Origin: Haloplasmatales bacterium 4B
GTDB taxonomy: Bacteria; Bacillota_I; Bacilli_A; Haloplasmatales; Haloplasmataceae
DNA length: 64,000 nt
Direction: 5' to 3'
Assembly (NCBI GenBank): GCA_003586005.1
Contig: NSKI01000006.1
Location: 1 to 64,000 of the forward strand
The translations under genes were made by a program, and so were the position numbers. Positions within the stretch are counted from its first letter, which is position 1; the number at the start of each line of letters is the position of its first letter. Below are positions 1 to 64,000 of this stretch, piece by piece. Below the pieces are notes generated by a model that had not been told where the DNA came from, ran no database searches, and worked only from the letters and a program-made list of their open reading frames with translations.

Positions 1-118
1 AATGATTCAATAAAGTAATTGATTGAATATTGAAAAATGGGGTTTTCTTCGAAAATCCTTTTAAGTGTGCTCGTAAATAAGCATTTTTTTATTAACATCA
101 ATATTTTAAAAAATAAAA

Positions 119-169
119 AGGAGCTGTATCACTCCATAGTTTCAAAAAACTATTTTTTTACAGCCCCTT
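119..169 (-). terminator. Intrinsic terminator after the aminotransferase gene
   Basis: On the minus strand an 11-base arm (TAAGGGGCTGTA-like) pairs with a matching arm, with an inner small hairpin, and is followed by a T-rich run. It lies 17 bases beyond the stop codon at 186 and would end the U32 peptidase-aminotransferase transcript. Confidence 0.75.
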
Positions 170-185
170 TTTTTATAAAAATCGA

Positions 186-1445
186 TTATAAAACTTCTTT
201 AATTACTTCATCCAAATTAGTTAATATATTAAAGACATCATCAACAGTTATAACAAGTGGTGGTTGAAAAGCTAGGACGTTCCGTCCCAAACCATTTTTG
301 CCAATTATAAATCCCCTATCTTTCATTTTTTCTAAGATCAAATCAGTTAAACTTCCGTCATCGTCTAACTCTACTCCGAGCATTAATCCTATACCTCTTA
401 CTTCTTTTATAAAGCCATACTTATTTTTTAATGATTCTAACCCCTTTTTTAATATGTTACCTAAATATGAAGCTTTCTCAATTAATTCATGCTTTATAAT
501 ATATTCAATTACTGCAATTGCTGTTTTAGAAGATACAGGATTTCCTCCTAATGTTGATGCAGAAGGTTTTGTAAATGTGTTTGCAATTCTATCACTTGTA
601 CAAAAAGCACTTATAGGGATACCATTACCTAGAGCTTTAGCTACAACCATGATATCAGGTACTACATCAAAATTTTCTATCGCAAACATTTTTCCAGTTC
701 TAGCAAATCCAGTTTGCACCTCATCAATTATTAATAGAGAATGATATTTTTCTAATAATTTCTTAACTTCAACAAAATACCATTTTGGCGGCACAATAAT
801 TCCACCATTTCCTTGGATAGGTTCAGCAATAAAACCAGCTATCTTACCTTTTCGCTTTTCTAATATCAGCTCTATATCTCTTAGTGAAATCTTCGCAGCT
901 TCATCAATATTTAAATCTTTTTTCCATGGTCTTAATGCGATATGAAATTTATTAGCGTCTAAAAAGGGATCAGTTCTCCACATAGGAATGCCAATAACAT
1001 TGCTAGATAAATAAGTCCGCCCATGTAAACCACCTTCTAAATAGATAAATTCTTCTTTTTGTGTATATAGTCGAGCTAATAACATTGCCCCTTCAACTGC
1101 TTCACTTCCAGAGTTACAAAAAAAACTTCTTTTTATGTCTCCTGGCATAATTTCTGCCATTTTTTCAGCTAAATCTACCAAAGGTTGGGTTAAATAAATA
1201 GTTGAAGTATGTTGTAAAGTTTGTAGTTGTTCTATAGTAACGCAAGTAATTTCAGGGTTACAATGTCCACAGTTTGCAACAGATACTCCACTAAAAAAGT
1301 CTAAATATTGAATTCCTTCGTTATCATAATAATATTGCATTAAACCCCGAACTATTTGCGGCGGATTTTTATAGAAATTATGTGAGCAAGGCATATAAAA
1401 TTCTTTCTTTTTTTTAATTATTTTTTCTGGTCCTAAGTAATCCAT
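186..1445 (-). CDS. Class III pyridoxal-phosphate aminotransferase
   Basis: A 419-residue fold-type I, class III aminotransferase (alanine-glyoxylate / GabT / ornithine-type group). The motif LLIIDEVQTGFARTGK near residues 237-252 supplies the aspartate that contacts the cofactor nitrogen. Lys270 in VVAKALGNG is the expected Schiff-base lysine, and SGSEAVEGA near 112 fits the phosphate-binding region. Length is normal for the family and the start is intact. The start codon follows immediately after the stop codon of the upstream U32 peptidase gene, with the ribosome site inside that gene's end, so the two are co-transcribed and probably translationally coupled. The substrate cannot be read from sequence; beta-alanine/aminobutyrate or alanine-glyoxylate are the closest guesses. 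Confidence 0.88.
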   Translation of the reverse strand: MDYLGPEKIIKKKKEFYMPCSHNFYKNPPQIVRGLMQYYYDNEGIQYLDFFSGVSVANCGHCNPEITCVTIEQLQTLQHTSTIYLTQPLVDLAEKMAEIMPGDIKRSFFCNSGSEAVEGAMLLARLYTQKEEFIYLEGGLHGRTYLSSNVIGIPMWRTDPFLDANKFHIALRPWKKDLNIDEAAKISLRDIELILEKRKGKIAGFIAEPIQGNGGIIVPPKWYFVEVKKLLEKYHSLLIIDEVQTGFARTGKMFAIENFDVVPDIMVVAKALGNGIPISAFCTSDRIANTFTKPSASTLGGNPVSSKTAIAVIEYIIKHELIEKASYLGNILKKGLESLKNKYGFIKEVRGIGLMLGVELDDDGSLTDLILEKMKDRGFIIGKNGLGRNVLAFQPPLVITVDDVFNILTNLDEVIKEVL

Positions 1446-3380
1446 TTATTTCACCTCATGATTTAACGAACCTAAAGTATATCCATAATAATTAGGATGC
1501 AATAATGCTTTTGCTTTTTCCAAATTTATATCTTTGTTAATATATTTAACATAAGTTTTAAGAATATATTCCAATTGACTTAAAGTATATGTTTGAGCTT
1601 CGATTCTTATACTATCTAAACCAATTTCTGACAATTCATTTACGATTTCAATTAAGTTTAATTCTTTTGAATTATAGATATGATTTCTTTGCCTATCATC
1701 TAAATATACTGGATACTCCCCAGCTTCATTTTTTAATACAAGAATTTTGTTATCAACATACATATTGTTTTCTTTTTCTTTAATTCTAAAAACATTTGTA
1801 TTTTCATATAAATTATGATCTGTATGCATAACTTCTAATAAACCATGTGCAACAATTTCTATTGGAATAGTTGCTTTACTTATTGTCTTACATAAATCAA
1901 TTAAAGGCATTTCAATAGACAAAGTTGTTTGCTTTAAATCGGATTTTTCATAAAATTTTAAAGCTAAATCATTATATATATTTAATGCATAATCACCATA
2001 AATGTCATATCTAAACTGTTTAAAATGCTCTAGTGCTCCTAAGTTAGTAACACTTATTCCGTCTAAATTAAATTTATTGTTTGATAATAGATGTGTGTAA
2101 CGCTCAAAATCTAATTCATCAAAAATCTTAGGAGTTCCTAATATTATTTTTGATTTTCCTTTTTCTTCACATAAAGCATTTATTTCATCAACACTCCAAG
2201 GTTTATCTGGTAAAAACACATTTCCACTTAGTTGAATAATATCTACTTTATTTTCAACGCACATTATGGCTTGCTTAATATTGTTTACCTTTACAGATAG
2301 TTTTAATTGTTTAGGTTTTTTTGAAAACTGATTTATTATTCTTTTTATGCCCTGAATACTATCACTTGAAGTTTCTTTCTCTGAAATCGGTTTTGAAAAC
2401 ATCTTTCCTGAACTGTATATCTTTCCAGTTCCTTCATATCTTGAATTAATATTTTTTAACCCTGGTTTGCCAAATGCGTAGCCTGTTGATAAGTCCCTTT
2501 TTCTGTTTTCATATATTTTTTCACTATCTAGATATCTATCAAAGTGAAGTGGATCTTTTATATAACGGTCAAGTGCGTCACCATACCAGTTTACTAATTT
2601 AACAATGAAATCTTTTTCTCTCATTCTACCTTCAATTTTAAATGAAGTTACACCAGCCTCAACCATTTCTGGTAAATGTTCATACATATACATGTCTTTT
2701 ACAGCTAATGGAAATTTTGTATCATAAACATTTCCATCTCTTTTTACTTTAAACCACCACCTGCACGGTTTTAAACATCTTCCTCTATTACTACTCATAC
2801 CAAATAATACAGAGCTAAAATAGCATTGTGAACCATGAACTGAGCACATATCTCCATGTGTAAAATACTCTAATTCCATAATTGGGCATTTAGTCTTAAA
2901 GTAACGTATTGTGTCTAATGAAAAATCACGTGAAACTACAACTCTTTTTACGCCTATTTTTTCTAAAGCTTCAATTGTTTTAAGGTTATGAACATTCATC
3001 ATAACTGACGAATGAATATTTAAATTTAAATTTAAATCTTTTATAATTTCGATAATAGCCAGATCTTGAACTATTATCGCATCTGGTTTAGCTACATCAG
3101 CTAAAAATCGCAAATATTTTTTTGCTTTATCTAAGTCTTCTTGACTATTTAAATTATTAACAGTAATATAAGCTTTTTTCTGATTCAAATGAGCCAGTTT
3201 AACTGCTTCAACTACCTCCTCATCAGTTAGATTATATCCATTTCTAATCATTCGCATATTTAAAATACTACCACCAAAATATATCGCATCACAATTAGTT
3301 TTTACCATTTCTTTTAAAATTTCAAATGTTCCAGCAGGTGCTAATAGTTCAATTGATTTGTTGTTAAAAAGCCTTGCCAT
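1446..3380 (-). CDS. Peptidase U32 family protein (YhbU/RlhA-like)
   Basis: A 644-residue protein of the U32 family. It begins with the typical core (ELLAPAG near residue 12, DAIYFGG near 30) and carries the cysteine-rich stretch near residues 190-215 (SSNRGRCLKPCRWWF) that U32 proteins use for an iron-sulfur cluster. HGDMCSVHGSQC a little earlier adds two more cysteines. The C-terminal 300 residues form a second domain seen in long U32 proteins. Family members are now linked to rRNA or tRNA hydroxylation and prephenate-dependent chemistry rather than proven proteolysis, so the peptidase name is historical. A strong GGAGG site precedes the ATG. It is first gene of a two-gene operon with the class III aminotransferase. 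Confidence 0.85.
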   Translation of the reverse strand: MARLFNNKSIELLAPAGTFEILKEMVKTNCDAIYFGGSILNMRMIRNGYNLTDEEVVEAVKLAHLNQKKAYITVNNLNSQEDLDKAKKYLRFLADVAKPDAIIVQDLAIIEIIKDLNLNLNIHSSVMMNVHNLKTIEALEKIGVKRVVVSRDFSLDTIRYFKTKCPIMELEYFTHGDMCSVHGSQCYFSSVLFGMSSNRGRCLKPCRWWFKVKRDGNVYDTKFPLAVKDMYMYEHLPEMVEAGVTSFKIEGRMREKDFIVKLVNWYGDALDRYIKDPLHFDRYLDSEKIYENRKRDLSTGYAFGKPGLKNINSRYEGTGKIYSSGKMFSKPISEKETSSDSIQGIKRIINQFSKKPKQLKLSVKVNNIKQAIMCVENKVDIIQLSGNVFLPDKPWSVDEINALCEEKGKSKIILGTPKIFDELDFERYTHLLSNNKFNLDGISVTNLGALEHFKQFRYDIYGDYALNIYNDLALKFYEKSDLKQTTLSIEMPLIDLCKTISKATIPIEIVAHGLLEVMHTDHNLYENTNVFRIKEKENNMYVDNKILVLKNEAGEYPVYLDDRQRNHIYNSKELNLIEIVNELSEIGLDSIRIEAQTYTLSQLEYILKTYVKYINKDINLEKAKALLHPNYYGYTLGSLNHEVK

Positions 3381-3440
3381 GTTAATACCTCCAAAAAAAC
3401 AACTGAATTTATTATATCATATATTTTATATAAAAAAATC

Positions 3441-3473
3441 CAGTTTTTATTAAAAAAATTTCAAATAAAACTG
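3441..3473 (-). terminator. Terminator after the histidine kinase operon
   Basis: Minus-strand arms CAGTTTTATT and AATAAAAACTG form a stem, followed by GATTTTTTT. It lies 36 bases past the kinase stop codon. Confidence 0.65.
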
Positions 3474-3508
3474 AATTTATGATTAATATCACTAGATTTT
3501 TATAATTT

Positions 3509-4939
3509 TTATTGTGGTATATCAATATAGAATTCCACTCCATCACTTTTGTTTTTAACACCATAGCTACCATTATGTAATTCAATTATTGATTTTACAA
3601 TAGATAAGCCTATCCCTGTTCCCATTTGATTTTTGCCATTATCTAGCTTATAAAACAGACTCCAAATATTTTTAATTTCTTTTTCATTAATATTTTGGCC
3701 ATCATTAAAAAAATAAATTTTAACTCTTGAATCATATTTTTGAACAGTTATTCGAACTATTCCATTTTCTTCAATAAATTTCAAAGCGTTTGTTAATAGA
3801 TTTGTTATTACTTGTTCAATCCGATTTTTGTCAGCGTTTATTATGCATTTTTCACAAGATATAATATTAATATTAGCTTTAATAGATTGTACATAGTCCT
3901 GAAACTTATTAACAACCTTTTTAATTAGAATAACTATATCAAATTCTACTTTCTTTAAAACAAAATTATCTGTTTCATATAATGATAAATTTAATAAATC
4001 ATTTATAAAATAACTCATATTTTTACTTTCGTCTATAATAACATCACAATACTCATCGATTCCATCTTTAGATTTTACTATATTATGTTTTATTCCTTCA
4101 GCATAACCTTGAATTATCGTTAATGGGGTTTTAAATTCATGTGATACACTTGAAAAGAATTTAACTCGTTTCCTATCCAATTCTTTTTCAGTTTCTAAAT
4201 CATCTCTTAATTTTTTATTTGCCTTATTTAAATCATTTAATGCTACAGAAAGTTTTTTTGAGATTAAGTTCATATTTAAAGCTAATTGACCAATTTCATC
4301 ATGATTTACAACTTCTAATTCATTATTAAAATTTAAATTGGCTAAATCTTTTGCGTAATCACTAATTTTAATAATCGGTTTAGTAAGTTTATTACTGGTA
4401 ATAAATATTATTATAGAACCTAATAAAAAAACAATTATCCCTGATATCTGGACAAACCCAATCACAATTCTGTTAATTTCATGTACTGAATGTAATGATT
4501 TGTTAATAACTATATACTTCCCATCTCCAAGATTATAAATATTTACTAATTGATATACATCTATTAACTCTAAATCTATTATTCGTGATTTATATTCATT
4601 TTCTTTTATATATGGCAAATAATTAGAAATATATGTTGGCAAAGAAGGCTCATCCTCTTCGCATAGAAATAAAGATCTGCATGAATCTATTTCTCCATTT
4701 TCATAAATAACAATTCCAATATCATTTTTATTTGTTATATTGTTTAATGTTTTAATGTTTATATCTTCTAGCTCAAAATAGGGACTATATTCATCATATA
4801 CTTTCTTTATCAGCACTTTATTTGCTGAAATAACAATATCATCTAAAAATATATCCGATAATCCTAATATAACTAATTCTGAAATTAATAGCATTATTAT
4901 AAATATCAAATAAAACTTTTTTTTAATAGATAATTGCAT
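3509..4939 (-). CDS. Two-component sensor histidine kinase
   Basis: A 476-residue membrane sensor kinase. Transmembrane helices at about 8-30 and 157-181 flank an extracytoplasmic sensor loop of about 125 residues. This is followed by a HAMP linker (about 182-235), a HisKA domain with the phospho-acceptor His267 in FFSSVSHEFKTPLTI, and a HATPase_c domain with an N box (NLLTNALKF) and G2 box (GTGIGLSIV). The usual DxGxG box is diverged (FFNDGQNI). Its ATG overlaps the TAA of the response regulator by one base (TAATG), giving tight coupling. The loop has two or three cysteines (CRSLFLCEE), which is a possible redox or structural feature. The signal is unknown. Confidence 0.93.
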   Translation of the reverse strand: MQLSIKKKFYLIFIIMLLISELVILGLSDIFLDDIVISANKVLIKKVYDEYSPYFELEDINIKTLNNITNKNDIGIVIYENGEIDSCRSLFLCEEDEPSLPTYISNYLPYIKENEYKSRIIDLELIDVYQLVNIYNLGDGKYIVINKSLHSVHEINRIVIGFVQISGIIVFLLGSIIIFITSNKLTKPIIKISDYAKDLANLNFNNELEVVNHDEIGQLALNMNLISKKLSVALNDLNKANKKLRDDLETEKELDRKRVKFFSSVSHEFKTPLTIIQGYAEGIKHNIVKSKDGIDEYCDVIIDESKNMSYFINDLLNLSLYETDNFVLKKVEFDIVILIKKVVNKFQDYVQSIKANINIISCEKCIINADKNRIEQVITNLLTNALKFIEENGIVRITVQKYDSRVKIYFFNDGQNINEKEIKNIWSLFYKLDNGKNQMGTGIGLSIVKSIIELHNGSYGVKNKSDGVEFYIDIPQ

Positions 4940-5604
4940 TATTTCACCTCAAATTTGTAACCAAATCCTCTGATTGTTTGGATATTGTCGCCTTCTTTAC
5001 CTAATTTGTTTCTAAGTTGCTTAATATGTGTATCAACAGTTCTTTCATCCCCGTAGAAATCAAACCCCCAAACATTATCTAATATTTGCCTACGAGGCAA
5101 AGCCGAATTTTTATTTTGAATTAGATACATAATTAACTCATACTCCTTTAGAGTTAATTTTATTTCCTTTTGATTTAGTTTTAAACTTCGTTCATTTGTA
5201 TTTATCTCTAAATTATTTAGTCTACTTGATTTCTTCTTATATAATCTGTTGAGTAGCGAATTTACTCTTGCTATAAAAACAGAATATTCAAATGGTTTTG
5301 AAATGTAGTCATCAGCTCCAAATTTGAAACCGTCTAGTTCATTTTGGATACTACTTAAAGCTGTTAAGAAAATAATTGGGATATCAGATAGCTTTCTTAA
5401 AATCTTAGCAACTTCATAACCACTCTTACCTGGCATCATTACATCTAGTATTACTAAATCAATATTTTTATTTTCATAAAATTTATATAAAGCATCATCA
5501 CCATCTATTGCTTCTATCACTTCATAATTCTCATTTTTTAAATAATCTGTAATTAATTTTCTAATATGAATCTCATCATCTACAACTAAAACTTTAATTT
5601 CCAT
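4939..5604 (-). CDS. OmpR-family response regulator
   Basis: A 221-residue transcription regulator. Residues 1-120 are a receiver domain with acidic pocket D9/D10, phospho-acceptor D54 in LVILDVMMPG, the switch threonine in IIFLTALSS and the conserved lysine in ISKPFEYS. Residues 125-221 are a winged-helix DNA-binding domain (LTLKEYELIMYL, DERTVDTHIKQLRNKLG, TIRGFGYKFE). It is overlapped by its partner kinase downstream and lies 31 bases downstream of the DUF5667 exported protein. The three therefore look like one operon, and the exported protein is a plausible target or accessory of this pair. Confidence 0.95.
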   Translation of the reverse strand: MEIKVLVVDDEIHIRKLITDYLKNENYEVIEAIDGDDALYKFYENKNIDLVILDVMMPGKSGYEVAKILRKLSDIPIIFLTALSSIQNELDGFKFGADDYISKPFEYSVFIARVNSLLNRLYKKKSSRLNNLEINTNERSLKLNQKEIKLTLKEYELIMYLIQNKNSALPRRQILDNVWGFDFYGDERTVDTHIKQLRNKLGKEGDNIQTIRGFGYKFEVK

Positions 5605-5635
5605 TTAATCCTCCCTAGAAACAAATAGCTACTTA

Positions 5636-6619
5636 TTAGTTACAGTTATCTTCTACATCAGATTCTTCTTGATCGCTGTTATTTTTAAATCCTTCTCTAA
5701 ATTTTTCTTGCATTTCAGCAAGTTTTTCTTGCATTTCTTTTTGTTTTTTTTCAATTTCTCTTTTTAATTTCTCTTTTTCTTCATCAGTTTTTCCATTTTG
5801 TTTATCAATTTTATCCTTCTCTTTTTCTGCTTTACGATTCTCAATAATTGATTTATGACTCGCCTTTAAATTATCCATTAACTGCTTTTTATCTATACCT
5901 AATATAGATTCCATTTTCTGAAAATCAATTTCTTTCTTCCCTTCAATTGCAGAAATTTCGTCTTCAACGTAAATATCCATCTCTATGATTTCATCAATTG
6001 ATACCCCAGTAAGATTTGAAAAACTTATTAGTTTAATTAATAAACCTACACTCATATTTTTTTCTTTTACTAATTTTTTTTCATTCTCAGTCATTTTATT
6101 CGATATTGAGATCAAATAACTATCAACTTTTACTTCCTCTACTTTGTCTTTGGTTTCAAAATTTATTTTTTCTCTCGCTTTATTGCTTATTCTTTCTTCT
6201 TTTGATGTAATGTTTTCAAGTTTATTTTGCATTTTTTTTAGTTCATTTGAGTTAATCTTTCCTTCATCAATAATGTTTATCAACAAATCATTGGTTTTAT
6301 TTAAGGTTACACCATAATCATCAAATAATTTATCTAGCCATTCTAAATCTTTTTCTGGATCCAACTGGTTAATTTCTGCTAATCGTTCTTCAGCATATAA
6401 CATGTATTTTTCAACTTTTTTTTCTTCATTAAAAGTTATTATCAAAGAAACACTCTCAAGAAATCGATCGAATTTATAAAACAAATCCCCAGGAATACTT
6501 CCAGCATTTGTTAATTTATCAACAATATCTTCATCATTTTGTGTTATCACTTCTGCATGCACTTTTGTACTTAATAATACTAAAAAACTTAAGAATATAA
6601 TTAATATAATTCTTTTCAT
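5636..6619 (-). CDS. DUF5667-type exported protein with long charged coiled coil
   Basis: A 327-residue secreted or surface protein. It has a clear signal peptide (KR followed by a hydrophobic core, cleavage near VHAEV at residue 22). After that comes GSIPGDLFYKFDRF and, about 25 residues on, KYMLYAEERLAEI. This is the characteristic pattern of DUF5667, a helical extracytoplasmic domain often found with envelope-stress or sigma-factor regulation genes. From about residue 250 the protein is almost entirely Lys/Glu/Gln, a coiled coil with repeated KKQKEMQEKLAEMQEK-type heptads. It is followed by a response regulator and kinase in the same direction. Function is unknown; a role as a sensor accessory or envelope protein is inference from context. 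Confidence 0.75.
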   Translation of the reverse strand: MKRIILIIFLSFLVLLSTKVHAEVITQNDEDIVDKLTNAGSIPGDLFYKFDRFLESVSLIITFNEEKKVEKYMLYAEERLAEINQLDPEKDLEWLDKLFDDYGVTLNKTNDLLINIIDEGKINSNELKKMQNKLENITSKEERISNKAREKINFETKDKVEEVKVDSYLISISNKMTENEKKLVKEKNMSVGLLIKLISFSNLTGVSIDEIIEMDIYVEDEISAIEGKKEIDFQKMESILGIDKKQLMDNLKASHKSIIENRKAEKEKDKIDKQNGKTDEEKEKLKREIEKKQKEMQEKLAEMQEKFREGFKNNSDQEESDVEDNCN

Positions 6620-6633
6620 TTTAACAACTCCTT

Positions 6634-6665
6634 ACACATCATATTTTAGAAATAATATGTGATGT
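6634..6665. repeat. Imperfect inverted repeat upstream of the DUF5667-kinase operon
   Basis: Arms resembling ACACATCATATTTT and ATAATATGTGATGT surround a four-base centre between the ABC-F stop and the DUF5667 start. It may be an operator for this operon or a weak terminator for the ABC-F gene; there is no good U-run in the minus direction. Confidence 0.35.
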
Positions 6666-6695
6666 TTTAGTGATATAAGCCTTTAAAGCTAGTAA

Positions 6696-8576
6696 TTACA
6701 ATAAATCCATCAACTTTTCATACATTTCTTCTATTTCCTTTTCAATTTGAGACATGTTTTTCTTTAATTCATTTACATACTCAAAATCTTTCACATTTAA
6801 ATTCATCTGCTGGATTAAATCTGCAACTTTTTTTTCCTTTTTTTCAATTTCTTGTTGAATATTTTCTGGTTCATTTTCTAGTACGCTAGTAATTTTTTTG
6901 AATTTTGGTTTTTTATGATTAGTTTTCTTATTTGTTTTATTTTCACATATTATATTTTTCTCTTTTTCTTTTTGTTTTTCTAATAAATATGAATCAAAAT
7001 CACCATTATACAACTTAAGGTTTTGATTTTGTATTTCTGCAATTTTATTAGAAAACTTATTAATAAAATATCTATCATGTGAGACAACGATGATAGTCCC
7101 ATTGAATGATAATAAGCTTTCTTCCAATATTTCTCTTGATTCAATGTCTAAATGATTTGTAGGTTCATCAAGTAAAATAACATTAACTTTTTTATCCATT
7201 ATTAGTAATAGTTTAAATCTTATCTTTTCTCCACCTGATAATACTTTAATGTTTTTAAATACATCTTCTTTATAAAACAAAACACGAGCAAGTGCTCTTC
7301 TTGCTTCAGCAGGTGAACATTCAAAATATTGTTGATAAGTTTCTAAGAGAGTAAGATTTTCGTTTTCAAAATTGATTTCTTGTGGAAGGTAACCTATTTT
7401 TAGATTTGTACCAATTTTTATTTCACCAGAATCTGGTTGTATTTCTTGCAATAATAATTTTAAAAGCGTAGATTTACCACTGCCATTTTCTCCCATAATA
7501 GTCAAAAAATCCTGATACAATATTTCAATATTTAAATTCTTGAATAATTGTTTATTATCATAACGCTTAGACACATTCTCTAGTAAATACACCCTTTTTC
7601 CAGATCTATGATTTTGATCAAAATTTAGCTTTATACATCGATCTTTTGTAGGTTTATCTAATACATCTATTTTAGATAATCTTTTTTCAAGCTCCTTTGC
7701 TTTTTTATACATCTTGTCGCTATCTCTCATTTTCCCCCAAATTCTATATCTTTTGATTTGTTCTTCAATATTTTTTATTTTTTTCTGTTGATTTAAAAAA
7801 CCTTTAATCGACTCCTCAAATCTTTTTTCTTTTTCTATTTTATAATAACTATAATTACCATTATATACTTCTATACCATCAGTTTGTAGTTCAAATATTT
7901 TAGTTACTACTTTATCCAAAAAATATCTATCATGGGAGATAATAATAGCTGAGCCTTTGTATTTATGAAGATATCCTTCTAGCCAACTTACCATTTTGAT
8001 ATCTAAATGATTCGTTGGTTCATCAAGAAGTAAAACATCAGGGTTCTCTAGTAATACTTTCCCTAGCATAACCCTTGTCTTTTCTCCACCACTTAAAGAT
8101 TTAAATGGTAAACTAATAAAATTATCAAGATTAAGTCCTGTAACAATTTTTGCTACTTTATCTTCTACTTCATACCCGCCTAAAACCTCATAATTAGTTT
8201 GGCAACGACTATATTTATTCATTATTTTACTTAATTCGCATCCTGTTTGAATAGCCATCTCTTTTTCTAAAATGTTCATTTGTTTTTTTAATAATTGAAT
8301 ATCTGTAAAAGCTTTATATAAAACATCTATGATAGAATCGTTTTCATCATATACAGGTATTTGATTTAAATAACTTAATTTTACCCCTTTTCTTAAAAAC
8401 ACATCTCCTTCATAAGATTCTTCCCCCATTAGTATTTTCATCAATGATGATTTACCTGTCCCATTTCGTCCAATCAGCCCTATAATTTCATTTGTATGTA
8501 ATTCAAATGATACATTTTCAAATATTTTATTTACTCCGTAAAATTTACTTAATTTGTTAGTTCCTATTTCAATCAT
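6696..8576 (-). CDS. ABC-F family ATPase (ribosome-associated type)
   Basis: A 626-residue soluble protein with two ABC ATPase domains and no membrane segments. First domain: GRNGTGKSS, LSGGEKTR, LLLDEPTNHLD. Second domain: GENGSGKST, LSGGEKIR, LLDEPTNHLD. They are joined by a helical linker rich in Arg/Lys, and a C-terminal Lys/Glu coiled coil runs over about the last 60 residues. This architecture is that of ABC-F translation factors (YdiF/Uup/EttA relatives) that act in the ribosome E site. Some members protect ribosomes from antibiotics, but I see no basis to assign resistance. The longer in-frame start at 8654 is unlikely: an AGGTGGAG site six bases before the ATG at 8576 fixes the start. 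Confidence 0.92.
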   Translation of the reverse strand: MIEIGTNKLSKFYGVNKIFENVSFELHTNEIIGLIGRNGTGKSSLMKILMGEESYEGDVFLRKGVKLSYLNQIPVYDENDSIIDVLYKAFTDIQLLKKQMNILEKEMAIQTGCELSKIMNKYSRCQTNYEVLGGYEVEDKVAKIVTGLNLDNFISLPFKSLSGGEKTRVMLGKVLLENPDVLLLDEPTNHLDIKMVSWLEGYLHKYKGSAIIISHDRYFLDKVVTKIFELQTDGIEVYNGNYSYYKIEKEKRFEESIKGFLNQQKKIKNIEEQIKRYRIWGKMRDSDKMYKKAKELEKRLSKIDVLDKPTKDRCIKLNFDQNHRSGKRVYLLENVSKRYDNKQLFKNLNIEILYQDFLTIMGENGSGKSTLLKLLLQEIQPDSGEIKIGTNLKIGYLPQEINFENENLTLLETYQQYFECSPAEARRALARVLFYKEDVFKNIKVLSGGEKIRFKLLLIMDKKVNVILLDEPTNHLDIESREILEESLLSFNGTIIVVSHDRYFINKFSNKIAEIQNQNLKLYNGDFDSYLLEKQKEKEKNIICENKTNKKTNHKKPKFKKITSVLENEPENIQQEIEKKEKKVADLIQQMNLNVKDFEYVNELKKNMSQIEKEIEEMYEKLMDLL

Positions 8577-8679
8577 AAATCTCCACCTATCTCTATTGTC
8601 AAAATGGTTAATTCTATTATAAACTAAAGTAATATCAATTTCTATTATATACAAATAATACTTTACATCTTTTTAAAAA

Positions 8680-8723
8680 AAATCAACTTTTTTCATAAAT
8701 AATTATGAATTATAAGTTGATTT
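8680..8723 (-). terminator. Intrinsic terminator after pepT
   Basis: Minus-strand arms AAATCAACTT and AAGTTGATTT, with an inner CATAA/TTATG repeat in the loop, followed by a T run. It lies directly after the peptidase T stop codon and before the ABC-F start. Confidence 0.8.
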
Positions 8724-8731
8724 AATTAATA

Positions 8732-9949
8732 TTATTTACCTATTTTTTCGATTATTTTCAAAATAACATCCACTGCTTTTTCCATTGATTTAACAGGTAT
8801 ATATTCATATTTCCCATGAAAATTATGACCACCTGCAAATATATTTGGTGTTAATAATTCCATAAATGATAATCTTGCACCATCAGTTCCACCACGTATA
8901 GGAATTATTTTTGGTTCTACACCTACTTCAATCATTGCATCTTTTGCTATATCTACGATATACATAGACGTTTCAATTTTTTCTTTCATATTGTAATACT
9001 GATCTTTAATCTTTAATTCAACTATCGGGTTTTGATATTGCATGTTTACTTGATTTACTATGTCTTTTACACGCTCTTTGCGTTTATCAAAATTTGCTTT
9101 ATCAAAGTCACGAATAATATATTGCAATGACGCTTCCTCTTCGTTACCTTCAATTGCTGTTAAATGATAAAACCCTTCATACCCTTCAGTTTTTTCAGGC
9201 ACTTCATCTTTAGGATGCATTTGGACTATAAGTGTCGCGATTTTCGCAGCATTTATCATTTTGTTTTTAGCATCACCTGGATGAACACTTTTACCATGTA
9301 TTTTAAATTTAACAATAGCAGCATTAAAATTTTCATACTGTAGTTCTCCTAATACACCGCCATCTAATGTATAAGCAAAGTCAGCATTAAATTTTTTAAC
9401 ATCGAATAGGTCAGCACCTCGTCCAATTTCTTCATCAGGCGTAAAGCCAATTTGAATCGTTCCATGTTTAATATCTGGATTATTCAAAAGATATTCAATA
9501 GCGTTTATTATTTCTGCTACTCCAGCTTTGTCATCAGCACCTAACAAAGTGGTCCCATCTGTTACAACTAAATCTTGTCCTAAATACTGCTTTAATTCAG
9601 GGAATTCTTTGTCTGATAAAACAATATTTGATTCCTTATTTAAAACTATATCGTTACCATCATAATGAACAATTTTAGGTTTTATATTATTCCCACTTAC
9701 AGCAGGGGAAGTATCCATATGTGCAATAAACCCTACAGTAGGCACTTCTTTATCCATGTTATTTGGGATAGATGCGTAGATGTAGCCATTATCATCTAAA
9801 GATACATCACTAACTCCTATTTCTTTTAGTTCACTGACGATAAATTTTGCTAGCATCATTTGCCCAGTTGTACTTGGGCATTTAGTAGATAATTCATCTG
9901 AACTTGTGTCATATTTTACATAATTAAGAAATCTTTCTAAAACTTTCAT
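8732..9949 (-). CDS. pepT: Peptidase T (tripeptide aminopeptidase)
   Basis: A 405-residue cytosolic zinc exopeptidase of the M20 family. GFIAHMDTSP contains His77 and Asp79 (metal ligand and catalytic support). TTLLGADDKAG carries the bridging aspartate, TPDEEIGRGAD near residue 173 gives the catalytic glutamate pair, and GGTDGARLS and AGGHNFHGKYE are the C-terminal ligands and substrate motifs. Length matches PepT, which removes the N-terminal residue from tripeptides. It starts only 9 bases after the alcohol dehydrogenase stop, so they form an operon ending at the terminator at 8680-8723. Confidence 0.95.
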   Translation of the reverse strand: MKVLERFLNYVKYDTSSDELSTKCPSTTGQMMLAKFIVSELKEIGVSDVSLDDNGYIYASIPNNMDKEVPTVGFIAHMDTSPAVSGNNIKPKIVHYDGNDIVLNKESNIVLSDKEFPELKQYLGQDLVVTDGTTLLGADDKAGVAEIINAIEYLLNNPDIKHGTIQIGFTPDEEIGRGADLFDVKKFNADFAYTLDGGVLGELQYENFNAAIVKFKIHGKSVHPGDAKNKMINAAKIATLIVQMHPKDEVPEKTEGYEGFYHLTAIEGNEEEASLQYIIRDFDKANFDKRKERVKDIVNQVNMQYQNPIVELKIKDQYYNMKEKIETSMYIVDIAKDAMIEVGVEPKIIPIRGGTDGARLSFMELLTPNIFAGGHNFHGKYEYIPVKSMEKAVDVILKIIEKIGK

Positions 9950-9958
9950 TAATCCTCC

Positions 9959-11134
9959 TTAAAATACTTTATTTAAAATTGTTTTTACATCTTCACTTCT
10001 AAGTGAAATATATTTTCCAATCGTTTCTCTACCAAGAATTGCTTTTTCAACTAATTGATCTATATCATAAGTATCAATTTGATAATGTTTCATAGATGTT
10101 GGAGCACCCAATTCATAAAGAAAATTTTTGTAATTTTCAATTCCTTCAAGTGCTACTTCTAGTTCTGTTTTGTTTTCCGTATTTACATTAAAGATATTAG
10201 TCGCAAAATTAACAAATTTAGATGGATCTATTCTTGCACAATACTCCATCCAAATAGGTGTAATAATTGCTAAACCTTCACCGTGTGGTATATCATAAAC
10301 AGCTGATAATGCATGTTCCATAGCATGACAAGACCAATCACCATTGTTACTTAATCCACGAATCATTCCATTCCATGCCATAGCTCCACAAATCATCATT
10401 GTTTCTCTTAAACTATAGTTGTCTAAATCTTTTATTAATCTTGGACCAGTTTCTATCATTATTTTTATTAAAGATTCAGAGATTTTATCACCTAAGATAC
10501 TATTTTCATTTCGATGAAAATATTGTTCTAATACATGTGAAATTATATCGACAATGCCATTAATTGTTTGGTTTTTTGGAACTGTAATTGTATATGACGG
10601 GTCACATATTGAAAAATTAGGGAATGTTGCATCTGTATTCCAGTTACCCAAGCCTAATTTTAAATCATTGTCAGAATCACTTATAACACATCTTGGATTC
10701 ATTTCAGAACCTGTTGCTGAAAGTGTTAGAATTGTACCAATTGCCAAACCTTTTTCTGGTTGATATTTGTTTAATAATAAATCTAATATATCATGTTTTG
10801 AAATAGCACCTACAGCAATCGCTTTAGCAGTATCAATAGTACTTCCTCCACCTACAGCTAATAGTAAATCAATATTGTTTTTTGTAACTAATTTAATTCC
10901 TTCACGGACTTTTTTTAATTTAGGATTCGGTTCTACACCATAAAGTTCTAAATAGAATTTGTTTTCTGTTTTTAGGATTTCTATAATTTGATTATATAAA
11001 CCTGAGCTTTTTATGCTTCCACCACCGTACACAAGTAATACCTTTTGATAATTTTTTAACTCGTCATGTAGCTTATTAAGTTCTCCTTTTCCAAAATACA
11101 TTTTAGTTGGATTATACCATATAAAGTTCTCCAT
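9959..11134 (-). CDS. Iron-containing alcohol dehydrogenase (butanol dehydrogenase-like)
   Basis: A 391-residue group III alcohol dehydrogenase. The N-terminal dinucleotide domain has VYGGGSIKSSG and AVGGGSTIDTAKAIA. The metal site residues are visible in the C-terminal half: NGIVDIISHVLE, then CHAMEHALSAVYDIPHGEGLAI, giving Asp plus three His. It most resembles the NADPH/NADH-dependent butanol dehydrogenase group (YugJ/BdhA) that reduces aldehydes to alcohols in fermenting Firmicutes. Length is normal and the ATG has an AAGGTGG-type site. It is the first gene of an operon with pepT. Confidence 0.92.
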   Translation of the reverse strand: MENFIWYNPTKMYFGKGELNKLHDELKNYQKVLLVYGGGSIKSSGLYNQIIEILKTENKFYLELYGVEPNPKLKKVREGIKLVTKNNIDLLLAVGGGSTIDTAKAIAVGAISKHDILDLLLNKYQPEKGLAIGTILTLSATGSEMNPRCVISDSDNDLKLGLGNWNTDATFPNFSICDPSYTITVPKNQTINGIVDIISHVLEQYFHRNENSILGDKISESLIKIMIETGPRLIKDLDNYSLRETMMICGAMAWNGMIRGLSNNGDWSCHAMEHALSAVYDIPHGEGLAIITPIWMEYCARIDPSKFVNFATNIFNVNTENKTELEVALEGIENYKNFLYELGAPTSMKHYQIDTYDIDQLVEKAILGRETIGKYISLRSEDVKTILNKVF

Positions 11135-11208
11135 TTATTTACCACCTTTAGTAAAATAATATTGATAAATTTATTATAACACTTATTACCTATTATATTA
11201 AGAGAAAA

Positions 11209-11230
11209 CTCTCCAATATTAATTGGAGAG
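11209..11230 (-). terminator. Terminator after the duplicated P-loop ATPase gene
   Basis: A perfect 22-base palindrome (CTCTCCAAT/ATTGGAGAG arms) followed on the minus strand by TTTTCTCTT. It abuts the stop codon at 11232. Confidence 0.75.
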
Positions 11231-11231
11231 A

Positions 11232-12329
11232 TTATTTTTCATATTTTAATATTTTTTTTATAATTTTTTCCATTAAAATATCTATTTTATCAAAGTTCAT
11301 ATTAGGTATATAATATTCTTCTAACTTGTCGTGATTTCTTTTTGCTTTGTTAATATAATTTAACGATTTATACAATAATGTTTCAAATAATTCTTTATCT
11401 TCATCTGTTTCTTCACAAATTTTATTTAAAATATCTTTATTTAGCAGTTCTGTTAAATCAATCTCTTTATTGCATTCTAAGTTTACTTGACTGTACTTAT
11501 TATTAACTGAAATGGATACGCTCAATTCTGGGATAACAATATCTTCTATTTTAGATACTTTTATTGGGGAATGATAGCATTCAATATTTAATCCTCTTTT
11601 AAAGGACTCGTTCACTATTTCATTCATTAATTCTTCACTAGAAGAACCTACAGATTCTTTAATAAGATACCTGTTTTTACAATTGCATATAATGGTGTCG
11701 CGAAATTCTGTTATCCCTATAGGAGTGAGTGCATATCCAAATAAATGTCTATCATGTCCTCTTTTATTTATTACGCTTACATTTTTGAAAACGTTATCTA
11801 TCAGATTTTGTATTACAAGGTTATATTCATCAACTTTAAATGCTTTAGCTTCCGTTACCTCATATACATCATAAATTTTCTTAGCAGCTTTTAGATAATA
11901 ATATGCTTTTTCAAACAAACGCATATTCTCATTGTTTGTATTAATTATTTCTTGTTTATATCCTTTTATACCTTCTTCATCCCAGAACTGTCCTAAATTT
12001 AGAATTTCATCTACAGCACCTGGATTTTTGGGATCTACTATATGTGGACTGGTACCATCAATTAAAGCAACTTTTAATTTAGGGATTACTAAAGCATCAA
12101 GTGAATTTGGATCAGAAGAGCAATGATGATACTCAACAAAATATCCTAAATCCGTCATTTTTTTTCCGATTTTTTTCATAAAAGATGATTTCCCAACGCC
12201 AGGACCACCTTTTATGCAATATATATGATTCGCTTTTTCTTGTGGAAGAATTTGATCATAAAATGAATAAAAACCTAAAGTAGTATTCCCTCCTGGAAAT
12301 ACATGTTTAACTTTACATGTATTGTTCAT
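11232..12329 (-). CDS. PRK06851-like ATPase with duplicated P-loop domain
   Basis: A 365-residue protein resembling the PRK06851 family of uncharacterised ATPases. It is made of two similar halves. The first has an intact Walker A (KGGPGVGKSSFMKKIGKK near residue 40) followed by YFVEYHHCSSDPNSLDALVIPKL. The second repeats the pattern as IKESVGSSSEELMNEI, then LNIECYHSPIKVSKIEDIVIPEL. In the second copy the P-loop glycines and the lysine-serine are lost, so only one half should bind nucleotide. The family occurs in spore formers, and here the gene is divergent from the cotJ operon, with 136 bases between. Function is unknown. The start ATG has an AAGGAGG site. Confidence 0.72.
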   Translation of the reverse strand: MNNTCKVKHVFPGGNTTLGFYSFYDQILPQEKANHIYCIKGGPGVGKSSFMKKIGKKMTDLGYFVEYHHCSSDPNSLDALVIPKLKVALIDGTSPHIVDPKNPGAVDEILNLGQFWDEEGIKGYKQEIINTNNENMRLFEKAYYYLKAAKKIYDVYEVTEAKAFKVDEYNLVIQNLIDNVFKNVSVINKRGHDRHLFGYALTPIGITEFRDTIICNCKNRYLIKESVGSSSEELMNEIVNESFKRGLNIECYHSPIKVSKIEDIVIPELSVSISVNNKYSQVNLECNKEIDLTELLNKDILNKICEETDEDKELFETLLYKSLNYINKAKRNHDKLEEYYIPNMNFDKIDILMEKIIKKILKYEK

Positions 12330-12465
12330 AGTTTCCTCCTTAATATATTTAATATTAGTATATTAATAAAATTAGACAAAAATACCAATTAGTTTTCTAT
12401 ATGTAACTCAAAAGCCCTTAAGCACATATCATATATCGAAAAAAAAGAAGGCGGTGTTCATTATA

Positions 12466-12645
12466 ATGCTCAATAATGTAGTTGATTTTCAGACAGATAA
12501 TTTAAATAATCTCGTATTGGGTCAAGCATATGTACCATATCAACAATATCGAGATTTGTTTGATATAAATGAGGTTTTATATAGAGGGACTATGTTTAAA
12601 GAACTATATAAACCATATAATAAAATGAAATCACTAAAAAAATAG
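12466..12645 (+). CDS. cotJA: Spore coat protein CotJA
   Basis: A short (59-residue) protein with the CotJA pattern: LGQAYVPYQQY, then a middle segment, then RGTMFKELYKPY. CotJA-CotJC form a small operon of inner spore-coat components made in the mother cell. An in-frame GTG at 12454 lies too close to the AGGCGG ribosome site, so the ATG at 12466, eight bases after it, is preferred. It is followed 15 bases later by cotJB. The operon is on the plus strand, against the replication direction of this arm, which is unusual here. Confidence 0.9.
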   Translation: MLNNVVDFQTDNLNNLVLGQAYVPYQQYRDLFDINEVLYRGTMFKELYKPYNKMKSLKK

Positions 12646-12660
12646 GGGGGTAGTATATTA

Positions 12661-12930
12661 ATGAATAAAATGCTAGATAAGCAAGAGTTAGAACGTAAAA
12701 TTCAAGAATTAACTTTTAGCGCTGTTGAATTAAATTTATTTCTCGATACCCATCCAAACGATGCTCAAGCATTACAAGATTATCAATATGTAATTAATAC
12801 TCTTCAGCAACTAAAAGACTTATATAATCAAAATTACGGACCATTATTAAACTTCGGATATGCTTCTGTAAATGATAACTATTGGAATTGGGTTTCTGAA
12901 GAAGAAAAATGGCCTTGGGAAAATGTATAG
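12661..12930 (+). CDS. cotJB: Spore coat protein CotJB
   Basis: An 89-residue protein of the CotJB family. It has an N-terminal helix with LELNLFLDTHPNDAQAL-type spacing (seen as VELNLFLDTHPNDAQAL) and the aromatic C-terminal tail YGPLLNFGYAS...YWNWVSEEEKWPWE, a hallmark of CotJB. A strong AGGGGGG site precedes the ATG. It lies between cotJA and cotJC in the usual order with 12-15 base gaps. Its precise coat role is not known. Confidence 0.92.
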   Translation: MNKMLDKQELERKIQELTFSAVELNLFLDTHPNDAQALQDYQYVINTLQQLKDLYNQNYGPLLNFGYASVNDNYWNWVSEEEKWPWENV

Positions 12931-12942
12931 GAGGAAGAATCT

Positions 12943-13551
12943 ATGTGGGTATATGACAAAAAATTAGAATATCCAATTAATATATCTAAAACGGATCCTA
13001 AAATGGCTCAAGCCATTTTAACTCAATATGGTGGACCTAATGGGGAACTAGCTGCATCATTGAGATATTTATCTCAAAGATATACTATGCCAAATAATAT
13101 GGGAAAAGCTTTATTGACTGATATTGGAACTGAAGAGTTAGCTCATCTTGAAATGGTTGCAACAATGATTTATCAATTAACACAGTTTGCTGATCCGGAA
13201 GATTATAAAGAAGCTGATGTTTCCGGTTACTATTCTATTTGGGATAAAGGCATTCATCCTGATAGTGCTGGTGGAGTACCATTTACAGCTTCATATATAA
13301 ACACTATGGGAAAAGATACGATAGCTGATTTGCAAGAAGATTTAGCTGCAGAAGCGAAAGCAAGAGCTACTTATGAAAATTTATTAGACTTAACAAATGA
13401 ACCAGAATTAGTTGGCCCTTTAAGTTTTCTAAGGGAACGTGAAATTGTTCACTTCCAAAGATTTGGTGAACTTTTGGACAATTTAGAATTTGATAAAAAT
13501 ATAAGAAAACAATATTTCATAAAGAAACCAAGAATTGATTCTTTATATTAA
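12943..13551 (+). CDS. cotJC: Spore coat protein CotJC, manganese-catalase family
   Basis: A 202-residue protein of the manganese catalase fold. Metal-ligand motifs are visible: DIGTEELAHLEMV (Glu, Glu, His) and AEAKARATYENLL followed by REREIVHFQRFGE (Glu, Glu, His). Members sit in the spore coat. Catalase activity is plausible because the ligand set looks complete, but it is not shown by sequence. It ends the cotJ operon and is followed by a shared terminator region before the convergent gene at 13587. Confidence 0.95.
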   Translation: MWVYDKKLEYPINISKTDPKMAQAILTQYGGPNGELAASLRYLSQRYTMPNNMGKALLTDIGTEELAHLEMVATMIYQLTQFADPEDYKEADVSGYYSIWDKGIHPDSAGGVPFTASYINTMGKDTIADLQEDLAAEAKARATYENLLDLTNEPELVGPLSFLREREIVHFQRFGELLDNLEFDKNIRKQYFIKKPRIDSLY

Positions 13552-13560
13552 TGTTAAAAG

Positions 13561-13588
13561 GAGTTTATCATACATAAACTCTTTTTTT
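13561..13588 (+). terminator. Terminator after the cotJ operon
   Basis: GAGTTTAT and ATAAACTC arms with a five-base loop followed by seven T residues. The T run overlaps the 3' end of the convergent gene. Confidence 0.8.
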
Positions 13589-14564
13589 ATAATTTTTTTA
13601 ATTTTACTAAATTACCCATCCACTCTACACCTGAGTTTCTACTAATTCCTTGAAATAACATGGTTTCCCTATGCAAATCAATTAACTCAACTTTTACATT
13701 ACTAGTAATGCTTTCATTAACTTCTATATTTAGTTTACCTTTTTTTGGCCCATTTACAGTAATAAATTCATTGTCATTACACCTAGTTTCAACAACTAAC
13801 ATCTTATCGTCTTTTTCTAATTTTACTATTATGTTGTTACGATATATTTCTAAATCTATTTTACTGTGATTAATAGAGGAGAATTTATATATATTTTTTT
13901 CAAATTTAAAAGCTGCCAAGAAGCCTGTAAAACTAAATAATTTCATAGGAATTTTTCCAATTGATAATGTTAATGCAATATTTTTTTGAGGAAAAAAATT
14001 ACTTTGAACCCATATATAACTTGAAGGAAAACTTTTCCCCCAATTTTTTTCTATATATACTTTTCCTCCACTGAAATCTATTTCTTTATTATTTATTAGG
14101 AGTTTTCCTACAATCTCACCATTTAAACAACAAACTTGACTATAACATTCCATGAAGAATAAATAATTATAAAATCCCATACTTCCAGGGTTCAAGAGAG
14201 TGTCTGGCCATTTAGTAATATCAATAAAATGTAAATTACCAATCATATGAATTTCTTCATCACAATAGTTTAACTTTAAGTCTCTTAAAGTAAATTGATT
14301 ATGACCAATTTCAATATCAAAATTATTTTTCTGCGCTTTAAAATTATCTTTTGTGAACTTAATATAATATGATTTTTTGTTTGCACCATCAATTACTTGT
14401 ATAAATGAATGACCATCTTCAATAAATTTACCCTTTATAATTCCAGGGATAAACGCGAAGGAATATTTTCCATCTTTATCTACAATTTTATAGTACCAAC
14501 CTTCAAAAAAATTTTTTCTTTTTTTTTCTCCGTGATAATAGTCAGGATTAAATATTTGTTTCAA
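13587..14564 (-). CDS. Tocopherol-cyclase-like family protein
   Basis: A 325-residue protein matching the bacterial tocopherol-cyclase-like family. The motif FFEGWYYKIVD lies near residue 19, GSMGFYNYLFFMEC near 127, and GGKVYIEKNWGKSFPSSYIW near 165, all in beta-rich sequence throughout. The plant enzyme closes the chromanol ring of vitamin E; bacterial homologues outside phototrophs are uncharacterised, and a lipocalin-like lipid-binding role is only a guess. It has no signal peptide or membrane helix. It converges on cotJC and is flanked upstream by the helicase terminator, so it should have its own promoter in 14565-14638. Confidence 0.78.
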   Translation of the reverse strand: MKQIFNPDYYHGEKKRKNFFEGWYYKIVDKDGKYSFAFIPGIIKGKFIEDGHSFIQVIDGANKKSYYIKFTKDNFKAQKNNFDIEIGHNQFTLRDLKLNYCDEEIHMIGNLHFIDITKWPDTLLNPGSMGFYNYLFFMECYSQVCCLNGEIVGKLLINNKEIDFSGGKVYIEKNWGKSFPSSYIWVQSNFFPQKNIALTLSIGKIPMKLFSFTGFLAAFKFEKNIYKFSSINHSKIDLEIYRNNIIVKLEKDDKMLVVETRCNDNEFITVNGPKKGKLNIEVNESITSNVKVELIDLHRETMLFQGISRNSGVEWMGNLVKLKKL

Positions 14565-14638
14565 CTTTTCTTCCCTCCTAATAAATTTATTATTAACATC
14601 TTATTAAGTAAGCAAAGCTAAAATGATAAAAAATTAAA

Positions 14639-14663
14639 AAGAATCACAAAAATTGTGATTCTT
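14639..14663 (-). terminator. Terminator after the DEAD-box helicase
   Basis: AAGAATCACAA and TTGTGATTCTT arms, 11 base pairs with a three-base loop. The stem overlaps the helicase TAA at 14662. Confidence 0.8.
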
Positions 14664-16356
14664 ATTTAATAATTTCAGCTTGTACTATATTTTCTTTCAT
14701 CATTTTTTCATTAGAAGCATTAGTTATTAGTTTTGCGTCATTCTCAAATAACTCTATATAAGTAGCTTTTTTAGTTATTTCAATAGTCCCAATATCATTT
14801 TTATGGATTTTAAAGTCATTTTTTAGATAATCTAATATATCAAAAACTTTAATATTTTGTCTAGTTCCAATGTTTAAATATAACAATACTTTTTTCCCTG
14901 ACTTCTCTCTTTTGCTTTGATTATTCCTCTTTACAACTTTCTTACTATTTTCTCTTGGGCTTTTTGCTACTCTTTCAGTCCTAGTATTTCTTTTATCTTT
15001 TTGTCTCCCTCTTTTTTCTTTTCTTTCACTAAATGTAACTTCATCTATTTCTTCATATTCTTTTAAAGAATCTTGATTTAACATATGGAACATTACATTT
15101 ATTATTTGGTCTTTAGTATACCCATCATTAACCAATTTTTCCATTACGTCACTAAGTTCATAAGTATTATTTTTTTCTAAATTGTTTTTTATAACATAAT
15201 ACATTTCTGAAGATTTGGCGTATTTAATTTCTTCGATTGAGGGAATTTTTCCCCTCTGAATTCTTGAGTTAGTATATTTTTCTATTTGATGAATTCGATA
15301 TTCTTGGCGCTTGGTAACAAAGGTAAAGGCTAATCCTGATTTACCTGCCCGTCCTGTCCTTCCTATTCTATGAACATATAACTCTTCTTCTAAAGGACAA
15401 TCATAATTAAATACTGCACCTACATTATCAATATCTAGTCCTCGCGCTGCCACATCTGTAGCGACTAATATTTGTACATGATTGCCTCTAAAACTATTCA
15501 TTACTCTATCTCTTTGACTCTGCTTTAAATCACCATGTATGCCTTCTGTTACATAATTTTGATTTTGTAATTTAACAACTAAATTATCCACATCTTTTTT
15601 TGTATTAGAAAAGATTATTGCAGATTCAATTCTATAAAAATCTAACAACCTTACTAACAAATCCATTTTTTGTTCATTTTTACATATATAGTATTTTTGA
15701 TCTATTTTTTCAACTGTAATAGTTTTATTTTCTACTTTAATCATTTCATAATCTTTTAAATAAGTATTTGCGATTTTTTTGATTTGTGTGGGCATTGTCG
15801 CAGAAAACATAACTGTTTGCTTATTATTTGGCGTTGCTTTTAAAATTGTTTCTAAGTCTTCTTGAAATCCCATCTTAAGCATTTCATCTGCTTCATCTAA
15901 AACCACAGTATTTATATTACCAAATTTCAATAATGACCTTTTCATTAAATCAATTATACGTCCAGGTGTACCTACAATTATTTGTGGTTTTTTCTTTAGT
16001 GCATTTATCTGTATATCATATGATTGTCCACCATAAACAGGGACAACCTTAATTGATTCAGAATATTTACATAATTTTCTAAATTCTTTAGTTATTTGAA
16101 TAGCTAGTTCTCTTGTTGGTGACATTACTAATGCTTGTATATTATAATCATTAAAGTTAATTTTTTCAAGAATTGGAATTGCGAATGCTGCTGTTTTACC
16201 AGTTCCAGTTTGTGCTTGCCCTATTATGTCTCTGTTTTCTAAGACAAATGGAATAGCTTTTGCCTGTATCGGTGTAGGATTCACATAGTTCATATCTATT
16301 ATGGCTTTTTTTAAGTTATCATTGATATTTAATTGTTCAAATGTTTCTATATTCAT
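14662..16356 (-). CDS. DEAD-box RNA helicase, DeaD/CshA type
   Basis: A 564-residue ATP-dependent RNA helicase. The motifs run in order: a Q motif near residue 25, AQTGTGKT, SPTREL, GTPGR, DEAD, SAT, VATDVAARGLD and HRIGRTGR. A basic, Arg/Lys-rich linker at about 430-490 leads to a C-terminal DbpA-type RNA-binding domain (KVLLYLNIGTRQNIKVFDIL onward). It acts in ribosome assembly, mRNA decay and cold adaptation in relatives. The gene has its own consensus promoter and a short leader carrying a terminator-like hairpin (separate entries), which suggests attenuation. Confidence 0.95.
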   Translation of the reverse strand: MNIETFEQLNINDNLKKAIIDMNYVNPTPIQAKAIPFVLENRDIIGQAQTGTGKTAAFAIPILEKINFNDYNIQALVMSPTRELAIQITKEFRKLCKYSESIKVVPVYGGQSYDIQINALKKKPQIIVGTPGRIIDLMKRSLLKFGNINTVVLDEADEMLKMGFQEDLETILKATPNNKQTVMFSATMPTQIKKIANTYLKDYEMIKVENKTITVEKIDQKYYICKNEQKMDLLVRLLDFYRIESAIIFSNTKKDVDNLVVKLQNQNYVTEGIHGDLKQSQRDRVMNSFRGNHVQILVATDVAARGLDIDNVGAVFNYDCPLEEELYVHRIGRTGRAGKSGLAFTFVTKRQEYRIHQIEKYTNSRIQRGKIPSIEEIKYAKSSEMYYVIKNNLEKNNTYELSDVMEKLVNDGYTKDQIINVMFHMLNQDSLKEYEEIDEVTFSERKEKRGRQKDKRNTRTERVAKSPRENSKKVVKRNNQSKREKSGKKVLLYLNIGTRQNIKVFDILDYLKNDFKIHKNDIGTIEITKKATYIELFENDAKLITNASNEKMMKENIVQAEIIK

Positions 16357-16380
16357 ATAGACCTCTTTCTTTCTATTAAT

Positions 16381-16410
16381 AAAAAAACTGTAAACGCATC
16401 ACATTTACAG
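16381..16410 (-). promoter_or_regulatory. Attenuator-like hairpin in the helicase leader
   Basis: On the minus strand CTGTAAA pairs with TTTACAG across a nine-base loop, followed by seven T residues, only about 25 bases before the helicase ATG. It lies downstream of the consensus promoter at 16434-16461, so it is inside the leader and not merely the end of rluF. A GTAAAC at the very 5' end of the leader can pair with GTTTAC in the 3' arm, offering an alternative fold. Confidence 0.6.
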
Positions 16411-16433
16411 CACCCAAAAAATGTTTACTATTT

Positions 16434-16461
16434 ATTATAACTTAAAATTGTCAAATGTCAA
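16434..16461 (-). promoter_or_regulatory. Promoter of the DEAD-box helicase gene
   Basis: TTGACA and TATAAT on the minus strand with a 16-base spacer, both perfect matches to the housekeeping consensus. Transcription would start near 16427, leaving a leader of about 70 bases. Confidence 0.8.
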
Positions 16462-16643
16462 AGAATATTTTATTTATTAATCTCAATATTAGTATTACTT
16501 TTTTTTATAAAATTATTATGTTGATCAGAAAACATTTTTTTGTTACCTATTAATTAGATCAAAACATTGTAGTGATATTAATAATATTAGTTTTTAAATT
16601 ATGTTATCTCGTAATAATACTCAATATATTAATTTTATTATAT

Positions 16644-17333
16644 TTATTTGAGCAAACTCATTAATTCATCCAATTCATTATTAGTTAAATTGCGCCAACT
16701 ACCTAATTTTAAATCATCTAATTTAATATTCATAATTCTTACCCTTTGTAATTTAATAACTCGATAATTTAACGCAGAACACATTCTCCTTATCTGCCTG
16801 TTTAACCCCTGTGATAACACAATTCTAAAAGTTCGTTCGTTAATTTTATTTATTTTGCACGGTTTTGTTACAGTTCCTAAAATCCTTACACCCTTTGACA
16901 TATCTGTTAGAAAGGTATCTGTGATCTTTTTATTAACTTTAACTATATACTCTTTCTCATGATTGTTTTCTACTCTTAAAATTTTATTGACAATATCACC
17001 GTTATTAGTTAATAGTATGAGCCCTTCTGAATCTTTATCTAATCTTCCAATATGAAATATCCTTTCAGGATGATTTACAAAATTAACGATGTTGCCTTCA
17101 ATAGATGTATCAGTTGTACTTGTAATACCTCTTGGTTTGTTTAAGGCTATGTAAATTCCCTTCTTCTTTTTGCCTATTTGCTTACCATCAAGTAAAACTA
17201 TATCATTTTCAAATACTTCAGTACCTACTTCTGCTAATGTCCCATTTATTTTAATTCTATTAGCTTTAATTAACCTATCAACTTCTCTTCTTGAACAAAT
17301 TCCTGTTTCACTAATATATTTATTAATTCTCAA
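16644..17333 (-). CDS. rluF: 23S rRNA pseudouridine synthase, RluF type
   Basis: A 229-residue RsuA/RluB/RluF-family enzyme. It has an N-terminal S4 RNA-binding domain (about 1-60: MRINKYISETGICSRREVDR), then the catalytic domain with FHIGRLDKDSEGLILLTN, whose aspartate is the nucleophile, and QGLNRQIRRMCSALNYRV near the C terminus. The short GITSTTD segment and RVRIMNI ending resemble RluF more than RluB or RsuA. It modifies uridine in 23S rRNA domain V in relatives. Distance to the helicase downstream (287 bases, with a separate promoter) means it is probably monocistronic. Confidence 0.85.
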   Translation of the reverse strand: MRINKYISETGICSRREVDRLIKANRIKINGTLAEVGTEVFENDIVLLDGKQIGKKKKGIYIALNKPRGITSTTDTSIEGNIVNFVNHPERIFHIGRLDKDSEGLILLTNNGDIVNKILRVENNHEKEYIVKVNKKITDTFLTDMSKGVRILGTVTKPCKINKINERTFRIVLSQGLNRQIRRMCSALNYRVIKLQRVRIMNIKLDDLKLGSWRNLTNNELDELMSLLK

Positions 17334-17344
17334 ATTTTATTACC

Positions 17345-18199
17345 TTCCTTGTTCTTATATCCATTGATATTTTAATGATTATATCAAATTTGACAAATTC
17401 TTGTGCTATAACGTATGGCATATAACTTAGGCATAGTTTCAGCAGAAATAAGACTTTTTACCTGTAACTAAAATAAATTGTTCTGTCTTTAGTCTAATTT
17501 TATATGTCGTAAGGGTGACAGGGATTTATATTGTGAACACAATTATTATGATTATACCATAATTACTGCTTCTTATTTAGTTGATAAATGTAATAAAAAT
17601 AAAAATTATCATAATATGCCTTTTTGTGGTTAATATATAATTTTTATGGGGATTTTTCACTTGTTTTTGATTATGACTATCCAGAAGAAGTAATTTTGTT
17701 TTTTCAATCTAATGATGAAACCGTTCCATCCTATAATATTTAAAAATGGATTAATGCTAAGGGACATACTTTACCTAATGAAGATCTGTTTATTATTACC
17801 TTGTCTCTATGTTCATCTAAAAACCTTATTACTTCTTCATTTTTTCATGGGTATTATCTTTATATCTAAATACATTACATTTACTTGAGATAAATATGTT
17901 ATTTGTTTTCTAAATATTATAATACGAAGATTTATTAAATTTTTCATAAACAATTAAGCATTCTTATTATAAATTCCTTTTGTTTTGTAAAGCTTGTCTA
18001 TATAATAATTTTCTTAATTAATTTTTTCCTCAAACATTAATTTGATCAAAAGGTATAATAGGAAAAAACTTCTATTTCATTAACTGTATTTATTCTAAAA
18101 AATTCTATCATATGATTAGAACAAAATCTTTATATAGAAGATATACGGTAATAAGTAGTGCTAACTAATTAATAACTAAAAAAAAATTTTATAAAAGAG
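17345..18199. other. Gene-poor 0.85 kb stretch, possibly holding a decayed gene
   Basis: No intact gene. On the plus strand at about 17665-17800 there is a coding-like run that reads FDYDYPEEVILFFQSND, then a stop, then KWINAKGHTLPNEDLF. It may be a remnant of a lost gene, but I cannot assign a family. The rest is AT-rich without clear motifs. Confidence 0.35.
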
Positions 18200-18228
18200 T
18201 TGACAATAGAGGGAAGGCTACATATAAT
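18200..18228 (+). promoter_or_regulatory. Promoter of the TetR-family regulator gene
   Basis: TTGACA, a 17-base spacer and TATAAT, both perfect. The start point would fall near 18235, inside the palindromic operator at 18234-18246, so bound regulator would block initiation. Confidence 0.85.
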
Positions 18229-18233
18229 ATAAA

Positions 18234-18246
18234 TGAACATTGTTCA
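18234..18246 (+). promoter_or_regulatory. Palindromic operator 1 of the TetR regulator
   Basis: TGAACATTGTTCA, a perfect inverted repeat around one central base, overlapping the predicted transcription start. A near-identical site (TGAACATAGTTCA) precedes the next gene. This shared motif strongly suggests self-regulation and control of the downstream membrane-protein gene. Confidence 0.75.
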
Positions 18247-18259
18247 AACAAAAGAAAAC

Positions 18260-18823
18260 ATGGTGATTATATTGTCGAAAATAATTGAAAATCCAAAAGA
18301 ACTAATCTTAAATAAAGCTAAGGAAGTCATGCATAGTGAAGGTTATTCAAGTGTAAGTATTAGACGAATAGCCAAAGATTGTAATATTTCAATAGGAACT
18401 ATATACAACTATTTTCCAAGTAAAAAAGAACTTATTGTTGAAATGATGGCTAACTTTTGGAATGAATGTTTTTATGACATTGATATTATTGTAAAATCAA
18501 GTAATAACTTTTATTCTAAGTTAAGAGTCATTTTTAGTAACTTAAATCGATTTCTTCAAAAATTTAAAGAAGTTTGGCTAAAAACAAATATATACTCAAC
18601 ACCAGAATACATTAGGAGTGGTGTGCAAAGACAAAATGTTTTAATGGGACATTTAATTAATACAATTGAAGATTTATTAAAGACTAATGTTGAATTAAAG
18701 ACAGAATCACTAGATTATAATGTAATTGCTAATTTCATTATAATGAATTTCATAACAATTATTCAAATGCCTAGTTTTAAGTATGATCAATTTGAAAATA
18801 TATTAAAACAGTTATTAGAATAG
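18260..18823 (+). CDS. TetR-family transcription regulator
   Basis: A regulator of about 187 residues. Its N-terminal helix-turn-helix is typical (YSSVSIRRIAKDCNISIG, then TIYNYFPSKKELI), followed by an all-helical ligand/dimer domain. The upstream in-frame ATG at 18233 lies before the predicted transcription start, so translation must begin later: ATG at 18260, or the TTG at 18272, which has a better GGTGAT site. The gene has a perfect promoter with an operator over the start point, and the same operator lies before the seven-helix membrane protein at 18923. It probably represses both genes until a ligand binds. The ligand is unknown. It is transcribed against the leading-strand direction of this arm. 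Confidence 0.9.
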   Translation: MVIILSKIIENPKELILNKAKEVMHSEGYSSVSIRRIAKDCNISIGTIYNYFPSKKELIVEMMANFWNECFYDIDIIVKSSNNFYSKLRVIFSNLNRFLQKFKEVWLKTNIYSTPEYIRSGVQRQNVLMGHLINTIEDLLKTNVELKTESLDYNVIANFIIMNFITIIQMPSFKYDQFENILKQLLE

Positions 18824-18840
18824 TTATAACCATAAAAGTA

Positions 18841-18865
18841 AATCATATCTTAAAAGATATGATTT
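18841..18865 (+). terminator. Hairpin after the TetR gene
   Basis: AATCATATCT and AGATATGATT arms around TAAA, followed by TAAAAA rather than a T run. It may terminate weakly or act as a processing or spacing element before operator 2. Confidence 0.4.
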
Positions 18866-18880
18866 AAAAATGAGTACATA

Positions 18881-18893
18881 TGAACATAGTTCA
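18881..18893 (+). promoter_or_regulatory. Palindromic operator 2 before the seven-helix protein gene
   Basis: TGAACATAGTTCA, identical to operator 1 except for one central base, lies 30 bases before the start of the membrane-protein gene. I could not find a convincing -35/-10 pair around it, so its geometry relative to the promoter is not resolved. Confidence 0.7.
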
Positions 18894-18922
18894 TTTAACT
18901 AAAAAATTAAGGAGTGTTTTAT

Positions 18923-19588
18923 ATGCAACAAATTTTTGAACCTATTTTCCACGTATTTTATTTATTATCAGTTTTTGTAATGTCAATCTTTATGATCTTA
19001 GCTGGAAGAAAAGAAAATAATAAGTTTCTTCTAATGTTCGGTATTATGGGATTCACATTAGGATTTGGTGACAGCTTTCATTTGATTCCTAGAATCTATG
19101 CCCTAGTAACAAACGGTGTTGAAGGATTAGAAATTCATGCAACAGCTTTAGGTTTTGGGAAATTAGTAACTTCTATAACAATGACACTATTCTACTTAAT
19201 TCTATTTAGAATATGGGAAATTCGATTTAATGTTAAAGAGAGTAAATCATTAAAATTATTTATTGGTGTATTAGTATTCGCACGAGTTGTGCTTTCATTA
19301 TTGCCACAAAATGACTGGTTTAACTACGATGCTCCTGTTAGTTGGGGAATCTATCGTAACATACCTTTTGTAATCTTAGGAGCATTAATTGTATACTTAA
19401 TCTTAAAAGAAGCATATAAAAACAATGACCTAACATTCAAAAAAATTGGATATTCCGTTATCATCTCATTTGCGTGTTACCTTCCAGTAGTTTTATTTGC
19501 GACAACTGTAAGAACAGTAGGATTCCTAATGATCCCAAAAACACTAGCCTATTTATGGATTATATATATAGGATTTAAAGAAATATAA
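18923..19588 (+). CDS. Seven-transmembrane protein of unknown function
   Basis: A 221-residue polytopic membrane protein that I do not recognise. Hydrophobic helices lie at about 8-27, 34-50, 73-95, 109-127, 145-163, 175-193 and 199-217. Polar residues sit inside the second helix region (GFGDSFHLIPR: Asp50, His53, Arg57). A further histidine lies at His72 (LEIHATALGFGK), with RNIPF near 144. Buried Asp/His/Arg residues suggest a transporter or membrane hydrolase rather than a passive scaffold. The ATG at 18923 follows an AAGGAG site; an in-frame GTG at 18914 is inside that site and is rejected. It is paired with the TetR regulator through a shared operator and closed by a strong terminator. 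Confidence 0.8.
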   Translation: MQQIFEPIFHVFYLLSVFVMSIFMILAGRKENNKFLLMFGIMGFTLGFGDSFHLIPRIYALVTNGVEGLEIHATALGFGKLVTSITMTLFYLILFRIWEIRFNVKESKSLKLFIGVLVFARVVLSLLPQNDWFNYDAPVSWGIYRNIPFVILGALIVYLILKEAYKNNDLTFKKIGYSVIISFACYLPVVLFATTVRTVGFLMIPKTLAYLWIIYIGFKEI

Positions 19589-19689
19589 AAAACAAAATAA
19601 TCATAAAATTATTTTTAAAATTGGTATATACTAGAAATGATAGAAAAATTAATTATTAGTCTTATTTCAATTAGTAACTGTGGTCTTGT

Positions 19690-19724
19690 AGATACGAACT
19701 ATTATGTTTGTATCTGCTTTTTTT
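19690..19724 (+). terminator. Terminator after the seven-helix membrane protein
   Basis: AGATACGAAC and GTTTGTATCT arms around TATTAT, followed by GC and seven T residues; 100 bases past the stop. Confidence 0.8.
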
Positions 19725-19796
19725 AAAACCTTTTAATATAAGTAAACTACTTGCGCAATATAAATTAACAAGGTTGCTTTTTATTGTGGGCGAACC

Positions 19797-20165
19797 TTAA
19801 TTTTTCAAAATCATACTCACTTTTAATGAAGTTAATGTTTTACCTGAACCTGTTGTATGCCAGATATAACCGTTTTTCATAGCACTACTTTCAACACTCT
19901 TGCTAATTCCTTCTACTGCTTAATATCGATATCTTAAAATTATTAATGCTTTGGCAGTCTCATTCAAGACAATGATTTTGGTAATTATTTATTATCAGTA
20001 TATCTATCTACTTCACAAAGCAATAACTTTTCAACATTATACTGCACTAGTTGATATTTAAAATTATTAACAAGTTCATTTTTATTCTTAATTGAGATGC
20101 GTTGAAACTTATTTTCTATCGAATCGCGAATTAAATACTCTTCTAATACTGCTTATCCCTGTACT
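19797..20165 (-). pseudogene. Remnant of a type I restriction enzyme R subunit (HsdR)
   Basis: Translating the minus strand gives LEEYLIRDSIENKFQ, KNKNELVNNFKYQLVQYN and, after stops and a deletion, [17 protein letters not shown]. The last is the HsdR motor-domain Walker A motif with its typical flanks, preceded by LRYRY-stop-AVEGI. Several in-frame stops and missing sequence show it is dead. No hsdM or hsdS remains nearby. The system was probably lost by decay in place. Confidence 0.8.
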
Positions 20166-20302
20166 AATATTTCAATATCACCCCGTCTTAACTATCTCTA
20201 TTTTAACAAAAAAGATAAAAATAGAAGAATTAAAAATAATCCTTCTATACACTTAACTATAAATCACATTATGAAGTCCATAAATAAGTACAACCTCTTT
20301 TA

Positions 20303-20495
20303 TCATTTCTTAGTTTTAATAATTTTATCATTAAAAAAATTAGCCCAATCAAGTTTTTCTGCATATTTTTCCAAGAATTTTACTTAGAGTATGGGGTTAC
20401 ACGATATGCTTTCCCAAACTATTTTATCATGATGCTTTTCAATAAATTCTTCAATAAACTCCTTTGATTCCCATAATTTTCAACAATATCTTTTC
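20303..20495 (-). pseudogene. Remnant of a short-repeat protein gene
   Basis: The minus strand reads LWESKEFIEEFIEKHHDKI, then VWESISCNPIL, a stop, then VKFLEKYAEKLDWANFFND and a final stop. The alternation of NP-x-LLEK and DKIxW-like units resembles tandem-repeat proteins with ankyrin-like short repeats. It has one internal stop and a likely frameshift upstream (DEKILLKI in another frame). Identity is uncertain. Confidence 0.45.
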
Positions 20496-20604
20496 ATCTA
20501 TATGAGTTTAGTGTTTACCATCCTTCTCAATTCATAATTGTTTTTAACTCTTAAAAACAAACATCTAGTATTAACTATTTACTAAAAATTAGGCTTTATT
20601 TATA

Positions 20605-21084
20605 TCATTTGTGATACGGTTCATTTTTAAGTATTTTATACGCTCTATAAATTTGTTCTAATAGTAAGAGTCTCATAATTTGATGTGGAAAAGTTAATAT
20701 AGAGAACGACATTAATTCGTTTGAACGTGTTAATACTTCATCACTTAATCCATTTGAGCCCCCAATAACAAAAACTATATCACTAGAATTATATGTCATA
20801 TGATTTTCAAAAAATATAGATAATTTTTCGCTCGATTTTTGAATACCTTTAATCGCTAAAGCTACAACATAGTCATCTGGTGTTATTCTAGAAAGTATTT
20901 TATCACCTTCAATTTTTTTTACTTGTATAATCTGATTTTCACTTAAATTTTCTGGTGCTTTCTCATCAGCAATTTCGATTATTTCTAACTTTGTATATGG
21001 CAGTAACCTTTTAAAATATTCCTGAATTCCCATATTCAAATATTTTTCTTTAATTTTTCCAACAGCAATAATTTTAATTTTCAT
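20605..21084 (-). CDS. rlmH: 23S rRNA (pseudouridine1915-N3)-methyltransferase RlmH
   Basis: A 159-residue SPOUT-class methyltransferase of the exact RlmH length. Signatures are MKIKIIAVGKIKEKYL at the start, VFVIGGSNGLSDEV (the knotted SAM site) near 103-116, and the invariant end MRLLLLEQIYRAYKI...EPYHK. It methylates pseudouridine 1915 in helix 69 of 23S rRNA on assembled ribosomes. It follows the WalJ-like hydrolase by 8 bases and is probably co-transcribed. It is one of only two genes here ending in TGA, and the family-typical C terminus shows that TGA really is read as stop. Confidence 0.97.
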   Translation of the reverse strand: MKIKIIAVGKIKEKYLNMGIQEYFKRLLPYTKLEIIEIADEKAPENLSENQIIQVKKIEGDKILSRITPDDYVVALAIKGIQKSSEKLSIFFENHMTYNSSDIVFVIGGSNGLSDEVLTRSNELMSFSILTFPHQIMRLLLLEQIYRAYKILKNEPYHK

Positions 21085-21092
21085 TCCATCAC

Positions 21093-21878
21093 CTAAATTT
21101 CAGAAGATTCACTTATTGCATATTGCTGAGCAACAATAAATTTAATATTTTCATTATAATTACTTTTAGAAAATATATCTTTAACTGCCAACAACAATAA
21201 GTCAACATTATTAGCCTCTTCACTAATATGTGCTAAATAGATAGCTTTAGTTCGATCATTTACAACTCGTAAAAGAGTGTTTAAAGCATCTTCATTACAT
21301 AAATGCCCACAATCACCAAGTATTCTTTGTTTTAATCTCCATGGTCTATTTGTGCACATTAACATTTCTATATTATGATTAGCTTCCATAATATAAACAT
21401 CAGCATTTTTAATTTTTTCTTCATTTACTTGACTAATATAACCAGAATCGGTTAAATATACCACTTTTTTATCATCTTCATTAAGAATATACCCAAATGG
21501 TTCAAGTGCATCATGCGAAACTAAAAATGGTTTAATTTTAACACTCTCTAGGGTTATTTCTTCATCACTTTGGATTAAATTGAAATATTCATAAGTAAGG
21601 CTGATTTTCTTCTTTGCGACAATTCCTTCATAAGTACCTCGACTTAAAACAATATGAATTTGATGTTTTTTAATAAGTACCTCTAATCCCTTAATATGAT
21701 CTATATGCTCATGAGTAATAAAAATGGCATCAATTTCATCAATGTCAACATTTACTTCATTTAATCTATACTTAAGTAATTTATAGGTTAGTCCAACATC
21801 AATTAGTATTTTATTTTTTTCAGTTTCTATAAGGGTACAATTCCCTTTACTTCCACTTGCTAAGATTGTTACCTTCAT
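21093..21878 (-). CDS. Metallo-beta-lactamase-fold hydrolase, YycJ/WalJ type
   Basis: A 261-residue MBL-fold protein. The metal motif THEHIDHIKG lies near residues 55-64, with further ligands in LVSHDALEPFGY, LTDSGY and AEANHNIEML (seen as MEANHNIEML), and YLAHISEEAN near 215. This pattern and the GDCGHLCNEDAL segment fit YycJ/WalJ, a 5'-to-3' DNA exonuclease-like protein that lies near the origin in Bacilli. It is followed by rlmH 8 bases on, as often seen in low-GC Gram-positives. WalK/WalR are not in this window. Confidence 0.88.
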   Translation of the reverse strand: MKVTILASGSKGNCTLIETEKNKILIDVGLTYKLLKYRLNEVNVDIDEIDAIFITHEHIDHIKGLEVLIKKHQIHIVLSRGTYEGIVAKKKISLTYEYFNLIQSDEEITLESVKIKPFLVSHDALEPFGYILNEDDKKVVYLTDSGYISQVNEEKIKNADVYIMEANHNIEMLMCTNRPWRLKQRILGDCGHLCNEDALNTLLRVVNDRTKAIYLAHISEEANNVDLLLLAVKDIFSKSNYNENIKFIVAQQYAISESSEI

Positions 21879-21962
21879 TTTTCCACATCCTCACATCAAC
21901 ATATTGTATCATAAATTGTATTTTTTTTAAATCAAAAGTACTTAAAATATATTACTAAATTC

Positions 21963-21986
21963 AAAAAGGAACTTAAGTTCCTTTTT
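21963..21986 (-). terminator. Terminator after serS
   Basis: A perfect 24-base palindrome, AAAAAGGAACTT facing AAGTTCCTTTTT, 15 bases past the serS stop. It should work in either direction. Confidence 0.85.
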
Positions 21987-22000
21987 TAACAATCTTTAAA

Positions 22001-23278
22001 TTATTTAATGATTTCCAAACCACCCATATAAGGTCTTAACACTTTAGGTATTACGATACTGCCATCAACTTGCTGGTAATTTTCGATAATTGCAGCCCAT
22101 GTTCTACCTATAGCTAAACCTGATCCATTTAGGGTATGGACAAATTCGGGTTTCCCTTTTGGATCACGCCTAAATTTTATATTTGCTCTTCGAGCTTGAA
22201 AATCTTCAAAATTACTGCATGATGATATTTCTTTATAGCCATCATATGATGGTAGCCAAACTTCGATGTCGTACGTTTTTGCAGAACTAAAACCTAAATC
22301 GCCACTACAAAGTTCAATAACACGATATGGTAGTTCTAAAAGCTGAAGGATTTTTTCAGCATGCTTTGTTAATATTTCTAATTGTTTATACGAATCTTCA
22401 GGCTTACACAATTTAACTAACTCAACTTTATTAAATTGGTGTTGTCTAATAACTCCTCTGGTATCTCTTCCCGCGGCTCCAGCCTCTGCTCTAAAGCAAG
22501 GTGAATAAGCACAATAGGAAATTGGAAGATTATCTGCATTTAATATTTCATCACGATGATAGTTTGTTACTGGGACTTCAGCTGTTGGAACCAAAAAGTA
22601 ATTTTCATTATTATAAAGTTTAAATGCATCTTCTTCAAATTTAGGAAGTTGTCCTGTCCCTAACATACTATCTCTATTTACAATTGCAGGTGGAAGTAAT
22701 TCTTGGTATTTGTTTTGTTCAGTGTGGATATCCAACATAAATGTAATTAAAGCTCTTTCTAATTTAGCGCCTATATTTTTATAAACGGCAAATCTAGAGC
22801 CTGTAATTTTACCGGCTCTTTCAAAATCGATTAAATCAAACTTTTCAGCCAGATCCCAATGAGGTAATGGTTCAAAATTATATTCTACAGGTTTCCCAAA
22901 CTTTCTGATTTCCACATTATTATCCTCAGATGTTCCACGTGGAACATTTTCGTTCGGCAGATTAGGTGTATATAATAAAATATTTCTGATTTCATCATCA
23001 ATTTGCATAATTCTTTCATCAAAACTCTTTATTTTTTTAGAATCAAGATTCATTTCCTTCATAAGAAGAGAAATGTCTTTTTTCTCTCTTTTAAATTGAC
23101 CGATCAACTTAGAAGCATTGTTCTTTTGAGCTTTTAACTCCTCAACTTTCACAATCAGATTTCGACGTTCTTGATCAATCTCAATATATTTGTCTAAATA
23201 TTGAAAATCACCATTACGAGATTCTAATCTTCTTTTTACTTCTTCAAAATTTTCTCTTACGTATTTTGTATCTAACAT
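22001..23278 (-). CDS. serS: Seryl-tRNA synthetase
   Basis: A 425-residue class II synthetase. It has the N-terminal coiled-coil arm (about 30-100) that grips the long variable arm of tRNA-Ser. Motif 2 is visible as [21 protein letters not shown] and motif 3 as [20 protein letters not shown]. It charges tRNA-Ser (and tRNA-Sec where present). A T-box leader with its own promoter precedes it, so expression responds to uncharged tRNA-Ser. A perfect parS palindrome lies inside the coding sequence at 22931-22946, at the conserved [10 protein letters not shown] segment. The pdxS-pdxT-serS order is the Bacillus arrangement. Confidence 0.97.
22931..22946. promoter_or_regulatory. parS: parS-like site inside serS
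   Basis: TGTTCCACGTGGAACA, a perfect 16-bp palindrome one step from the Bacillus parS consensus TGTTNCACGTGAAACA. It is about 14 kb left of dnaA, which suits ParB loading at the origin. It encodes part of NVPRGT in SerRS. Confidence 0.88.
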
Positions 23279-23306
23279 TTTGTTTTCCTCCTTAATGATA
23301 ACGATA

Positions 23307-23535
23307 ATAAAGAAATAAAAAAACCCATCCCTATGTTAGGGACGAGTTTACCCGCGTTGCCACCCTGGTTAGAATAACTACATATTCTCAACTTTAATAA
23401 GATAACGGTTACCCGAAAATGTTTTGCATTTTACTCAAAGGTTGATTCACGATAAAATTGTATCAGTTCACACCAGCCACTGAATCTCTAAAACAATTAT
23501 TACCATTACTATTCCTAATCATCGTTTTATATTAT
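23307..23535 (-). promoter_or_regulatory. Serine T-box riboswitch leader of serS
   Basis: The minus strand shows a T-box sequence AGGGTGGCAACGCG (23353-23366) and a terminator hairpin (CCCTA/TAGGG arms) with a T run at 23317-23323. An upstream stem I region carries the typical GGTGTGAACTGATACA segment. A TCA codon at 23443-23445, in GTGAATCAACC, is the best candidate specifier and would read tRNA-Ser; I did not fold the RNA to prove it. Uncharged tRNA-Ser should stabilise the antiterminator and allow serS transcription. Confidence 0.88.
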
Positions 23536-23540
23536 TATAT

Positions 23541-23569
23541 ATTCTATTCTTCTTTTTTATGTTTGTCAA
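23541..23569 (-). promoter_or_regulatory. Promoter of the serS T-box leader
   Basis: TTGACA and TAGAAT on the minus strand, 17 bases apart. The -35 box lies within the last codons of pdxT, so serS has its own promoter as well as possible read-through from pdxT. Confidence 0.75.
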
Positions 23570-24116
23570 TCATATTAATGAAATAATTCCCAATTTTATA
23601 ATCTTCGGTTAATTCTGGATGAAAAGATGTAGCTAATATATTATCTTGTCTTACAGCAACGATAGAATCATTATGTTTTCCAATTATTTGAACTTTGTCG
23701 CCGACTAGTTCTATATAAGGAGCCCTTATATAAACTCCCTCTACATTACCAATGCCTTCAATGTTAATAGTTTCCTCAAAACTATTAACTTGTCTTCCAA
23801 AGGCGTTCCTTTTCACTCTCACATCTAAGACACCTATATGTGTTGGATTATCAACAATCACTTTTGATAATAATATCATTCCAGCACATGTACCAAATAC
23901 AGGTTTTTTATTACAAAATTCTTTCAATTTATCCATAAACTGATACCTATCAATTAAACGTCTCATAGCAGTGCTTTCACCACCAGGTAAAACCAGACCG
24001 TCTATTTCTTCTAATTGTTTAGGCTCTTTTACCAAAACTGTTTCAATATTCAAATGCGAAAAATAGTTTTGGTGATCAAAATATGAACCTTGTAGTGCTA
24101 AAATTCCTATTCTCAT
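23544..24116 (-). CDS. pdxT: Pyridoxal 5'-phosphate synthase glutaminase subunit PdxT
   Basis: A 190-residue class I-type glutamine amidotransferase. VLPGGESTAMRRL near residues 46-58 is the family-specific loop, FGTCAGMILLS near 74-84 holds the nucleophile cysteine, and ATSFHPELTED near 167-177 holds the catalytic His-Glu pair. It hydrolyses glutamine and channels ammonia to PdxS in the 12+12 PLP synthase complex. Normally directly behind pdxS, here it lies 2 kb away beyond IS debris and has its own promoter. Stoichiometric co-expression with pdxS must therefore be achieved from two transcripts. Confidence 0.96.
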   Translation of the reverse strand: MRIGILALQGSYFDHQNYFSHLNIETVLVKEPKQLEEIDGLVLPGGESTAMRRLIDRYQFMDKLKEFCNKKPVFGTCAGMILLSKVIVDNPTHIGVLDVRVKRNAFGRQVNSFEETINIEGIGNVEGVYIRAPYIELVGDKVQIIGKHNDSIVAVRQDNILATSFHPELTEDYKIGNYFINMIDKHKKEE

Positions 24117-24153
24117 ACAATCACTCTTTCTTAGTTAAAATAATTCCATAATT

Positions 24154-24182
24154 AATTTAACTTATTATAGAATTATTGTCAA
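24154..24182 (-). promoter_or_regulatory. Promoter of pdxT
   Basis: A perfect TTGACA at 24177-24182 (minus) with a TTAAAT/TAAATT -10 at 16-17 bases. It starts 13 bases from the parS palindrome upstream. The -10 is weaker than the -35. Confidence 0.55.
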
Positions 24183-24194
24183 CAATTTAACATC

Positions 24195-24226
24195 ATCTAT
24201 AATGTTCCACGTGGAACATTATAGAT
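24195..24226. promoter_or_regulatory. parS: parS site within a perfect 32-bp palindrome
   Basis: The core TGTTCCACGTGGAACA at 24203-24218 is identical to the site in serS. Here the symmetry continues for eight more bases on each side (ATCTATAA on the left, TTATAGAT on the right), so 32 bases are perfectly self-complementary. It lies just upstream of the pdxT promoter. Confidence 0.9.
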
Positions 24227-24745
24227 TACCAAAAAGAAAATTAATAAAATTTGTTATAAAATGTAAAACTCCTGAAAAATAGCGTAAATTAGCAGATTAA
24301 TAAACATAATGTATTATTATAAATTAGAACAATGTTAAAAAACGGCCTGCAATTTGGAAATATTGATACTTTAAAATGATGTAAACACTCTTTTGTTTTC
24401 ACTATTAAATATCTTATAACAAAAAACAAAAATTATTTTGAAATTTAATATATTCATGTTTAGTCAAGTGAATTTTACGAAAATTGTATAATTACAGGAA
24501 AAGGGATCTAAGTAGTTTATAATTCAGTTTGAACTGTTTTTCAAGAGTTTGTGGCATAGCAGTATTTAAAAGAAGGTATTAAAATCAAAATTGCATGTGT
24601 TTTTTCACCTAACGAAAATTGTACTTAACCCTGTTTTGGTTTATTAATACAGAATGTTAGTAAACTAGGAATTGAGATAGATTTACATCAGTAAAATAAA
24701 TTCATTACTGTAATAAACTAGTTAAGTGGATAGCAAAAAAATAGT
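24227..24745. other. Intergenic sequence without recognisable content
   Basis: About 0.5 kb of AT-rich sequence between the parS palindrome and the IS3 remnant. I see no gene, RNA or repeat that I can support; it may be further decayed insertion-sequence material. Confidence 0.4.
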
Positions 24746-25080
24746 CGTCTTTTTCCAATGAAAGTTAATTGCGATATTCTATCGTAGTCAAGGATATATT
24801 CTTTTGATGTCTTCTATTGTTATAGAAAACTACATGTTAGTATATGGCTTATTAAATTTCTACAATACTATTAAATTTATTGAGATAGTACAATGCTAAT
24901 TTTAGAATACCCCAAAATCCTTCCATTGGTCCATTCGATGCATCAACGACTCTAGACATCTTTTGTATTGTTTAAATGGTATAAGTTTTATTTTATAGAT
25001 TTTACTTATGTGTTGATCTCCTCAATATGTGAGAAGGTTTAGCTACTGGTTTCACTATGATAACTTTATCAAAGATCTTA
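24746..25080 (-). mobile_element. Decayed IS3-family transposase fragment
   Basis: The segment aligns by eye with the C-terminal orfB region of the IS at 32937-34582. Shared blocks are CGATATTCTATCG-AGTCAAG, CCCCAAAA-CCTTCCAT-GGTCC and AACTCTAGACAT. Gaps and stops break every frame. It is therefore an older, more degraded relative of the same IS group (IS150-like), not a recent copy. Confidence 0.75.
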
Positions 25081-25109
25081 AATGTCAATTGTTAGAATAA
25101 CCAATATCG

Positions 25110-25915
25110 AATGGTGTAAAATCCTTATGGGCAGTTTATGTATGATGGGGGGTGAATTATCACGCCAAATTCTAGCAAACAGGATAATTAAAGGAGTTGA
25201 GTGATTAGAAACAATATAATCGCATGTATGATTTATTGTTTCAAAACGATATACTACACGCAGATGAGACACTCTAGGTATAAAAAGAACCTGGTAAGGG
25301 CCTTTCTACTAAATCATATATTTGGCTTTATCGAACAGGTTGAATTGGGCCAGATATTGTCATGTATGATTATCAATTATCAAGAGAAGGCAAGCTTCCT
25401 GAAGATTTCTCGAAAAGTTTTTCAGGATGCTTATGAGTAGATAGTTATAATGGATATAATAATATTCCTGATGTGACACTAGTATCTCGCTGGGCTCATT
25501 CGAGAGAGTATTTTTATGAGGGCATTATGTCTAAACCCAAAAAGAGGACGGAAGGTGCACAGGCATTGACTAATGAAGAACAAGGATTTTTATTCTGCTC
25601 ACAACTTTATGAAGCCAAAAAAAAATTAAGAATTTATCGTCTGATGAAAAATATGCCACAAAAAATCACAGCCGACAAATACTGTATATTTTTTCAATTG
25701 TACATAAAAGAAAAACGAGTCAAGCTATTACTCATTGTTTAAATCAATTAAGTGGATAATAACCACGCAGAAAGATCAATTAAACCATTCGTAATTGGTA
25801 AGCCATTTCAATATATAACATATTTATTAAATCATTTCCCAAATATCAATCTTAAAAATTAAGAACAACTAGACTTCCTTTTTCCCTTGGTCAAAATCAA
25901 TCTCAAATGAATGTA
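25110..25915 (+). pseudogene. Remnant of an IS66-family transposase (TnpC)
   Basis: Fragments in several plus-strand frames follow the order of IS66 transposase. They are ELSRQILANRIIKGVE, an HADET-like stretch, LYRTG, a GYNNIPDVTLVSRWAHSRE block, AEAKKKL-like sequence (LYEAKKKLRIYRL), VDNNHAERSIKPFVIGK, and the tail FPNINLKN/EQLDFLFPWSKS. Stops and frameshifts occur throughout, so it is dead. It sits next to the IS3 fragment and together they separate pdxS from pdxT. Confidence 0.85.
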
Positions 25916-26063
25916 AATTAATAAAATACCTGCCTTTTAGGTGAGGCTTGTTCTTTATGTCAATGTGTGTTAGAAATGAAGCTTACTTTTGTTTTTCAAC
26001 TTTATAGTTTTCAACGTAATTTTCTTACTAAATTTTGTATTTCTTACCATCAAACTCAAAAAC

Positions 26064-26099
26064 AGGGCCGTTATAACCTCTCACAGTTATAACGGCCCT
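26064..26099 (-). terminator. Strong terminator after pdxS
   Basis: Arms AGGGCCGTTATAAC and GTTATAACGGCCCT, 14 perfect base pairs with an eight-base loop, then TGTTTTTG-like sequence on the minus strand. It closes the gyrB-gyrA-pdxS transcript and isolates pdxT. Confidence 0.88.
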
Positions 26100-26114
26100 A
26101 ATCTTTATATGTAA

Positions 26115-26999
26115 TTACCAACCACGCTCAGACATTCTATCTTTAGGTTGTAGTGATGAAATATCAATACCTTTCATTGGTTCACCAAGACCTTTTGATA
26201 ATTCTGCAATTCTAGCATAATCTTGATAGTATGTTGTTGCCTCAACAATTGCTTTAGCAAATTTTTCTGGTTTGTTAGATTTAAATATACCAGAGCCAAC
26301 AAATACTCCATCTGCCCCTAATTGCATCATTAACGCTGCATCAGCTGGTGTTGCAATGCCTCCTGCAGCAAAATTTACTACCGGAAGTTTCCCTAATTTC
26401 TTGATCTCAAACAATACATGATATGGTGCTCCTAAATCCTTAGCATAAGCCATTAACTCGTCTTCACTCATATTGACCACTTTTCTTACTTGTCCCATGA
26501 CAATTCTCATATGTCGCACTGCCTCAACAATATTACCAGTTCCAGGCTCACCTTTTGTTCTAAGCATAGATGCACCTTCTCCAACTCTACGAGCTGCTTC
26601 CCCAAGATCTTTTGCTCCACATACGAAGGGAACTGTAAAATCTTTTTTATTAAGATGAAACATTTCATCAGCCGGTGTCAACACTTCTGATTCATCAATA
26701 TAATCAACTCCCATAGCTTCAAGTGTCCTAGCTTCAACAATATGACCTATACGGCATTTTGCCATTACAGGTATTGAAACAGCCTTCATTACATCTTCAA
26801 TAATAGTTGGATCTGCCATTCTGGCAACACCACCTGCTGCACGAATATCTGCTGGAACCCTTTCTAGTGCCATTACTGCTACTGCCCCAGAAGCTTCAGC
26901 AATTTTGGCTTGTTCGGCGTTTATTACATCCATAATAACTCCGCCTTTTTGCATTTCTGCCATACCACGTTTTACACGTTCTGTACCAGTGTTTGTCAT
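26115..26999 (-). CDS. pdxS: Pyridoxal 5'-phosphate synthase lyase subunit PdxS
   Basis: A 294-residue (beta/alpha)8 enzyme, near invariant in the family. Landmarks are [22 protein letters not shown]-type start (here [17 protein letters not shown]), [12 protein letters not shown] with the first Schiff-base lysine, [11 protein letters not shown] with the second, and GEPGTGN and [16 protein letters not shown] for phosphate binding. It makes PLP from ribose 5-phosphate, glyceraldehyde 3-phosphate and ammonia. The start at 26999 follows GGAGG; five codons upstream in frame are part of the ribosome site. It lies 18 bases after gyrA, so PLP synthesis is tied to the gyrase transcript. Confidence 0.98.
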
Positions 27000-27017
27000 T
27001 AAATTTACCTCCAAAAT

Positions 27018-29480
27018 TTATTCAATATTTGTATCATCATCAATATCACTGGGAACAATAGCGGCACTAGCTACTGATTGATCGTCTTTCAGGTTTATTA
27101 ATCTTACACCTAATGTAGCTCGACCAGTAATAGATATTTGAGAAATAGGTAATCTAATTATCATACCTTTATTAGTAACGATAAATAAATCTTGGTTTTC
27201 TCTTTCTACTGCTCTAACAGATACCAGTTTCCCATTCTTCTCAGTAATATTGATTGTTTTTACACCTTTTCCACCACGATTCGTCAATCGATAATCAGAA
27301 ATTAAAGTTAATTTCCCATAACCAAATTCACTAATAGATAAAACATGTTCATTATCATTTTCTACAACGTCCATACCTACTACAGTTTCATTTTCCGAAA
27401 GACTAATCCCTTTAACTCCTGCGGCAGTTCTTCCCATAGCTCTTACATCTGATTCAATAAAACGAACAAGTTTACCATTAGATGAACCAATAATTATTTC
27501 TTTTTGTCCATCTGTAAACCTTACTGTTAGTAATTCATCACCTTCATTAATATTTATAGCCTTTATACCATTAGCTCTAATATTAGCAAAAAGATCAAGT
27601 TGAGTACGTTTAATAATACCTTTTTTTGTTGAGAAAATCAAATACATATTCGGATCATAATCCTTGATAGCGATTATGCTACTAAGTCTTTCACCATCTT
27701 CAAAATTCAATAAATTAATTAATGGCATCCCTTTTGCATTACGACCATATTCAGGAATGGTAAAACCTCTTAATTTATATACTTTACCAAAATTACTAAA
27801 AACCAAAATCACATGATGTGTAGAAGTATAAATAATATGTTCTACAAAATCATCTTCATAAGTAGACATCCCTTTTTTACCTACACCACCACGGTTTTGT
27901 AATTTATAAGTATCAACAGGTAACCTTTTTATATATCCCCGATTTGTAACGGTAATTATAATATCTTGAACAGGTATTAAATCTTCATCTTCTATATCAA
28001 ATTCTTCAGACGAGATAATTTCTGAACGCCTGTTATCTGAAAATTTATCCTTAAGATCCGACAATTCTTTTTTAACAATATCCAAAACTCTTTGTTCAGA
28101 ACCTAATATATCTTTATATTCAGTAATTTGACGTAATAAATCCTGAAATTCAGATTCAATTTTATCACGTTCAAGACCAGTTAATCTTTTTAAACGCATA
28201 TCTACAATTGCTTTAGCTTGAATATTTGATAATGAAAATTCATTAATTAAACTATTTATCGCAAAATTTTCATCCATTGATTGACGAATAATTTTAATAA
28301 TTCGATCAATATTTTCTAAAGCAATTCGATATCCTTCTAAAATATGCGCTCTAGCCTGAGCTTTTTTTAATTCAAATTTAATTCTACGTGTAATAATTTC
28401 TTTTTGATGATCTAAATAATAAGTTAAAATTTGCTTTAGATTTAAAACTTTAGGTTGACCATCTACTAAAGCTAACATATTAACACTAAAAGCACTTTGT
28501 AAAGATGTATACTTGAATAGGTTATTTAATATAACTTCGGAATTAGTATCCCTTCTTAGTTCTATAACTATACGCATACCATTCCGATTAGACTCATCAC
28601 GTAAATCAGTAATACCATCAATTTTTTTGTTTTTAACTAATTCTGCAATTCTTTCGATTAAACGTGACTTATTCACTTGATAAGGTATTTCATTTATTAT
28701 TATAGATTTCTTTTTGTTATTTTCAATAATATCGTATTTAGCTCTTACAATTATTGAACCGCGTCCAAATTCGTAAGCTCTTCTAATTCCATTCTTACCC
28801 AGTATTGTACCGCCTGTTGGAAAATCTGGACCTTTAATACAATCCATTAAATCTGCTACTGATAAATCAGGATCATCTGATAATGCTAAAACTCCATCTA
28901 TCACTTCACCTAAATTATGTGGCGGAATGTTAGTCGCCATACCAACAGCAATACCAGTTGAACCATTTACTAATAAATTAGGAAAATGTGATGGTAATAC
29001 AACCGGTTGTTGCTCAGATCCATCATAGTTATCTATAAAATTTATTGTATCTTTATTTATGTCACGTAATAGCTCCATAGCTAACTTTGACATGCGAGCT
29101 TCAGTATACCTCATCGCAGCTGCGCCATCACCGTCAATTGAACCAAAGTTTCCATGTCCATCAACTAACATATATCGATAGTTAAAATCCTGAGCCATCC
29201 TCACCATTGCTTCATAAATTGATGAATCACCATGGGGATGGTATTTCCCCATAACATCACCGACAATACGAGCTGACTTTTTGTAAGCTTTATCACTGTG
29301 CATTCCTAACTCGTACATACCGTATAAAATTCGTCTATGAACTGGTTTTAAGCCATCTCTTACATCAGGCAATGCGCGGGAAACAATAACGCTCATTGAA
29401 TAATTAAGGAATGAGGTCTTCATTTCACGACTAATATTAATATTCTTTATAATTTCACCGGTTTGGTTCTCAATACTCAT
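27018..29480 (-). CDS. gyrA: DNA gyrase subunit A
   Basis: An 820-residue type II topoisomerase subunit. The catalytic tyrosine is in [11 protein letters not shown]. The quinolone-resistance region reads [21 protein letters not shown], with the usual serine after GD. The C-terminal half has six blades of the DNA-wrapping beta-pinwheel, including the gyrase-specific GxGxKGMST-type box (here [16 protein letters not shown], counting as the GyrA box), which separates it from ParC. With GyrB it introduces negative supercoils. It lies 27 bases after gyrB in the conserved origin cluster. Confidence 0.98.
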
Positions 29481-29507
29481 TGTATCACTCCTTTAATATA
29501 TTCAAAA

Positions 29508-32548
<3,041 letters not shown>

Positions 32549-32556
<8 letters not shown>

Positions 32557-32767
32557 TTTCTATTTCAAAAGTCCCAAAATCTTCAATCTCAACGATATCT
32601 TTAGGATATAATTTTTTGCCTCTTCTATTTTCAGAGGCTCCATTTACTTTAATGGATACTTGATCCAAAAAATCTTTAACTAGACCGCCAGATTCGATAA
32701 TATTTTCGAATTTTAACAGTTGGCCTAAGGTTATATAGTCAGTATGGATTAAAACTTTTGTAATCAT
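32549..32767 (-). CDS. yaaA: S4-domain RNA-binding protein YaaA
   Basis: A 72-residue protein that is essentially one S4 domain (ITLGQLLKFENIIESGG, then KVNGASENRRGKKLYPKDIVEI). In Bacilli it always lies between dnaN and recF, and it is linked to ribosome assembly. Here dnaN is pushed away by an insertion sequence. It ends in TGA, one of two such stops in the window. An extended -10 promoter precedes it at 32798-32833. Confidence 0.93.
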
Positions 32768-32804
32768 CTAAAATCACCTTTATATTTGATGTCTAACCTT
32801 ATAA

Positions 32805-32833
32805 ATTATATCACAAAATTAGTGATTTTAGTA
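32805..32833 (-). promoter_or_regulatory. Probable promoter of the yaaA-recF-gyrBA-pdxS operon
   Basis: Minus-strand TGATATAAT gives an extended -10 (TG-n-TATAAT), with a poor -35 (TACTAA) 17 bases upstream. It would make the operon independent of dnaN, which is cut off by the insertion sequence. Confidence 0.5.
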
Positions 32834-32966
32834 GTAATTTACATGAATATTTAAAAATATAAATTAATTATTAGATAAAAAAACACGAGTATGATGAAAT
32901 GGTAAGATGTTAGTAGACACATAAAGAACTGTCTACTGATATATGTCAAGTAGACAGTCTAAAATA

Positions 32967-33706
32967 TTAGCTTGTTAAGGCTTGATTTCGATATTCTATC
33001 GGAGTCAAGTCTTTTAATTTTTCTTGAAATCTTTCATTGTTATAAAATATGATATATTCATGAATTGCTTGTTCTAGGTTCTTCTTAGAATGGAATTGAT
33101 TCAAATAATACATTTCAGATTTTAGTGTACCCCAAAAGCCTTCCATAGGTCCGTTATCAATACATCTTCCAACTCTAGACATACTTTGTGTTGCTTCTAT
33201 TTTATCTAATTTATGTTTGAAATGTTTACTCGTATATCGATATCCTCTATCACTATGAACTAAAGGTTTTGCTCCTGGATTTTCTTCTATTGCTTTATCA
33301 AATGTCTTAAATACTAATGGATTATTGTTAGAAGTGCCCATCATGTAAGATACAATACTATTATCAAATAAATCAATTATTGCACTTAAATATACCTTTT
33401 GTGTTGATCCAATAATTTTAAATTCTGTCACATCAGTTAACCACTTTTGATTTGGTGCATCCGCTTCAAACTTTCTATCTAATACATTTTCAGCAGTAAT
33501 TTGCGGGGTAGATTTTTTATAACCCTTACGCTTTCGTCTAATTACAGAAGATATTCCAAGTAGTCGCATTAACCTTCTAATACGCTTCTTATTGTATTTA
33601 GTCTGGTTTAAGCGATTAATCCACTTTGTCATTCTACGGTATCCTAAAATACCTTTAAAACGTTCGTGGTACTCTAAAATAATCTGACATAATCCTGATC
33701 AAGACG
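32967..33706 (-). pseudogene. IS3-family transposase orfB, frameshifted
   Basis: The intact C-terminal 221 residues carry the DDE core of retroviral-type integrases: WLTDVTEF (first Asp), VHSDRGYRYTS (second Asp) and NGPMEGFWGTLKSEMYY (Glu). The N-terminal part, with HEKEYPIQVMCEILELNRSSYY-like sequence (KELHDEKEYPIQVM), is in another frame, joined near 33690 where ILEYHERFKGILGYRRM begins. The frame break is not at a known programmed frameshift position and so looks like decay. Confidence 0.8.
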
Positions 33707-33822
33707 TTCCTTTTCCGTTTCTTTTCGGTTAACCCATTTATAATAGGAGCTTCTATTTAACTCAAGAATCTCACACATAACTTGTATGGGATATTCTTTT
33801 TCATCGTGTAGTTCTTTGATTG

Positions 33823-34516
33823 TTAGGTATTTCGCTTCTTGCCGGACCTTACTAAACTTTGCCTCCTCTCGATCTCCTCCAACTTTTTTAGGACGTCGTT
33901 TTCCATTTCTAAACGTCTATTCCTAGCTTCTAAAATTTCCAATTTACGTTTTAACTTATCAGTTTCACTCAATTCAGATTCTTGTTTTTTTCTCCCTCTG
34001 CCATCTTTTAAACCATCTTTACCCATTGGTATACTTGACCATATAAGGTAAGTTAAAATGTTCAGCCGCTAATTTATATTCACAATTATGATCGATACAG
34101 TATTTAACTATTATTAGTTTATCTTCAAAGGTTGTTTTTCTTGATTTAGTCATATAGACATCCCCCTTAGGATTGTACTCCTTGATTTCTTTATGACTAT
34201 TATACTTCATAACCCAGCTGATAAGGGTAGATTTACTATAAATATTGTATTTTTTTGTAATATCATCGTATGATCCTTCACCATTTAAATAATCGTGAAT
34301 GGCTGCCATCTTTAATTGTTTTGAATTAGATTTCTTTATAGAATTACTATCAAATGCTGATTCACCAATCGAATCATAATTCCTTACCCAACTCATGACT
34401 GTTTTTTTATTACAACCTAAATCATTCGCTATTTGACCAAATGATTTCATACCTGAATTATATTCATTTATAGCTTTCAACTTAACTTCTTTACTAAATT
34501 TAGTTTTTCTTCCCAT
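33823..34516 (-). pseudogene. IS3-family transposase orfA (InsJ-like), frameshifted
   Basis: The first 165 residues contain two helix-turn-helix units (FGQIANDLGCNKKTVMSWV and a diverged second) plus a third start (EYKLAAEHFNLPY). The frame is then lost: an extra AT near 34049 and a second shift delete the expected QVYQWVKKY region. The remaining part (KDGLKDGRGRKKQ, then the leucine-zipper NRRLEMENDVLKKLEEIERR) follows in another frame from 34026. This is a non-functional orfA. Confidence 0.8.
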
Positions 34517-34655
34517 AAGAAAAGATCCCCTTTCTGTAGTTAGTACAATTATTTATTTGCACTGTCTACTTTAAGGGGATCATATCATTCAATATAGAAA
34601 CGAACTAGGGTTTTCTTGACTTATTAATCAGTCTCGTGTTTTTTATTTAGACAAA

Positions 34656-35783
34656 TTATTCTATTCTAACAGGTAAAATTAATTGCGTTACAAATTCATC
34701 ATTAGTTCTGATTATAAACGGTCTTACCTCACCTGTAAATTTAATGGTAACTTTTTCCTCATTTAAAACCTTTAAAGCATCTAGAAAATATTTTGAATTA
34801 AAACCAATTCTCATTAGTGAACCCTCTTGAGATAAAGGAGTAATATCTTCAACAACTTTTCCAATTTCTGGAGAATCAAGTGAGATTATAGTTTTCTCGT
34901 CATAAATATCTAAATTTATGATATTATTAGCTCCCTCCTTAGATAATAAGCTAACTCTATCAACAACATCTATTAATTCAATTCTGTTAAAAACTAATTG
35001 TAACCCAAATTCCTTGGGTATTAATCTAGAAGTTTCAGGAAAATTACCATCTAATAATCTTGATTGAAAGGTAATATTCTTAATTTTAAAAGAAACAATA
35101 TTAGAAGCTATATGAATTTGTAATTTACCTCTATTTGTTAATAAAAGTTTTTCTAAGTCTAATAAACTTTTTCCTGGAATAACAATATTAATATTTGGTA
35201 TTGGAGTTTCTAATTCTACAATTTTTTCAGATAATCGATAACTATCAGTAGAAATACAATATAATTTATTCTCATTCGATTTAATATTAACACCAGTTAA
35301 AATAGGTCTACTTTCATGTGTTGATACAGAGATAACAGTTTGTTTTATAATTTGTTCAAATTTTACACTATCAAATTCAATTGGTTCATTTGAATCAATT
35401 AAATCAATATTTGGGTATTCCATAACATCTAAACAATTTAAAGTAAAATCAGAGTTTTTAAAATTAATTTTTATATATTTATCTTCATACATATTAATTT
35501 CTATATAATCATCATTTGCTTTTCTTAATACTTCAAGAAGTAACCGTCCTGGAACAGCTGCACTACCTAATTCTTCGATAAATATCGTTTGTTTATTATC
35601 GATAAAAGTTGGCATAAATTGTTTTATAGTTATTGTAGAATCACTAGCTGTTAAATAAATACCTTCTTCATTTAAATCAATTTTTATTGATTTTAATATT
35701 GGCATTGGAGTTTTAGTCGATAATGCACGACTAACATTATTAATACCTTCAGAAAAAATGTTACTTTGAATTCTAAATTTCAT
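34656..35783 (-). CDS. dnaN: DNA polymerase III beta subunit (sliding clamp)
   Basis: A 375-residue protein of three clamp domains. Landmarks are MKFRIQSNIF at the start, STKTPMPILKSI, ESRPILTGVNI in the second domain, TDSYRLSEKIVEL, and the C-terminal FIIRTNDEFVTQLILPVRIE. The ring tethers the replicase and docks many repair proteins. It lies 156 bases after dnaA as in nearly all Firmicutes. Downstream, an insertion sequence separates it from yaaA. Confidence 0.98.
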   Translation of the reverse strand: MKFRIQSNIFSEGINNVSRALSTKTPMPILKSIKIDLNEEGIYLTASDSTITIKQFMPTFIDNKQTIFIEELGSAAVPGRLLLEVLRKANDDYIEINMYEDKYIKINFKNSDFTLNCLDVMEYPNIDLIDSNEPIEFDSVKFEQIIKQTVISVSTHESRPILTGVNIKSNENKLYCISTDSYRLSEKIVELETPIPNINIVIPGKSLLDLEKLLLTNRGKLQIHIASNIVSFKIKNITFQSRLLDGNFPETSRLIPKEFGLQLVFNRIELIDVVDRVSLLSKEGANNIINLDIYDEKTIISLDSPEIGKVVEDITPLSQEGSLMRIGFNSKYFLDALKVLNEEKVTIKFTGEVRPFIIRTNDEFVTQLILPVRIE

Positions 35784-35821
35784 TTTTAAAACCTCCTATT
35801 TTAAATATTATATTATTAAAT

Positions 35822-35859
35822 TATTATTATTATTATTATTTGTGTGGAAAAGTGGATAA
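35822..35859 (-). other. Origin element between dnaA and dnaN: DnaA boxes and AT triplet run
   Basis: Minus-strand boxes TTATCCACT (35851-35859) and TTTTCCACA (35843-35851) share one base. They are followed at once by a run of AAT triplets (35822-35840) and more AT-rich sequence. In Bacillus the unwinding site has the same plan: boxes followed by DnaA-trio repeats. This is therefore the best candidate for the strand-opening site. Confidence 0.75.
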
Positions 35860-35939
35860 GAGTATTAATTAATTATATCAATTAAAAAATTATCAACTCG
35901 AATTGTTGAAAAAAATAGGATAACTTGTAGTTATGAACA

Positions 35940-37280
35940 TTAAGATAATTTAGCTAATAATTTTTTAATATCTTCTTCAACTTGATTATTAATTATCCGC
36001 AAATTTTCGATTTTTTGAATTGAATGCATAACAGTAGTATGATCTTTCCCACTAAATTCACTTCCAATTTTAGGATAAGAAGTGTTTAGTATCTGTCTTG
36101 TTAAATACATAGCTATTTGTCTAGGTAAAACAAATATAGCTTTACGGGACTTTGATAAAAGATTCTCTAAAGATATATTATAGTATTCACATACCGTTTT
36201 TTGAATCTGGATAATTTCAGTGTTTTTAATATTTTTGATTTCGGGAATAACATCTTTTAATGCTTCCTTTGTTAATTCAATTGAAATTTCTTTATTCATC
36301 ATAGTAGAATAAAATAGAACTCGTTTTAATGCTCCTTCTAAAATGCGAATGTTGCTTGTAAAATTACAAGCAATATATTCTAAAATCTCAACAGGAATTT
36401 CCTCATAACCTATTTTTTCTGAGGAAAGCTTCTTCTTTAATATATCTATTCTAGTATTTACATCAGGTTCTTTTATATCTACTTGCGCTCCCCATTCAAA
36501 TCTAGATGTTAAGCGATCCATAATATCTTTTAACTCATAAGTGGGTCTATCGCTAGTGACAACAATTTGTTTATTTTCATTATGCATTTTTTCAAAAATT
36601 TTGAAAAATTCTAATTGTGATTGTTCTTTTTTAGATAAAAATTGGATATCGTCAATTAATAAAACATCAATATCATTATATTTCATATGAAATTCATCAT
36701 CTTTTTTAATTTTTTTAAAAAAGTCTTCAATAAATATTTCTGTTTTAACATATAATATTTTTTTATTTGGTTCATTATCTAAAATAAAGTTGCCAATAGC
36801 TTGCATTAAATGAGTTTTACCTAATCCTACACCACCAAAAATATACAGTGGATTTGCAACCTTTCCAGGTTGATTAGCTACTTGTAATGCAACTAAATTA
36901 GCAAAACGATTATTTGGTCCAACAACATAATTTTCAAAAGTATATATTGCTTTTAAATTATGTCTATACAAATTATTGAGATTAGGGTCGATAGCGTTAA
37001 TAGGGATATTCTTATCGCTTGTAATATAATCCTCAGTAATAAATTTAACATCTAAATTTTCATTAGATATTTCATTTAATACTCGAACCACATGTTTAAT
37101 ATGAAATGATTCGATTCTAGATTTATGAAATTGAGAAGGAGCAACAATATAAATCATATTTTTATGAAATTTATAAACTGTGTTTACAGGTTTAAATATC
37201 TCTTCAAATTCACTTTTTTCAAAATCTAGTGCTAAACGATCTAAGGTTTTTAACCAAAGTTCTTGATATTGTTCATACAT
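35940..37280 (-). CDS. dnaA: Chromosomal replication initiator DnaA
   Basis: A 446-residue AAA+ initiator. Domain I (about 1-85) binds helicase loaders. The AAA+ domain has Walker A GGVGLGKTHLMQAIGN and Walker B VLLIDDIQFLS. The arginine finger region is DRLTSRFEWG. Domain IV ends with the box-recognition signature FSGKDHTTVMHSIQKIE. The ATG at 37280 follows AAGGAGGA; ten in-frame codons upstream include that site and are rejected. DnaA boxes flank the gene on both sides, so self-regulation is expected. Confidence 0.98.
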   Translation of the reverse strand: MYEQYQELWLKTLDRLALDFEKSEFEEIFKPVNTVYKFHKNMIYIVAPSQFHKSRIESFHIKHVVRVLNEISNENLDVKFITEDYITSDKNIPINAIDPNLNNLYRHNLKAIYTFENYVVGPNNRFANLVALQVANQPGKVANPLYIFGGVGLGKTHLMQAIGNFILDNEPNKKILYVKTEIFIEDFFKKIKKDDEFHMKYNDIDVLLIDDIQFLSKKEQSQLEFFKIFEKMHNENKQIVVTSDRPTYELKDIMDRLTSRFEWGAQVDIKEPDVNTRIDILKKKLSSEKIGYEEIPVEILEYIACNFTSNIRILEGALKRVLFYSTMMNKEISIELTKEALKDVIPEIKNIKNTEIIQIQKTVCEYYNISLENLLSKSRKAIFVLPRQIAMYLTRQILNTSYPKIGSEFSGKDHTTVMHSIQKIENLRIINNQVEEDIKKLLAKLS

Positions 37281-37334
37281 CGAAAAATCCTCCTTCTTAA
37301 ATTTTTCCAATATACATTAATTTTACTATTTTTT

Positions 37335-37493
37335 TGTGGAAAAGTGAACTAAATTATTAAAAAATAACAAATAAAGGATATTTTTTCCACATATTGTGTA
37401 TAAGAAAAGTTAATATAGATAAAAATTAACATATAAAAGTGGATAATTAAACATGATATTAATTATAAAAGATAGGTTATCAACTTTTCCACA
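37335..37493. other. oriC: DnaA-box cluster upstream of dnaA (oriC region)
   Basis: Near-consensus boxes occur as TGTGGAAAA (37335-37343), TTTTCCACA (37383-37391), TGTGTATAA, the reverse of TTATACACA (37395-37403), AGTGGATAA (37438-37446), TTATCAACT (37477-37485) and TTTTCCACA (37485-37493). The spacing and mixed orientation are as in Gram-positive bipartite origins. Strand switch of gene direction occurs here. Confidence 0.82.
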
Positions 37494-37580
37494 TAATAAA
37501 TTAATCACAATATGTTGAAAGATAAAAAGCTGTGAAAAACTAAAAAAGTGGTTTTGTATATAATATGTAAAAATAAATAG

Positions 37581-37609
37581 TTGACTTTTCAAAAAATATT
37601 AAGTATAAT
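37581..37609 (+). promoter_or_regulatory. Promoter of rpmH
   Basis: TTGACT, a 17-base spacer and a perfect TATAAT. The start would be near 37616, about 30 bases before the rpmH ATG. Confidence 0.85.
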
Positions 37610-37645
37610 TTATTAGCATATGTTCTTAACGGAGGTGTATTAAAC

Positions 37646-37780
37646 ATGAAGAGAACCTGGCAACCAAACAAACGTAAACGTAGTAAAACTCATGGATTTC
37701 GTGCTCGTATGGCTACACATGGCGGACGTAAAGTTTTAGCTCGTAGACGTAGTAAAGGAAGAAAACGATTAGCAGTTTAA
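37646..37780 (+). CDS. rpmH: Ribosomal protein bL34
   Basis: A 44-residue, very basic protein starting [19 protein letters not shown] and ending [12 protein letters not shown], the standard L34 sequence. It is a large-subunit protein packed in 23S rRNA. A strong GGAGGTG site precedes the ATG. It is too short for many gene finders. It is the first gene of the plus-strand side of the origin and has its own promoter and a terminator before rnpA. Confidence 0.98.
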
Positions 37781-37812
37781 AGACCACTGAAACAAATCCA
37801 GTGGTCTTTTTG
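37781..37812 (+). terminator. Terminator between rpmH and rnpA
   Basis: AGACCACTG and CAGTGGTCT arms with a nine-base loop, followed by TTTTTG. It begins at the rpmH stop codon, so rnpA-yidC-jag would be read at a reduced level by read-through. Confidence 0.85.
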
Positions 37813-37849
37813 ATAATCGATAATCATCAATAAAAAAGCTGGTGATTCT

Positions 37850-38182
37850 ATGAAAAAGAAATTTATTATTAAAAAAAATTATCACATAAACAAGATAATT
37901 TTACACAGAAAATCAGTTGCTAATAAATATTTTATAGTATATCAAAAACATAATAATATTGAACACTTTCGTTATGTTATATCAATTGGAAAAAAAGTTG
38001 GTAATGCTGTTACCAGAAATAAGGTAAAAAGACAAATAAAATCGATTATTTATCAAAAAGTACGTGAAATTATTCGGAATTATGATATATTAATAATAGT
38101 TAGACCAAAAACTGATAATTTAACTTTTCTAGAACTAGAAAGACAATTACTTGATGTCTTAAAAAAAGCAAAATTAATTTAG
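37850..38182 (+). CDS. rnpA: Ribonuclease P protein component
   Basis: A 110-residue basic protein with the RNase P signature RNKVKRQIKSIIYQ (here GNAVTRNKVKRQIKSI) and the ISIGKKVGNAV strand. It assists the catalytic RNA that matures tRNA 5' ends. The rnpB RNA gene is not in this window. It lies 17 bases before yidC, in the conserved rpmH-rnpA-yidC-jag order. Confidence 0.95.
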   Translation: MKKKFIIKKNYHINKIILHRKSVANKYFIVYQKHNNIEHFRYVISIGKKVGNAVTRNKVKRQIKSIIYQKVREIIRNYDILIIVRPKTDNLTFLELERQLLDVLKKAKLI

Positions 38183-38199
38183 AGTGAGGTTTATAATAA

Positions 38200-39009
38200 A
38201 TGAAAAAAAATTTGAAAAGAATTGTATTTTTATCTGTAACACTTTTGTTGTTTATAAATGTGTCGGGATGTGCTAAAGTCTATAAAGATATGAAGACAAT
38301 GGATGTATATCCAATTAATTATGATTTTTTCTGGGATAAATGGTTTATAAGGCCAATTGCGGAAACAATGTATTTTATTACCGACCATGCTGCAGGATCT
38401 TTTGCAGTTGGTATAATTATTACAACAATTTTAGTCAGAACTATTTTGTTCCCGGTTTATACAAAATCAAATAATACTTCAGCTAAAATGCAAGAGATTC
38501 AACCACAAATGAAAAAAATTCAAGAAAAATATGCAGGGAAAAATGATCCTGATTCTAAAAACAAAATGCAATTTGAAATAATGAAACTTTATAAAGATAA
38601 TAATGTAAATATGTTAGCAGGTTGTTTAATGCCATTTTTACAAATGCCAGTATTCTTAGCAATGTACAATACTGTTGTAAAACTACCGGCAAGTTTCCCA
38701 AATAGATTTACAAATATAAAAACACAATTTTTATGGTTAGATTTATCTCACACTGATACATACTTTATAATGCCAATTCTAGTAGGCGTAACATCATTTC
38801 TAATGCAACAAATTACTATGTTTGGGTTATCAGAAGAAGCAAAGAAGAACCCTACAATGAAAATGATGACATGGTTAATGCCAGGCATAATGCTTATCTT
38901 CTCATTTAGCCAAGCTTCTGCATTATCTCTATATTGGGTTATTGGTAATATATTCTCAACATTACAAATCATCCTTGTTAAAAAACCCTTTAAAAAAGAA
39001 GCTAAATAA
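38200..39009 (+). CDS. yidC: Membrane protein insertase YidC/OxaA (SpoIIIJ type)
   Basis: A 269-residue insertase. It starts with a lipoprotein signal (LLLFINVSGCAKVY, lipobox cysteine near residue 26), followed by the five-helix core: helices near 62-82, 135-155, 180-200, 212-230 and 240-258. The positively charged arginine expected in the hydrophilic groove is in TTILVRTILFPVYTK. It inserts membrane proteins with or without SecYEG. In Bacillus this paralogue (SpoIIIJ) is needed for sporulation, which is consistent with the cotJ genes here. It precedes jag. Confidence 0.96.
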   Translation: MKKNLKRIVFLSVTLLLFINVSGCAKVYKDMKTMDVYPINYDFFWDKWFIRPIAETMYFITDHAAGSFAVGIIITTILVRTILFPVYTKSNNTSAKMQEIQPQMKKIQEKYAGKNDPDSKNKMQFEIMKLYKDNNVNMLAGCLMPFLQMPVFLAMYNTVVKLPASFPNRFTNIKTQFLWLDLSHTDTYFIMPILVGVTSFLMQQITMFGLSEEAKKNPTMKMMTWLMPGIMLIFSFSQASALSLYWVIGNIFSTLQIILVKKPFKKEAK

Positions 39010-39047
39010 AAATTTATTCTATAAACTAAGAAAGTGAGGTTCTAAAA

Positions 39048-39662
39048 ATGAGAAAAACCATTATTGAAGGAAAAAATATTGAAGAAATAAAAAGTAAGGC
39101 AATCGAGATATTTAAAGAACCTGAAGAGAAATTAACTTTTGAAGTAAAAAATGAAAAAAAAGGATTTTTAGGATTTGGCTCTTTTATTACAGTAGAGGTT
39201 TCATTAAATGTTAATGCTTCAGAAGAGGGATTAAAATTTTTAAGAAAAGTTACCTCAGAAATGGGAATTGATGCAAAGATTGAAATGATAAACAATAACA
39301 ATGAAGTTAAATATAATATTTATAGTGATAGTAATCCTTTATTGATAGGTAGAGGTGGAAGTACAATAGATGCACTTCAATATTTAACAAGAATCGTTAT
39401 TAGAAATTATACAGATAAAAGAATAATATGTATAGTTGATGTAGGAGAATATAAGAAAAAACGGAAAATGCAACTTGAAATTTTAGCAACAAAAGTTGCA
39501 AAAGAAGTTGCAAGAACAAAAGTGGAGATTAAACTTGATCCAATGAATTCTTATGAAAGAAGAGTTGTTCATGCAAAGTTATCTGAATGGCGAGATGTCT
39601 TTACTGAATCAGTAGGACAAGAACCAAATCGTTGTTTAGTTATTAAACCCAAAAGAAAATAG
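39048..39662 (+). CDS. jag: RNA-binding protein Jag/KhpB (EloR)
   Basis: A 204-residue protein. An N-terminal Jag_N domain (residues 1-52: KTIIEGKNIEEIKSKAIE, and the KKGFLGFGS motif) is followed by a KH domain (about 60-130, GRGGSTIDALQYL) and an R3H domain (about 140-204, NSYERRVVHAKLSEW). Homologues bind sRNA and mRNA and affect cell elongation. It follows yidC by 38 bases, the universal arrangement, and ends at a strong terminator. Confidence 0.95.
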   Translation: MRKTIIEGKNIEEIKSKAIEIFKEPEEKLTFEVKNEKKGFLGFGSFITVEVSLNVNASEEGLKFLRKVTSEMGIDAKIEMINNNNEVKYNIYSDSNPLLIGRGGSTIDALQYLTRIVIRNYTDKRIICIVDVGEYKKKRKMQLEILATKVAKEVARTKVEIKLDPMNSYERRVVHAKLSEWRDVFTESVGQEPNRCLVIKPKRK

Positions 39663-39668
39663 TACATG

Positions 39669-39698
39669 CTGCATCATTATTGATGCAGTTTTATTTTT
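39669..39698 (+). terminator. Terminator after jag
   Basis: CTGCATCA, loop TTAT, TGATGCAG, then TTTTATTTTTT, seven bases after the stop codon. Confidence 0.88.
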
Positions 39699-39753
39699 TA
39701 TTAGATAAAATCTTTAAAAACAAGTTATAATAGATATAAGAAGGTGATGCTAC

Positions 39754-41112
39754 ATGTTTGATGAAACAATTGTTGCGGTTTCTACCGCTTTTGGCGAAGG
39801 AGCAATTTCAATAATAAGACTTAGTGGTAGTGAAGCGATAAATATCGTGAATAAAGTCTTCAAAGGTAAAAATTTGATGGATGTAAAATCTCATACCATA
39901 AATTATGGGCATATAATAAATATAGAAGATGGATTTGCAATTGATGAGGTATTAGTTTCAGTTATGAAATCGCCAAGAACTTATACAGCAGAGGATATAG
40001 TTGAAATAAATTGTCATGGTGGAATTTTTGTGACAAATAAAATTATGGAATTATTACTAACATTAGGGGCAAGAGTTGCCGAACCAGGTGAATTTACAAA
40101 AAGGGCATTTTTAAATAAACGTATTGATTTAACACAAGCTGAAAGCGTTATGGACTTAATTCAAGCTAAAACTGAAGAATCCTTGAATGTAGCTGTAAAT
40201 GCATTAGATGGTAGAGTGTCTAAACTTATAAAAAATTTGAGAGAAGAAGTGTTATCTCTTATAGCAAGTATTGAAGTAAATATTGATTATCCTGAATATG
40301 ATGATGCAATAGTGATTTCTAAAAAAATTTTAAAACCAAGTATTGAAGAAATAATAAAGAAAATTGATGAAATATTAGAAGTAGCTAAAACCGGAAAAAT
40401 ATTACGTGATGGTATCAAAACGGTTATCGTTGGAAGACCAAATGTGGGTAAATCGAGCTTGTTGAATAAATTAATGCGAGAAGAAAAAGCAATTGTTACA
40501 GAAATTGCAGGTACAACAAGAGACTTAATAGAAGGTTATATTAATATAGCCGGTATTACTTTAAATTTAATTGATACTGCAGGTGTAAGAGACACAGAAG
40601 ATGTAGTTGAAGCAATAGGTGTAGAACGTTCAAAGAAAGTTATTAACGAGGCTGAATTAATTATTTTAGTATTGGACAATAATGAAGTATTGACTAAAGA
40701 TGATATTAAATTGCTAGAGATAACAGAACATAAAAAAAGAATTATATTAATAAATAAAGTAGATTTGGAATCAAAAATTGAAAAAAACAAAATTGATAAT
40801 TATATAGAAACTAGTATGTTAGACGACGATAGCATCATTAAAGTTGAGCAAAAAATTAAAGAGATTTTTGAACTAGGTGATTTTAAAACTAAAGATTTAA
40901 CGTATCTTTCTAATAGTCGCCATATTGCAAAATTGAATAACGCTAAAAACAGTTTAACTGAATCTTTAATTTCTATAGAGAATGAAATGCCTGTAGATAT
41001 GATAGAGATAGATATTAAAGATGCATGGATTTTTCTAGGTGAAATACTTGGAGAAGAAGTTGGTGATGAACTTATTAATGAGTTGTTTAGTAAATTTTGT
41101 TTAGGTAAATAA
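39754..41112 (+). CDS. mnmE: tRNA modification GTPase MnmE
   Basis: A 452-residue GTPase. An N-terminal tetrahydrofolate-binding domain is followed by a helical domain with a G domain inserted at about residue 220: GRPNVGKSSLLNKLM, GTTRDLIEG, DTAGVRDTED and INKVDL. It ends in the invariant FCLGK, whose cysteine is needed for activity. With MnmG it makes the cmnm5 group at wobble uridine of several tRNAs. Its usual neighbour mnmG is 3 kb away because a T-box-rmuC-asnS block lies between. Confidence 0.98.
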   Translation: MFDETIVAVSTAFGEGAISIIRLSGSEAINIVNKVFKGKNLMDVKSHTINYGHIINIEDGFAIDEVLVSVMKSPRTYTAEDIVEINCHGGIFVTNKIMELLLTLGARVAEPGEFTKRAFLNKRIDLTQAESVMDLIQAKTEESLNVAVNALDGRVSKLIKNLREEVLSLIASIEVNIDYPEYDDAIVISKKILKPSIEEIIKKIDEILEVAKTGKILRDGIKTVIVGRPNVGKSSLLNKLMREEKAIVTEIAGTTRDLIEGYINIAGITLNLIDTAGVRDTEDVVEAIGVERSKKVINEAELIILVLDNNEVLTKDDIKLLEITEHKKRIILINKVDLESKIEKNKIDNYIETSMLDDDSIIKVEQKIKEIFELGDFKTKDLTYLSNSRHIAKLNNAKNSLTESLISIENEMPVDMIEIDIKDAWIFLGEILGEEVGDELINELFSKFCLGK

Positions 41113-41121
41113 AAGTTTTAG

Positions 41122-41150
41122 TTGACAATTAAATTAATATATAGTATATA
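41122..41150 (+). promoter_or_regulatory. Promoter of the rmuC-asnS T-box leader
   Basis: A perfect TTGACA at 41122-41127 with TATATA 17 bases on (or TATATT at 19). It begins ten bases after the mnmE stop. Confidence 0.75.
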
Positions 41151-41156
41151 TTAGTA

Positions 41157-41406
41157 TATATTATTAAATACATTGAAGAGGACAGTAACTTTTAATGGTC
41201 GATACAGCAAAATTGGGATGATGAGAGCCAATTACAGATTTATTAGTGAAGAACACCTCGGAGTTTCTGATTGAAATTATTTGAGAGTAGATTAAGACGG
41301 ATTTCCTACCGTTAAAAAGGAATGCCAGAAGAGGTCTTTTTGACAATCAGGGTGGTACCGCGGATAACAGCCATTCGTCCCTTACGCGTTTTGGCTGTTT
41401 TTTTAT
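41157..41406 (+). promoter_or_regulatory. Asparagine T-box riboswitch leader
   Basis: The canonical T-box AGGGTGGTACCGCG lies at 41349-41362, followed by a terminator (AACAGCCA and TGGCTGTT arms, then a run of T) to 41406. Stem I contains AGTGAAGAACACC, where AAC at 41252-41254 is the specifier codon for asparagine. This fits asnS, the second gene behind it. Read-through, and so expression of both rmuC and asnS, should rise when tRNA-Asn is uncharged. Confidence 0.92.
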
Positions 41407-41432
41407 TTTTGTGAAAGTAAGGTGATAGTGTT

Positions 41433-42671
41433 TTGGGAAAAGAGATAGTTATTATTTATGTACTTTTAGGTTTAATTTGTATCATGAATATTTATCTGAT
41501 TATTAAATTTAAAACAAAAAATAAATATAAAAATGATTATTTAAAAGATGTTAATGATTTTAAATTTTATCAACAAACACAATTTATGAATATTCAAAAA
41601 TCATTATCTACAGATTTTTCAAATTTAAGAGAAAATATTGTGGTAAATATTAATAAGTATAATGAGCAAACTATAAAAGAATTTTTGACTTTTCACAATA
41701 AAATGAATGCTGATTTATATAGTTTTAAAGATTATTTACAAAAAGAGATGATTGGACTATTTGGAAATCTTAATCAAGAAATAAAAGAAAACTTAGAAAA
41801 AATAAATGAAAAGGTAGAATTCAGGTTAAATGAAGGATTTGAAAAAACTACCCAAACCTTCAATAACATATTAGAAAGAATAAGTAGAATCGATGAAGCG
41901 CAAAAAAAAATAGAAAGTTTGTCAAGTAATATTATTTCACTACAGGAAGTTTTAACTGATAAAAAAACAAGGGGAACTTTCGGAGAAATTCAATTAAAAC
42001 AAATTTTAATTTCAACATTTGGAGAAAACAATAGTAAAGTATATGAACTACAGAAAAAATTAAGTAATGACAAAATTGTTGACGCTATTTTATATACCCC
42101 TGATCCATTAGGAGACATTTGTATAGATTCTAAATTCCCTTTAGAACATTATAAAAAAATGGTAGATAAGAATTTAAGTAAGACGGAAAATATTGAAGCA
42201 GGAAAAATGTTTAAGGCAGATGTAAAAAAACATATTGATGATATTAGCACTAAATATATAATTTGCAATGAAACAGCTGATTCAGCAATAATGTTTATAC
42301 CTGCAGAAGCAATATTTGCTGAAATTAATGCATATCATGAAGATTTAATCAATTATTCTCAAAAATCACATGTATGGATAGCGTCTCCAACAACATTAAT
42401 GTTCTTATTAGCAACAGTCCAAGTCATTCTTCAAAATATTGAACGTGATAAGTATTCAGCTGTAATTCACGAAGAATTAAATAAGTTAGGGATAGAATTC
42501 AAAAGATATAAAGACCGTTGGGATAAATTATCAAGAAATATAGATCAGGTTTCTAAAAATGTGAAAGAATTGCATACAACATCTGATAAAATAGAAAAAC
42601 ATTTTGATTCAATTTCAAAAGCCGATTTAAAAATAAGTTTAGATGAATTAACTAATGATGAGGAGGAATAA
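41433..42671 (+). CDS. rmuC: RmuC family protein (DNA recombination factor)
   Basis: A 412-residue protein with one N-terminal membrane helix (about 6-24), a long coiled coil (about 45-170) and the conserved RmuC nuclease-like core: [26 protein letters not shown] and [12 protein letters not shown]. The family limits DNA inversion at short repeats in E. coli; the mechanism is not settled. The start is TTG at 41433, with AGGTGAT before it. It lies between an Asn T-box and asnS and ends one base before the asnS ATG, so it is under amino-acid starvation control. That is odd for a DNA maintenance gene. Confidence 0.9.
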
Positions 42672-42672
42672 A

Positions 42673-44064
42673 ATGAAAAAAAAATTAATTAGACAATTAT
42701 ATCGAGATTATAAATTCTTCGAACACAAGACAGTGGAGATAACAGGTTGGGTAAGAAATAATAGGGCTCAAAAACAATTTGGGTTTTTAATGATTAATGA
42801 TGGTAGTTTCTTCGAAACAATTCAAGTTGTATATGATGAATTATTAATAAATTTTAAAGAAGTTCAAAAATTTCGAGTAGGTTCAGCGGTAAAAATAGTT
42901 GGAAATGTTCTGCTAACACCTGAAGCAAAACAGCCATTTGAGATTAAAGCTACAGAAGTATTATTAGAAGGCGATTGCCCTGAAGATTATCCTATTCAAC
43001 CTAAACGACATACTAAGGAGTTTTTAAGAGAGGTAGCACATCTTAGACCAAGAACAAATTTATTTAGTGCCGTGTTTCGAGTAAGGTCGTTAACAGCTCA
43101 TGCTATCCATTGTTTTTTTCAGGATAGAGGTTTTGTATATACCCATTCACCAATTATAACTGCTTCTGATGCTGAAGGTGCAGGGGAAACTTTTAGATTG
43201 ACAACAATAGATTTAAATAATGTTCCAAGAGATGAATTCAAACAAATTGATTATCAACAAGATTTTTTTGGAAAATCAACAAATTTAACAGTTACTGGCC
43301 AGTTAGAAGCAGAAGCATTTGCGTTAGCATTTCGTGATGTATATACTTTTGGACCTACATTTCGTGCTGAAAAATCTAATACGCATAAACACGCAGCAGA
43401 ATTTTGGATGATTGAACCAGAAATCGCTTTTGCAGATTTAGAAGATGTTATGAATTTGGCAGAGGATATGATTAAGTATATTATTAGTTATACGTTGGAA
43501 AAAGCCCCTGAAGAAATGCAGTTTTTTAATCAATTTGTTCAAAAAGGACTTCTGGATCGCTTAAATAAACTTGTAAATAGTAGATTTTATCACTGTGATT
43601 ATACAAAGGCAATTGAAATATTACAAAATGTGTCTAAACAATTTGAAAACAAAGTTGTATGGGGTATGGACCTAGGAAGTGAACATGAACGTTATTTAAC
43701 AGATGTGCATTTTAAAGCGCCAGTTTTTATAATAAATTATCCGAAGGATATAAAAGCTTTTTATATGCGATTAAATAATGATCAAAAAACGGTAGCCGCA
43801 ACTGATTTACTTGTTCCAGGTGTAGGCGAACTTATAGGCGGTTCACAACGTGAAGAGCGAATAGATATATTAGAAAAAAGAATGTCAGAAATGGGAATAC
43901 CTAAGGATGAACTTAAGTGGTATTTAGATTTAAGAAAATTTGGCGGAGTAAAACATGCCGGTTATGGATTAGGATTTGAACGAATGTTGATGTATTTAAC
44001 AGGTATAGAAAATATCCGAGATGTAATTCCATTCCCACGCACACCTAAAAATTGTGAGTTTTAA
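42673..44064 (+). CDS. asnS: Asparaginyl-tRNA synthetase
   Basis: A 463-residue class IIb synthetase. The N-terminal OB-fold anticodon-binding domain (about 15-105) carries [18 protein letters not shown]. The class II motifs read [12 protein letters not shown] (motif 2), [10 protein letters not shown], and [27 protein letters not shown] (motif 3). The absence of an aspartyl-type insertion and the Asn specifier codon in the T-box both support Asn specificity. Start is ATG at 42673 behind GGAGGA. It is translationally close to rmuC. Confidence 0.97.
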
Positions 44065-44070
44065 ACAATG

Positions 44071-44097
44071 AAGGATTCTATTAAAAATAGAATCCTT
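44071..44097 (+). terminator. Terminator after asnS
   Basis: A perfect 12-bp stem, AAGGATTCTATT and AATAGAATCCTT with a three-base loop. The downstream tract is AATAATTTATT, so the U-run is poor. Confidence 0.7.
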
Positions 44098-44100
44098 AAT

Positions 44101-44188
44101 AATTTATTATATTGTTTTAAAAAGTAACTAATGGTAATATATAGTTATAAATTATTTGAAATTATTTTGCAATTTATTATATTGTTTT
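44101..44188 (+). repeat. 18-bp direct repeat before mnmG
   Basis: AATTTATTATATTGTTTT occurs exactly at 44101-44118 and 44171-44188, 70 bases apart, in the untranslated gap between asnS and mnmG. It may mark a duplicated promoter or regulator site. Confidence 0.6.
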
Positions 44189-44264
44189 TAAATGGATGTA
44201 TTATTAAATAATATTTATATGATAATAAAAAAAAGTTAATTTCATGAAGGAGATGCACCGATAT

Positions 44265-46133
44265 ATGTATGACATCATTGTGATAGGTGGAGGACATGCA
44301 GGTTGTGAAGCTGCATTAGCTCCAGCGAGAATGGGTCTAAAAATTCTACTTGTAACTGCTAAAATATCAAAAATTGCACATATGCCATGTAATCCCTCAA
44401 TTGGAGGCCCAGCTAAAGGTATCGTTGTTAGAGAGATAGATGCTCTAGGTGGGGAAATGGGTAGGAATACAGATAAATCCCATATTCAAATGCGTTTGTT
44501 AAATACAGGAAAAGGTCCAGGAGTACAAGCGCTTAGAGCTCAGGCAGATAAAGTTGATTATCCTAAAAATATGCAAACTACATTATTAAATCAACAAAAC
44601 CTGACAATAATTGAAGAAATGGTAGATGATTTAATAATTGAAGATAAAAAAATAATAGGAGTTTTACTAGAAAATAGAGAAAAATACTTTGCAAAGGCGG
44701 TCATAATTACCGCAGGAACTTATTTACAAGCAAAGATTATGTTAAGCAATGAAAAATGGTCTAGTGGACCTGATGATGAAAAACCATCACTAAATTTATC
44801 AGATAATCTAAGAAACTTAGGATTTGAGACACTAAGGCTTAAAACTGGTACACCACCAAGAGTTGCGATAGACACAATTGATTATTCAAAAACTGAAATT
44901 CAGCGAGGAGATATGGAATACCATGCATTTAGTTATGATACAACAGATTATAAGCCACTAGAGAATCAAGTGCCATGTTATTTAACTTATACTAATTTGG
45001 ATACACATGAGATTATCTTAAAAAATCTAAGTAAATCATCCATGTATGGCGCTATAGAAAACATAGATAGTAAGGGACCACGGTATTGTCCTTCAATAGA
45101 GGATAAAATTGTCCGATTTAATGATAAAACACGACATCAAATATTCCTAGAACCAGAAAGCATACATATACCAGAAATATATGTTCAAGGCTTTTCTACA
45201 AGTTTACCAAAAGATGTTCAAGATATAATGATTCACACAATAAAAGGATTAGAAAATTGTAGGATAGTTAGATATGCTTACGCAATTGAATATGACGCTA
45301 TAGATCCAACCCAACTTTGGGCAACACTAGAGTCAAAACTTATCGAAAATTTATATTTCGCAGGTCAAGTCAATGGAACTAGCGGATATGAAGAAGCAGC
45401 TGGTCAAGGTTTAATGGCGGGGATAAATGCTGCTTTAAAGATTAAAGGGAAAGCTCCCTTCATATTAAAACGAAATGAAGCTTATATTGGAGTTATGATA
45501 GATGATTTAGTTACAAAAGGTACTCAAGAACCTTATCGTCTATTAACATCTCGAGCTGAGTATCGGCTTTTATTGAGACATGATAATGCAGATATGCGTT
45601 TAAGAGATTATGGATATAAATTTGGTTTAATAGATAAATCTAGATTTCAAAAATTTACAAATAAAAAAGCTAAAATAGAAAATGAACTTAATAGGTTAAG
45701 TAATATTAAAATTTTACCTACAAATGATGTAAATAATTATTTAAACTCAAATGAGTCAGCAGTCTTAAAAGACAGCATAACCGCATTAAATTTATTAAAA
45801 AGACCTGAGATTAGCTATTGCAATATCATGGATTTATTAAATGAAGAAACCTTATTAACAAAAGCCGAAATACAGCAAATAGAAATTCAGATAAAATATG
45901 AAGGTTATATAAAAAAAACTATTAGTCTTGTAGAAAAAATGAACAAATTAGAGGATAAGAAACTATCAGTAGATATTGATTATCTTAAAATACCAAACTT
46001 GGCATTAGAGGCAAAGACTAAATTAAATAAAATTAAACCATTAACAATAGGACAAGCTAAAAGAATATCAGGAGTTAATCCTAGTGATATTTCTATTCTT
46101 TTAGTTTATCTAGAGTCATATAGAAAGAAATAA
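44265..46133 (+). CDS. mnmG: tRNA uridine-5-carboxymethylaminomethyl modification enzyme MnmG
   Basis: A 622-residue FAD enzyme. The dinucleotide motif [17 protein letters not shown] is at the N terminus; [11 protein letters not shown] and [11 protein letters not shown] and the [12 protein letters not shown] cysteine block are family hallmarks. It partners MnmE in modifying tRNA wobble uridine. The ATG at 44265 aligns with relatives; upstream in-frame ATGs at 44244 and 44253 overlap the AAGGAG site. The gene is followed 15 bases later by rsmG. Confidence 0.97.
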
Positions 46134-46148
46134 ATAGGAGCATATTTT

Positions 46149-46856
46149 ATGAATGAATCACAATTTTTAGAAAATCTTAAATTAAACAATATCGAGATTA
46201 ATAAAGAGCAATTGTTGTTATTTAAAAAATACTATGAATTATTAATTGAATACAATAAAAAGGTTAATTTAACTTCAATCACTGATAAAGAGGAAATTTA
46301 TTTAAAACACTTTTATGATTCACTAACTGTTTTGTTTTATGTGAAAATTGAGGAAAATAGCACTTTATGCGATGTTGGAGCTGGTGCAGGGTTTCCTAGT
46401 ATACCTTTAAAAATAGTAAGACCGGACCTAAATATTACAATTGTTGATTCGTTGGGAAAAAGAATTAAATTCATAAATGAAGTTATTTATAAATTAGGGT
46501 TGAAAAAAATAGTAGCAATAAATAGTAGAGCTGAAGAATTTGTTAATGAATATAGAGAGTGCTTTGATTATGTTACAGCGAGAGCAGTTGCTAGGCTAAA
46601 TATATTATCAGAGTTATGTATCCCTTTAGTTAAATTGGATGGGAAATTTATTGTAATGAAGGGTCAAACAGGTCAGGAAGAATTAGATGAAGCTAAAAGA
46701 GCAATAAGTATTTTAGGATGTACCCTAGAGTTTAAATATTTTTTTTCACTCCCATTTGCTGGAGGTATGAGAAGTGTTATAGCATTAATAAAAACTAGTA
46801 AAACTCCAGATAAATATCCTAGAAACTATAGTCAAATTAAGAACAAACCATTATAA
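46149..46856 (+). CDS. rsmG: 16S rRNA (guanine527-N7)-methyltransferase RsmG
   Basis: A 235-residue Rossmann-fold methyltransferase. The SAM motif is CDVGAGAGFPSIPLKIVRP near residues 77-95, with SRAEEF and DYVTARAVARL further on. It methylates G527 of 16S rRNA; loss gives low-level streptomycin resistance in other bacteria. It follows mnmG as usual and precedes a membrane protein and noc. Confidence 0.96.
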   Translation: MNESQFLENLKLNNIEINKEQLLLFKKYYELLIEYNKKVNLTSITDKEEIYLKHFYDSLTVLFYVKIEENSTLCDVGAGAGFPSIPLKIVRPDLNITIVDSLGKRIKFINEVIYKLGLKKIVAINSRAEEFVNEYRECFDYVTARAVARLNILSELCIPLVKLDGKFIVMKGQTGQEELDEAKRAISILGCTLEFKYFFSLPFAGGMRSVIALIKTSKTPDKYPRNYSQIKNKPL

Positions 46857-46877
46857 TAAACATAAGGTGGTGTTATT

Positions 46878-48110
46878 TTGGCTTATTTATATGAAGATAA
46901 GGAATTAGTTTATGCAAAACAAATGGCTTCATTGAAAAAAAGGGTAGTCTTAGTTAATTCAACGATATTTATATCAAACTTTTTCTTAACCTTATTATTA
47001 TTATTTAATCACATGCCATTTATTGATTTTTTGAACTTAGTTTTACCTGTATTTTTATTAAATTTAGTAATATCTTATGCTATTTTAATTAATCTTGATA
47101 GTAATGAACAACTATATTTAGCCATGTATATTTCAATAATTGGTACCATAGTAGTTATGATTAATATATTTATTAATGTTCAAAATCCTGCAACTTACAT
47201 GTTAATCTACTTGGCAATAGCGATTATCAGTGTTTTTAAAGATAAGAAGGCTGTTAGTTTAGGATATTTTATAATTTTTTTCTTTGGAACTATTATTAAT
47301 TTTAAATACGCCAGAGCTATTGTAAATTATAGCGAAGGTAACTATATATTTAATAATTTAACTCCATTTTTATACGAGAGTATTTTACTGTTAGTATTAT
47401 TAGTTCAAACAATAAGAACTTTTTATAATCAAAAAGAAATAAATGATTTATATGATGAATTAGATATACAAAAGGAAATAGAACTAAAATATCAAAGTAC
47501 TATCTTTAATTTGCTAGATAGGAATCAAGAATTAATTGCTTATACAGACCAATATGTAAATGATGAAACAAAAGAAAGATTAAATAATTATGCCGACCTG
47601 TTTAATGAATCTTTTTATATTAAAGAAGATTTAAAAGAAAAAATTGAAAGATATTTAAACCTACAAGTTGTAAAAGACCCACAAAAAATATTAGGGAAAA
47701 AATTAAATAGTTATAGAAGAAAAAAAGAATTATCTCATTTTGAAGAAATGTCGACATTTAAATTAACAAAATTAATGAGTTTAATTATGTCAATTACATT
47801 TAAAAATCAAAAGAATAATTATGATAACATTAAAAACTATGATTTACTATTTACCAATCCAGAGATGTCATTAGAAACAAAAATATTAGGATTTATTTTT
47901 TTGTATGAACATCTAAGAAATAAAAAACAACTTATTAGTAATATAAACCATGAACAAATCTTAAATTATTTTAGTACAAATAAAGCAAAAGAAATATTTG
48001 GTAATGAGATTGTGGAGTTTTTTATAAACAATGAACAATTATTTAATAACATATATGAAAATAAAAAAAATAATGATATTCATGAAGAAAAAGAGGAGCT
48101 TGATGAATAA
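46878..48110 (+). CDS. Membrane protein of unknown function between rsmG and noc
   Basis: A 410-residue protein that I do not recognise. The N-terminal half has about six hydrophobic helices (near 22-44, 50-72, 82-100, 105-122, 130-146 and 168-184), then a coiled region. The C-terminal 200 residues are soluble, with segments such as ETKILGFIFLYEHLRNKKQL and FFINNEQLFNNIYEN. These vaguely resemble the end of HD-GYP domains, but no HD or GYP motif remains. It begins with TTG behind AAGGTGGTG. It lies tightly inside the rsmG-noc group, so a role linked to division or envelope is possible but not shown. Confidence 0.7.
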   Translation: MAYLYEDKELVYAKQMASLKKRVVLVNSTIFISNFFLTLLLLFNHMPFIDFLNLVLPVFLLNLVISYAILINLDSNEQLYLAMYISIIGTIVVMINIFINVQNPATYMLIYLAIAIISVFKDKKAVSLGYFIIFFFGTIINFKYARAIVNYSEGNYIFNNLTPFLYESILLLVLLVQTIRTFYNQKEINDLYDELDIQKEIELKYQSTIFNLLDRNQELIAYTDQYVNDETKERLNNYADLFNESFYIKEDLKEKIERYLNLQVVKDPQKILGKKLNSYRRKKELSHFEEMSTFKLTKLMSLIMSITFKNQKNNYDNIKNYDLLFTNPEMSLETKILGFIFLYEHLRNKKQLISNINHEQILNYFSTNKAKEIFGNEIVEFFINNEQLFNNIYENKKNNDIHEEKEELDE

Positions 48111-48180
48111 TCACTTAAATTGTTTTAATCAAATTAATACTGATATAAAAATCTTGAATTATTTAGGGAGATGATAGAAG

Positions 48181-48981
48181 ATGAATATTTTTTCAGGTAA
48201 TAAGGATAAAATTATTTATATTAAACTTTCACAAATTATTGTTAATGAAAACCAACCCAGATCAATTTTTGATGATGATAAAATAACTGAATTAGCAGAT
48301 TCAATTAAAGAGCATGGCGTATTACAACCAATTATTGTAAGGCAAAAAAGTAACCAGTATGAAATTGTAGCTGGAGAAAGGCGATTTAGAGCATGCAGTA
48401 TATTGAATTTGGACGTAATTCCAGCTATTATTAAAGATTTTAATGAAGAAGAAGCGGCCTCAGTATCGTTAATTGAAAATATTCAAAGGGAAGACTTAAC
48501 AGCCATTGAGGAGGCTAAGGCTTATAAATTGCTCATGGAAATTAATAATTTAAGACAAGAAGATTTAGCTAATAAATTAGGCAAAGCTCAATCAACAGTG
48601 GCAAATAAAATAAGATTATTAAACTTACCAAATGAAGTACAGGATGCAATATTAAAAAAACTGATTACAGAAAGACATGCTAGGTCACTATTAACTGTTA
48701 AAGAGAAAGAAAAACAGTTATATGTTTTAAATAAAATTATTGAAAAAGAATTAACAGTAAAAGAAACTGAAAAATTTATTCAAAACTTACTTAATAAAGA
48801 AGTAGCCAAGCCTAAAGGAAAAATTATTAGTAAAATTTCTAAAGATGCGAGAATTGCTATTAATACTATTAACCATGCTTTGTTTATGGTTAAAGAACAA
48901 TCAGGAATAGATTTACAAACAAATCAAGATGAGGATGAAGAATATTATATTTACCAGATAAAAATTCCCAAAACTAAATAA
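48181..48981 (+). CDS. noc: Nucleoid occlusion protein Noc (ParB family)
   Basis: A 266-residue ParB-like CTPase. It has the box NENQPRSIFDDDKITELADSI, the CTP-binding GERRFRA motif near residue 63, NIQREDLTAIEEA, and the helix-turn-helix LRQEDLANKLGKAQSTVANK. Its gene position ahead of parA-parB identifies it as Noc rather than ParB. Noc keeps the division septum off the chromosome by binding its own 14-bp sites and the membrane. I saw no copy of ATTTCCCGGGAAAT in this window, as expected near the origin region where ParB works. Confidence 0.9.
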   Translation: MNIFSGNKDKIIYIKLSQIIVNENQPRSIFDDDKITELADSIKEHGVLQPIIVRQKSNQYEIVAGERRFRACSILNLDVIPAIIKDFNEEEAASVSLIENIQREDLTAIEEAKAYKLLMEINNLRQEDLANKLGKAQSTVANKIRLLNLPNEVQDAILKKLITERHARSLLTVKEKEKQLYVLNKIIEKELTVKETEKFIQNLLNKEVAKPKGKIISKISKDARIAINTINHALFMVKEQSGIDLQTNQDEDEEYYIYQIKIPKTK

Positions 48982-48982
48982 T

Positions 48983-49031
48983 TTATCCACATTTTATAAA
49001 AGTTTTCCACAAAAAGTGGATAACTTTTATT
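48983..49031 (+). terminator. Noc terminator and DnaA-box cluster
   Basis: Three DnaA-type boxes: TTATCCACA (48983-48991, perfect), TTTTCCACA (49003-49011) and AGTGGATAA (49015-49023). The last two form the arms of a hairpin (AAAAGTTTTCCAC and GTGGATAACTTTT, one mismatch) followed by TATTTTTTT. The element therefore doubles as a terminator for noc and a DnaA-binding region upstream of parA. Confidence 0.7.
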
Positions 49032-49099
49032 TTTTTGCTATCTTTTTTTAATTTATTATGTTAAAATATGTATATAAATTTGATAAAAGGAGCAATAAA

Positions 49100-49864
49100 A
49101 TGGGAAAGATAATTGCGATTGCTAATCAAAAAGGTGGAGTTGGGAAAACAACTACAAGTATTAACTTGGCTGCCTGTTTAAATAAACAAGGGAAAAAGGT
49201 ATTAATCATTGATATTGATCCACAAGGGAATGCAACTACTGGGATAGGGATAAATCGTGGGGAGCTTAAGAAAAGTGTCTATGATATAATTATTGATCAG
49301 GTAGACTCTGATGATGTTGTAATAAAATCTAGAACAAGTAACCTAGATATTATTCCTTCAACAATGGACTTAGCTGGTGCTGAGGTTCAACTAGTTGGTA
49401 TTCAACATAGAGAATACCGTCTAGCAAACACAATAAGAAAATACAAAGAAAATTATGATTATATTATAATAGATTGCCCTCCTTCATTAGGATTACTTAC
49501 AATAAATGCTTTAACAGCTGCAGATTCAGTTGTAATTACTGTTCAATGTGAGTATTATGCACTTGAAGGGTTAACTCAACTATTAAATACAATTAGAATA
49601 ACTCAAAAATATTTAAACAGTAATTTAGCTTTAGAAGGAGTATTACTAACAATGTTTGATGCTCGAACTAATTTGGGTATTGAAGTAACAAAGGAAGTAA
49701 AGACGTTCTTCAGAGAAAAAGTATATTCAACAATAATTCCTAGAAATGTTCATTTAGCAGAATCACCATCACATGGTTTACCAATTATTGATTATGCTCC
49801 AAATTCTAAAGGTGCAAAGGTATATTTGGATTTGGCGAAGGAAGTGATTGAAAACAATGAGTAG
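49100..49864 (+). CDS. parA: Chromosome-partitioning ATPase ParA/Soj
   Basis: A 254-residue deviant Walker ATPase: ANQKGGVGKTTTSINLAA at the start, IDIDPQGNATTG and IIDCPPSLGLLT further on. Soj regulates DnaA and helps origin segregation, with ParB stimulating ATP hydrolysis. The ATG at 49100 has AAAGGAG before it; the 14-codon extension upstream is rejected. It overlaps parB by eight bases. A DnaA-box hairpin lies just upstream, giving a possible direct DnaA-to-parA link. Confidence 0.97.
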   Translation: MGKIIAIANQKGGVGKTTTSINLAACLNKQGKKVLIIDIDPQGNATTGIGINRGELKKSVYDIIIDQVDSDDVVIKSRTSNLDIIPSTMDLAGAEVQLVGIQHREYRLANTIRKYKENYDYIIIDCPPSLGLLTINALTAADSVVITVQCEYYALEGLTQLLNTIRITQKYLNSNLALEGVLLTMFDARTNLGIEVTKEVKTFFREKVYSTIIPRNVHLAESPSHGLPIIDYAPNSKGAKVYLDLAKEVIENNE

Positions 49865-50747
49865 TCGTTTAGGTAGAGGAATTGGAGCCTTGTTTCAAGA
49901 AAACACAACTTTTTCTGAAGACATCCAAGAAAATGAAAAAATTGAAGAAATCGAATTAACTAAATTAAAAAGAAACCCATTTCAGCCAAGAAAAATTTTT
50001 GATGAAGAAAAAATTTCTGAATTAGCTCAATCAATTAGAGAACATGGGGTATTTCAACCGATAATAGTTACAAAAATTAAAGAGGGTATGGGCTTTTATA
50101 TTGTTGCTGGAGAAAGGCGGTTCAAAGCTTGTGAAAAACTAAGTTTATTAACTATTCCTGCGATAATACGTGATATTGATAATCAAACCATGGCAGAAAT
50201 AGCCTTACTAGAGAATTTGCAAAGAGAAAATTTGACTAGCATTGAAGAAGCTTTTGCATATAAAATGCTGATAGATGAATATTCGTTTACACAACAAGAA
50301 GTTGCTGATCGTGTAGGTAAAAGTAGAGCCCATATTACAAATTCATTAAGATTATTATCTTTACCAACAGAGGTTCAAGATATGATTAACAATGGAACTA
50401 TTGATTTTGGACATGCAAAGGTATTGGCAGGTTTATCTGATGAAAATTTACTTGTTTATTTAGCTAATAAAATTATTGATGAAAATTTATCAGTCCGAGC
50501 TTTAGAACAATTAATTAAAGAGGAAATGGGAAAAGAAAAAAAGCCAATACAAGAGAAAAAACAAATTCAAAGAAATGTAAACCTAATGTATCTTGAAGAA
50601 AAATTAATTAGTACATTAGGAACATCAACTAAAATTATTGAGAAAGGTTCAGGAGGTAAATTAGTAATTGATTTTAACAGCACAGAAGATTTAAATCGAT
50701 TACTTAAGATAATGAGCCTAGAAGATATTATAAATATTGTAGATTAA
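49857..50747 (+). CDS. parB: Chromosome-partitioning protein ParB/Spo0J
   Basis: A 296-residue CTPase clamp. It starts MSSRLGRGIGALF, the ParA-activating N terminus, followed by KRNPFQPRKIFDEEKISELA, the CTP motif GERRFKA, ALLENLQRENL, the parS-binding helix-turn-helix FTQQEVADRVGKSRAHITNS, and a C-terminal dimer domain. It loads SMC at parS sites. Two perfect parS sites are present in this window, in serS and before pdxT. Confidence 0.97.
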   Translation: MSSRLGRGIGALFQENTTFSEDIQENEKIEEIELTKLKRNPFQPRKIFDEEKISELAQSIREHGVFQPIIVTKIKEGMGFYIVAGERRFKACEKLSLLTIPAIIRDIDNQTMAEIALLENLQRENLTSIEEAFAYKMLIDEYSFTQQEVADRVGKSRAHITNSLRLLSLPTEVQDMINNGTIDFGHAKVLAGLSDENLLVYLANKIIDENLSVRALEQLIKEEMGKEKKPIQEKKQIQRNVNLMYLEEKLISTLGTSTKIIEKGSGGKLVIDFNSTEDLNRLLKIMSLEDIINIVD

Positions 50748-50763
50748 TAAAGAGGTGTTTTTA

Positions 50764-50961
50764 ATGGAACCAAAACAATTTCAACTGAATGATATTGTAG
50801 TGATGAAAAAAGAACATCCATGTGGGAAAAATGAATGGCAAATCATTAGAATGGGTGCTGACATCCGAATTAAATGTATGAATTGTGGAAGAAGCGTTTT
50901 AATGCCACGAAGTGAATTTGAACGGAAATTAAAAAAAGTTGTTTTATCTCAAGGCAAGTAG
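50764..50961 (+). CDS. DUF951 family protein (YyzM-like)
   Basis: A 65-residue protein of the DUF951 family: VMKKEHPCGKNEWQIIRMGADIRIKC followed by CMNCGRSVLMPRSEFE (short pieces shown). Three cysteines (in HPCG, KCMNC) suggest a small zinc ribbon. Homologues (YyzM in Bacillus) sit directly after parB across Firmicutes, but the function is unknown. The start at 50764 follows GAGGTG; an in-frame GTG at 50755 is part of that site. It ends inside a terminator. Confidence 0.88.
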   Translation: MEPKQFQLNDIVVMKKEHPCGKNEWQIIRMGADIRIKCMNCGRSVLMPRSEFERKLKKVVLSQGK

Positions 50962-50976
50962 TTTCTTGCCTTTTTG
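50951..50976 (+). terminator. Terminator after the parAB-DUF951 operon
   Basis: AAGGCAAG and CTTGCCTT arms, loop TAGTTT, then TTT. The stem contains the stop codon of the DUF951 gene. Confidence 0.82.
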
Positions 50977-50994
50977 TATTTGAGGAGGATAATT

Positions 50995-52704
50995 TTGTAT
51001 AAGAAATTTATAAGTTATTATAAAAATCATTTAGGTTTATTTATAATTGATACTTTTGCTGCGTTAATGATGGCAGGATTTGATTTACTATTCCCATATT
51101 TTACAGGGAAATTTATTGATGATTATATTCCAAATCAAAAAATGCGATTAATTTTATTAACAGCAGCAGTATTATTTTTATTATATATCGTAAAAGTATT
51201 TTTACATATTATTGTTAACTATTGGGGACATATTATGGGAGCTAGAATAGAACATGATATGCGCTCTGATTTGTTTAATAAAATCGAAAATTTAAATTTT
51301 TCATATTTTGACGAAAACAAAACAGGGATGATTATGTCGAGATTAGTCGGTGATTTAAGAGATATTTCTGAAATGGCACACCATGTACCTGAGGATATCA
51401 TTATATCTTTACTAATGTTAACTGGATCGGTATCAATATTATTTTATTATGATTATAGGCTTGGTTTAGTTGCACTTGGATTTACAATATTACTATTCGT
51501 TTTTGCTTTATATCGAAGAGTTGCGATGTTAAAAGGATTTAGAAAAGTACGTATTGAAAATGCTGAAATTAATTCACAAATTGAAAGTTCATTAGGTGGA
51601 ATTAGATTATCCCAATCATTTACTAATGAAGATTTCGAATATAAAAAATTCAGTTATAACAATGCTAAATATCGAGATAGTTGGGGTGGGGCTTACAAAG
51701 CAATGACAGTTTTTTCAACCGGGACTGATTTTATTATCAATATTTTTTATTTAGCTGTATTAGTCTTTGGTGGATACTTAGTTTATGATGGCAGTATTGA
51801 AAGTGGGAAATTAATAGCTTCATTGCTATATATAACATATACTATCCAACCTATAAGAAGACTAATAAATTCTATTCAGCAAATACAAACAGGGGTTGCA
51901 GGAATAGAGAGATTTTATGAAATTATGCAAATTAACCCAGAAATTAAAAATCCTAAAAACCCAAAATATTTAATTAACCCTAAAGGGGTTATTGAATTTA
52001 AAAATGTTAGTTTTAAATATTCAGAAAATGAAAATTTTGTTCTAAGAAATTTTGATTTATCAATTAAAAAAGGTCAAAGCATTGGATTAGTGGGAGAAAC
52101 AGGTGTTGGTAAGTCAACGATTTCTCAATTAATCCCTCGTTTTTATGATGTTACAGAAGGTAGAATAATAGTTGATGGGATCGATATAAAAGAATATGAT
52201 TTAAATTCACTAAGAAAATCAATTGGACATGTTCAGCAAGATGTTTATATATTTTATGGAACAATAAAAGACAATATATTGTATGGTAAAATAGACGCTA
52301 CAATGAAAGAAATTATATCTGCAGCCAAAAAGGCCCGTATTCATGATTTTATAATGACACTAGAAAATGGATATGAAACAATGACTGGGGAAAGAGGCGT
52401 TAAACTTTCTGGAGGCCAAAAACAACGAATAGCTATTGCCAGAGTGTTTTTGAAAAATCCGCCTATTTTAATATTAGATGAAGCGACAAGTGCTCTAGAT
52501 AATATTACTGAACGTAGAATTCAAGAATCATTAGAGGAATTGGCAAAAGGACGAACAAGTATAATTATTGCTCATCGTTTATCAACATTAAAAAATGTTT
52601 CAGAAATTTTGGTGTTAAATGAAGAAGGTATTTCTGAAAGAGGTACGCATAAAGAATTAGTGAATAGTGATGGATATTATGCTAGTTTATATAAAGCAAT
52701 GTAA
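50995..52704 (+). CDS. ABC exporter, fused membrane and ATPase domains
   Basis: A 569-residue half-transporter. Six membrane helices occupy about residues 15-310; the ATPase domain has GETGVGKSTISQLIP (Walker A), the Q loop, KLSGGQKQRIAIARVF (signature), LILDEATSALD (Walker B) and AHRLSTL (switch histidine). It should work as a homodimer or with a partner elsewhere. Substrate is not predictable. The best start is TTG at 50995 behind GAGGAGG; the longer frame from 50974 covers the terminator and is unlikely. Confidence 0.92.
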   Translation: MYKKFISYYKNHLGLFIIDTFAALMMAGFDLLFPYFTGKFIDDYIPNQKMRLILLTAAVLFLLYIVKVFLHIIVNYWGHIMGARIEHDMRSDLFNKIENLNFSYFDENKTGMIMSRLVGDLRDISEMAHHVPEDIIISLLMLTGSVSILFYYDYRLGLVALGFTILLFVFALYRRVAMLKGFRKVRIENAEINSQIESSLGGIRLSQSFTNEDFEYKKFSYNNAKYRDSWGGAYKAMTVFSTGTDFIINIFYLAVLVFGGYLVYDGSIESGKLIASLLYITYTIQPIRRLINSIQQIQTGVAGIERFYEIMQINPEIKNPKNPKYLINPKGVIEFKNVSFKYSENENFVLRNFDLSIKKGQSIGLVGETGVGKSTISQLIPRFYDVTEGRIIVDGIDIKEYDLNSLRKSIGHVQQDVYIFYGTIKDNILYGKIDATMKEIISAAKKARIHDFIMTLENGYETMTGERGVKLSGGQKQRIAIARVFLKNPPILILDEATSALDNITERRIQESLEELAKGRTSIIIAHRLSTLKNVSEILVLNEEGISERGTHKELVNSDGYYASLYKAM

Positions 52705-52951
52705 ATAAAATTTAATATGAGTTAATACAAATTTGTTTCTAAATTACATTAAATATTAATAGTAAATCTAAAAAAATATTGAATAAAAAAAGTTATAGCG
52801 ATAATAATAGTTGTATTACGCATTAATAATGCTATGATGTAAACTAACCATATGAAAAAAAACGAATTTATTTTATTATAAATTATTGCTTTTTTTAAAA
52901 TAATATATATAATTGATATATTGATTATGAACATTTCTTAATGGTGATTAT

Positions 52952-53371
52952 ATGCATGAACTGATATATGTAAACTTTAAAATGAATATTAATAACAATG
53001 GGAAAAGTCATGAAATTCAATTTCAAGACTTAGGTCAAAGGTATATAAAAAATCAAAAAACCTATATTAGGTTAAAAGAACCACTTATGGAAGAAACAAA
53101 ATTTAATCAATTAATGTTAGTTTGTGATAATTCGGAAATCGTGATTATAAGAAGTGGTTTTGTTAAAATGAAGCAAGTATATAAAGAAAATGAAACAACT
53201 ATAGGTTACTATACTAATGACTATATATCATCAGAAATTACTACCTTTACAAAAAGATATGCTTTTTTTAATGATAAAATATTGTTGAATTATGATATTG
53301 TTTTTGATAATGATGTGATAGGAAATTATCAAATGGAAGTTCAAATGAAAGGAGTAGGTGGAAATGAATAA
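52952..53371 (+). CDS. DUF1934 family beta-barrel protein (YwiB-like)
   Basis: A 139-residue protein of the DUF1934/YwiB family, a lipocalin-like small beta barrel. Segments such as KMNINNNGKSHEIQF, YIRLKEPLMEET and a C-terminal ILLNYDIVFDNDVIGNYQM support this. In Bacillus the gene precedes argS, exactly as here. Its function is unknown. It overlaps argS by eight bases, so the two are translationally coupled. Confidence 0.85.
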   Translation: MHELIYVNFKMNINNNGKSHEIQFQDLGQRYIKNQKTYIRLKEPLMEETKFNQLMLVCDNSEIVIIRSGFVKMKQVYKENETTIGYYTNDYISSEITTFTKRYAFFNDKILLNYDIVFDNDVIGNYQMEVQMKGVGGNE

Positions 53372-55025
53372 AATTTTAAGCTTACAAGAAGATATAAAAG
53401 ATCATTTACGAAAAATAATTTCTAACTTAGGGGAAGTCGGTTCAAACTTTAAAGTTATTTTGGAAGAACCAAAAGAAATAGAAAATGGGGACTATTCAAC
53501 AAATTGTGCAATGCAGCTAGCTAAGATTCTCAAAATGTCACCAAGAAATATCGCAGAAGAAATTGTCAAGAAAATCGATAAAGAAGTTTATTATATCGAA
53601 AGAATTGAAATTGCAGGACCGGGTTTTATTAATTTTTATATGAATAATAACTATTTAACAAAAATTGTAAAAGAAGTTATTACATTAGGAAATGAATATG
53701 GTAAAACTACTTACGGGAATATGTCTAAAGTAAATGTAGAATTTGTTTCAGCAAACCCAACTGGTGATTTACATTTAGGTCATGCAAGAGGTGCTGCGAT
53801 TGGCGATTGTTTATGTAGAATACTTGATTGTGCAGGTTATAATGTGACGAGAGAATATTATATAAATGATGCAGGAAATCAGATCAAAAACCTAACATTA
53901 TCTACCATAGCAAGGTACGAACAATTATTAAAAAAAGATTCAAAAATGCCAGAAGATGGATACCGTGGTCAAGATATCATTGATATCGCCCAAAAGTTAT
54001 TTTCAATATATAAAAATAAATATGAACTGAATTCTGAAGAGAGATACCAAATATTTAGAGATTTTGCAAAACAATATGAATTAGATAAGATTAAACAGGA
54101 TTTAGCAGACTATAATGTATTATTTGACGTATGGTCTAGTGAAAATAGTCTGTATGAACAAAATAAGGTTAATAGAGCAATTGATAAATTATCGCAAAAA
54201 GGATATGTTTATGAATCTGAAGGAGCAACCTGGTTTAAATCAACTGAATTTGGCGATGATAAGGATCGAGTATTAAGAAAAAGTGATAATAGTTTGACAT
54301 ATTTAACACCAGATATTGCATATCATATTGATAAGTTAGAAAGAGGATTTGATAAGCTTATAAATGTACTCGGGGCAGATCATCACGGATATGTACCAAG
54401 ACTTAAAGCAGCAATTGAATGTTTATCAGGTGATTCAGGAAAGCTAGAAGTTTTAATAATCCAAATGGTTCGTTTAATTAAAAATGGTGAAGAATATAAA
54501 ATGTCAAAACGCTCAGGGAAAGCATTAACAATTCGAGATTTGATTGACGAAGTAGGAGTAGATGCAATACGTTATTTTTTCGCAATGAGAAGTTGTGATT
54601 CACAAATGGATTTTGATGTGGATTTAGCAACTAAAAAATCTAATGATAACCCAGTATATTACGCTCAATATGCTCACGCTAGAATTTGTAGTATATTACG
54701 TCAAGCAGAAGAAAAAAAACTTTATTATGCTAAATTAGATAGTTATCAAAATATAAATTCTGAAAAATCATATGCAGTATTAAAAAAAATAGCAGAGTTT
54801 CCAAAAATAGTAATTGATGCAGCAACAAAACGAATCCCACATCGAATTACTAATTATATAAATGACTTGGCCTCGGTTTTCCATAGTTTTTATAATGCTG
54901 AAAAAGTTATAAATAAAGATAATATTGATAAAAGTATAGAACTATTAGCGCTGGTAAAAGCAACACAAATTACATTGAAAAATTCAATGGCGCTAATAGG
55001 AGTGAATGCACCGGAAAAGATGTAA
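53364..55025 (+). CDS. argS: Arginyl-tRNA synthetase
   Basis: A 553-residue class Ia synthetase. The N-terminal Add-1 domain (about 1-100) is followed by the HIGH-type motif NPTGDLHLGHARGAAIGD near residue 132 and KMSKRSGKALTIRDL, the KMSKS equivalent (KMSKRSGK) near 376. The C-terminal helical anticodon domain ends at MALIGVNAPEKM. Start is ATG at 53364, with GGTGG before it. No T-box is visible; it is read from the DUF1934 promoter. Confidence 0.96.
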   Translation: MNKILSLQEDIKDHLRKIISNLGEVGSNFKVILEEPKEIENGDYSTNCAMQLAKILKMSPRNIAEEIVKKIDKEVYYIERIEIAGPGFINFYMNNNYLTKIVKEVITLGNEYGKTTYGNMSKVNVEFVSANPTGDLHLGHARGAAIGDCLCRILDCAGYNVTREYYINDAGNQIKNLTLSTIARYEQLLKKDSKMPEDGYRGQDIIDIAQKLFSIYKNKYELNSEERYQIFRDFAKQYELDKIKQDLADYNVLFDVWSSENSLYEQNKVNRAIDKLSQKGYVYESEGATWFKSTEFGDDKDRVLRKSDNSLTYLTPDIAYHIDKLERGFDKLINVLGADHHGYVPRLKAAIECLSGDSGKLEVLIIQMVRLIKNGEEYKMSKRSGKALTIRDLIDEVGVDAIRYFFAMRSCDSQMDFDVDLATKKSNDNPVYYAQYAHARICSILRQAEEKKLYYAKLDSYQNINSEKSYAVLKKIAEFPKIVIDAATKRIPHRITNYINDLASVFHSFYNAEKVINKDNIDKSIELLALVKATQITLKNSMALIGVNAPEKM

Positions 55026-55047
55026 ACTTATTATAGGAGGACTTATT

Positions 55048-55425
55048 ATGACTCATAATTTTTCAAACATGTCTATGTTACAAATAGCAGAAAACTTAAT
55101 GCAAAGAAAAAAAACACCTCAATCTTTTCGTAAAATAGCTAAAGAGGTTAGCGAATTAATGGGGTTATCAGAGGAAGAACTAAACAAAAGAGTTGCCCGT
55201 TTTTATGCTGACTTGACTTTAAGTGGTAAATTTGTTAATGTTAGCGGTGATAAATGGGATTTGAAAACTCGCCAAAAATTTGAAGTATTTGAAAATCAAT
55301 TTAATTATGATGATTCATTTAAAGAAGAAGAAGTTGAAGAAGCGGATGAAGAAGAAGATTTAGATGAAGAAGATGTTGATGATGATTATGAAGAAGACTA
55401 TGATGATGGTGAAGATGAAATTTAA
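55048..55425 (+). CDS. rpoE: RNA polymerase delta subunit RpoE
   Basis: A 125-residue protein. The N-terminal HARE-HTH fold (MSMLQIAENLMQRKKTPQSFRKIAKEV) is followed by a highly acidic tail of Glu/Asp over the last 45 residues. Delta increases polymerase recycling and promoter selectivity in Bacilli. The start at 55048 follows AGGAGG; the longer frame overlaps argS and is rejected. It lies before pyrG, as in Bacillus. Presence of delta supports placement in or near the Bacilli. Confidence 0.93.
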   Translation: MTHNFSNMSMLQIAENLMQRKKTPQSFRKIAKEVSELMGLSEEELNKRVARFYADLTLSGKFVNVSGDKWDLKTRQKFEVFENQFNYDDSFKEEEVEEADEEEDLDEEDVDDDYEEDYDDGEDEI

Positions 55426-55432
55426 AAAATAG

Positions 55433-55516
55433 TTGAATTTTCATACCGATTTTGATAATATAAATAAGGGCACTCGAAAAATAACTGCTTTCCTAGGTAG
55501 GAAGGCATTTTTTTTT
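55433..55516 (+). promoter_or_regulatory. pyrG promoter and CTP-responsive attenuator leader
   Basis: Promoter TTGAAT, 17-base spacer, TAATAT, with the predicted start at GGGCAC (55468-55473). Close behind is a terminator whose 5' arm is TGCTTTCC (55486-55493) and 3' arm GGAAGGCA (55500-55507), followed by nine T residues. In Bacillus pyrG the same layout works by reiterative G addition when CTP is low; the poly-G 5' end pairs with the pyrimidine-rich arm and blocks termination. All parts are present here; the mechanism is inferred by analogy. Confidence 0.82.
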
Positions 55517-55562
55517 TAATTTGTAAAAATATAATAATGTAGAATTATTTTGGAGGTAAACA

Positions 55563-57173
55563 ATGACCAAATTTATATTTGTAACTGGTGGGGTTGTATC
55601 GTCCTTGGGTAAAGGGATTTCTGCAGCATCTTTGGGTCGTTTATTAAAAGATAGAGGGCTCAAAGTCTTTATGCAGAAATTTGATCCATACATAAATGTG
55701 GATCCAGGTACAATGAGTCCCTATCAACATGGTGAAGTATTTGTAACTAAAGATGGGGGAGAAACAGACCTCGATTTAGGGCATTATGAACGGTTTATTG
55801 ACGAAAATTTAACTAAAAGCGCAAACATTACAGCAGGAAAAGTGTATCAGTCAGTAATCGAAAAAGAAAGAAAAGGCGAATATTTAGGAAGAACAGTTCA
55901 AGTAATTCCTCATATCACAGATGAAATAAAAGAAAAATTATTTGAGATTGCTAGTGAAAGTAAAGCAGACATTGTAATTACAGAAATTGGTGGAACAGTT
56001 GGAGATATAGAATCGCTCCCTTTTTTAGAAGCTGTTAGACAAGTTAGAAGAGATATTGGAATGCATAATACTTGTTTTATTCACAACACACTAGTCCCTT
56101 ATTTAAAAGCAGCAGGAGAAATAAAAACGAAGCCTACACAACATAGTGTAAAAGAATTAAGGTCATTGGGAATTCAACCAGATGTAATTGTACTGAGAAC
56201 AGAAGTTCCAATAGAAGATGAAGTAAAAGATAAAATTGCTCTTTTCTGTGATGTTAAAAAAGAAGCTGTAGTTGAATCAAGAGATATGGAAGTATTATAT
56301 GAGGTTGCTCTAAGCTTACATGAACAAGGACTAGATAGTTTCGTTTGTGAACATTTACAGATTAAAACTAAACCAATTTGTTTAACTGAATGGGTAAAAT
56401 TAGTTGATTCAGTAAAAAACTTAAAATCGGAAATTGAGATAGCTTTAGTGGGTAAATATGTTCAACTACATGATGCATATTTATCAGTATGTGAGGCGTT
56501 AAAACATGCAGGGTATTACCATAAAGTATCTGTTATCGTCAAATGGATCGATGCGGAGACCTTAGACAATGATAATGTAGCAGAGTCTTTGCAAAATGTA
56601 AATGGGATATTAGTTCCAGGTGGATTTGGTTCACGGGCCGTGAATGGAAAAATTGCAGCCATTAAATATGCCAGAGAAAATAAAATTCCCTTTTTTGGAA
56701 TATGTCTAGGAATGCAACTTGCAACAATAGAATATGCTAGAAATGTATTAAACCTTAATTCTGCAAATTCTACTGAAATTGATGAATTTACACCTCATCC
56801 AATTATTGACTATTTACCTGAGCAATATCAAGGAATTCATTTGGGGGGAACTCTTAGACTTGGTGAGTATGATTGTCGGTTAAAACAAGGAACTAACAGT
56901 TATAAAGCATATAATGAACAATTAATAAAAGAAAGACATAGACATAGATATGAATTTAATAATAAATATAAAAATATATTAGAGGAAAATGGAATGATTT
57001 TTTCAGGTATAAATCCACAAACTAATTTAGTAGAAATTATAGAAATTAAAAATCATCCATGGTTTGTTGGTGTCCAATTTCACCCTGAATTTATATCAAG
57101 ACCAAATAGACCACAAGCGTTGTTTAGAGATTTTATTAAACATTCAATAGAGTATAAAAATAAAAATGATTAA
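55563..57173 (+). CDS. pyrG: CTP synthase
   Basis: A 536-residue enzyme. The N-terminal synthase domain begins [21 protein letters not shown]; the C-terminal glutaminase has [17 protein letters not shown] with the catalytic cysteine and [13 protein letters not shown] with His-Glu. It makes CTP from UTP, ATP and glutamine. Its expression should respond to CTP through the leader described above. It follows rpoE. In Bacillus spo0F lies between pyrG and fba; it is absent here. Confidence 0.98.
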
Positions 57174-57253
57174 TTGTTAAAATTCATTTAAAATATTGGT
57201 AAAAAATTATGAATAGTGTTATCATAATATTATAAAAATAAGGAGGTTTTACT

Positions 57254-58120
57254 ATGCCGTTAGTAAATATGTCAATAATGTTACAAAAAGCAAAAATAGG
57301 CAAATATGCTGTTGGGCAATTTAATATTAATAACTTAGAATGGACTAAGTCTATCTTAACTGCTGCTGAGGAAATGAAAGCTCCAGTCATATTAGGGGTT
57401 TCTGAAGGTGCTGCGAAGTACATGGGGGGTTATAACACTGTAGTCCATATGGTAAAAGGCTTAATGTTAGATTTGAAAACTACAGTACCTGTCGCAATCC
57501 ATTTAGATCATGGAACAACATTTGAAAATATTAAAAAAGCAACTGATGCTGGTTTTACATCTGTTATGTATGATGGTTCACATCACCCAATTGATGAAAA
57601 TATTGATGAGACTAAAAAAGTTGTAGAATATGCTCATTCTCGTGGGTTATCTGTAGAGGCTGAAATAGGGACTGTTGGTGGTAACGAAGATGGAGTTGTT
57701 GGTGGTATTCAGTATGCTGATAAAGATGAATGTGTTCGCTTAGTTAAAGAAACCAATGTTGATTGTTTAGCTCCCGCATTAGGTTCAGTACATGGTGTAT
57801 ATGTTGGTGAGCCTAAATTAGGTTTTACAGAAATGGAAGAAATAAAAGCTGCAACAGATATGCCTTTAGTTTTACATGGAGGTACAGGAATTCCTACAGA
57901 ACAAATAAAGAAAGCAATTTCTTGTGGAACTGCAAAAATTAATGTAAATACTGAAAATCAATTGGTTTTTACAAAGGTAGTTCGTGAAATTTTAACTAAT
58001 GATAGTAAAGTATATGATCCACGAAAAGTGATTGGTCCAGGTGCTAAAGCTATTATAGAAGTTGTAAAAACAAAAATTGAAATATTTGGAAGTGCTGATA
58101 AAGCTTCAGAAACATTATAA
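57254..58120 (+). CDS. fba: Class II fructose-bisphosphate aldolase
   Basis: A 288-residue zinc aldolase. The zinc and substrate motifs are [53 protein letters not shown] and INVNTENQ. It cleaves fructose 1,6-bisphosphate in glycolysis. An AAGGAGG site precedes the ATG. It is read 80 bases after pyrG and is followed by an unrelated membrane protein after 17 bases. Confidence 0.97.
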
Positions 58121-58137
58121 TTATAAAAGGGGAAAAT

Positions 58138-58998
58138 ATGAATAATGTTGTTTGTCAAGATGCAAGAGGGATTGTATTAAGAACATTAAAAAAATATAAT
58201 ATCTTATTATGGCTTGTTGCAATAGAAATATTAAGATTAGTGTTAACTACTATCTTTAATAAAAGGTTTTTTGATGTAACTAAAGAATTTTTAGAAAATA
58301 TAGGTGATTATTTAGGGAGTTTCATCAAGGTGATTGGTGCTGAAAAAGCTACAATGGAATTTTATCAATATTACAGTCAAACCAGTTTAGTAATATATAT
58401 TTTCCAAATTTTCTTGTTACTAATAACTTGTTTAACGATTTTATTTTTAATCTTCAATATTTATAAAAATATACATACATCAGTTAGCAAGAGTGTTAAA
58501 ATAACAGCCATTATCCTAATTAGTATAAAAGTTATTGAAATAGTGTTAACTATTTTAAATATAATATTATTATATTTATTTAGTAAAAATGTAAATTCTC
58601 AAATTAGCGTTAACGCAACAGACCAAATAATTAATTTATTAGGTTTAGTTATTTTTATTATATTATATTTTAATCTATTATTAATTTATAAGAAAGATAA
58701 AATTCTATATAAGAATTATTTAATGTTTATTTTTGTATTTATAATTATAGTAACATTAAATGTTATAGAGTATTTTTCAACTATAATTAATTACTTTTTT
58801 CAAAAGCTTTATTACAATAATTTTAAAAATTCTAGTATATATATAGAAGCTTTAAAAGAATTCAATCAAGGTACAATATTAGCATTTATAGGATTAATTG
58901 CTGTTAGTATATTTTGTTTTATAATTTATATATTTTTAAAAGAAATCATAAAAAGTACTAATATTGACAACGCCGAAAAAGATGAATTAAAATATTAA
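58138..58998 (+). CDS. Six-helix membrane protein of unknown function
   Basis: A 286-residue membrane protein that I do not recognise. It has hydrophobic helices at about 23-40, 80-105, 118-148, 165-185, 193-215 and 246-268, with short polar loops and a loop of about 40 residues after the first helix. There are no catalytic motifs and no cysteine pair. It lies 17 bases after fba and could be co-transcribed with it. It ends before a terminator. Confidence 0.75.
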   Translation: MNNVVCQDARGIVLRTLKKYNILLWLVAIEILRLVLTTIFNKRFFDVTKEFLENIGDYLGSFIKVIGAEKATMEFYQYYSQTSLVIYIFQIFLLLITCLTILFLIFNIYKNIHTSVSKSVKITAIILISIKVIEIVLTILNIILLYLFSKNVNSQISVNATDQIINLLGLVIFIILYFNLLLIYKKDKILYKNYLMFIFVFIIIVTLNVIEYFSTIINYFFQKLYYNNFKNSSIYIEALKEFNQGTILAFIGLIAVSIFCFIIYIFLKEIIKSTNIDNAEKDELKY

Positions 58999-59010
58999 AA
59001 TTTTCAATTA

Positions 59011-59034
59011 AAAACGCTTTTGCGTTTTTTTTTA
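59011..59034 (+). terminator. Terminator after the six-helix protein
   Basis: AAAACGC, loop TTTT, GCGTTTT, then a long T run. Confidence 0.85.
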
Positions 59035-59121
59035 TGATAATAACCCAAATTAGATAAAATAAGCGCAATTGTTGGATAAACGCAATATTATAGTAATGAA
59101 TGCACAACAGGAGTGATTTTA

Positions 59122-59931
59122 GTGGATGGGTTAAGTAGTTTGAGTGCACCTATTTTAGCATTATTTGGAACATTATTTACTTATTTTGTAACTGCAGTAG
59201 GAGCGTCTTTAGTTTTCTTCTTTAAAAATGTAAAAAAGGAAGCGCTGGATTTAATGTTAGGATTTGGAGCTGGGGTTATGATCGCTGCATCTTTCTGGTC
59301 ATTATTACTGCCAGCAATTGATATAGCTGGTATTAATGGCACTATACAATGGATTCCACCTTTAATTGGCTTTATAATAGGAGCAGGATTCTTACTTGTT
59401 GTTGATATATTCCTACCACATATGCATGCAGATAATGAAATGAAGCAATGCGAAGGAATTAAGACAGGGTGGCATAGAAGCATTTTACTAGTTCTTGCAA
59501 TAACGTTACATAATATTCCAGAAGGTCTAGCTATTGGTGTTGCTTTTGGAGCGTATAAATTAGGGTTAGAAGGTTCTACTTTTTATGGAGCAATAGCTTT
59601 AGCAATTGGAATAGGTTTACAAAATTTTCCTGAAGGGGCAGCAGTAAGTGTTCCGCTTCGTAGAGAGGGAATGTCTAGAAGGAAAAGTTTTTGGTATGGG
59701 CAATTATCAGGAATTGTAGAACCAATATCTGGGGTAATAGGAGCAATATTGGTAATTTTTATGAGGAATATATTACCATATGCATTATCTTTTGCAGCAG
59801 GTGCGATGATATATGTTGTTGTTGAAGAACTAATTCCTGAGTCAAAATCAAATAAAGAAGCAAAAATTGCAACTATAGGGGCTATAATTGGTTTTGCGAT
59901 AATGATGACTCTCGATGTAGCATTGGGATAG
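59122..59931 (+). CDS. ZIP family metal transporter
   Basis: A 269-residue transporter with eight helices. The signature helix 4 is LHNIPEGLAIGVAFG and helix 5 is GIGLQNFPEGAAVSVPLR; their His, Asn, Glu and Pro residues form the binuclear metal site. A histidine-bearing loop (PHMHADNE) follows helix 3. It probably imports zinc, as in ZupT, but iron or manganese cannot be excluded. The GTG at 59122, after AGGAGTG, is the better start; the frame opening at 59113 begins in the ribosome site. Confidence 0.92.
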   Translation: MDGLSSLSAPILALFGTLFTYFVTAVGASLVFFFKNVKKEALDLMLGFGAGVMIAASFWSLLLPAIDIAGINGTIQWIPPLIGFIIGAGFLLVVDIFLPHMHADNEMKQCEGIKTGWHRSILLVLAITLHNIPEGLAIGVAFGAYKLGLEGSTFYGAIALAIGIGLQNFPEGAAVSVPLRREGMSRRKSFWYGQLSGIVEPISGVIGAILVIFMRNILPYALSFAAGAMIYVVVEELIPESKSNKEAKIATIGAIIGFAIMMTLDVALG

Positions 59932-59933
59932 AT

Positions 59934-59958
59934 TAGTTTTTTCGAAAAAACTATTTTA
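59934..59958 (+). terminator. Terminator after the ZIP transporter
   Basis: TAGTTTTTT, CG, AAAAAACTA, then TTTT. AT-only stem, so modest strength. Confidence 0.65.
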
Positions 59959-60013
59959 AAAAATAACATTATAATATATAATAATATTGTAGAAAATAAT
60001 TTTGAGGTTTAAA

Positions 60014-60091
60014 ATGGATATTAATATAAAACATCAAAATTTAATACAATTGTAATAATTGCGGAATAAGTGCACCTATAAAAGGTGCATT
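60014..60091 (+). promoter_or_regulatory. Possible leader peptide and attenuator before the FAD oxidoreductase
   Basis: GAGG, then ATG at 60014 opens a 13-codon frame MDINIKHQNLIQL ending in TAA. About 15 bases later a hairpin follows (GTGCACCT, ATAAA, AGGTGCAT) with a short TTTT. This could be a translated leader with attenuation, or simply a terminator downstream of a spurious short frame. Confidence 0.4.
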
Positions 60092-60128
60092 TTAAATTAA
60101 ATTTAACAACACTAAAAGGAGATAAATT

Positions 60129-61538
60129 ATGCAATATGATGTAATAGTAGTTGGAGCAGGTCCAGCTGGAATATTTACCTGTTACGAGTTAATGCTAAAA
60201 AAGCCTGAATTAAAAGTATTGTTAATTGATAAAGGGCATGATATATATCATCGTAGATGTCCAATTTTAGAAAAAAAACTTGAAAAGTGCCCTATAAATC
60301 GAGAGGGTATTTCCAGTTGTTATCCTGCATGCTCAATTACTAATGGTTTTGGTGGAGCAGGTGCATATTCAGACGGTAAATTTAATATTACAAGTGAATT
60401 TGGCGGTTGGATGACTGATTATTTACCTACACCTCAAGTAGAAGAATTAATTGACTATGTAGATACAATTAATTTAAAACATGGAGCAACTAAAGATATT
60501 ACAGACCCTTATGCAGATGGTGTTAAAGAGATAGAGAAAAAGGGGTATGCAGTAGGCTTAAAATTATTAAGAGCCAAACTTAGACATTTGGGTACAGAAG
60601 AGAACTTACAAATCCTAAAAAATATTTATGAAGAAATGAAAAATAAAATTGATTTCATGTTTAAAACAGAAGTATTAGATTTCTTAATTGAACATAATAA
60701 GATAAATGGAGTCATCTTAAAAGGTGGCAATAGTATAAATTCTAAGTATGTTGTTATTACACCAGGTAGGGATGGGTCAAGTTGGCTAACTAAAATGATG
60801 AATAAATATAATGTAAAGATGTCAAATAATCAAGTTGATATAGGAGTTCGAGTAGAGACAAATGACGTTATTATGACTGAAATTAATGAACAACTTTACG
60901 AAGGAAAGTTTATTTTTAGAACAAGTGTAGGGACAAGTGTTAGAACATTTTGCTCAAATCCTTCGGGTCATGTGGTTGTTGAAAATCACTCTGGAATAAT
61001 GCTAGCAAATGGACATGCCTATAAAGATCCTAAGTTTGGGAGTGTAAATACTAATTTCGCTTTATTGGTTTCACATACTTTTGAGGAGCCTTTTGATAAA
61101 CCAAACGAGTATGCGAAAGAAGTTTCGCAATTGGCAAATAAGCTTTCTAATGGATCAATAATTGTTCAAAAATACGGGGATATATTAATGGGTAGAAGAA
61201 CTACCGAGAAACGTTTAAGTGAAGGTTTTGTTAATCCAACATTAAAAGAAGCAGTTCCAGGCGATTTAGCTTTAGTTTTACCTTATAAAACAATGAAATC
61301 ATTAATTGAGATGACTGAGGCTTTAAATCACTTGACCCCAGGTATTGCATCGGAACATACTTTATTTTATGGTGTTGAAGCAAAATTCTATTCTGCAAGA
61401 CCTAAAGTGAATAAACATTTTGAAACACCAATAAATGGATTATTTGTTGGCGGAGATGGTGCTGGAATAACTAGAGGACTGGCCCAGGCAGGTGCTAATG
61501 GAGTTTGTATTGCACGTCATATTATAAGTGAATGGTAA
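60129..61538 (+). CDS. FAD-dependent dehydrogenase, COG2509 type
   Basis: A 469-residue flavoprotein. It starts with the FAD motif DVIVVGAGPAGIFTCYELM and has the family-specific segments CPINREGISSCYPACSITNGFGG and GAYSDGKFN. A second dinucleotide-like motif lies near IDIGVRVET, and the C-terminal GLFVGGDGAGITRGLAQAGANGV closes the FAD fold. Four cysteines in the first 80 residues suggest redox chemistry. The substrate of this family is unknown. AAAGGAG precedes the ATG. It lies 48 bases before purA. Confidence 0.85.
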   Translation: MQYDVIVVGAGPAGIFTCYELMLKKPELKVLLIDKGHDIYHRRCPILEKKLEKCPINREGISSCYPACSITNGFGGAGAYSDGKFNITSEFGGWMTDYLPTPQVEELIDYVDTINLKHGATKDITDPYADGVKEIEKKGYAVGLKLLRAKLRHLGTEENLQILKNIYEEMKNKIDFMFKTEVLDFLIEHNKINGVILKGGNSINSKYVVITPGRDGSSWLTKMMNKYNVKMSNNQVDIGVRVETNDVIMTEINEQLYEGKFIFRTSVGTSVRTFCSNPSGHVVVENHSGIMLANGHAYKDPKFGSVNTNFALLVSHTFEEPFDKPNEYAKEVSQLANKLSNGSIIVQKYGDILMGRRTTEKRLSEGFVNPTLKEAVPGDLALVLPYKTMKSLIEMTEALNHLTPGIASEHTLFYGVEAKFYSARPKVNKHFETPINGLFVGGDGAGITRGLAQAGANGVCIARHIISEW

Positions 61539-61556
61539 ATATATATATAAATTTAA

Positions 61557-62867
<1,311 letters not shown>

Positions 62868-62899
62868 AAAAAGTTATCCACAGTTGTGGATAACTTTTT
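62868..62899. terminator. Bidirectional terminator formed by inverted DnaA boxes
   Basis: A perfect palindrome with AAAAAGTTATCCACA facing TGTGGATAACTTTTT around GT. Both arms contain the consensus DnaA box TTATCCACA (62874-62882 and 62885-62893). It lies between the purA stop and the convergent stop of the ECF gene, so it serves as a terminator for both. It could also bind DnaA about 25 kb from the origin. Confidence 0.85.
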
Positions 62900-63842
62900 A
62901 ACTTAAGTGGATGGGATCTTCATCAATTACAATTTGTTTTAAAAAATCATAAGCTTCTCTTGGTGATTTGGCAGTTAATATCTTTTTTTCCATTGGGCAT
63001 AAATCTAATTTGTCTCGCTTTAAGATGTTCTCAACTACTTCCCCAAAAAACACAGTCACATTATTGTTTTCTAAAAGAGTTAGGGCTGGTTTAGAAATAA
63101 TCTTGGCATACACGGTTTTTAAGTTACAGTATATAGCAATATTAGCAATGGCAACACCAATAATTTTATCAATTAGGATTGTTTCTTTACTTGGAAAACC
63201 ATTATAATATATATATTTTACAAATGGCTTAACACTGTTTTCTTTTGACTCATAAATAATTTTGTCTTTATTTAATAATACACATGTTTTATCTGGGTTT
63301 AAGAGATCAAAATAATTAATGGTATTTGTGTTAAATAAAAATTTAGAATTAAGACGCTTGATTATTAAAGGTATAACCATAATCTGGAGTATAGCTCCTA
63401 AAATACTAACTGATAAATTTTCAAGAAGCTGTAAAAGTACAAAGCCTTTACCTAACATTAGACTTCCGATTAAATAAACTGAGGAGATGTTAGCAACTCT
63501 CCCAATAAACATTGAAATAATTAAAGAAAAATAAATATTTATCTTTTTATCAAAATAAAGGTACCCAAAAGTTACACCATAAACCATTATCTCTATAGTT
63601 ATATATAATAAAAGTGGAAAAGCAGGCATCCCTGTCAAACAAAAACTAATTAAGGGTGTAATTATACCAACACAAAGCCCTATAATGGGTCCAAATAATC
63701 CCCCTGCAAAAAACGAAGCATAATGAATTGGTAACAATTTTGGTCCAAGTTGTAATGATGGTATATAAGCATGGAATATAAAAGGTAATAAGATTCCAAT
63801 AGCTATAATTGCTGATGTGTAAGTTATTTTTTTGATATTCAT
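62898..63842 (-). CDS. ECF transporter S component fused to DUF1893
   Basis: A 314-residue protein with two parts. Residues 1-165 are six membrane helices of an ECF-type S component: LGPKLLPIHYASFFAGGLFGP and GIITPLISFCLTGMPAFP are typical vitamin-binding subunit segments. Residues about 178-304 match DUF1893: DKTCVLLNKDKIIYES, GVAIANIAIYCNLKTVYAKI, ISKPALTLLENN and CPMEKKILTAKSPREAYDFL, with the conserved cysteine at 282. The S component should bring in a small molecule using a shared EcfAAT module encoded elsewhere. The start is ATG at 63842 behind GGAGAGG. The longer frame to 63878 is rejected. Ligand is unknown. Confidence 0.82.
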   Translation of the reverse strand: MNIKKITYTSAIIAIGILLPFIFHAYIPSLQLGPKLLPIHYASFFAGGLFGPIIGLCVGIITPLISFCLTGMPAFPLLLYITIEIMVYGVTFGYLYFDKKINIYFSLIISMFIGRVANISSVYLIGSLMLGKGFVLLQLLENLSVSILGAILQIMVIPLIIKRLNSKFLFNTNTINYFDLLNPDKTCVLLNKDKIIYESKENSVKPFVKYIYYNGFPSKETILIDKIIGVAIANIAIYCNLKTVYAKIISKPALTLLENNNVTVFFGEVVENILKRDKLDLCPMEKKILTAKSPREAYDFLKQIVIDEDPIHLS

Positions 63843-64000
63843 AAACCTCTCCAATATTAAAGTATAGTTGGTAAACAAAGAAAAAGCTAATGTACTATTA
63901 TATATACAAGTTATTATTATAAAAATAATACCATAAAATAGTATTTTTTAAAATATATTATTTGTAACTTTAGTTTATTTTGAGACTAAGGTAAATACTT

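Follow-up and report, generated by a model that had tools for sequence, protein, structure and literature searches.

A TetR-family regulator and a seven-helix membrane protein paired by a palindromic motif that lies over a promoter and, in a second copy, behind a putative terminator hairpin

In the 64,000-nucleotide stretch of the genome of Haloplasmatales bacterium 4B analysed here (contig NSKI01000006.1, positions 1 to 64,000; the window), the gene of a TetR-family regulator is followed by that of a seven-helix membrane protein (MP), and each is preceded by one of the window's only two exact copies of the palindrome TGAACN3GTTCA. Comparison with related loci indicated that the two copies have unlike surroundings: operator 1 (op1) lies across the point where a strong promoter is predicted to start transcription, whereas operator 2 (op2) has no promoter signal and in most relatives stands a short, nearly constant distance behind a terminator hairpin. 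This coupling of op2 to a terminator is the new point of the present analysis. We propose an acquired, autorepressed unit in which MP would be transcribed by read-through from the tetR promoter, with TetR serving as a roadblock at the op2 terminator, and assign this account as a whole a probability of about 0.5. The wider proposal, of a widespread bacterial switch in which a ligand-responsive TetR acts both at the promoter and as a roadblock behind an intrinsic terminator gating MP, is tentative, with the odds somewhat against it. The module, its motif and its regulon are computationally solid; the gene pair, motif, promoter, hairpin spacing, cis and trans co-occurrence and relatedness were all read from sequence comparison.

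The features of the module are compiled in Table 1. Both the perfect promoter with a palindrome over the tetR start point and the one-base-variant palindrome before the MP gene, as described in the first-pass annotation, were recovered. The longest open reading frame of tetR begins at ATG 18233, but TTG 18272 is more likely to be the start codon, because ATG 18233 coincides with the predicted transcription start and the N-termini of the relatives align from 18272. The RNA fold of the hairpin stretch has a predicted energy of -13.6 kcal/mol; its U-tract is eroded (three T, versus five in the aligned Clostridium ganghwense locus L088), and a consensus terminator scan of the window did not call it. 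An Rfam search gave no match. The module lies on the plus strand, its neighbours lie on the minus strand, and remnants of decayed genes were seen on its flanks, in agreement with the initial description. Downstream, it adjoins a decayed minus-strand gene (19589-20604), presumably the relic of a type I restriction HsdR subunit. A phage origin of the module was rejected, a phage match being absent.

Table 1. Features of the TetR/MP module, in window coordinates.
Feature	Position	Strand	Remarks
Sigma-70 promoter of tetR, TTGACA-17-TATAAT	18200..18228	+	match 12/12; -35 TTGACA 18200-18205, 17-bp spacer, -10 TATAAT 18223-18228
Operator 1 (op1), TGAACATTGTTCA	18234..18246	+	spans predicted transcription start; kept in TetR-bearing loci
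GGTGAT, likely RBS of tetR	18262..18267	+	inferred by reading the sequence
TetR-family regulator, 183 aa	18272..18823	+	likely TTG start at 18272; longest ORF from ATG 18233
Hairpin TAAATCATATCT-TAAA-AGATATGATTTA	18839..18866	+	window counterpart of the relatives' pre-op2 terminator hairpin; aligned with L088
Operator 2 (op2), TGAACATAGTTCA	18881..18893	+	precedes the MP gene; without promoter signal
AGGAG, RBS of the MP gene	18910..18914	+	
Seven-helix membrane protein (MP), 221 aa	18923..19588	+	without Pfam family; predicted N-out/C-in

The regulator matches TetR_N (PF00440) with an E-value of 2.2e-14 (53.4 bits; cut-off 24). Its AF2 model (pLDDT 84) is all-helical and matches solved TetR structures in Foldseek, the best being 3vuq (E 1.5e-5); FadR (3whb) was also matched, and the fold is near those of FadR, KstR and TTHA0167. 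Identities of the window TetR are 57, 54, 52 and 47% to the TetRs of the four loci with the nearest MPs and 14-35% to the others. The same ten fixed motif bases accompany TetRs which are only 14-25% identical to that of the window. TetR presumably binds TGAACN3GTTCA and is released from it by a ligand.

Judged by the window alone, the number of motif copies is statistically unremarkable (four sites with one mismatch allowed, versus 2.16 expected), and the significance of the motif derives from the comparative data, not from window counts. The whole 2.26-Mb genome contains one further exact site besides op1 and op2; this site, TGAACCTGGTTCA (G000:C11:39500-39512, L185), lies in a 2-kb stretch that contains no open reading frame of at least 60 aa, and is probably there by chance. 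Among 104 MP loci with at least 900 bp of upstream sequence, TetR and the exact motif were both present in 47 and both absent in 50; one of the seven discordant loci, L098, does have a TetR gene, further upstream. For the 100 MP loci placed in the tree, which were collected by homology to MP and thus are not a random sample, the counts were 47 with both, 47 with neither, and three plus three discordant (agreement 94; Fisher 7.6e-21), and all three TetR loci lacking the exact motif carry a one-mismatch copy. Phylogenetically independent, well-supported pairs number six and nearly all agree or are neutral, too few for p<0.05. The first-pass annotation had staked its matched operators on the palindrome recurring before orthologous pairs in related genomes, and the comparison found it conserved there.

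The association of motif and regulator extends to loci where the two genes have parted. In L119, L123 and L167 the motif stands before MP without an adjacent TetR gene. These genomes were predicted to encode a TetR elsewhere. Each of them has a single strong TetR match (E 1e-56 to 1e-69, against about 1e-10 for the second best) next to which the motif recurs, and the motif sites number only two to four per genome. A role of the motif as an RNA hairpin was considered and rejected: its arms are invariant among the exact-match sites, so that covariation is not assessable, and recognition of the sequence by a protein fits better. Eight relatives (e.g. L088, L090 and L110) carry an extra half-site TGAAC exactly at -10 from op2, i.e. 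one helical turn away, which is absent at the other positions of the 30 bp upstream of their op2. The window has TGAGT in place of this half-site, and one changed base in op2.

The promoters at op1 scored a mean of 11.02 of 12 in 45 relatives (11.0-11.1), versus 7.68 for shuffled sequences. At op2 the score was 7.44 versus 7.50 for shuffled sequences (-20..+45 covered); no promoter was seen between op2 and MP (7.81 versus 7.83), and no conserved one was found at -130..-40. A 10/12 match inside the 3' end of tetR (18792-18821) was discarded, as it is not conserved in relatives. The original supposition that op2 is a second promoter operator thus does not hold; directly upstream of it lies a hairpin instead. 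The only features in the position frequencies upstream of op2 were the stem, a run of T spanning -18 to -15 and a border rich in A. A rule combining hairpin and T-tract recognized a terminator in 26 of the 36 op2 loci, which form 12 clusters at 70% identity and hence are not 36 independent events, as compared to 5.8% of shuffled sequences, 1 of 45 op1 sites and none of the 16 TetR loci without op2 (Fisher 1e-6). The remaining ten op2 loci are without hairpin by the rule used, but several show one by eye. Between the end of the hairpin and op2 there are 13-21 bp (mean 16.5 with an sd of 2.1, against an sd of 11.2 in shuffled sequences), and this spacing holds while the stem sequences vary among loci. 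The distance from op2 to MP is 13-47 bp in most loci; in L162 and L165 it is about 100 bp, and the spacing between hairpin and op2 is still 14.

L167 has lost the adjacent tetR, yet MP is still preceded by op1 on a 12/12 promoter, followed by a short leader, the hairpin and a promoterless op2; op1 and op2 are only 138 bp apart. The lone MP operators of L119 and L123 lie on 12/12 and 11/12 promoters, respectively. From these layouts, together with the promoter scores, MP is apparently transcribed from the promoter further upstream, and op2 goes with the hairpin.

According to the mechanism we propose, TetR bound to op1, where its own strong promoter starts transcription, would repress the whole unit, until a ligand, probably amphiphilic or lipid-like, frees it from the operator. 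MP, which lacks a conserved promoter of its own, would be transcribed by read-through from the tetR promoter. TetR on op2 would form a roadblock that pins RNA polymerase in the U-tract of the terminator, so that leaky transcripts terminate, and its removal by the ligand would allow the polymerase to pass into MP. Intrinsic terminators release the RNA about 8 nt past the hairpin (figure quoted in PMC12366685), a point which lies about 9 bp before op2, nearer than the polymerase front; a terminating polymerase and op2-bound TetR would therefore touch. We infer that TetR raises termination; it might also meet the polymerase before the hairpin is completed. In the window the gate may be weaker or the second gate decaying, considering the three-T U-tract, the TGAGT half-site and the changed base of op2.

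Terminators between a tetR gene and the following gene are commonplace, which counts against a special gate. A possible, though not a probable, explanation is that op2 controls a promoter of MP itself, which could be weak, atypical or dependent on another sigma factor, and which overlaps the terminator. This would be the classic layout of a tetR gene and its target, it agrees with the proximity of op2 to MP in most loci, and it could draw on the lone operators of L119 and L123, which do sit on strong promoters; the MP promoter could also be weak, unconserved or non-sigma-70. However, matches around op2 equal those of shuffled sequences over both -20..+45 and -130..-40, when op1 is near consensus, and the stem, the T-run and the A-rich features are all that is found upstream. 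It appears unlikely that op2 is an auxiliary operator, with TetR on op1 and op2 looping the intervening 640 bp or so, or raising the local concentration of repressor, and with a terminator that merely ends tetR. The lac, gal and deo operators provide precedents for looping, and the op1-op2 distances are indeed concentrated at 611-656 bp, but helical phasing of the two sites was not found (Rayleigh p about 0.26). Looping would also leave unexplained that the hairpin is restricted to loci with op2 (26/36 versus 0/16) and keeps a fixed spacing, and that both hairpin and op2 are retained in L167, where tetR is missing and op1 is 138 bp off.

The roadblock reading can be compared to several known systems. 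Like autorepressed pairs of the TetR/QacR/FadR type, the module has a TetR_N regulator, a palindrome over the promoter start and an adjacent membrane-protein gene. It differs from them in that its second operator lies behind a terminator hairpin and off a promoter, in that its target belongs to no named family, and in that some genomes encode regulator and target apart while retaining the motif beside each. Termination by RNA polymerase I involves an RNA hairpin and a roadblock of DNA-bound Reb1/Nsi1 (PMC12366685); the module resembles this arrangement in its hairpin, T-rich tract and putative protein site a short fixed distance downstream, but it is bacterial, and with a ligand-responsive repressor as the proposed roadblock, termination would become conditional. 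Bacterial RNA polymerase is roadblocked by LacI (PMC4132739) and by C.Kpn2I (PMC6237814). As in these cases, the regulator site of the module is downstream of the promoter, with a proposed block of elongation; there, however, termination occurs via Mfd or stalling without a dedicated hairpin, whereas in the module a terminator sits at the block. In the literature searched, neither the motif nor a bacterial case of intrinsic termination that depends on a repressor was found. If the coupling of op2 and terminator is true, bacteria join a repressor roadblock and an intrinsic terminator into one conditional element, a bacterial counterpart of hairpin-plus-Reb1 termination and possibly a compact genetic switch.

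The AF2 model of MP (pLDDT 94) has seven helices. Lysine and arginine residues cluster in loops 1-2, 3-4 and 5-6 as well as at the C-terminus, predicting an N-out/C-in topology by the positive-inside rule. Of the polar residues highlighted at the outset, Asp50, His53 and Arg57 are retained by all 26 relatives, whereas conservation does not extend to His72; E6, N130, W132, R145, N146, K206 and Y210 are among the other invariant residues. The invariant polar residues, placed by helix ends rather than by coordinates, map to the outer half of the helix bundle or close to it. That MP stands outside named families, as first stated, was confirmed inasmuch as no Pfam family claims the window protein; among the 26 relatives, the one Pfam match is a weak one to YhhN (E 0.005) in a single protein. 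A Foldseek search with the model returned generic seven-helix matches, none of them at E<=0.001 (best in the PDB, E 0.009, to GPCRs), and a PDB sequence search with the family profile gave no match. Microbial rhodopsins have seven helices, an outward N-terminus and a retinal Lys in helix 7. In MP, seven helices, an N-out orientation predicted from the positive-inside charges and an invariant Lys206 in helix 7 were observed; the fold matches are weak and generic, and the family profile has no sequence match to a microbial rhodopsin in the PDB.

We favour the reading that MP may detoxify or sense a membrane-borne lipophile. MP could also be akin to the MASE3 sensory domain of histidine kinases but stand alone, as a membrane ligand-binding module and not an enzyme; this is quite unlikely, although the similarity is suggestive. 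As in MASE3 (PF17159, NF047874), MP has a multi-helix membrane region of about 220 aa with a D..H pattern, the aligned motifs being in register. The NCBIfam MASE3 kinase model matched weakly over the whole membrane region in 18 of the 26 relatives (best E 1.2e-5; a full-length match at E 4.6e-5), the window protein being aligned 4-215 to 14-220, and several MP relatives adjoin two-component systems. However, these scores are far below the curated cut-off, the Pfam MASE3 model is unmatched, and the profile comparison is not significant (hhalign probability 3%, E 0.015, no better than MASE3 versus YhhN). MP differs from the MASE3 sensors in having neither a kinase nor a PAS part.

In alkaline ceramidase/CREST hydrolases, several conserved His residues and an Asp form a zinc site. 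The earlier speculation on alkaline-ceramidase-like chemistry is not supported, and it is highly improbable that MP is a known seven-helix membrane enzyme, be it of this type or a lysoplasmalogenase (YhhN): seven helices, the invariant Asp50, His53 and Arg57 and the single weak YhhN match among the relatives would suit such an enzyme, but His53 is the sole invariant His among the 26 relatives, the profile search and the top 50 Foldseek PDB matches contained no ceramidase or CREST protein, and hhalign to YhhN (PF07947) gave a probability of 0.3%, on which membership in that family was rejected.

The regulon of the relatives is larger than the pair. A DUF2871 (PF11070) gene follows MP directly in 16 loci, usually with overlapping stop and start codons (L013, L014, L103, L112, L129, L145, L154, L158 and others), and its product is likely a functional partner of MP; it was not found in the genome to which the window belongs. 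DUF2871 has been linked to cytochrome-type domains (PMC12804078). In six loci (L012, L125, L163, L164, L171 and L172) a membrane protein of 146-154 aa is encoded with op2 before it, either between the TetR and MP genes or in the operon of the trans TetR; for its representative from L163, searches of Pfam and NCBIfam gave no match at the thresholds applied. In Faecalimonas, both DUF2871 and the 146-aa membrane protein follow the trans TetR. The TetR/MP pair of the first-pass annotation is thus upheld, but not its description as self-contained, since the regulon of relatives adds DUF2871 and the 146-aa protein and TetR may be encoded elsewhere. The exact operator TGAACN3GTTCA can be used to find members of the regulon, i.e. 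TetR, MP, DUF2871 and the 146-aa membrane protein. This regulon occurs in many Clostridia from the gut and the environment; further copies lie in Spirochaetes, on a Rhodococcus plasmid and on a Chloroflexi plasmid.

Loci without TetR have other regulators beside MP: a divergent OmpR-type response regulator with a sensor kinase, which takes the place of TetR in another MP subgroup (L002, L092, L093, L099, L143 and L155), and OhrR/HxlR-type regulators, glutathione peroxidase, flavodoxin and radical SAM proteins in L109, L116, L121, L139 and L160. The best PDB match of the OhrR neighbour is OhrR of B. subtilis (1z91, E 5e-41). The OhrR/HxlR neighbourhood suggests a setting of peroxide or electrophile stress, and because of these gene neighbours MP could, at low confidence, handle an oxidised or electrophilic lipophile in the membrane.

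Of 395 genomes sampled from the class, 36 encode MP relatives. A scan of genome contigs with a single sequence found none, an alignment query being required; the alignment-based scan yielded at least 557, of which 80, mostly from Clostridia and some from Spirochaetes, were retained. In the MP tree, the window protein groups with full support with those of Clostridium ganghwense (72% identity), Tepidibacter, a Spirochaetales MAG and a Firmicutes MAG, whereas other branches hold the MPs of the family to which the window's genome belongs. Since TetR (57%) is nearest to the same Clostridium ganghwense and Tepidibacter loci, the two genes appear to have moved together. The module was thus likely gained by horizontal transfer, as the first-pass annotation had surmised from its strand and its decayed neighbours, and would constitute a mobile unit across many gut and soil or environmental anaerobes. 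Plasmid copies of MP occur in Rhodococcus and Leptolinea; on the Rhodococcus gordoniae plasmid (L168, 4995-5765), the MP relative has DUF2871, a response regulator and kinases nearby.

Follow-up and report, generated by a model that had tools for sequence, protein, structure and literature searches.

The stretch of DNA analysed here (the window, 64 kb) carries dnaA, dnaN and gyrB together with a palindrome at 24195-24226, ATCTATAATGTTCCACGTGGAACATTATAGAT, which lies upstream of pdxT and is, as read directly from the sequence, self-complementary throughout its 32 bp. By these marker genes the palindrome lies near oriC. The features on which the argument draws are the following:

22931-22946, no strand: second parS-like 16-mer, identical to that of the palindrome, within serS and without extended symmetry
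23544-24116, minus strand: pdxT (SNO glutaminase family), by homology
24154-24182, minus strand: putative pdxT promoter, TTGACA-17 nt-TAAATT; 7 of 8 genomes have a TTGAC[AT] box on the downstream side of the palindrome
24195-24202, no strand: left extra arm of the palindrome, ATCTATAA, from the sequence, the inverted-repeat scan and the arm comparison
24203-24218, no strand: parS-like 16-mer, TGTTCCACGTGGAACA, presumed ParB binding/loading site, with a cognate ParB in the window
24219-24226, no strand: right extra arm, TTATAGAT, on the same evidence as the left
24300-26050, no strand: decayed insertion-sequence DNA, which separates pdxS from the palindrome, with IS66-like pieces at 25437-25862 on the plus strand
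26063-26100, minus strand: intrinsic-terminator-like hairpin directly 3' of pdxS, from the terminator scan, 1.8 kb from the palindrome
48181-50747, plus strand: noc-like, soj/parA-like and parB genes, by homology and residue reading

A first-pass annotation of this DNA had placed a parS core within a perfect 32-bp palindrome, reported the same 16-mer in serS, and held that the symmetry exceeds what parS needs. The sequence bears out all of this: the dyad runs 8 bp past the 16-mer on each side, whereas perfect symmetry around the serS copy, which sits 1.3 kb away, ends at 18 bp overall. The two are the only exact TGTTYCACGTGRAACA sites in the whole 2.26-Mb assembly, and parS-like matches in the window number 2 against 0.00 expected (100 shuffles). 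The 16-mer differs at one base from the parS consensus TGTTNCACGTGAAACA, as given in the available part of PMC7022226, and at two from TGTTTCACGTGAAACA. By length, 24195-24226 tops all perfect inverted repeats (loop 0-8) in the 64 kb, where the number of perfect 32-bp palindromes predicted from composition is about 0.0002. Symmetry by accident in AT-rich DNA would be in keeping with the AT-richness of the arms and with two relatives that do without them (G001 and G002), but with the 16-mer given, the chance of eight more pairs at this site alone is about 0.0002 at local composition, and the comparisons with swapped arms described below, both within the family and outside it, also count against such an accident, which is barely credible.

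The window's second-longest inverted repeat, AAAAAGTTATCCACAGTTGTGGATAACTTTTT at 62868-62899, is a palindrome of terminator shape lying between two convergent genes, one purA-like and one ECF-transporter-like. It is a head-to-head pair of TTATCCACA 9-mers, which we take to be DnaA-box-like, and would be another origin-protein site built as a hairpin, beside the parS case.

The site resembles chromosomal parS of the ParABS (Spo0J/Soj) system in its core, one base off TGTTNCACGTGAAACA, in the proximity of dnaA and gyrB, and in the presence of a parS-type ParB in the window; it differs in that the dyad extends 8 bp on each side and that relatives keep the pairing, not the sequence. Under the code for parS-type and Noc-type residues in the available part of PMC7383237, the window ParB (P0003), with GKSR and GHA, is parS-type and its paralogue (P0002), with GKAQ and RHA, is Noc-type, the residues having been placed by eye; in the same by-eye placement, ParB carries the parS-type recognition residues R173 and G201. 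Since a parS-type ParB and origin genes share the window, the 16-mer core is, as judged from sequence, very probably a working parS. The Noc-type paralogue is encoded at 48181-48978, yet none of the 8 family genomes has a match to the exact Noc-binding site (NBS), ATTTCCCGGGAAAT, a pattern whose D/H end caps could let some sites escape; the sequence recognised by the paralogue may have drifted.

The family comparison covers eight genomes, the window and seven relatives (G001-G007). All seven relatives encode pdxT, at 69-76% identity, and a parS-like core lies upstream of pdxT in all eight genomes, exact in G002, G003, G004 and G007 and with one or two mismatches in G001, G005 and G006. Beyond the 16-mer, the perfect run extends for 8 bp in the window and for 1, 1, 12, 7, 11, 10 and 6 bp in G001 to G007, in that order. 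Extended symmetry, 6-12 bp past the 16-mer, is thus present in six of the eight, G001 and G002 lacking extended arms, and the arm sequences differ (ATCTATAA in the window, AAACAAAAAA in G003, TCTACAAAA in G005 and G006). The mean pairing run is 7.0 bp for own arms against 2.9 bp for arms swapped among the eight genomes, and a run as high as that of own arms is reached in 4 of 40,320 permutations (2 of 5,040 without G006, and 2 of 720 without G006 and G003). Counting matches over 12 positions gives a weaker signal than the unbroken run (92 of 40,320, 37 of 5,040 and 30 of 720 permutations). When the family is aligned without gaps, pairing cells make up 86.6%, as opposed to 76.8% in shuffles, and the covariation score is 0.273 against 0.107, neither value being reached by any of 500 shuffles. 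The pairs changed on both sides number 5 against 3.8 in shuffles (107/500), which is not exceptional, and 8 when the partner is slid by +3; sliding the partner along the alignment lowers pairing to 43-54%.

As own arms pair in excess of swapped ones and the arms differ between genomes, the family keeps the symmetry of the arms rather than their bases. The first-pass annotation had made its proposal depend on conservation of the flanks in close relatives; the symmetry has been kept, in six of eight genomes, and the bases have not. This retention of pairing despite changing arm letters suggests that, in many cases, the site also serves as a hairpin. In G005 and G006 the cores carry two mismatches and one mismatch from consensus (three places in total), the arms are still complementary, and they have been maintained although the surrounding flanks, compared by eye, have diverged. 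The serS beside pdxT in G007 (L072) is a stop-riddled remnant that retains a parS-like core, and this genome has another SerS elsewhere, 34% identical to that of the window.

If transcribed, the palindrome is predicted to form a stable RNA hairpin of -17.6 kcal/mol with a 14-bp stem (z -7.7). The RNA hairpin that had been raised earlier is borne out as a possibility. Intrinsic terminators offer a close likeness in G003 and G004, where the hairpin follows the pdxS stop codon with A-tract and T-tract flanks, the 16-mer lying about 31 nt past the stop in G003 (by reading) and beginning 40 nt past it in G004. Elsewhere in the class, too, parS can be terminator-like (L021, L161, L183, L184). The window palindrome differs from terminators in having no U-tract: the terminator scan found nothing terminator-like at 24195-24226, and the first 10 bases past the 16-mer on the pdxT strand hold 4 T, against 5-9 in the seven relatives. 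Here pdxS lies 2 kb from the palindrome, and the IS66-like pieces in the interval match PF03050 (E 0.00045 and 0.0022) without reaching its curated cut-off. The pdxS/pdxT junction holds extra DNA in G005 and G006 as well as in the window.

On its other side, the palindrome is separated from the -35-like TTGACA (24182) by 12 bases. ParB slides over kilobases, so a distance of 12 bases from a -35 is nothing special. From the 16-mer to the TTGAC[AT] box the distance is 20 nt in the window and 12, 37, 81, 36, 35 and 12 nt in G002 to G007, while G001 has no such box within 140 nt of the 16-mer. A pdxT-specific promoter geometry was sought in the family and rejected, because a spacing of 12-81 nt across seven of eight genomes is not operator geometry. 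Promoter-like matches in the surrounding 4-kb stretch number 16 against 21.2 expected and do not rise above shuffles. Also rejected was a divergent plus-strand promoter-like match, TTGTCA-16-TATAAT (24176-24203, 11/12), which overlaps the left arm; TATAAT occurs in the arms of none of the seven relatives.

The arms might form an operator for some other dimeric regulator of pdxT, or a ParB-responsive pdxT switch. Such a role would be consistent with the position upstream of pdxT in all eight family genomes and with the conservation of the arms between G005 and G006, both of genus g5, and there is a precedent in the available part of PMC7022226, in which P. aeruginosa ParB represses two genes with an intergenic parS upstream. 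But arm sequence differs between genera, the spacing to the -35-like box ranges over 12-81 nt, and the same extension is found at parS beside other genes, which makes an operator or switch very unlikely. The earlier proposal that spreading ParB could affect pdxT expression is likewise unsupported as an effect specific to pdxT, as the -35 spacing varies and a second parS lies 1.3 kb off in serS. Further precedents in the available part of PMC7022226 are mixed: in B. subtilis, genes adjacent to parS are unchanged without Spo0J; in S. pneumoniae, none of eight changed genes lies near a parS, and comCDE, 5 kb from a parS, is affected. Given these precedents an effect on pdxT is possible; nothing in this analysis points that way.

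The arrangement of parS and pdxT looks family-specific within a sample of 80 PdxT loci from named genomes (among the matches listed, at most 56% identity), since no 16-mer with two mismatches or fewer lies within 1.9 kb upstream in these loci, of which the nearest records may be absent and some are short on the upstream side. Among the same 80 listed matches there is one exact TGTTYCACGTGRAACA (L097), about 3.3 kb upstream of pdxT.

Extended symmetry at parS is not confined to pdxT. A class set was drawn from 70 of 147 matching genomes outside the family (among the matches listed), with duplicates removed and sites closer than 40 bases to the end of a locus left out; a 90-aa ORF rule divides it into 97 intergenic and 43 coding sites and mislabels some, such as the "coding" L158 and L020, which have long runs and look intergenic, L158 lying within a T-box. 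Among the matches listed, at least five extra pairs are found at 21/97 intergenic parS (swapped control 1.5%) versus 2/43 coding ones. For the same listed matches, the pairing of own arms is 3.06 against 1.09 for swapped arms at intergenic sites (0/2000 shuffles), and 1.02 against 0.80 at coding sites (231/2000).

Because the exact NBS is absent from all eight family genomes, Noc-type sites from other families served as a control. The comparison drew on 75 listed sites of each kind, coding and intergenic pooled. Rows belonging to the window, or identical or nearly identical to another row, were removed by hand: for parS these were G000, both G069 sites, and one each of G339 and G407, and for NBS one each of G165, G213, G261 and G342 and two each of G151 and G049. 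In this second parS set, which has 12-base flanks and partly overlaps the first, 31/69 sites have at least five extra pairs (swapped 2.8%), against 16/67 Noc-type sites (swapped 10.6%, a value raised by the AATT extension that is fixed in one family), a control that is imperfect in that its sites are 14-mers and pool coding with intergenic positions. At least seven extra pairs are found in 24/69 parS and 2/67 Noc-type sites. NBS resemble the palindrome as palindromic sites of a ParB paralogue, with extra symmetric bases in family f10, and differ in that these bases are mostly the fixed AATT and long variable arms are rare. Noc-type sites nevertheless exceed their shuffles slightly (own 2.57 versus swapped 1.73, 0/5000; f10 alone 9/5000), indicating a weak general tendency to symmetry.

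A mutational origin is conceivable, in which, during replication, template switching within a palindrome already present makes one arm a copy of the other and so yields perfect arms without selection. The accessible portion of PMC8604942 describes homogenisation of arms by template switching between inverted repeats in yeast, and the slight excess at Noc-type sites agrees with such a process. It is disfavoured by the Noc control, in which long arms are far rarer in 14-bp palindromes, and by the core mismatches of G005 and G006, which have been left uncorrected between complementary arms; nor does it predict the enrichment past stop codons described below. We regard this origin as unlikely.

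Rfam was run on 20 loci, 16 of which had been selected because a T-box-like motif lies next to parS, and 14 hold a T-box leader at the gathering score, with parS inside the leader in 14/14 (L019, L020, L021, L040, L153, L158, L162, L163, L181, L199, L200, L201, L208 and L210, all from other families of the class). The three alignments shown have parS as the hairpin immediately 5' of the AGGGUGG motif, which we take to be T-box Stem III (RF00230), and a serS homologue lies downstream of 12/12 motif-flagged sites, at 32-65% identity. In other families a parS takes up that hairpin of the serS leader; the palindrome, by contrast, lies outside any T-box, and the T-box of the window's own serS (23335-23531) has no parS. 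The window's other T-box, at 41164-41385, precedes an RmuC-family gene, which is not a usual neighbour for a T-box.

Just past an ORF, L021 and L183 also carry terminator-like extended sites, as does L161, where the site lies between convergent ORFs. The position relative to stop codons was counted in 116 intergenic sites, including the window palindrome, under a 100-aa ORF rule with loci of the second parS listing added (TAA and TAG only for L167-L170 and for loci from L234 on). With the window row left out, mechanical ORFs, and related genomes counted as independent, 18/21 sites with at least seven extra pairs lie within 80 nt past a stop codon, versus 32/64 sites with 0-2 (Fisher p 0.005); with a limit of 40 nt the counts are 14/21 versus 29/64, which is not significant (p 0.13).

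Other sites raise the possibility that the symmetry acts in the DNA itself, through hairpin or cruciform extrusion or as an aid to ParB/SMC loading, with pairing kept while bases drift. In genus g56, symmetric arms have a 5'-T/3'-A polarity, wrong for a terminator, and differ between congeners, although the six aligned sites were hand-picked for perfect symmetry from 40 f4 sites (11 without an extra pair), so that their perfect pairing and absence of one-sided changes arise by construction and they illustrate covariation only. Extended symmetry also occurs in sites classed as having neither a T-box nor a terminator-type T-tract (12/53 with at least five extra pairs, under a rule that passed some T-box sites, such as L153), and stable single-strand DNA hairpins are predicted for the five of eight family palindromes that were folded. 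A role in DNA is harder to reconcile with the lack of arms at serS copies and at many intergenic parS (35/97 with 0-1 extra pairs, among the matches listed), or with their persistence where the ParB core has decayed, in G005 and G006, and no title among the papers listed for parS and ParB with cruciforms describes it; this role is rather unlikely. In family f4 (L168, L234-L243), parS sites, often two together, lie between serS and the SRP RNA gene, and the arms covary among congeners, with CTGC/GCAG in G396 and G426 and CCGC/GCGG in G209.

The explanation we prefer, tentatively, is that the palindrome is an ordinary origin-region parS with a second role, ancestral if not current, as an RNA hairpin at the junction of pdxS and pdxT. 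ParB would be expected to load at the core, given its sequence and the ParB encoded in the window, and the arms would stay self-complementary while their bases drift. The extra symmetry would most likely come from a second job, that of an RNA hairpin between pdxS and the pdxT promoter, and as a 3'-end or terminator hairpin it would separate upstream transcription from pdxT. The model for such a role is provided by intergenic parS elsewhere in the class, which look terminator-like or would hold what is presumably Stem III of the serS T-box. In this genome, with no U-tract at the palindrome and a separate terminator-like hairpin for pdxS at a distance of 1.8 kb, the palindrome would be a weak insulator or else a relic that has been retained. 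That intergenic parS of the class are commonly double-coded, as a DNA centromere and a working RNA hairpin (serS T-box Stem III, terminators and 3'-end hairpins), is a broader idea that we consider possible though doubtful.

In the usual view, parS is a self-contained 16-bp DNA signal. Among the titles listed on parS with terminator, palindrome, hairpin, riboswitch, T-box/serS or cruciform, none describes the arrangement reported here, subscription journals being largely outside the coverage. Should its flanks frequently evolve together as a hairpin, part of the element would escape motif searches and be missing from engineered parS copies. The placement of parS at terminators, T-box leaders and gene ends would then be explained by spots that already needed palindromes, which is testable, and the question is raised of whether a loaded ParB clamp influences termination, or tRNA sensing at serS. 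If double-coding is true, ParB clamps would load on elements that decide transcription, coupling segregation with gene expression in the origin region.
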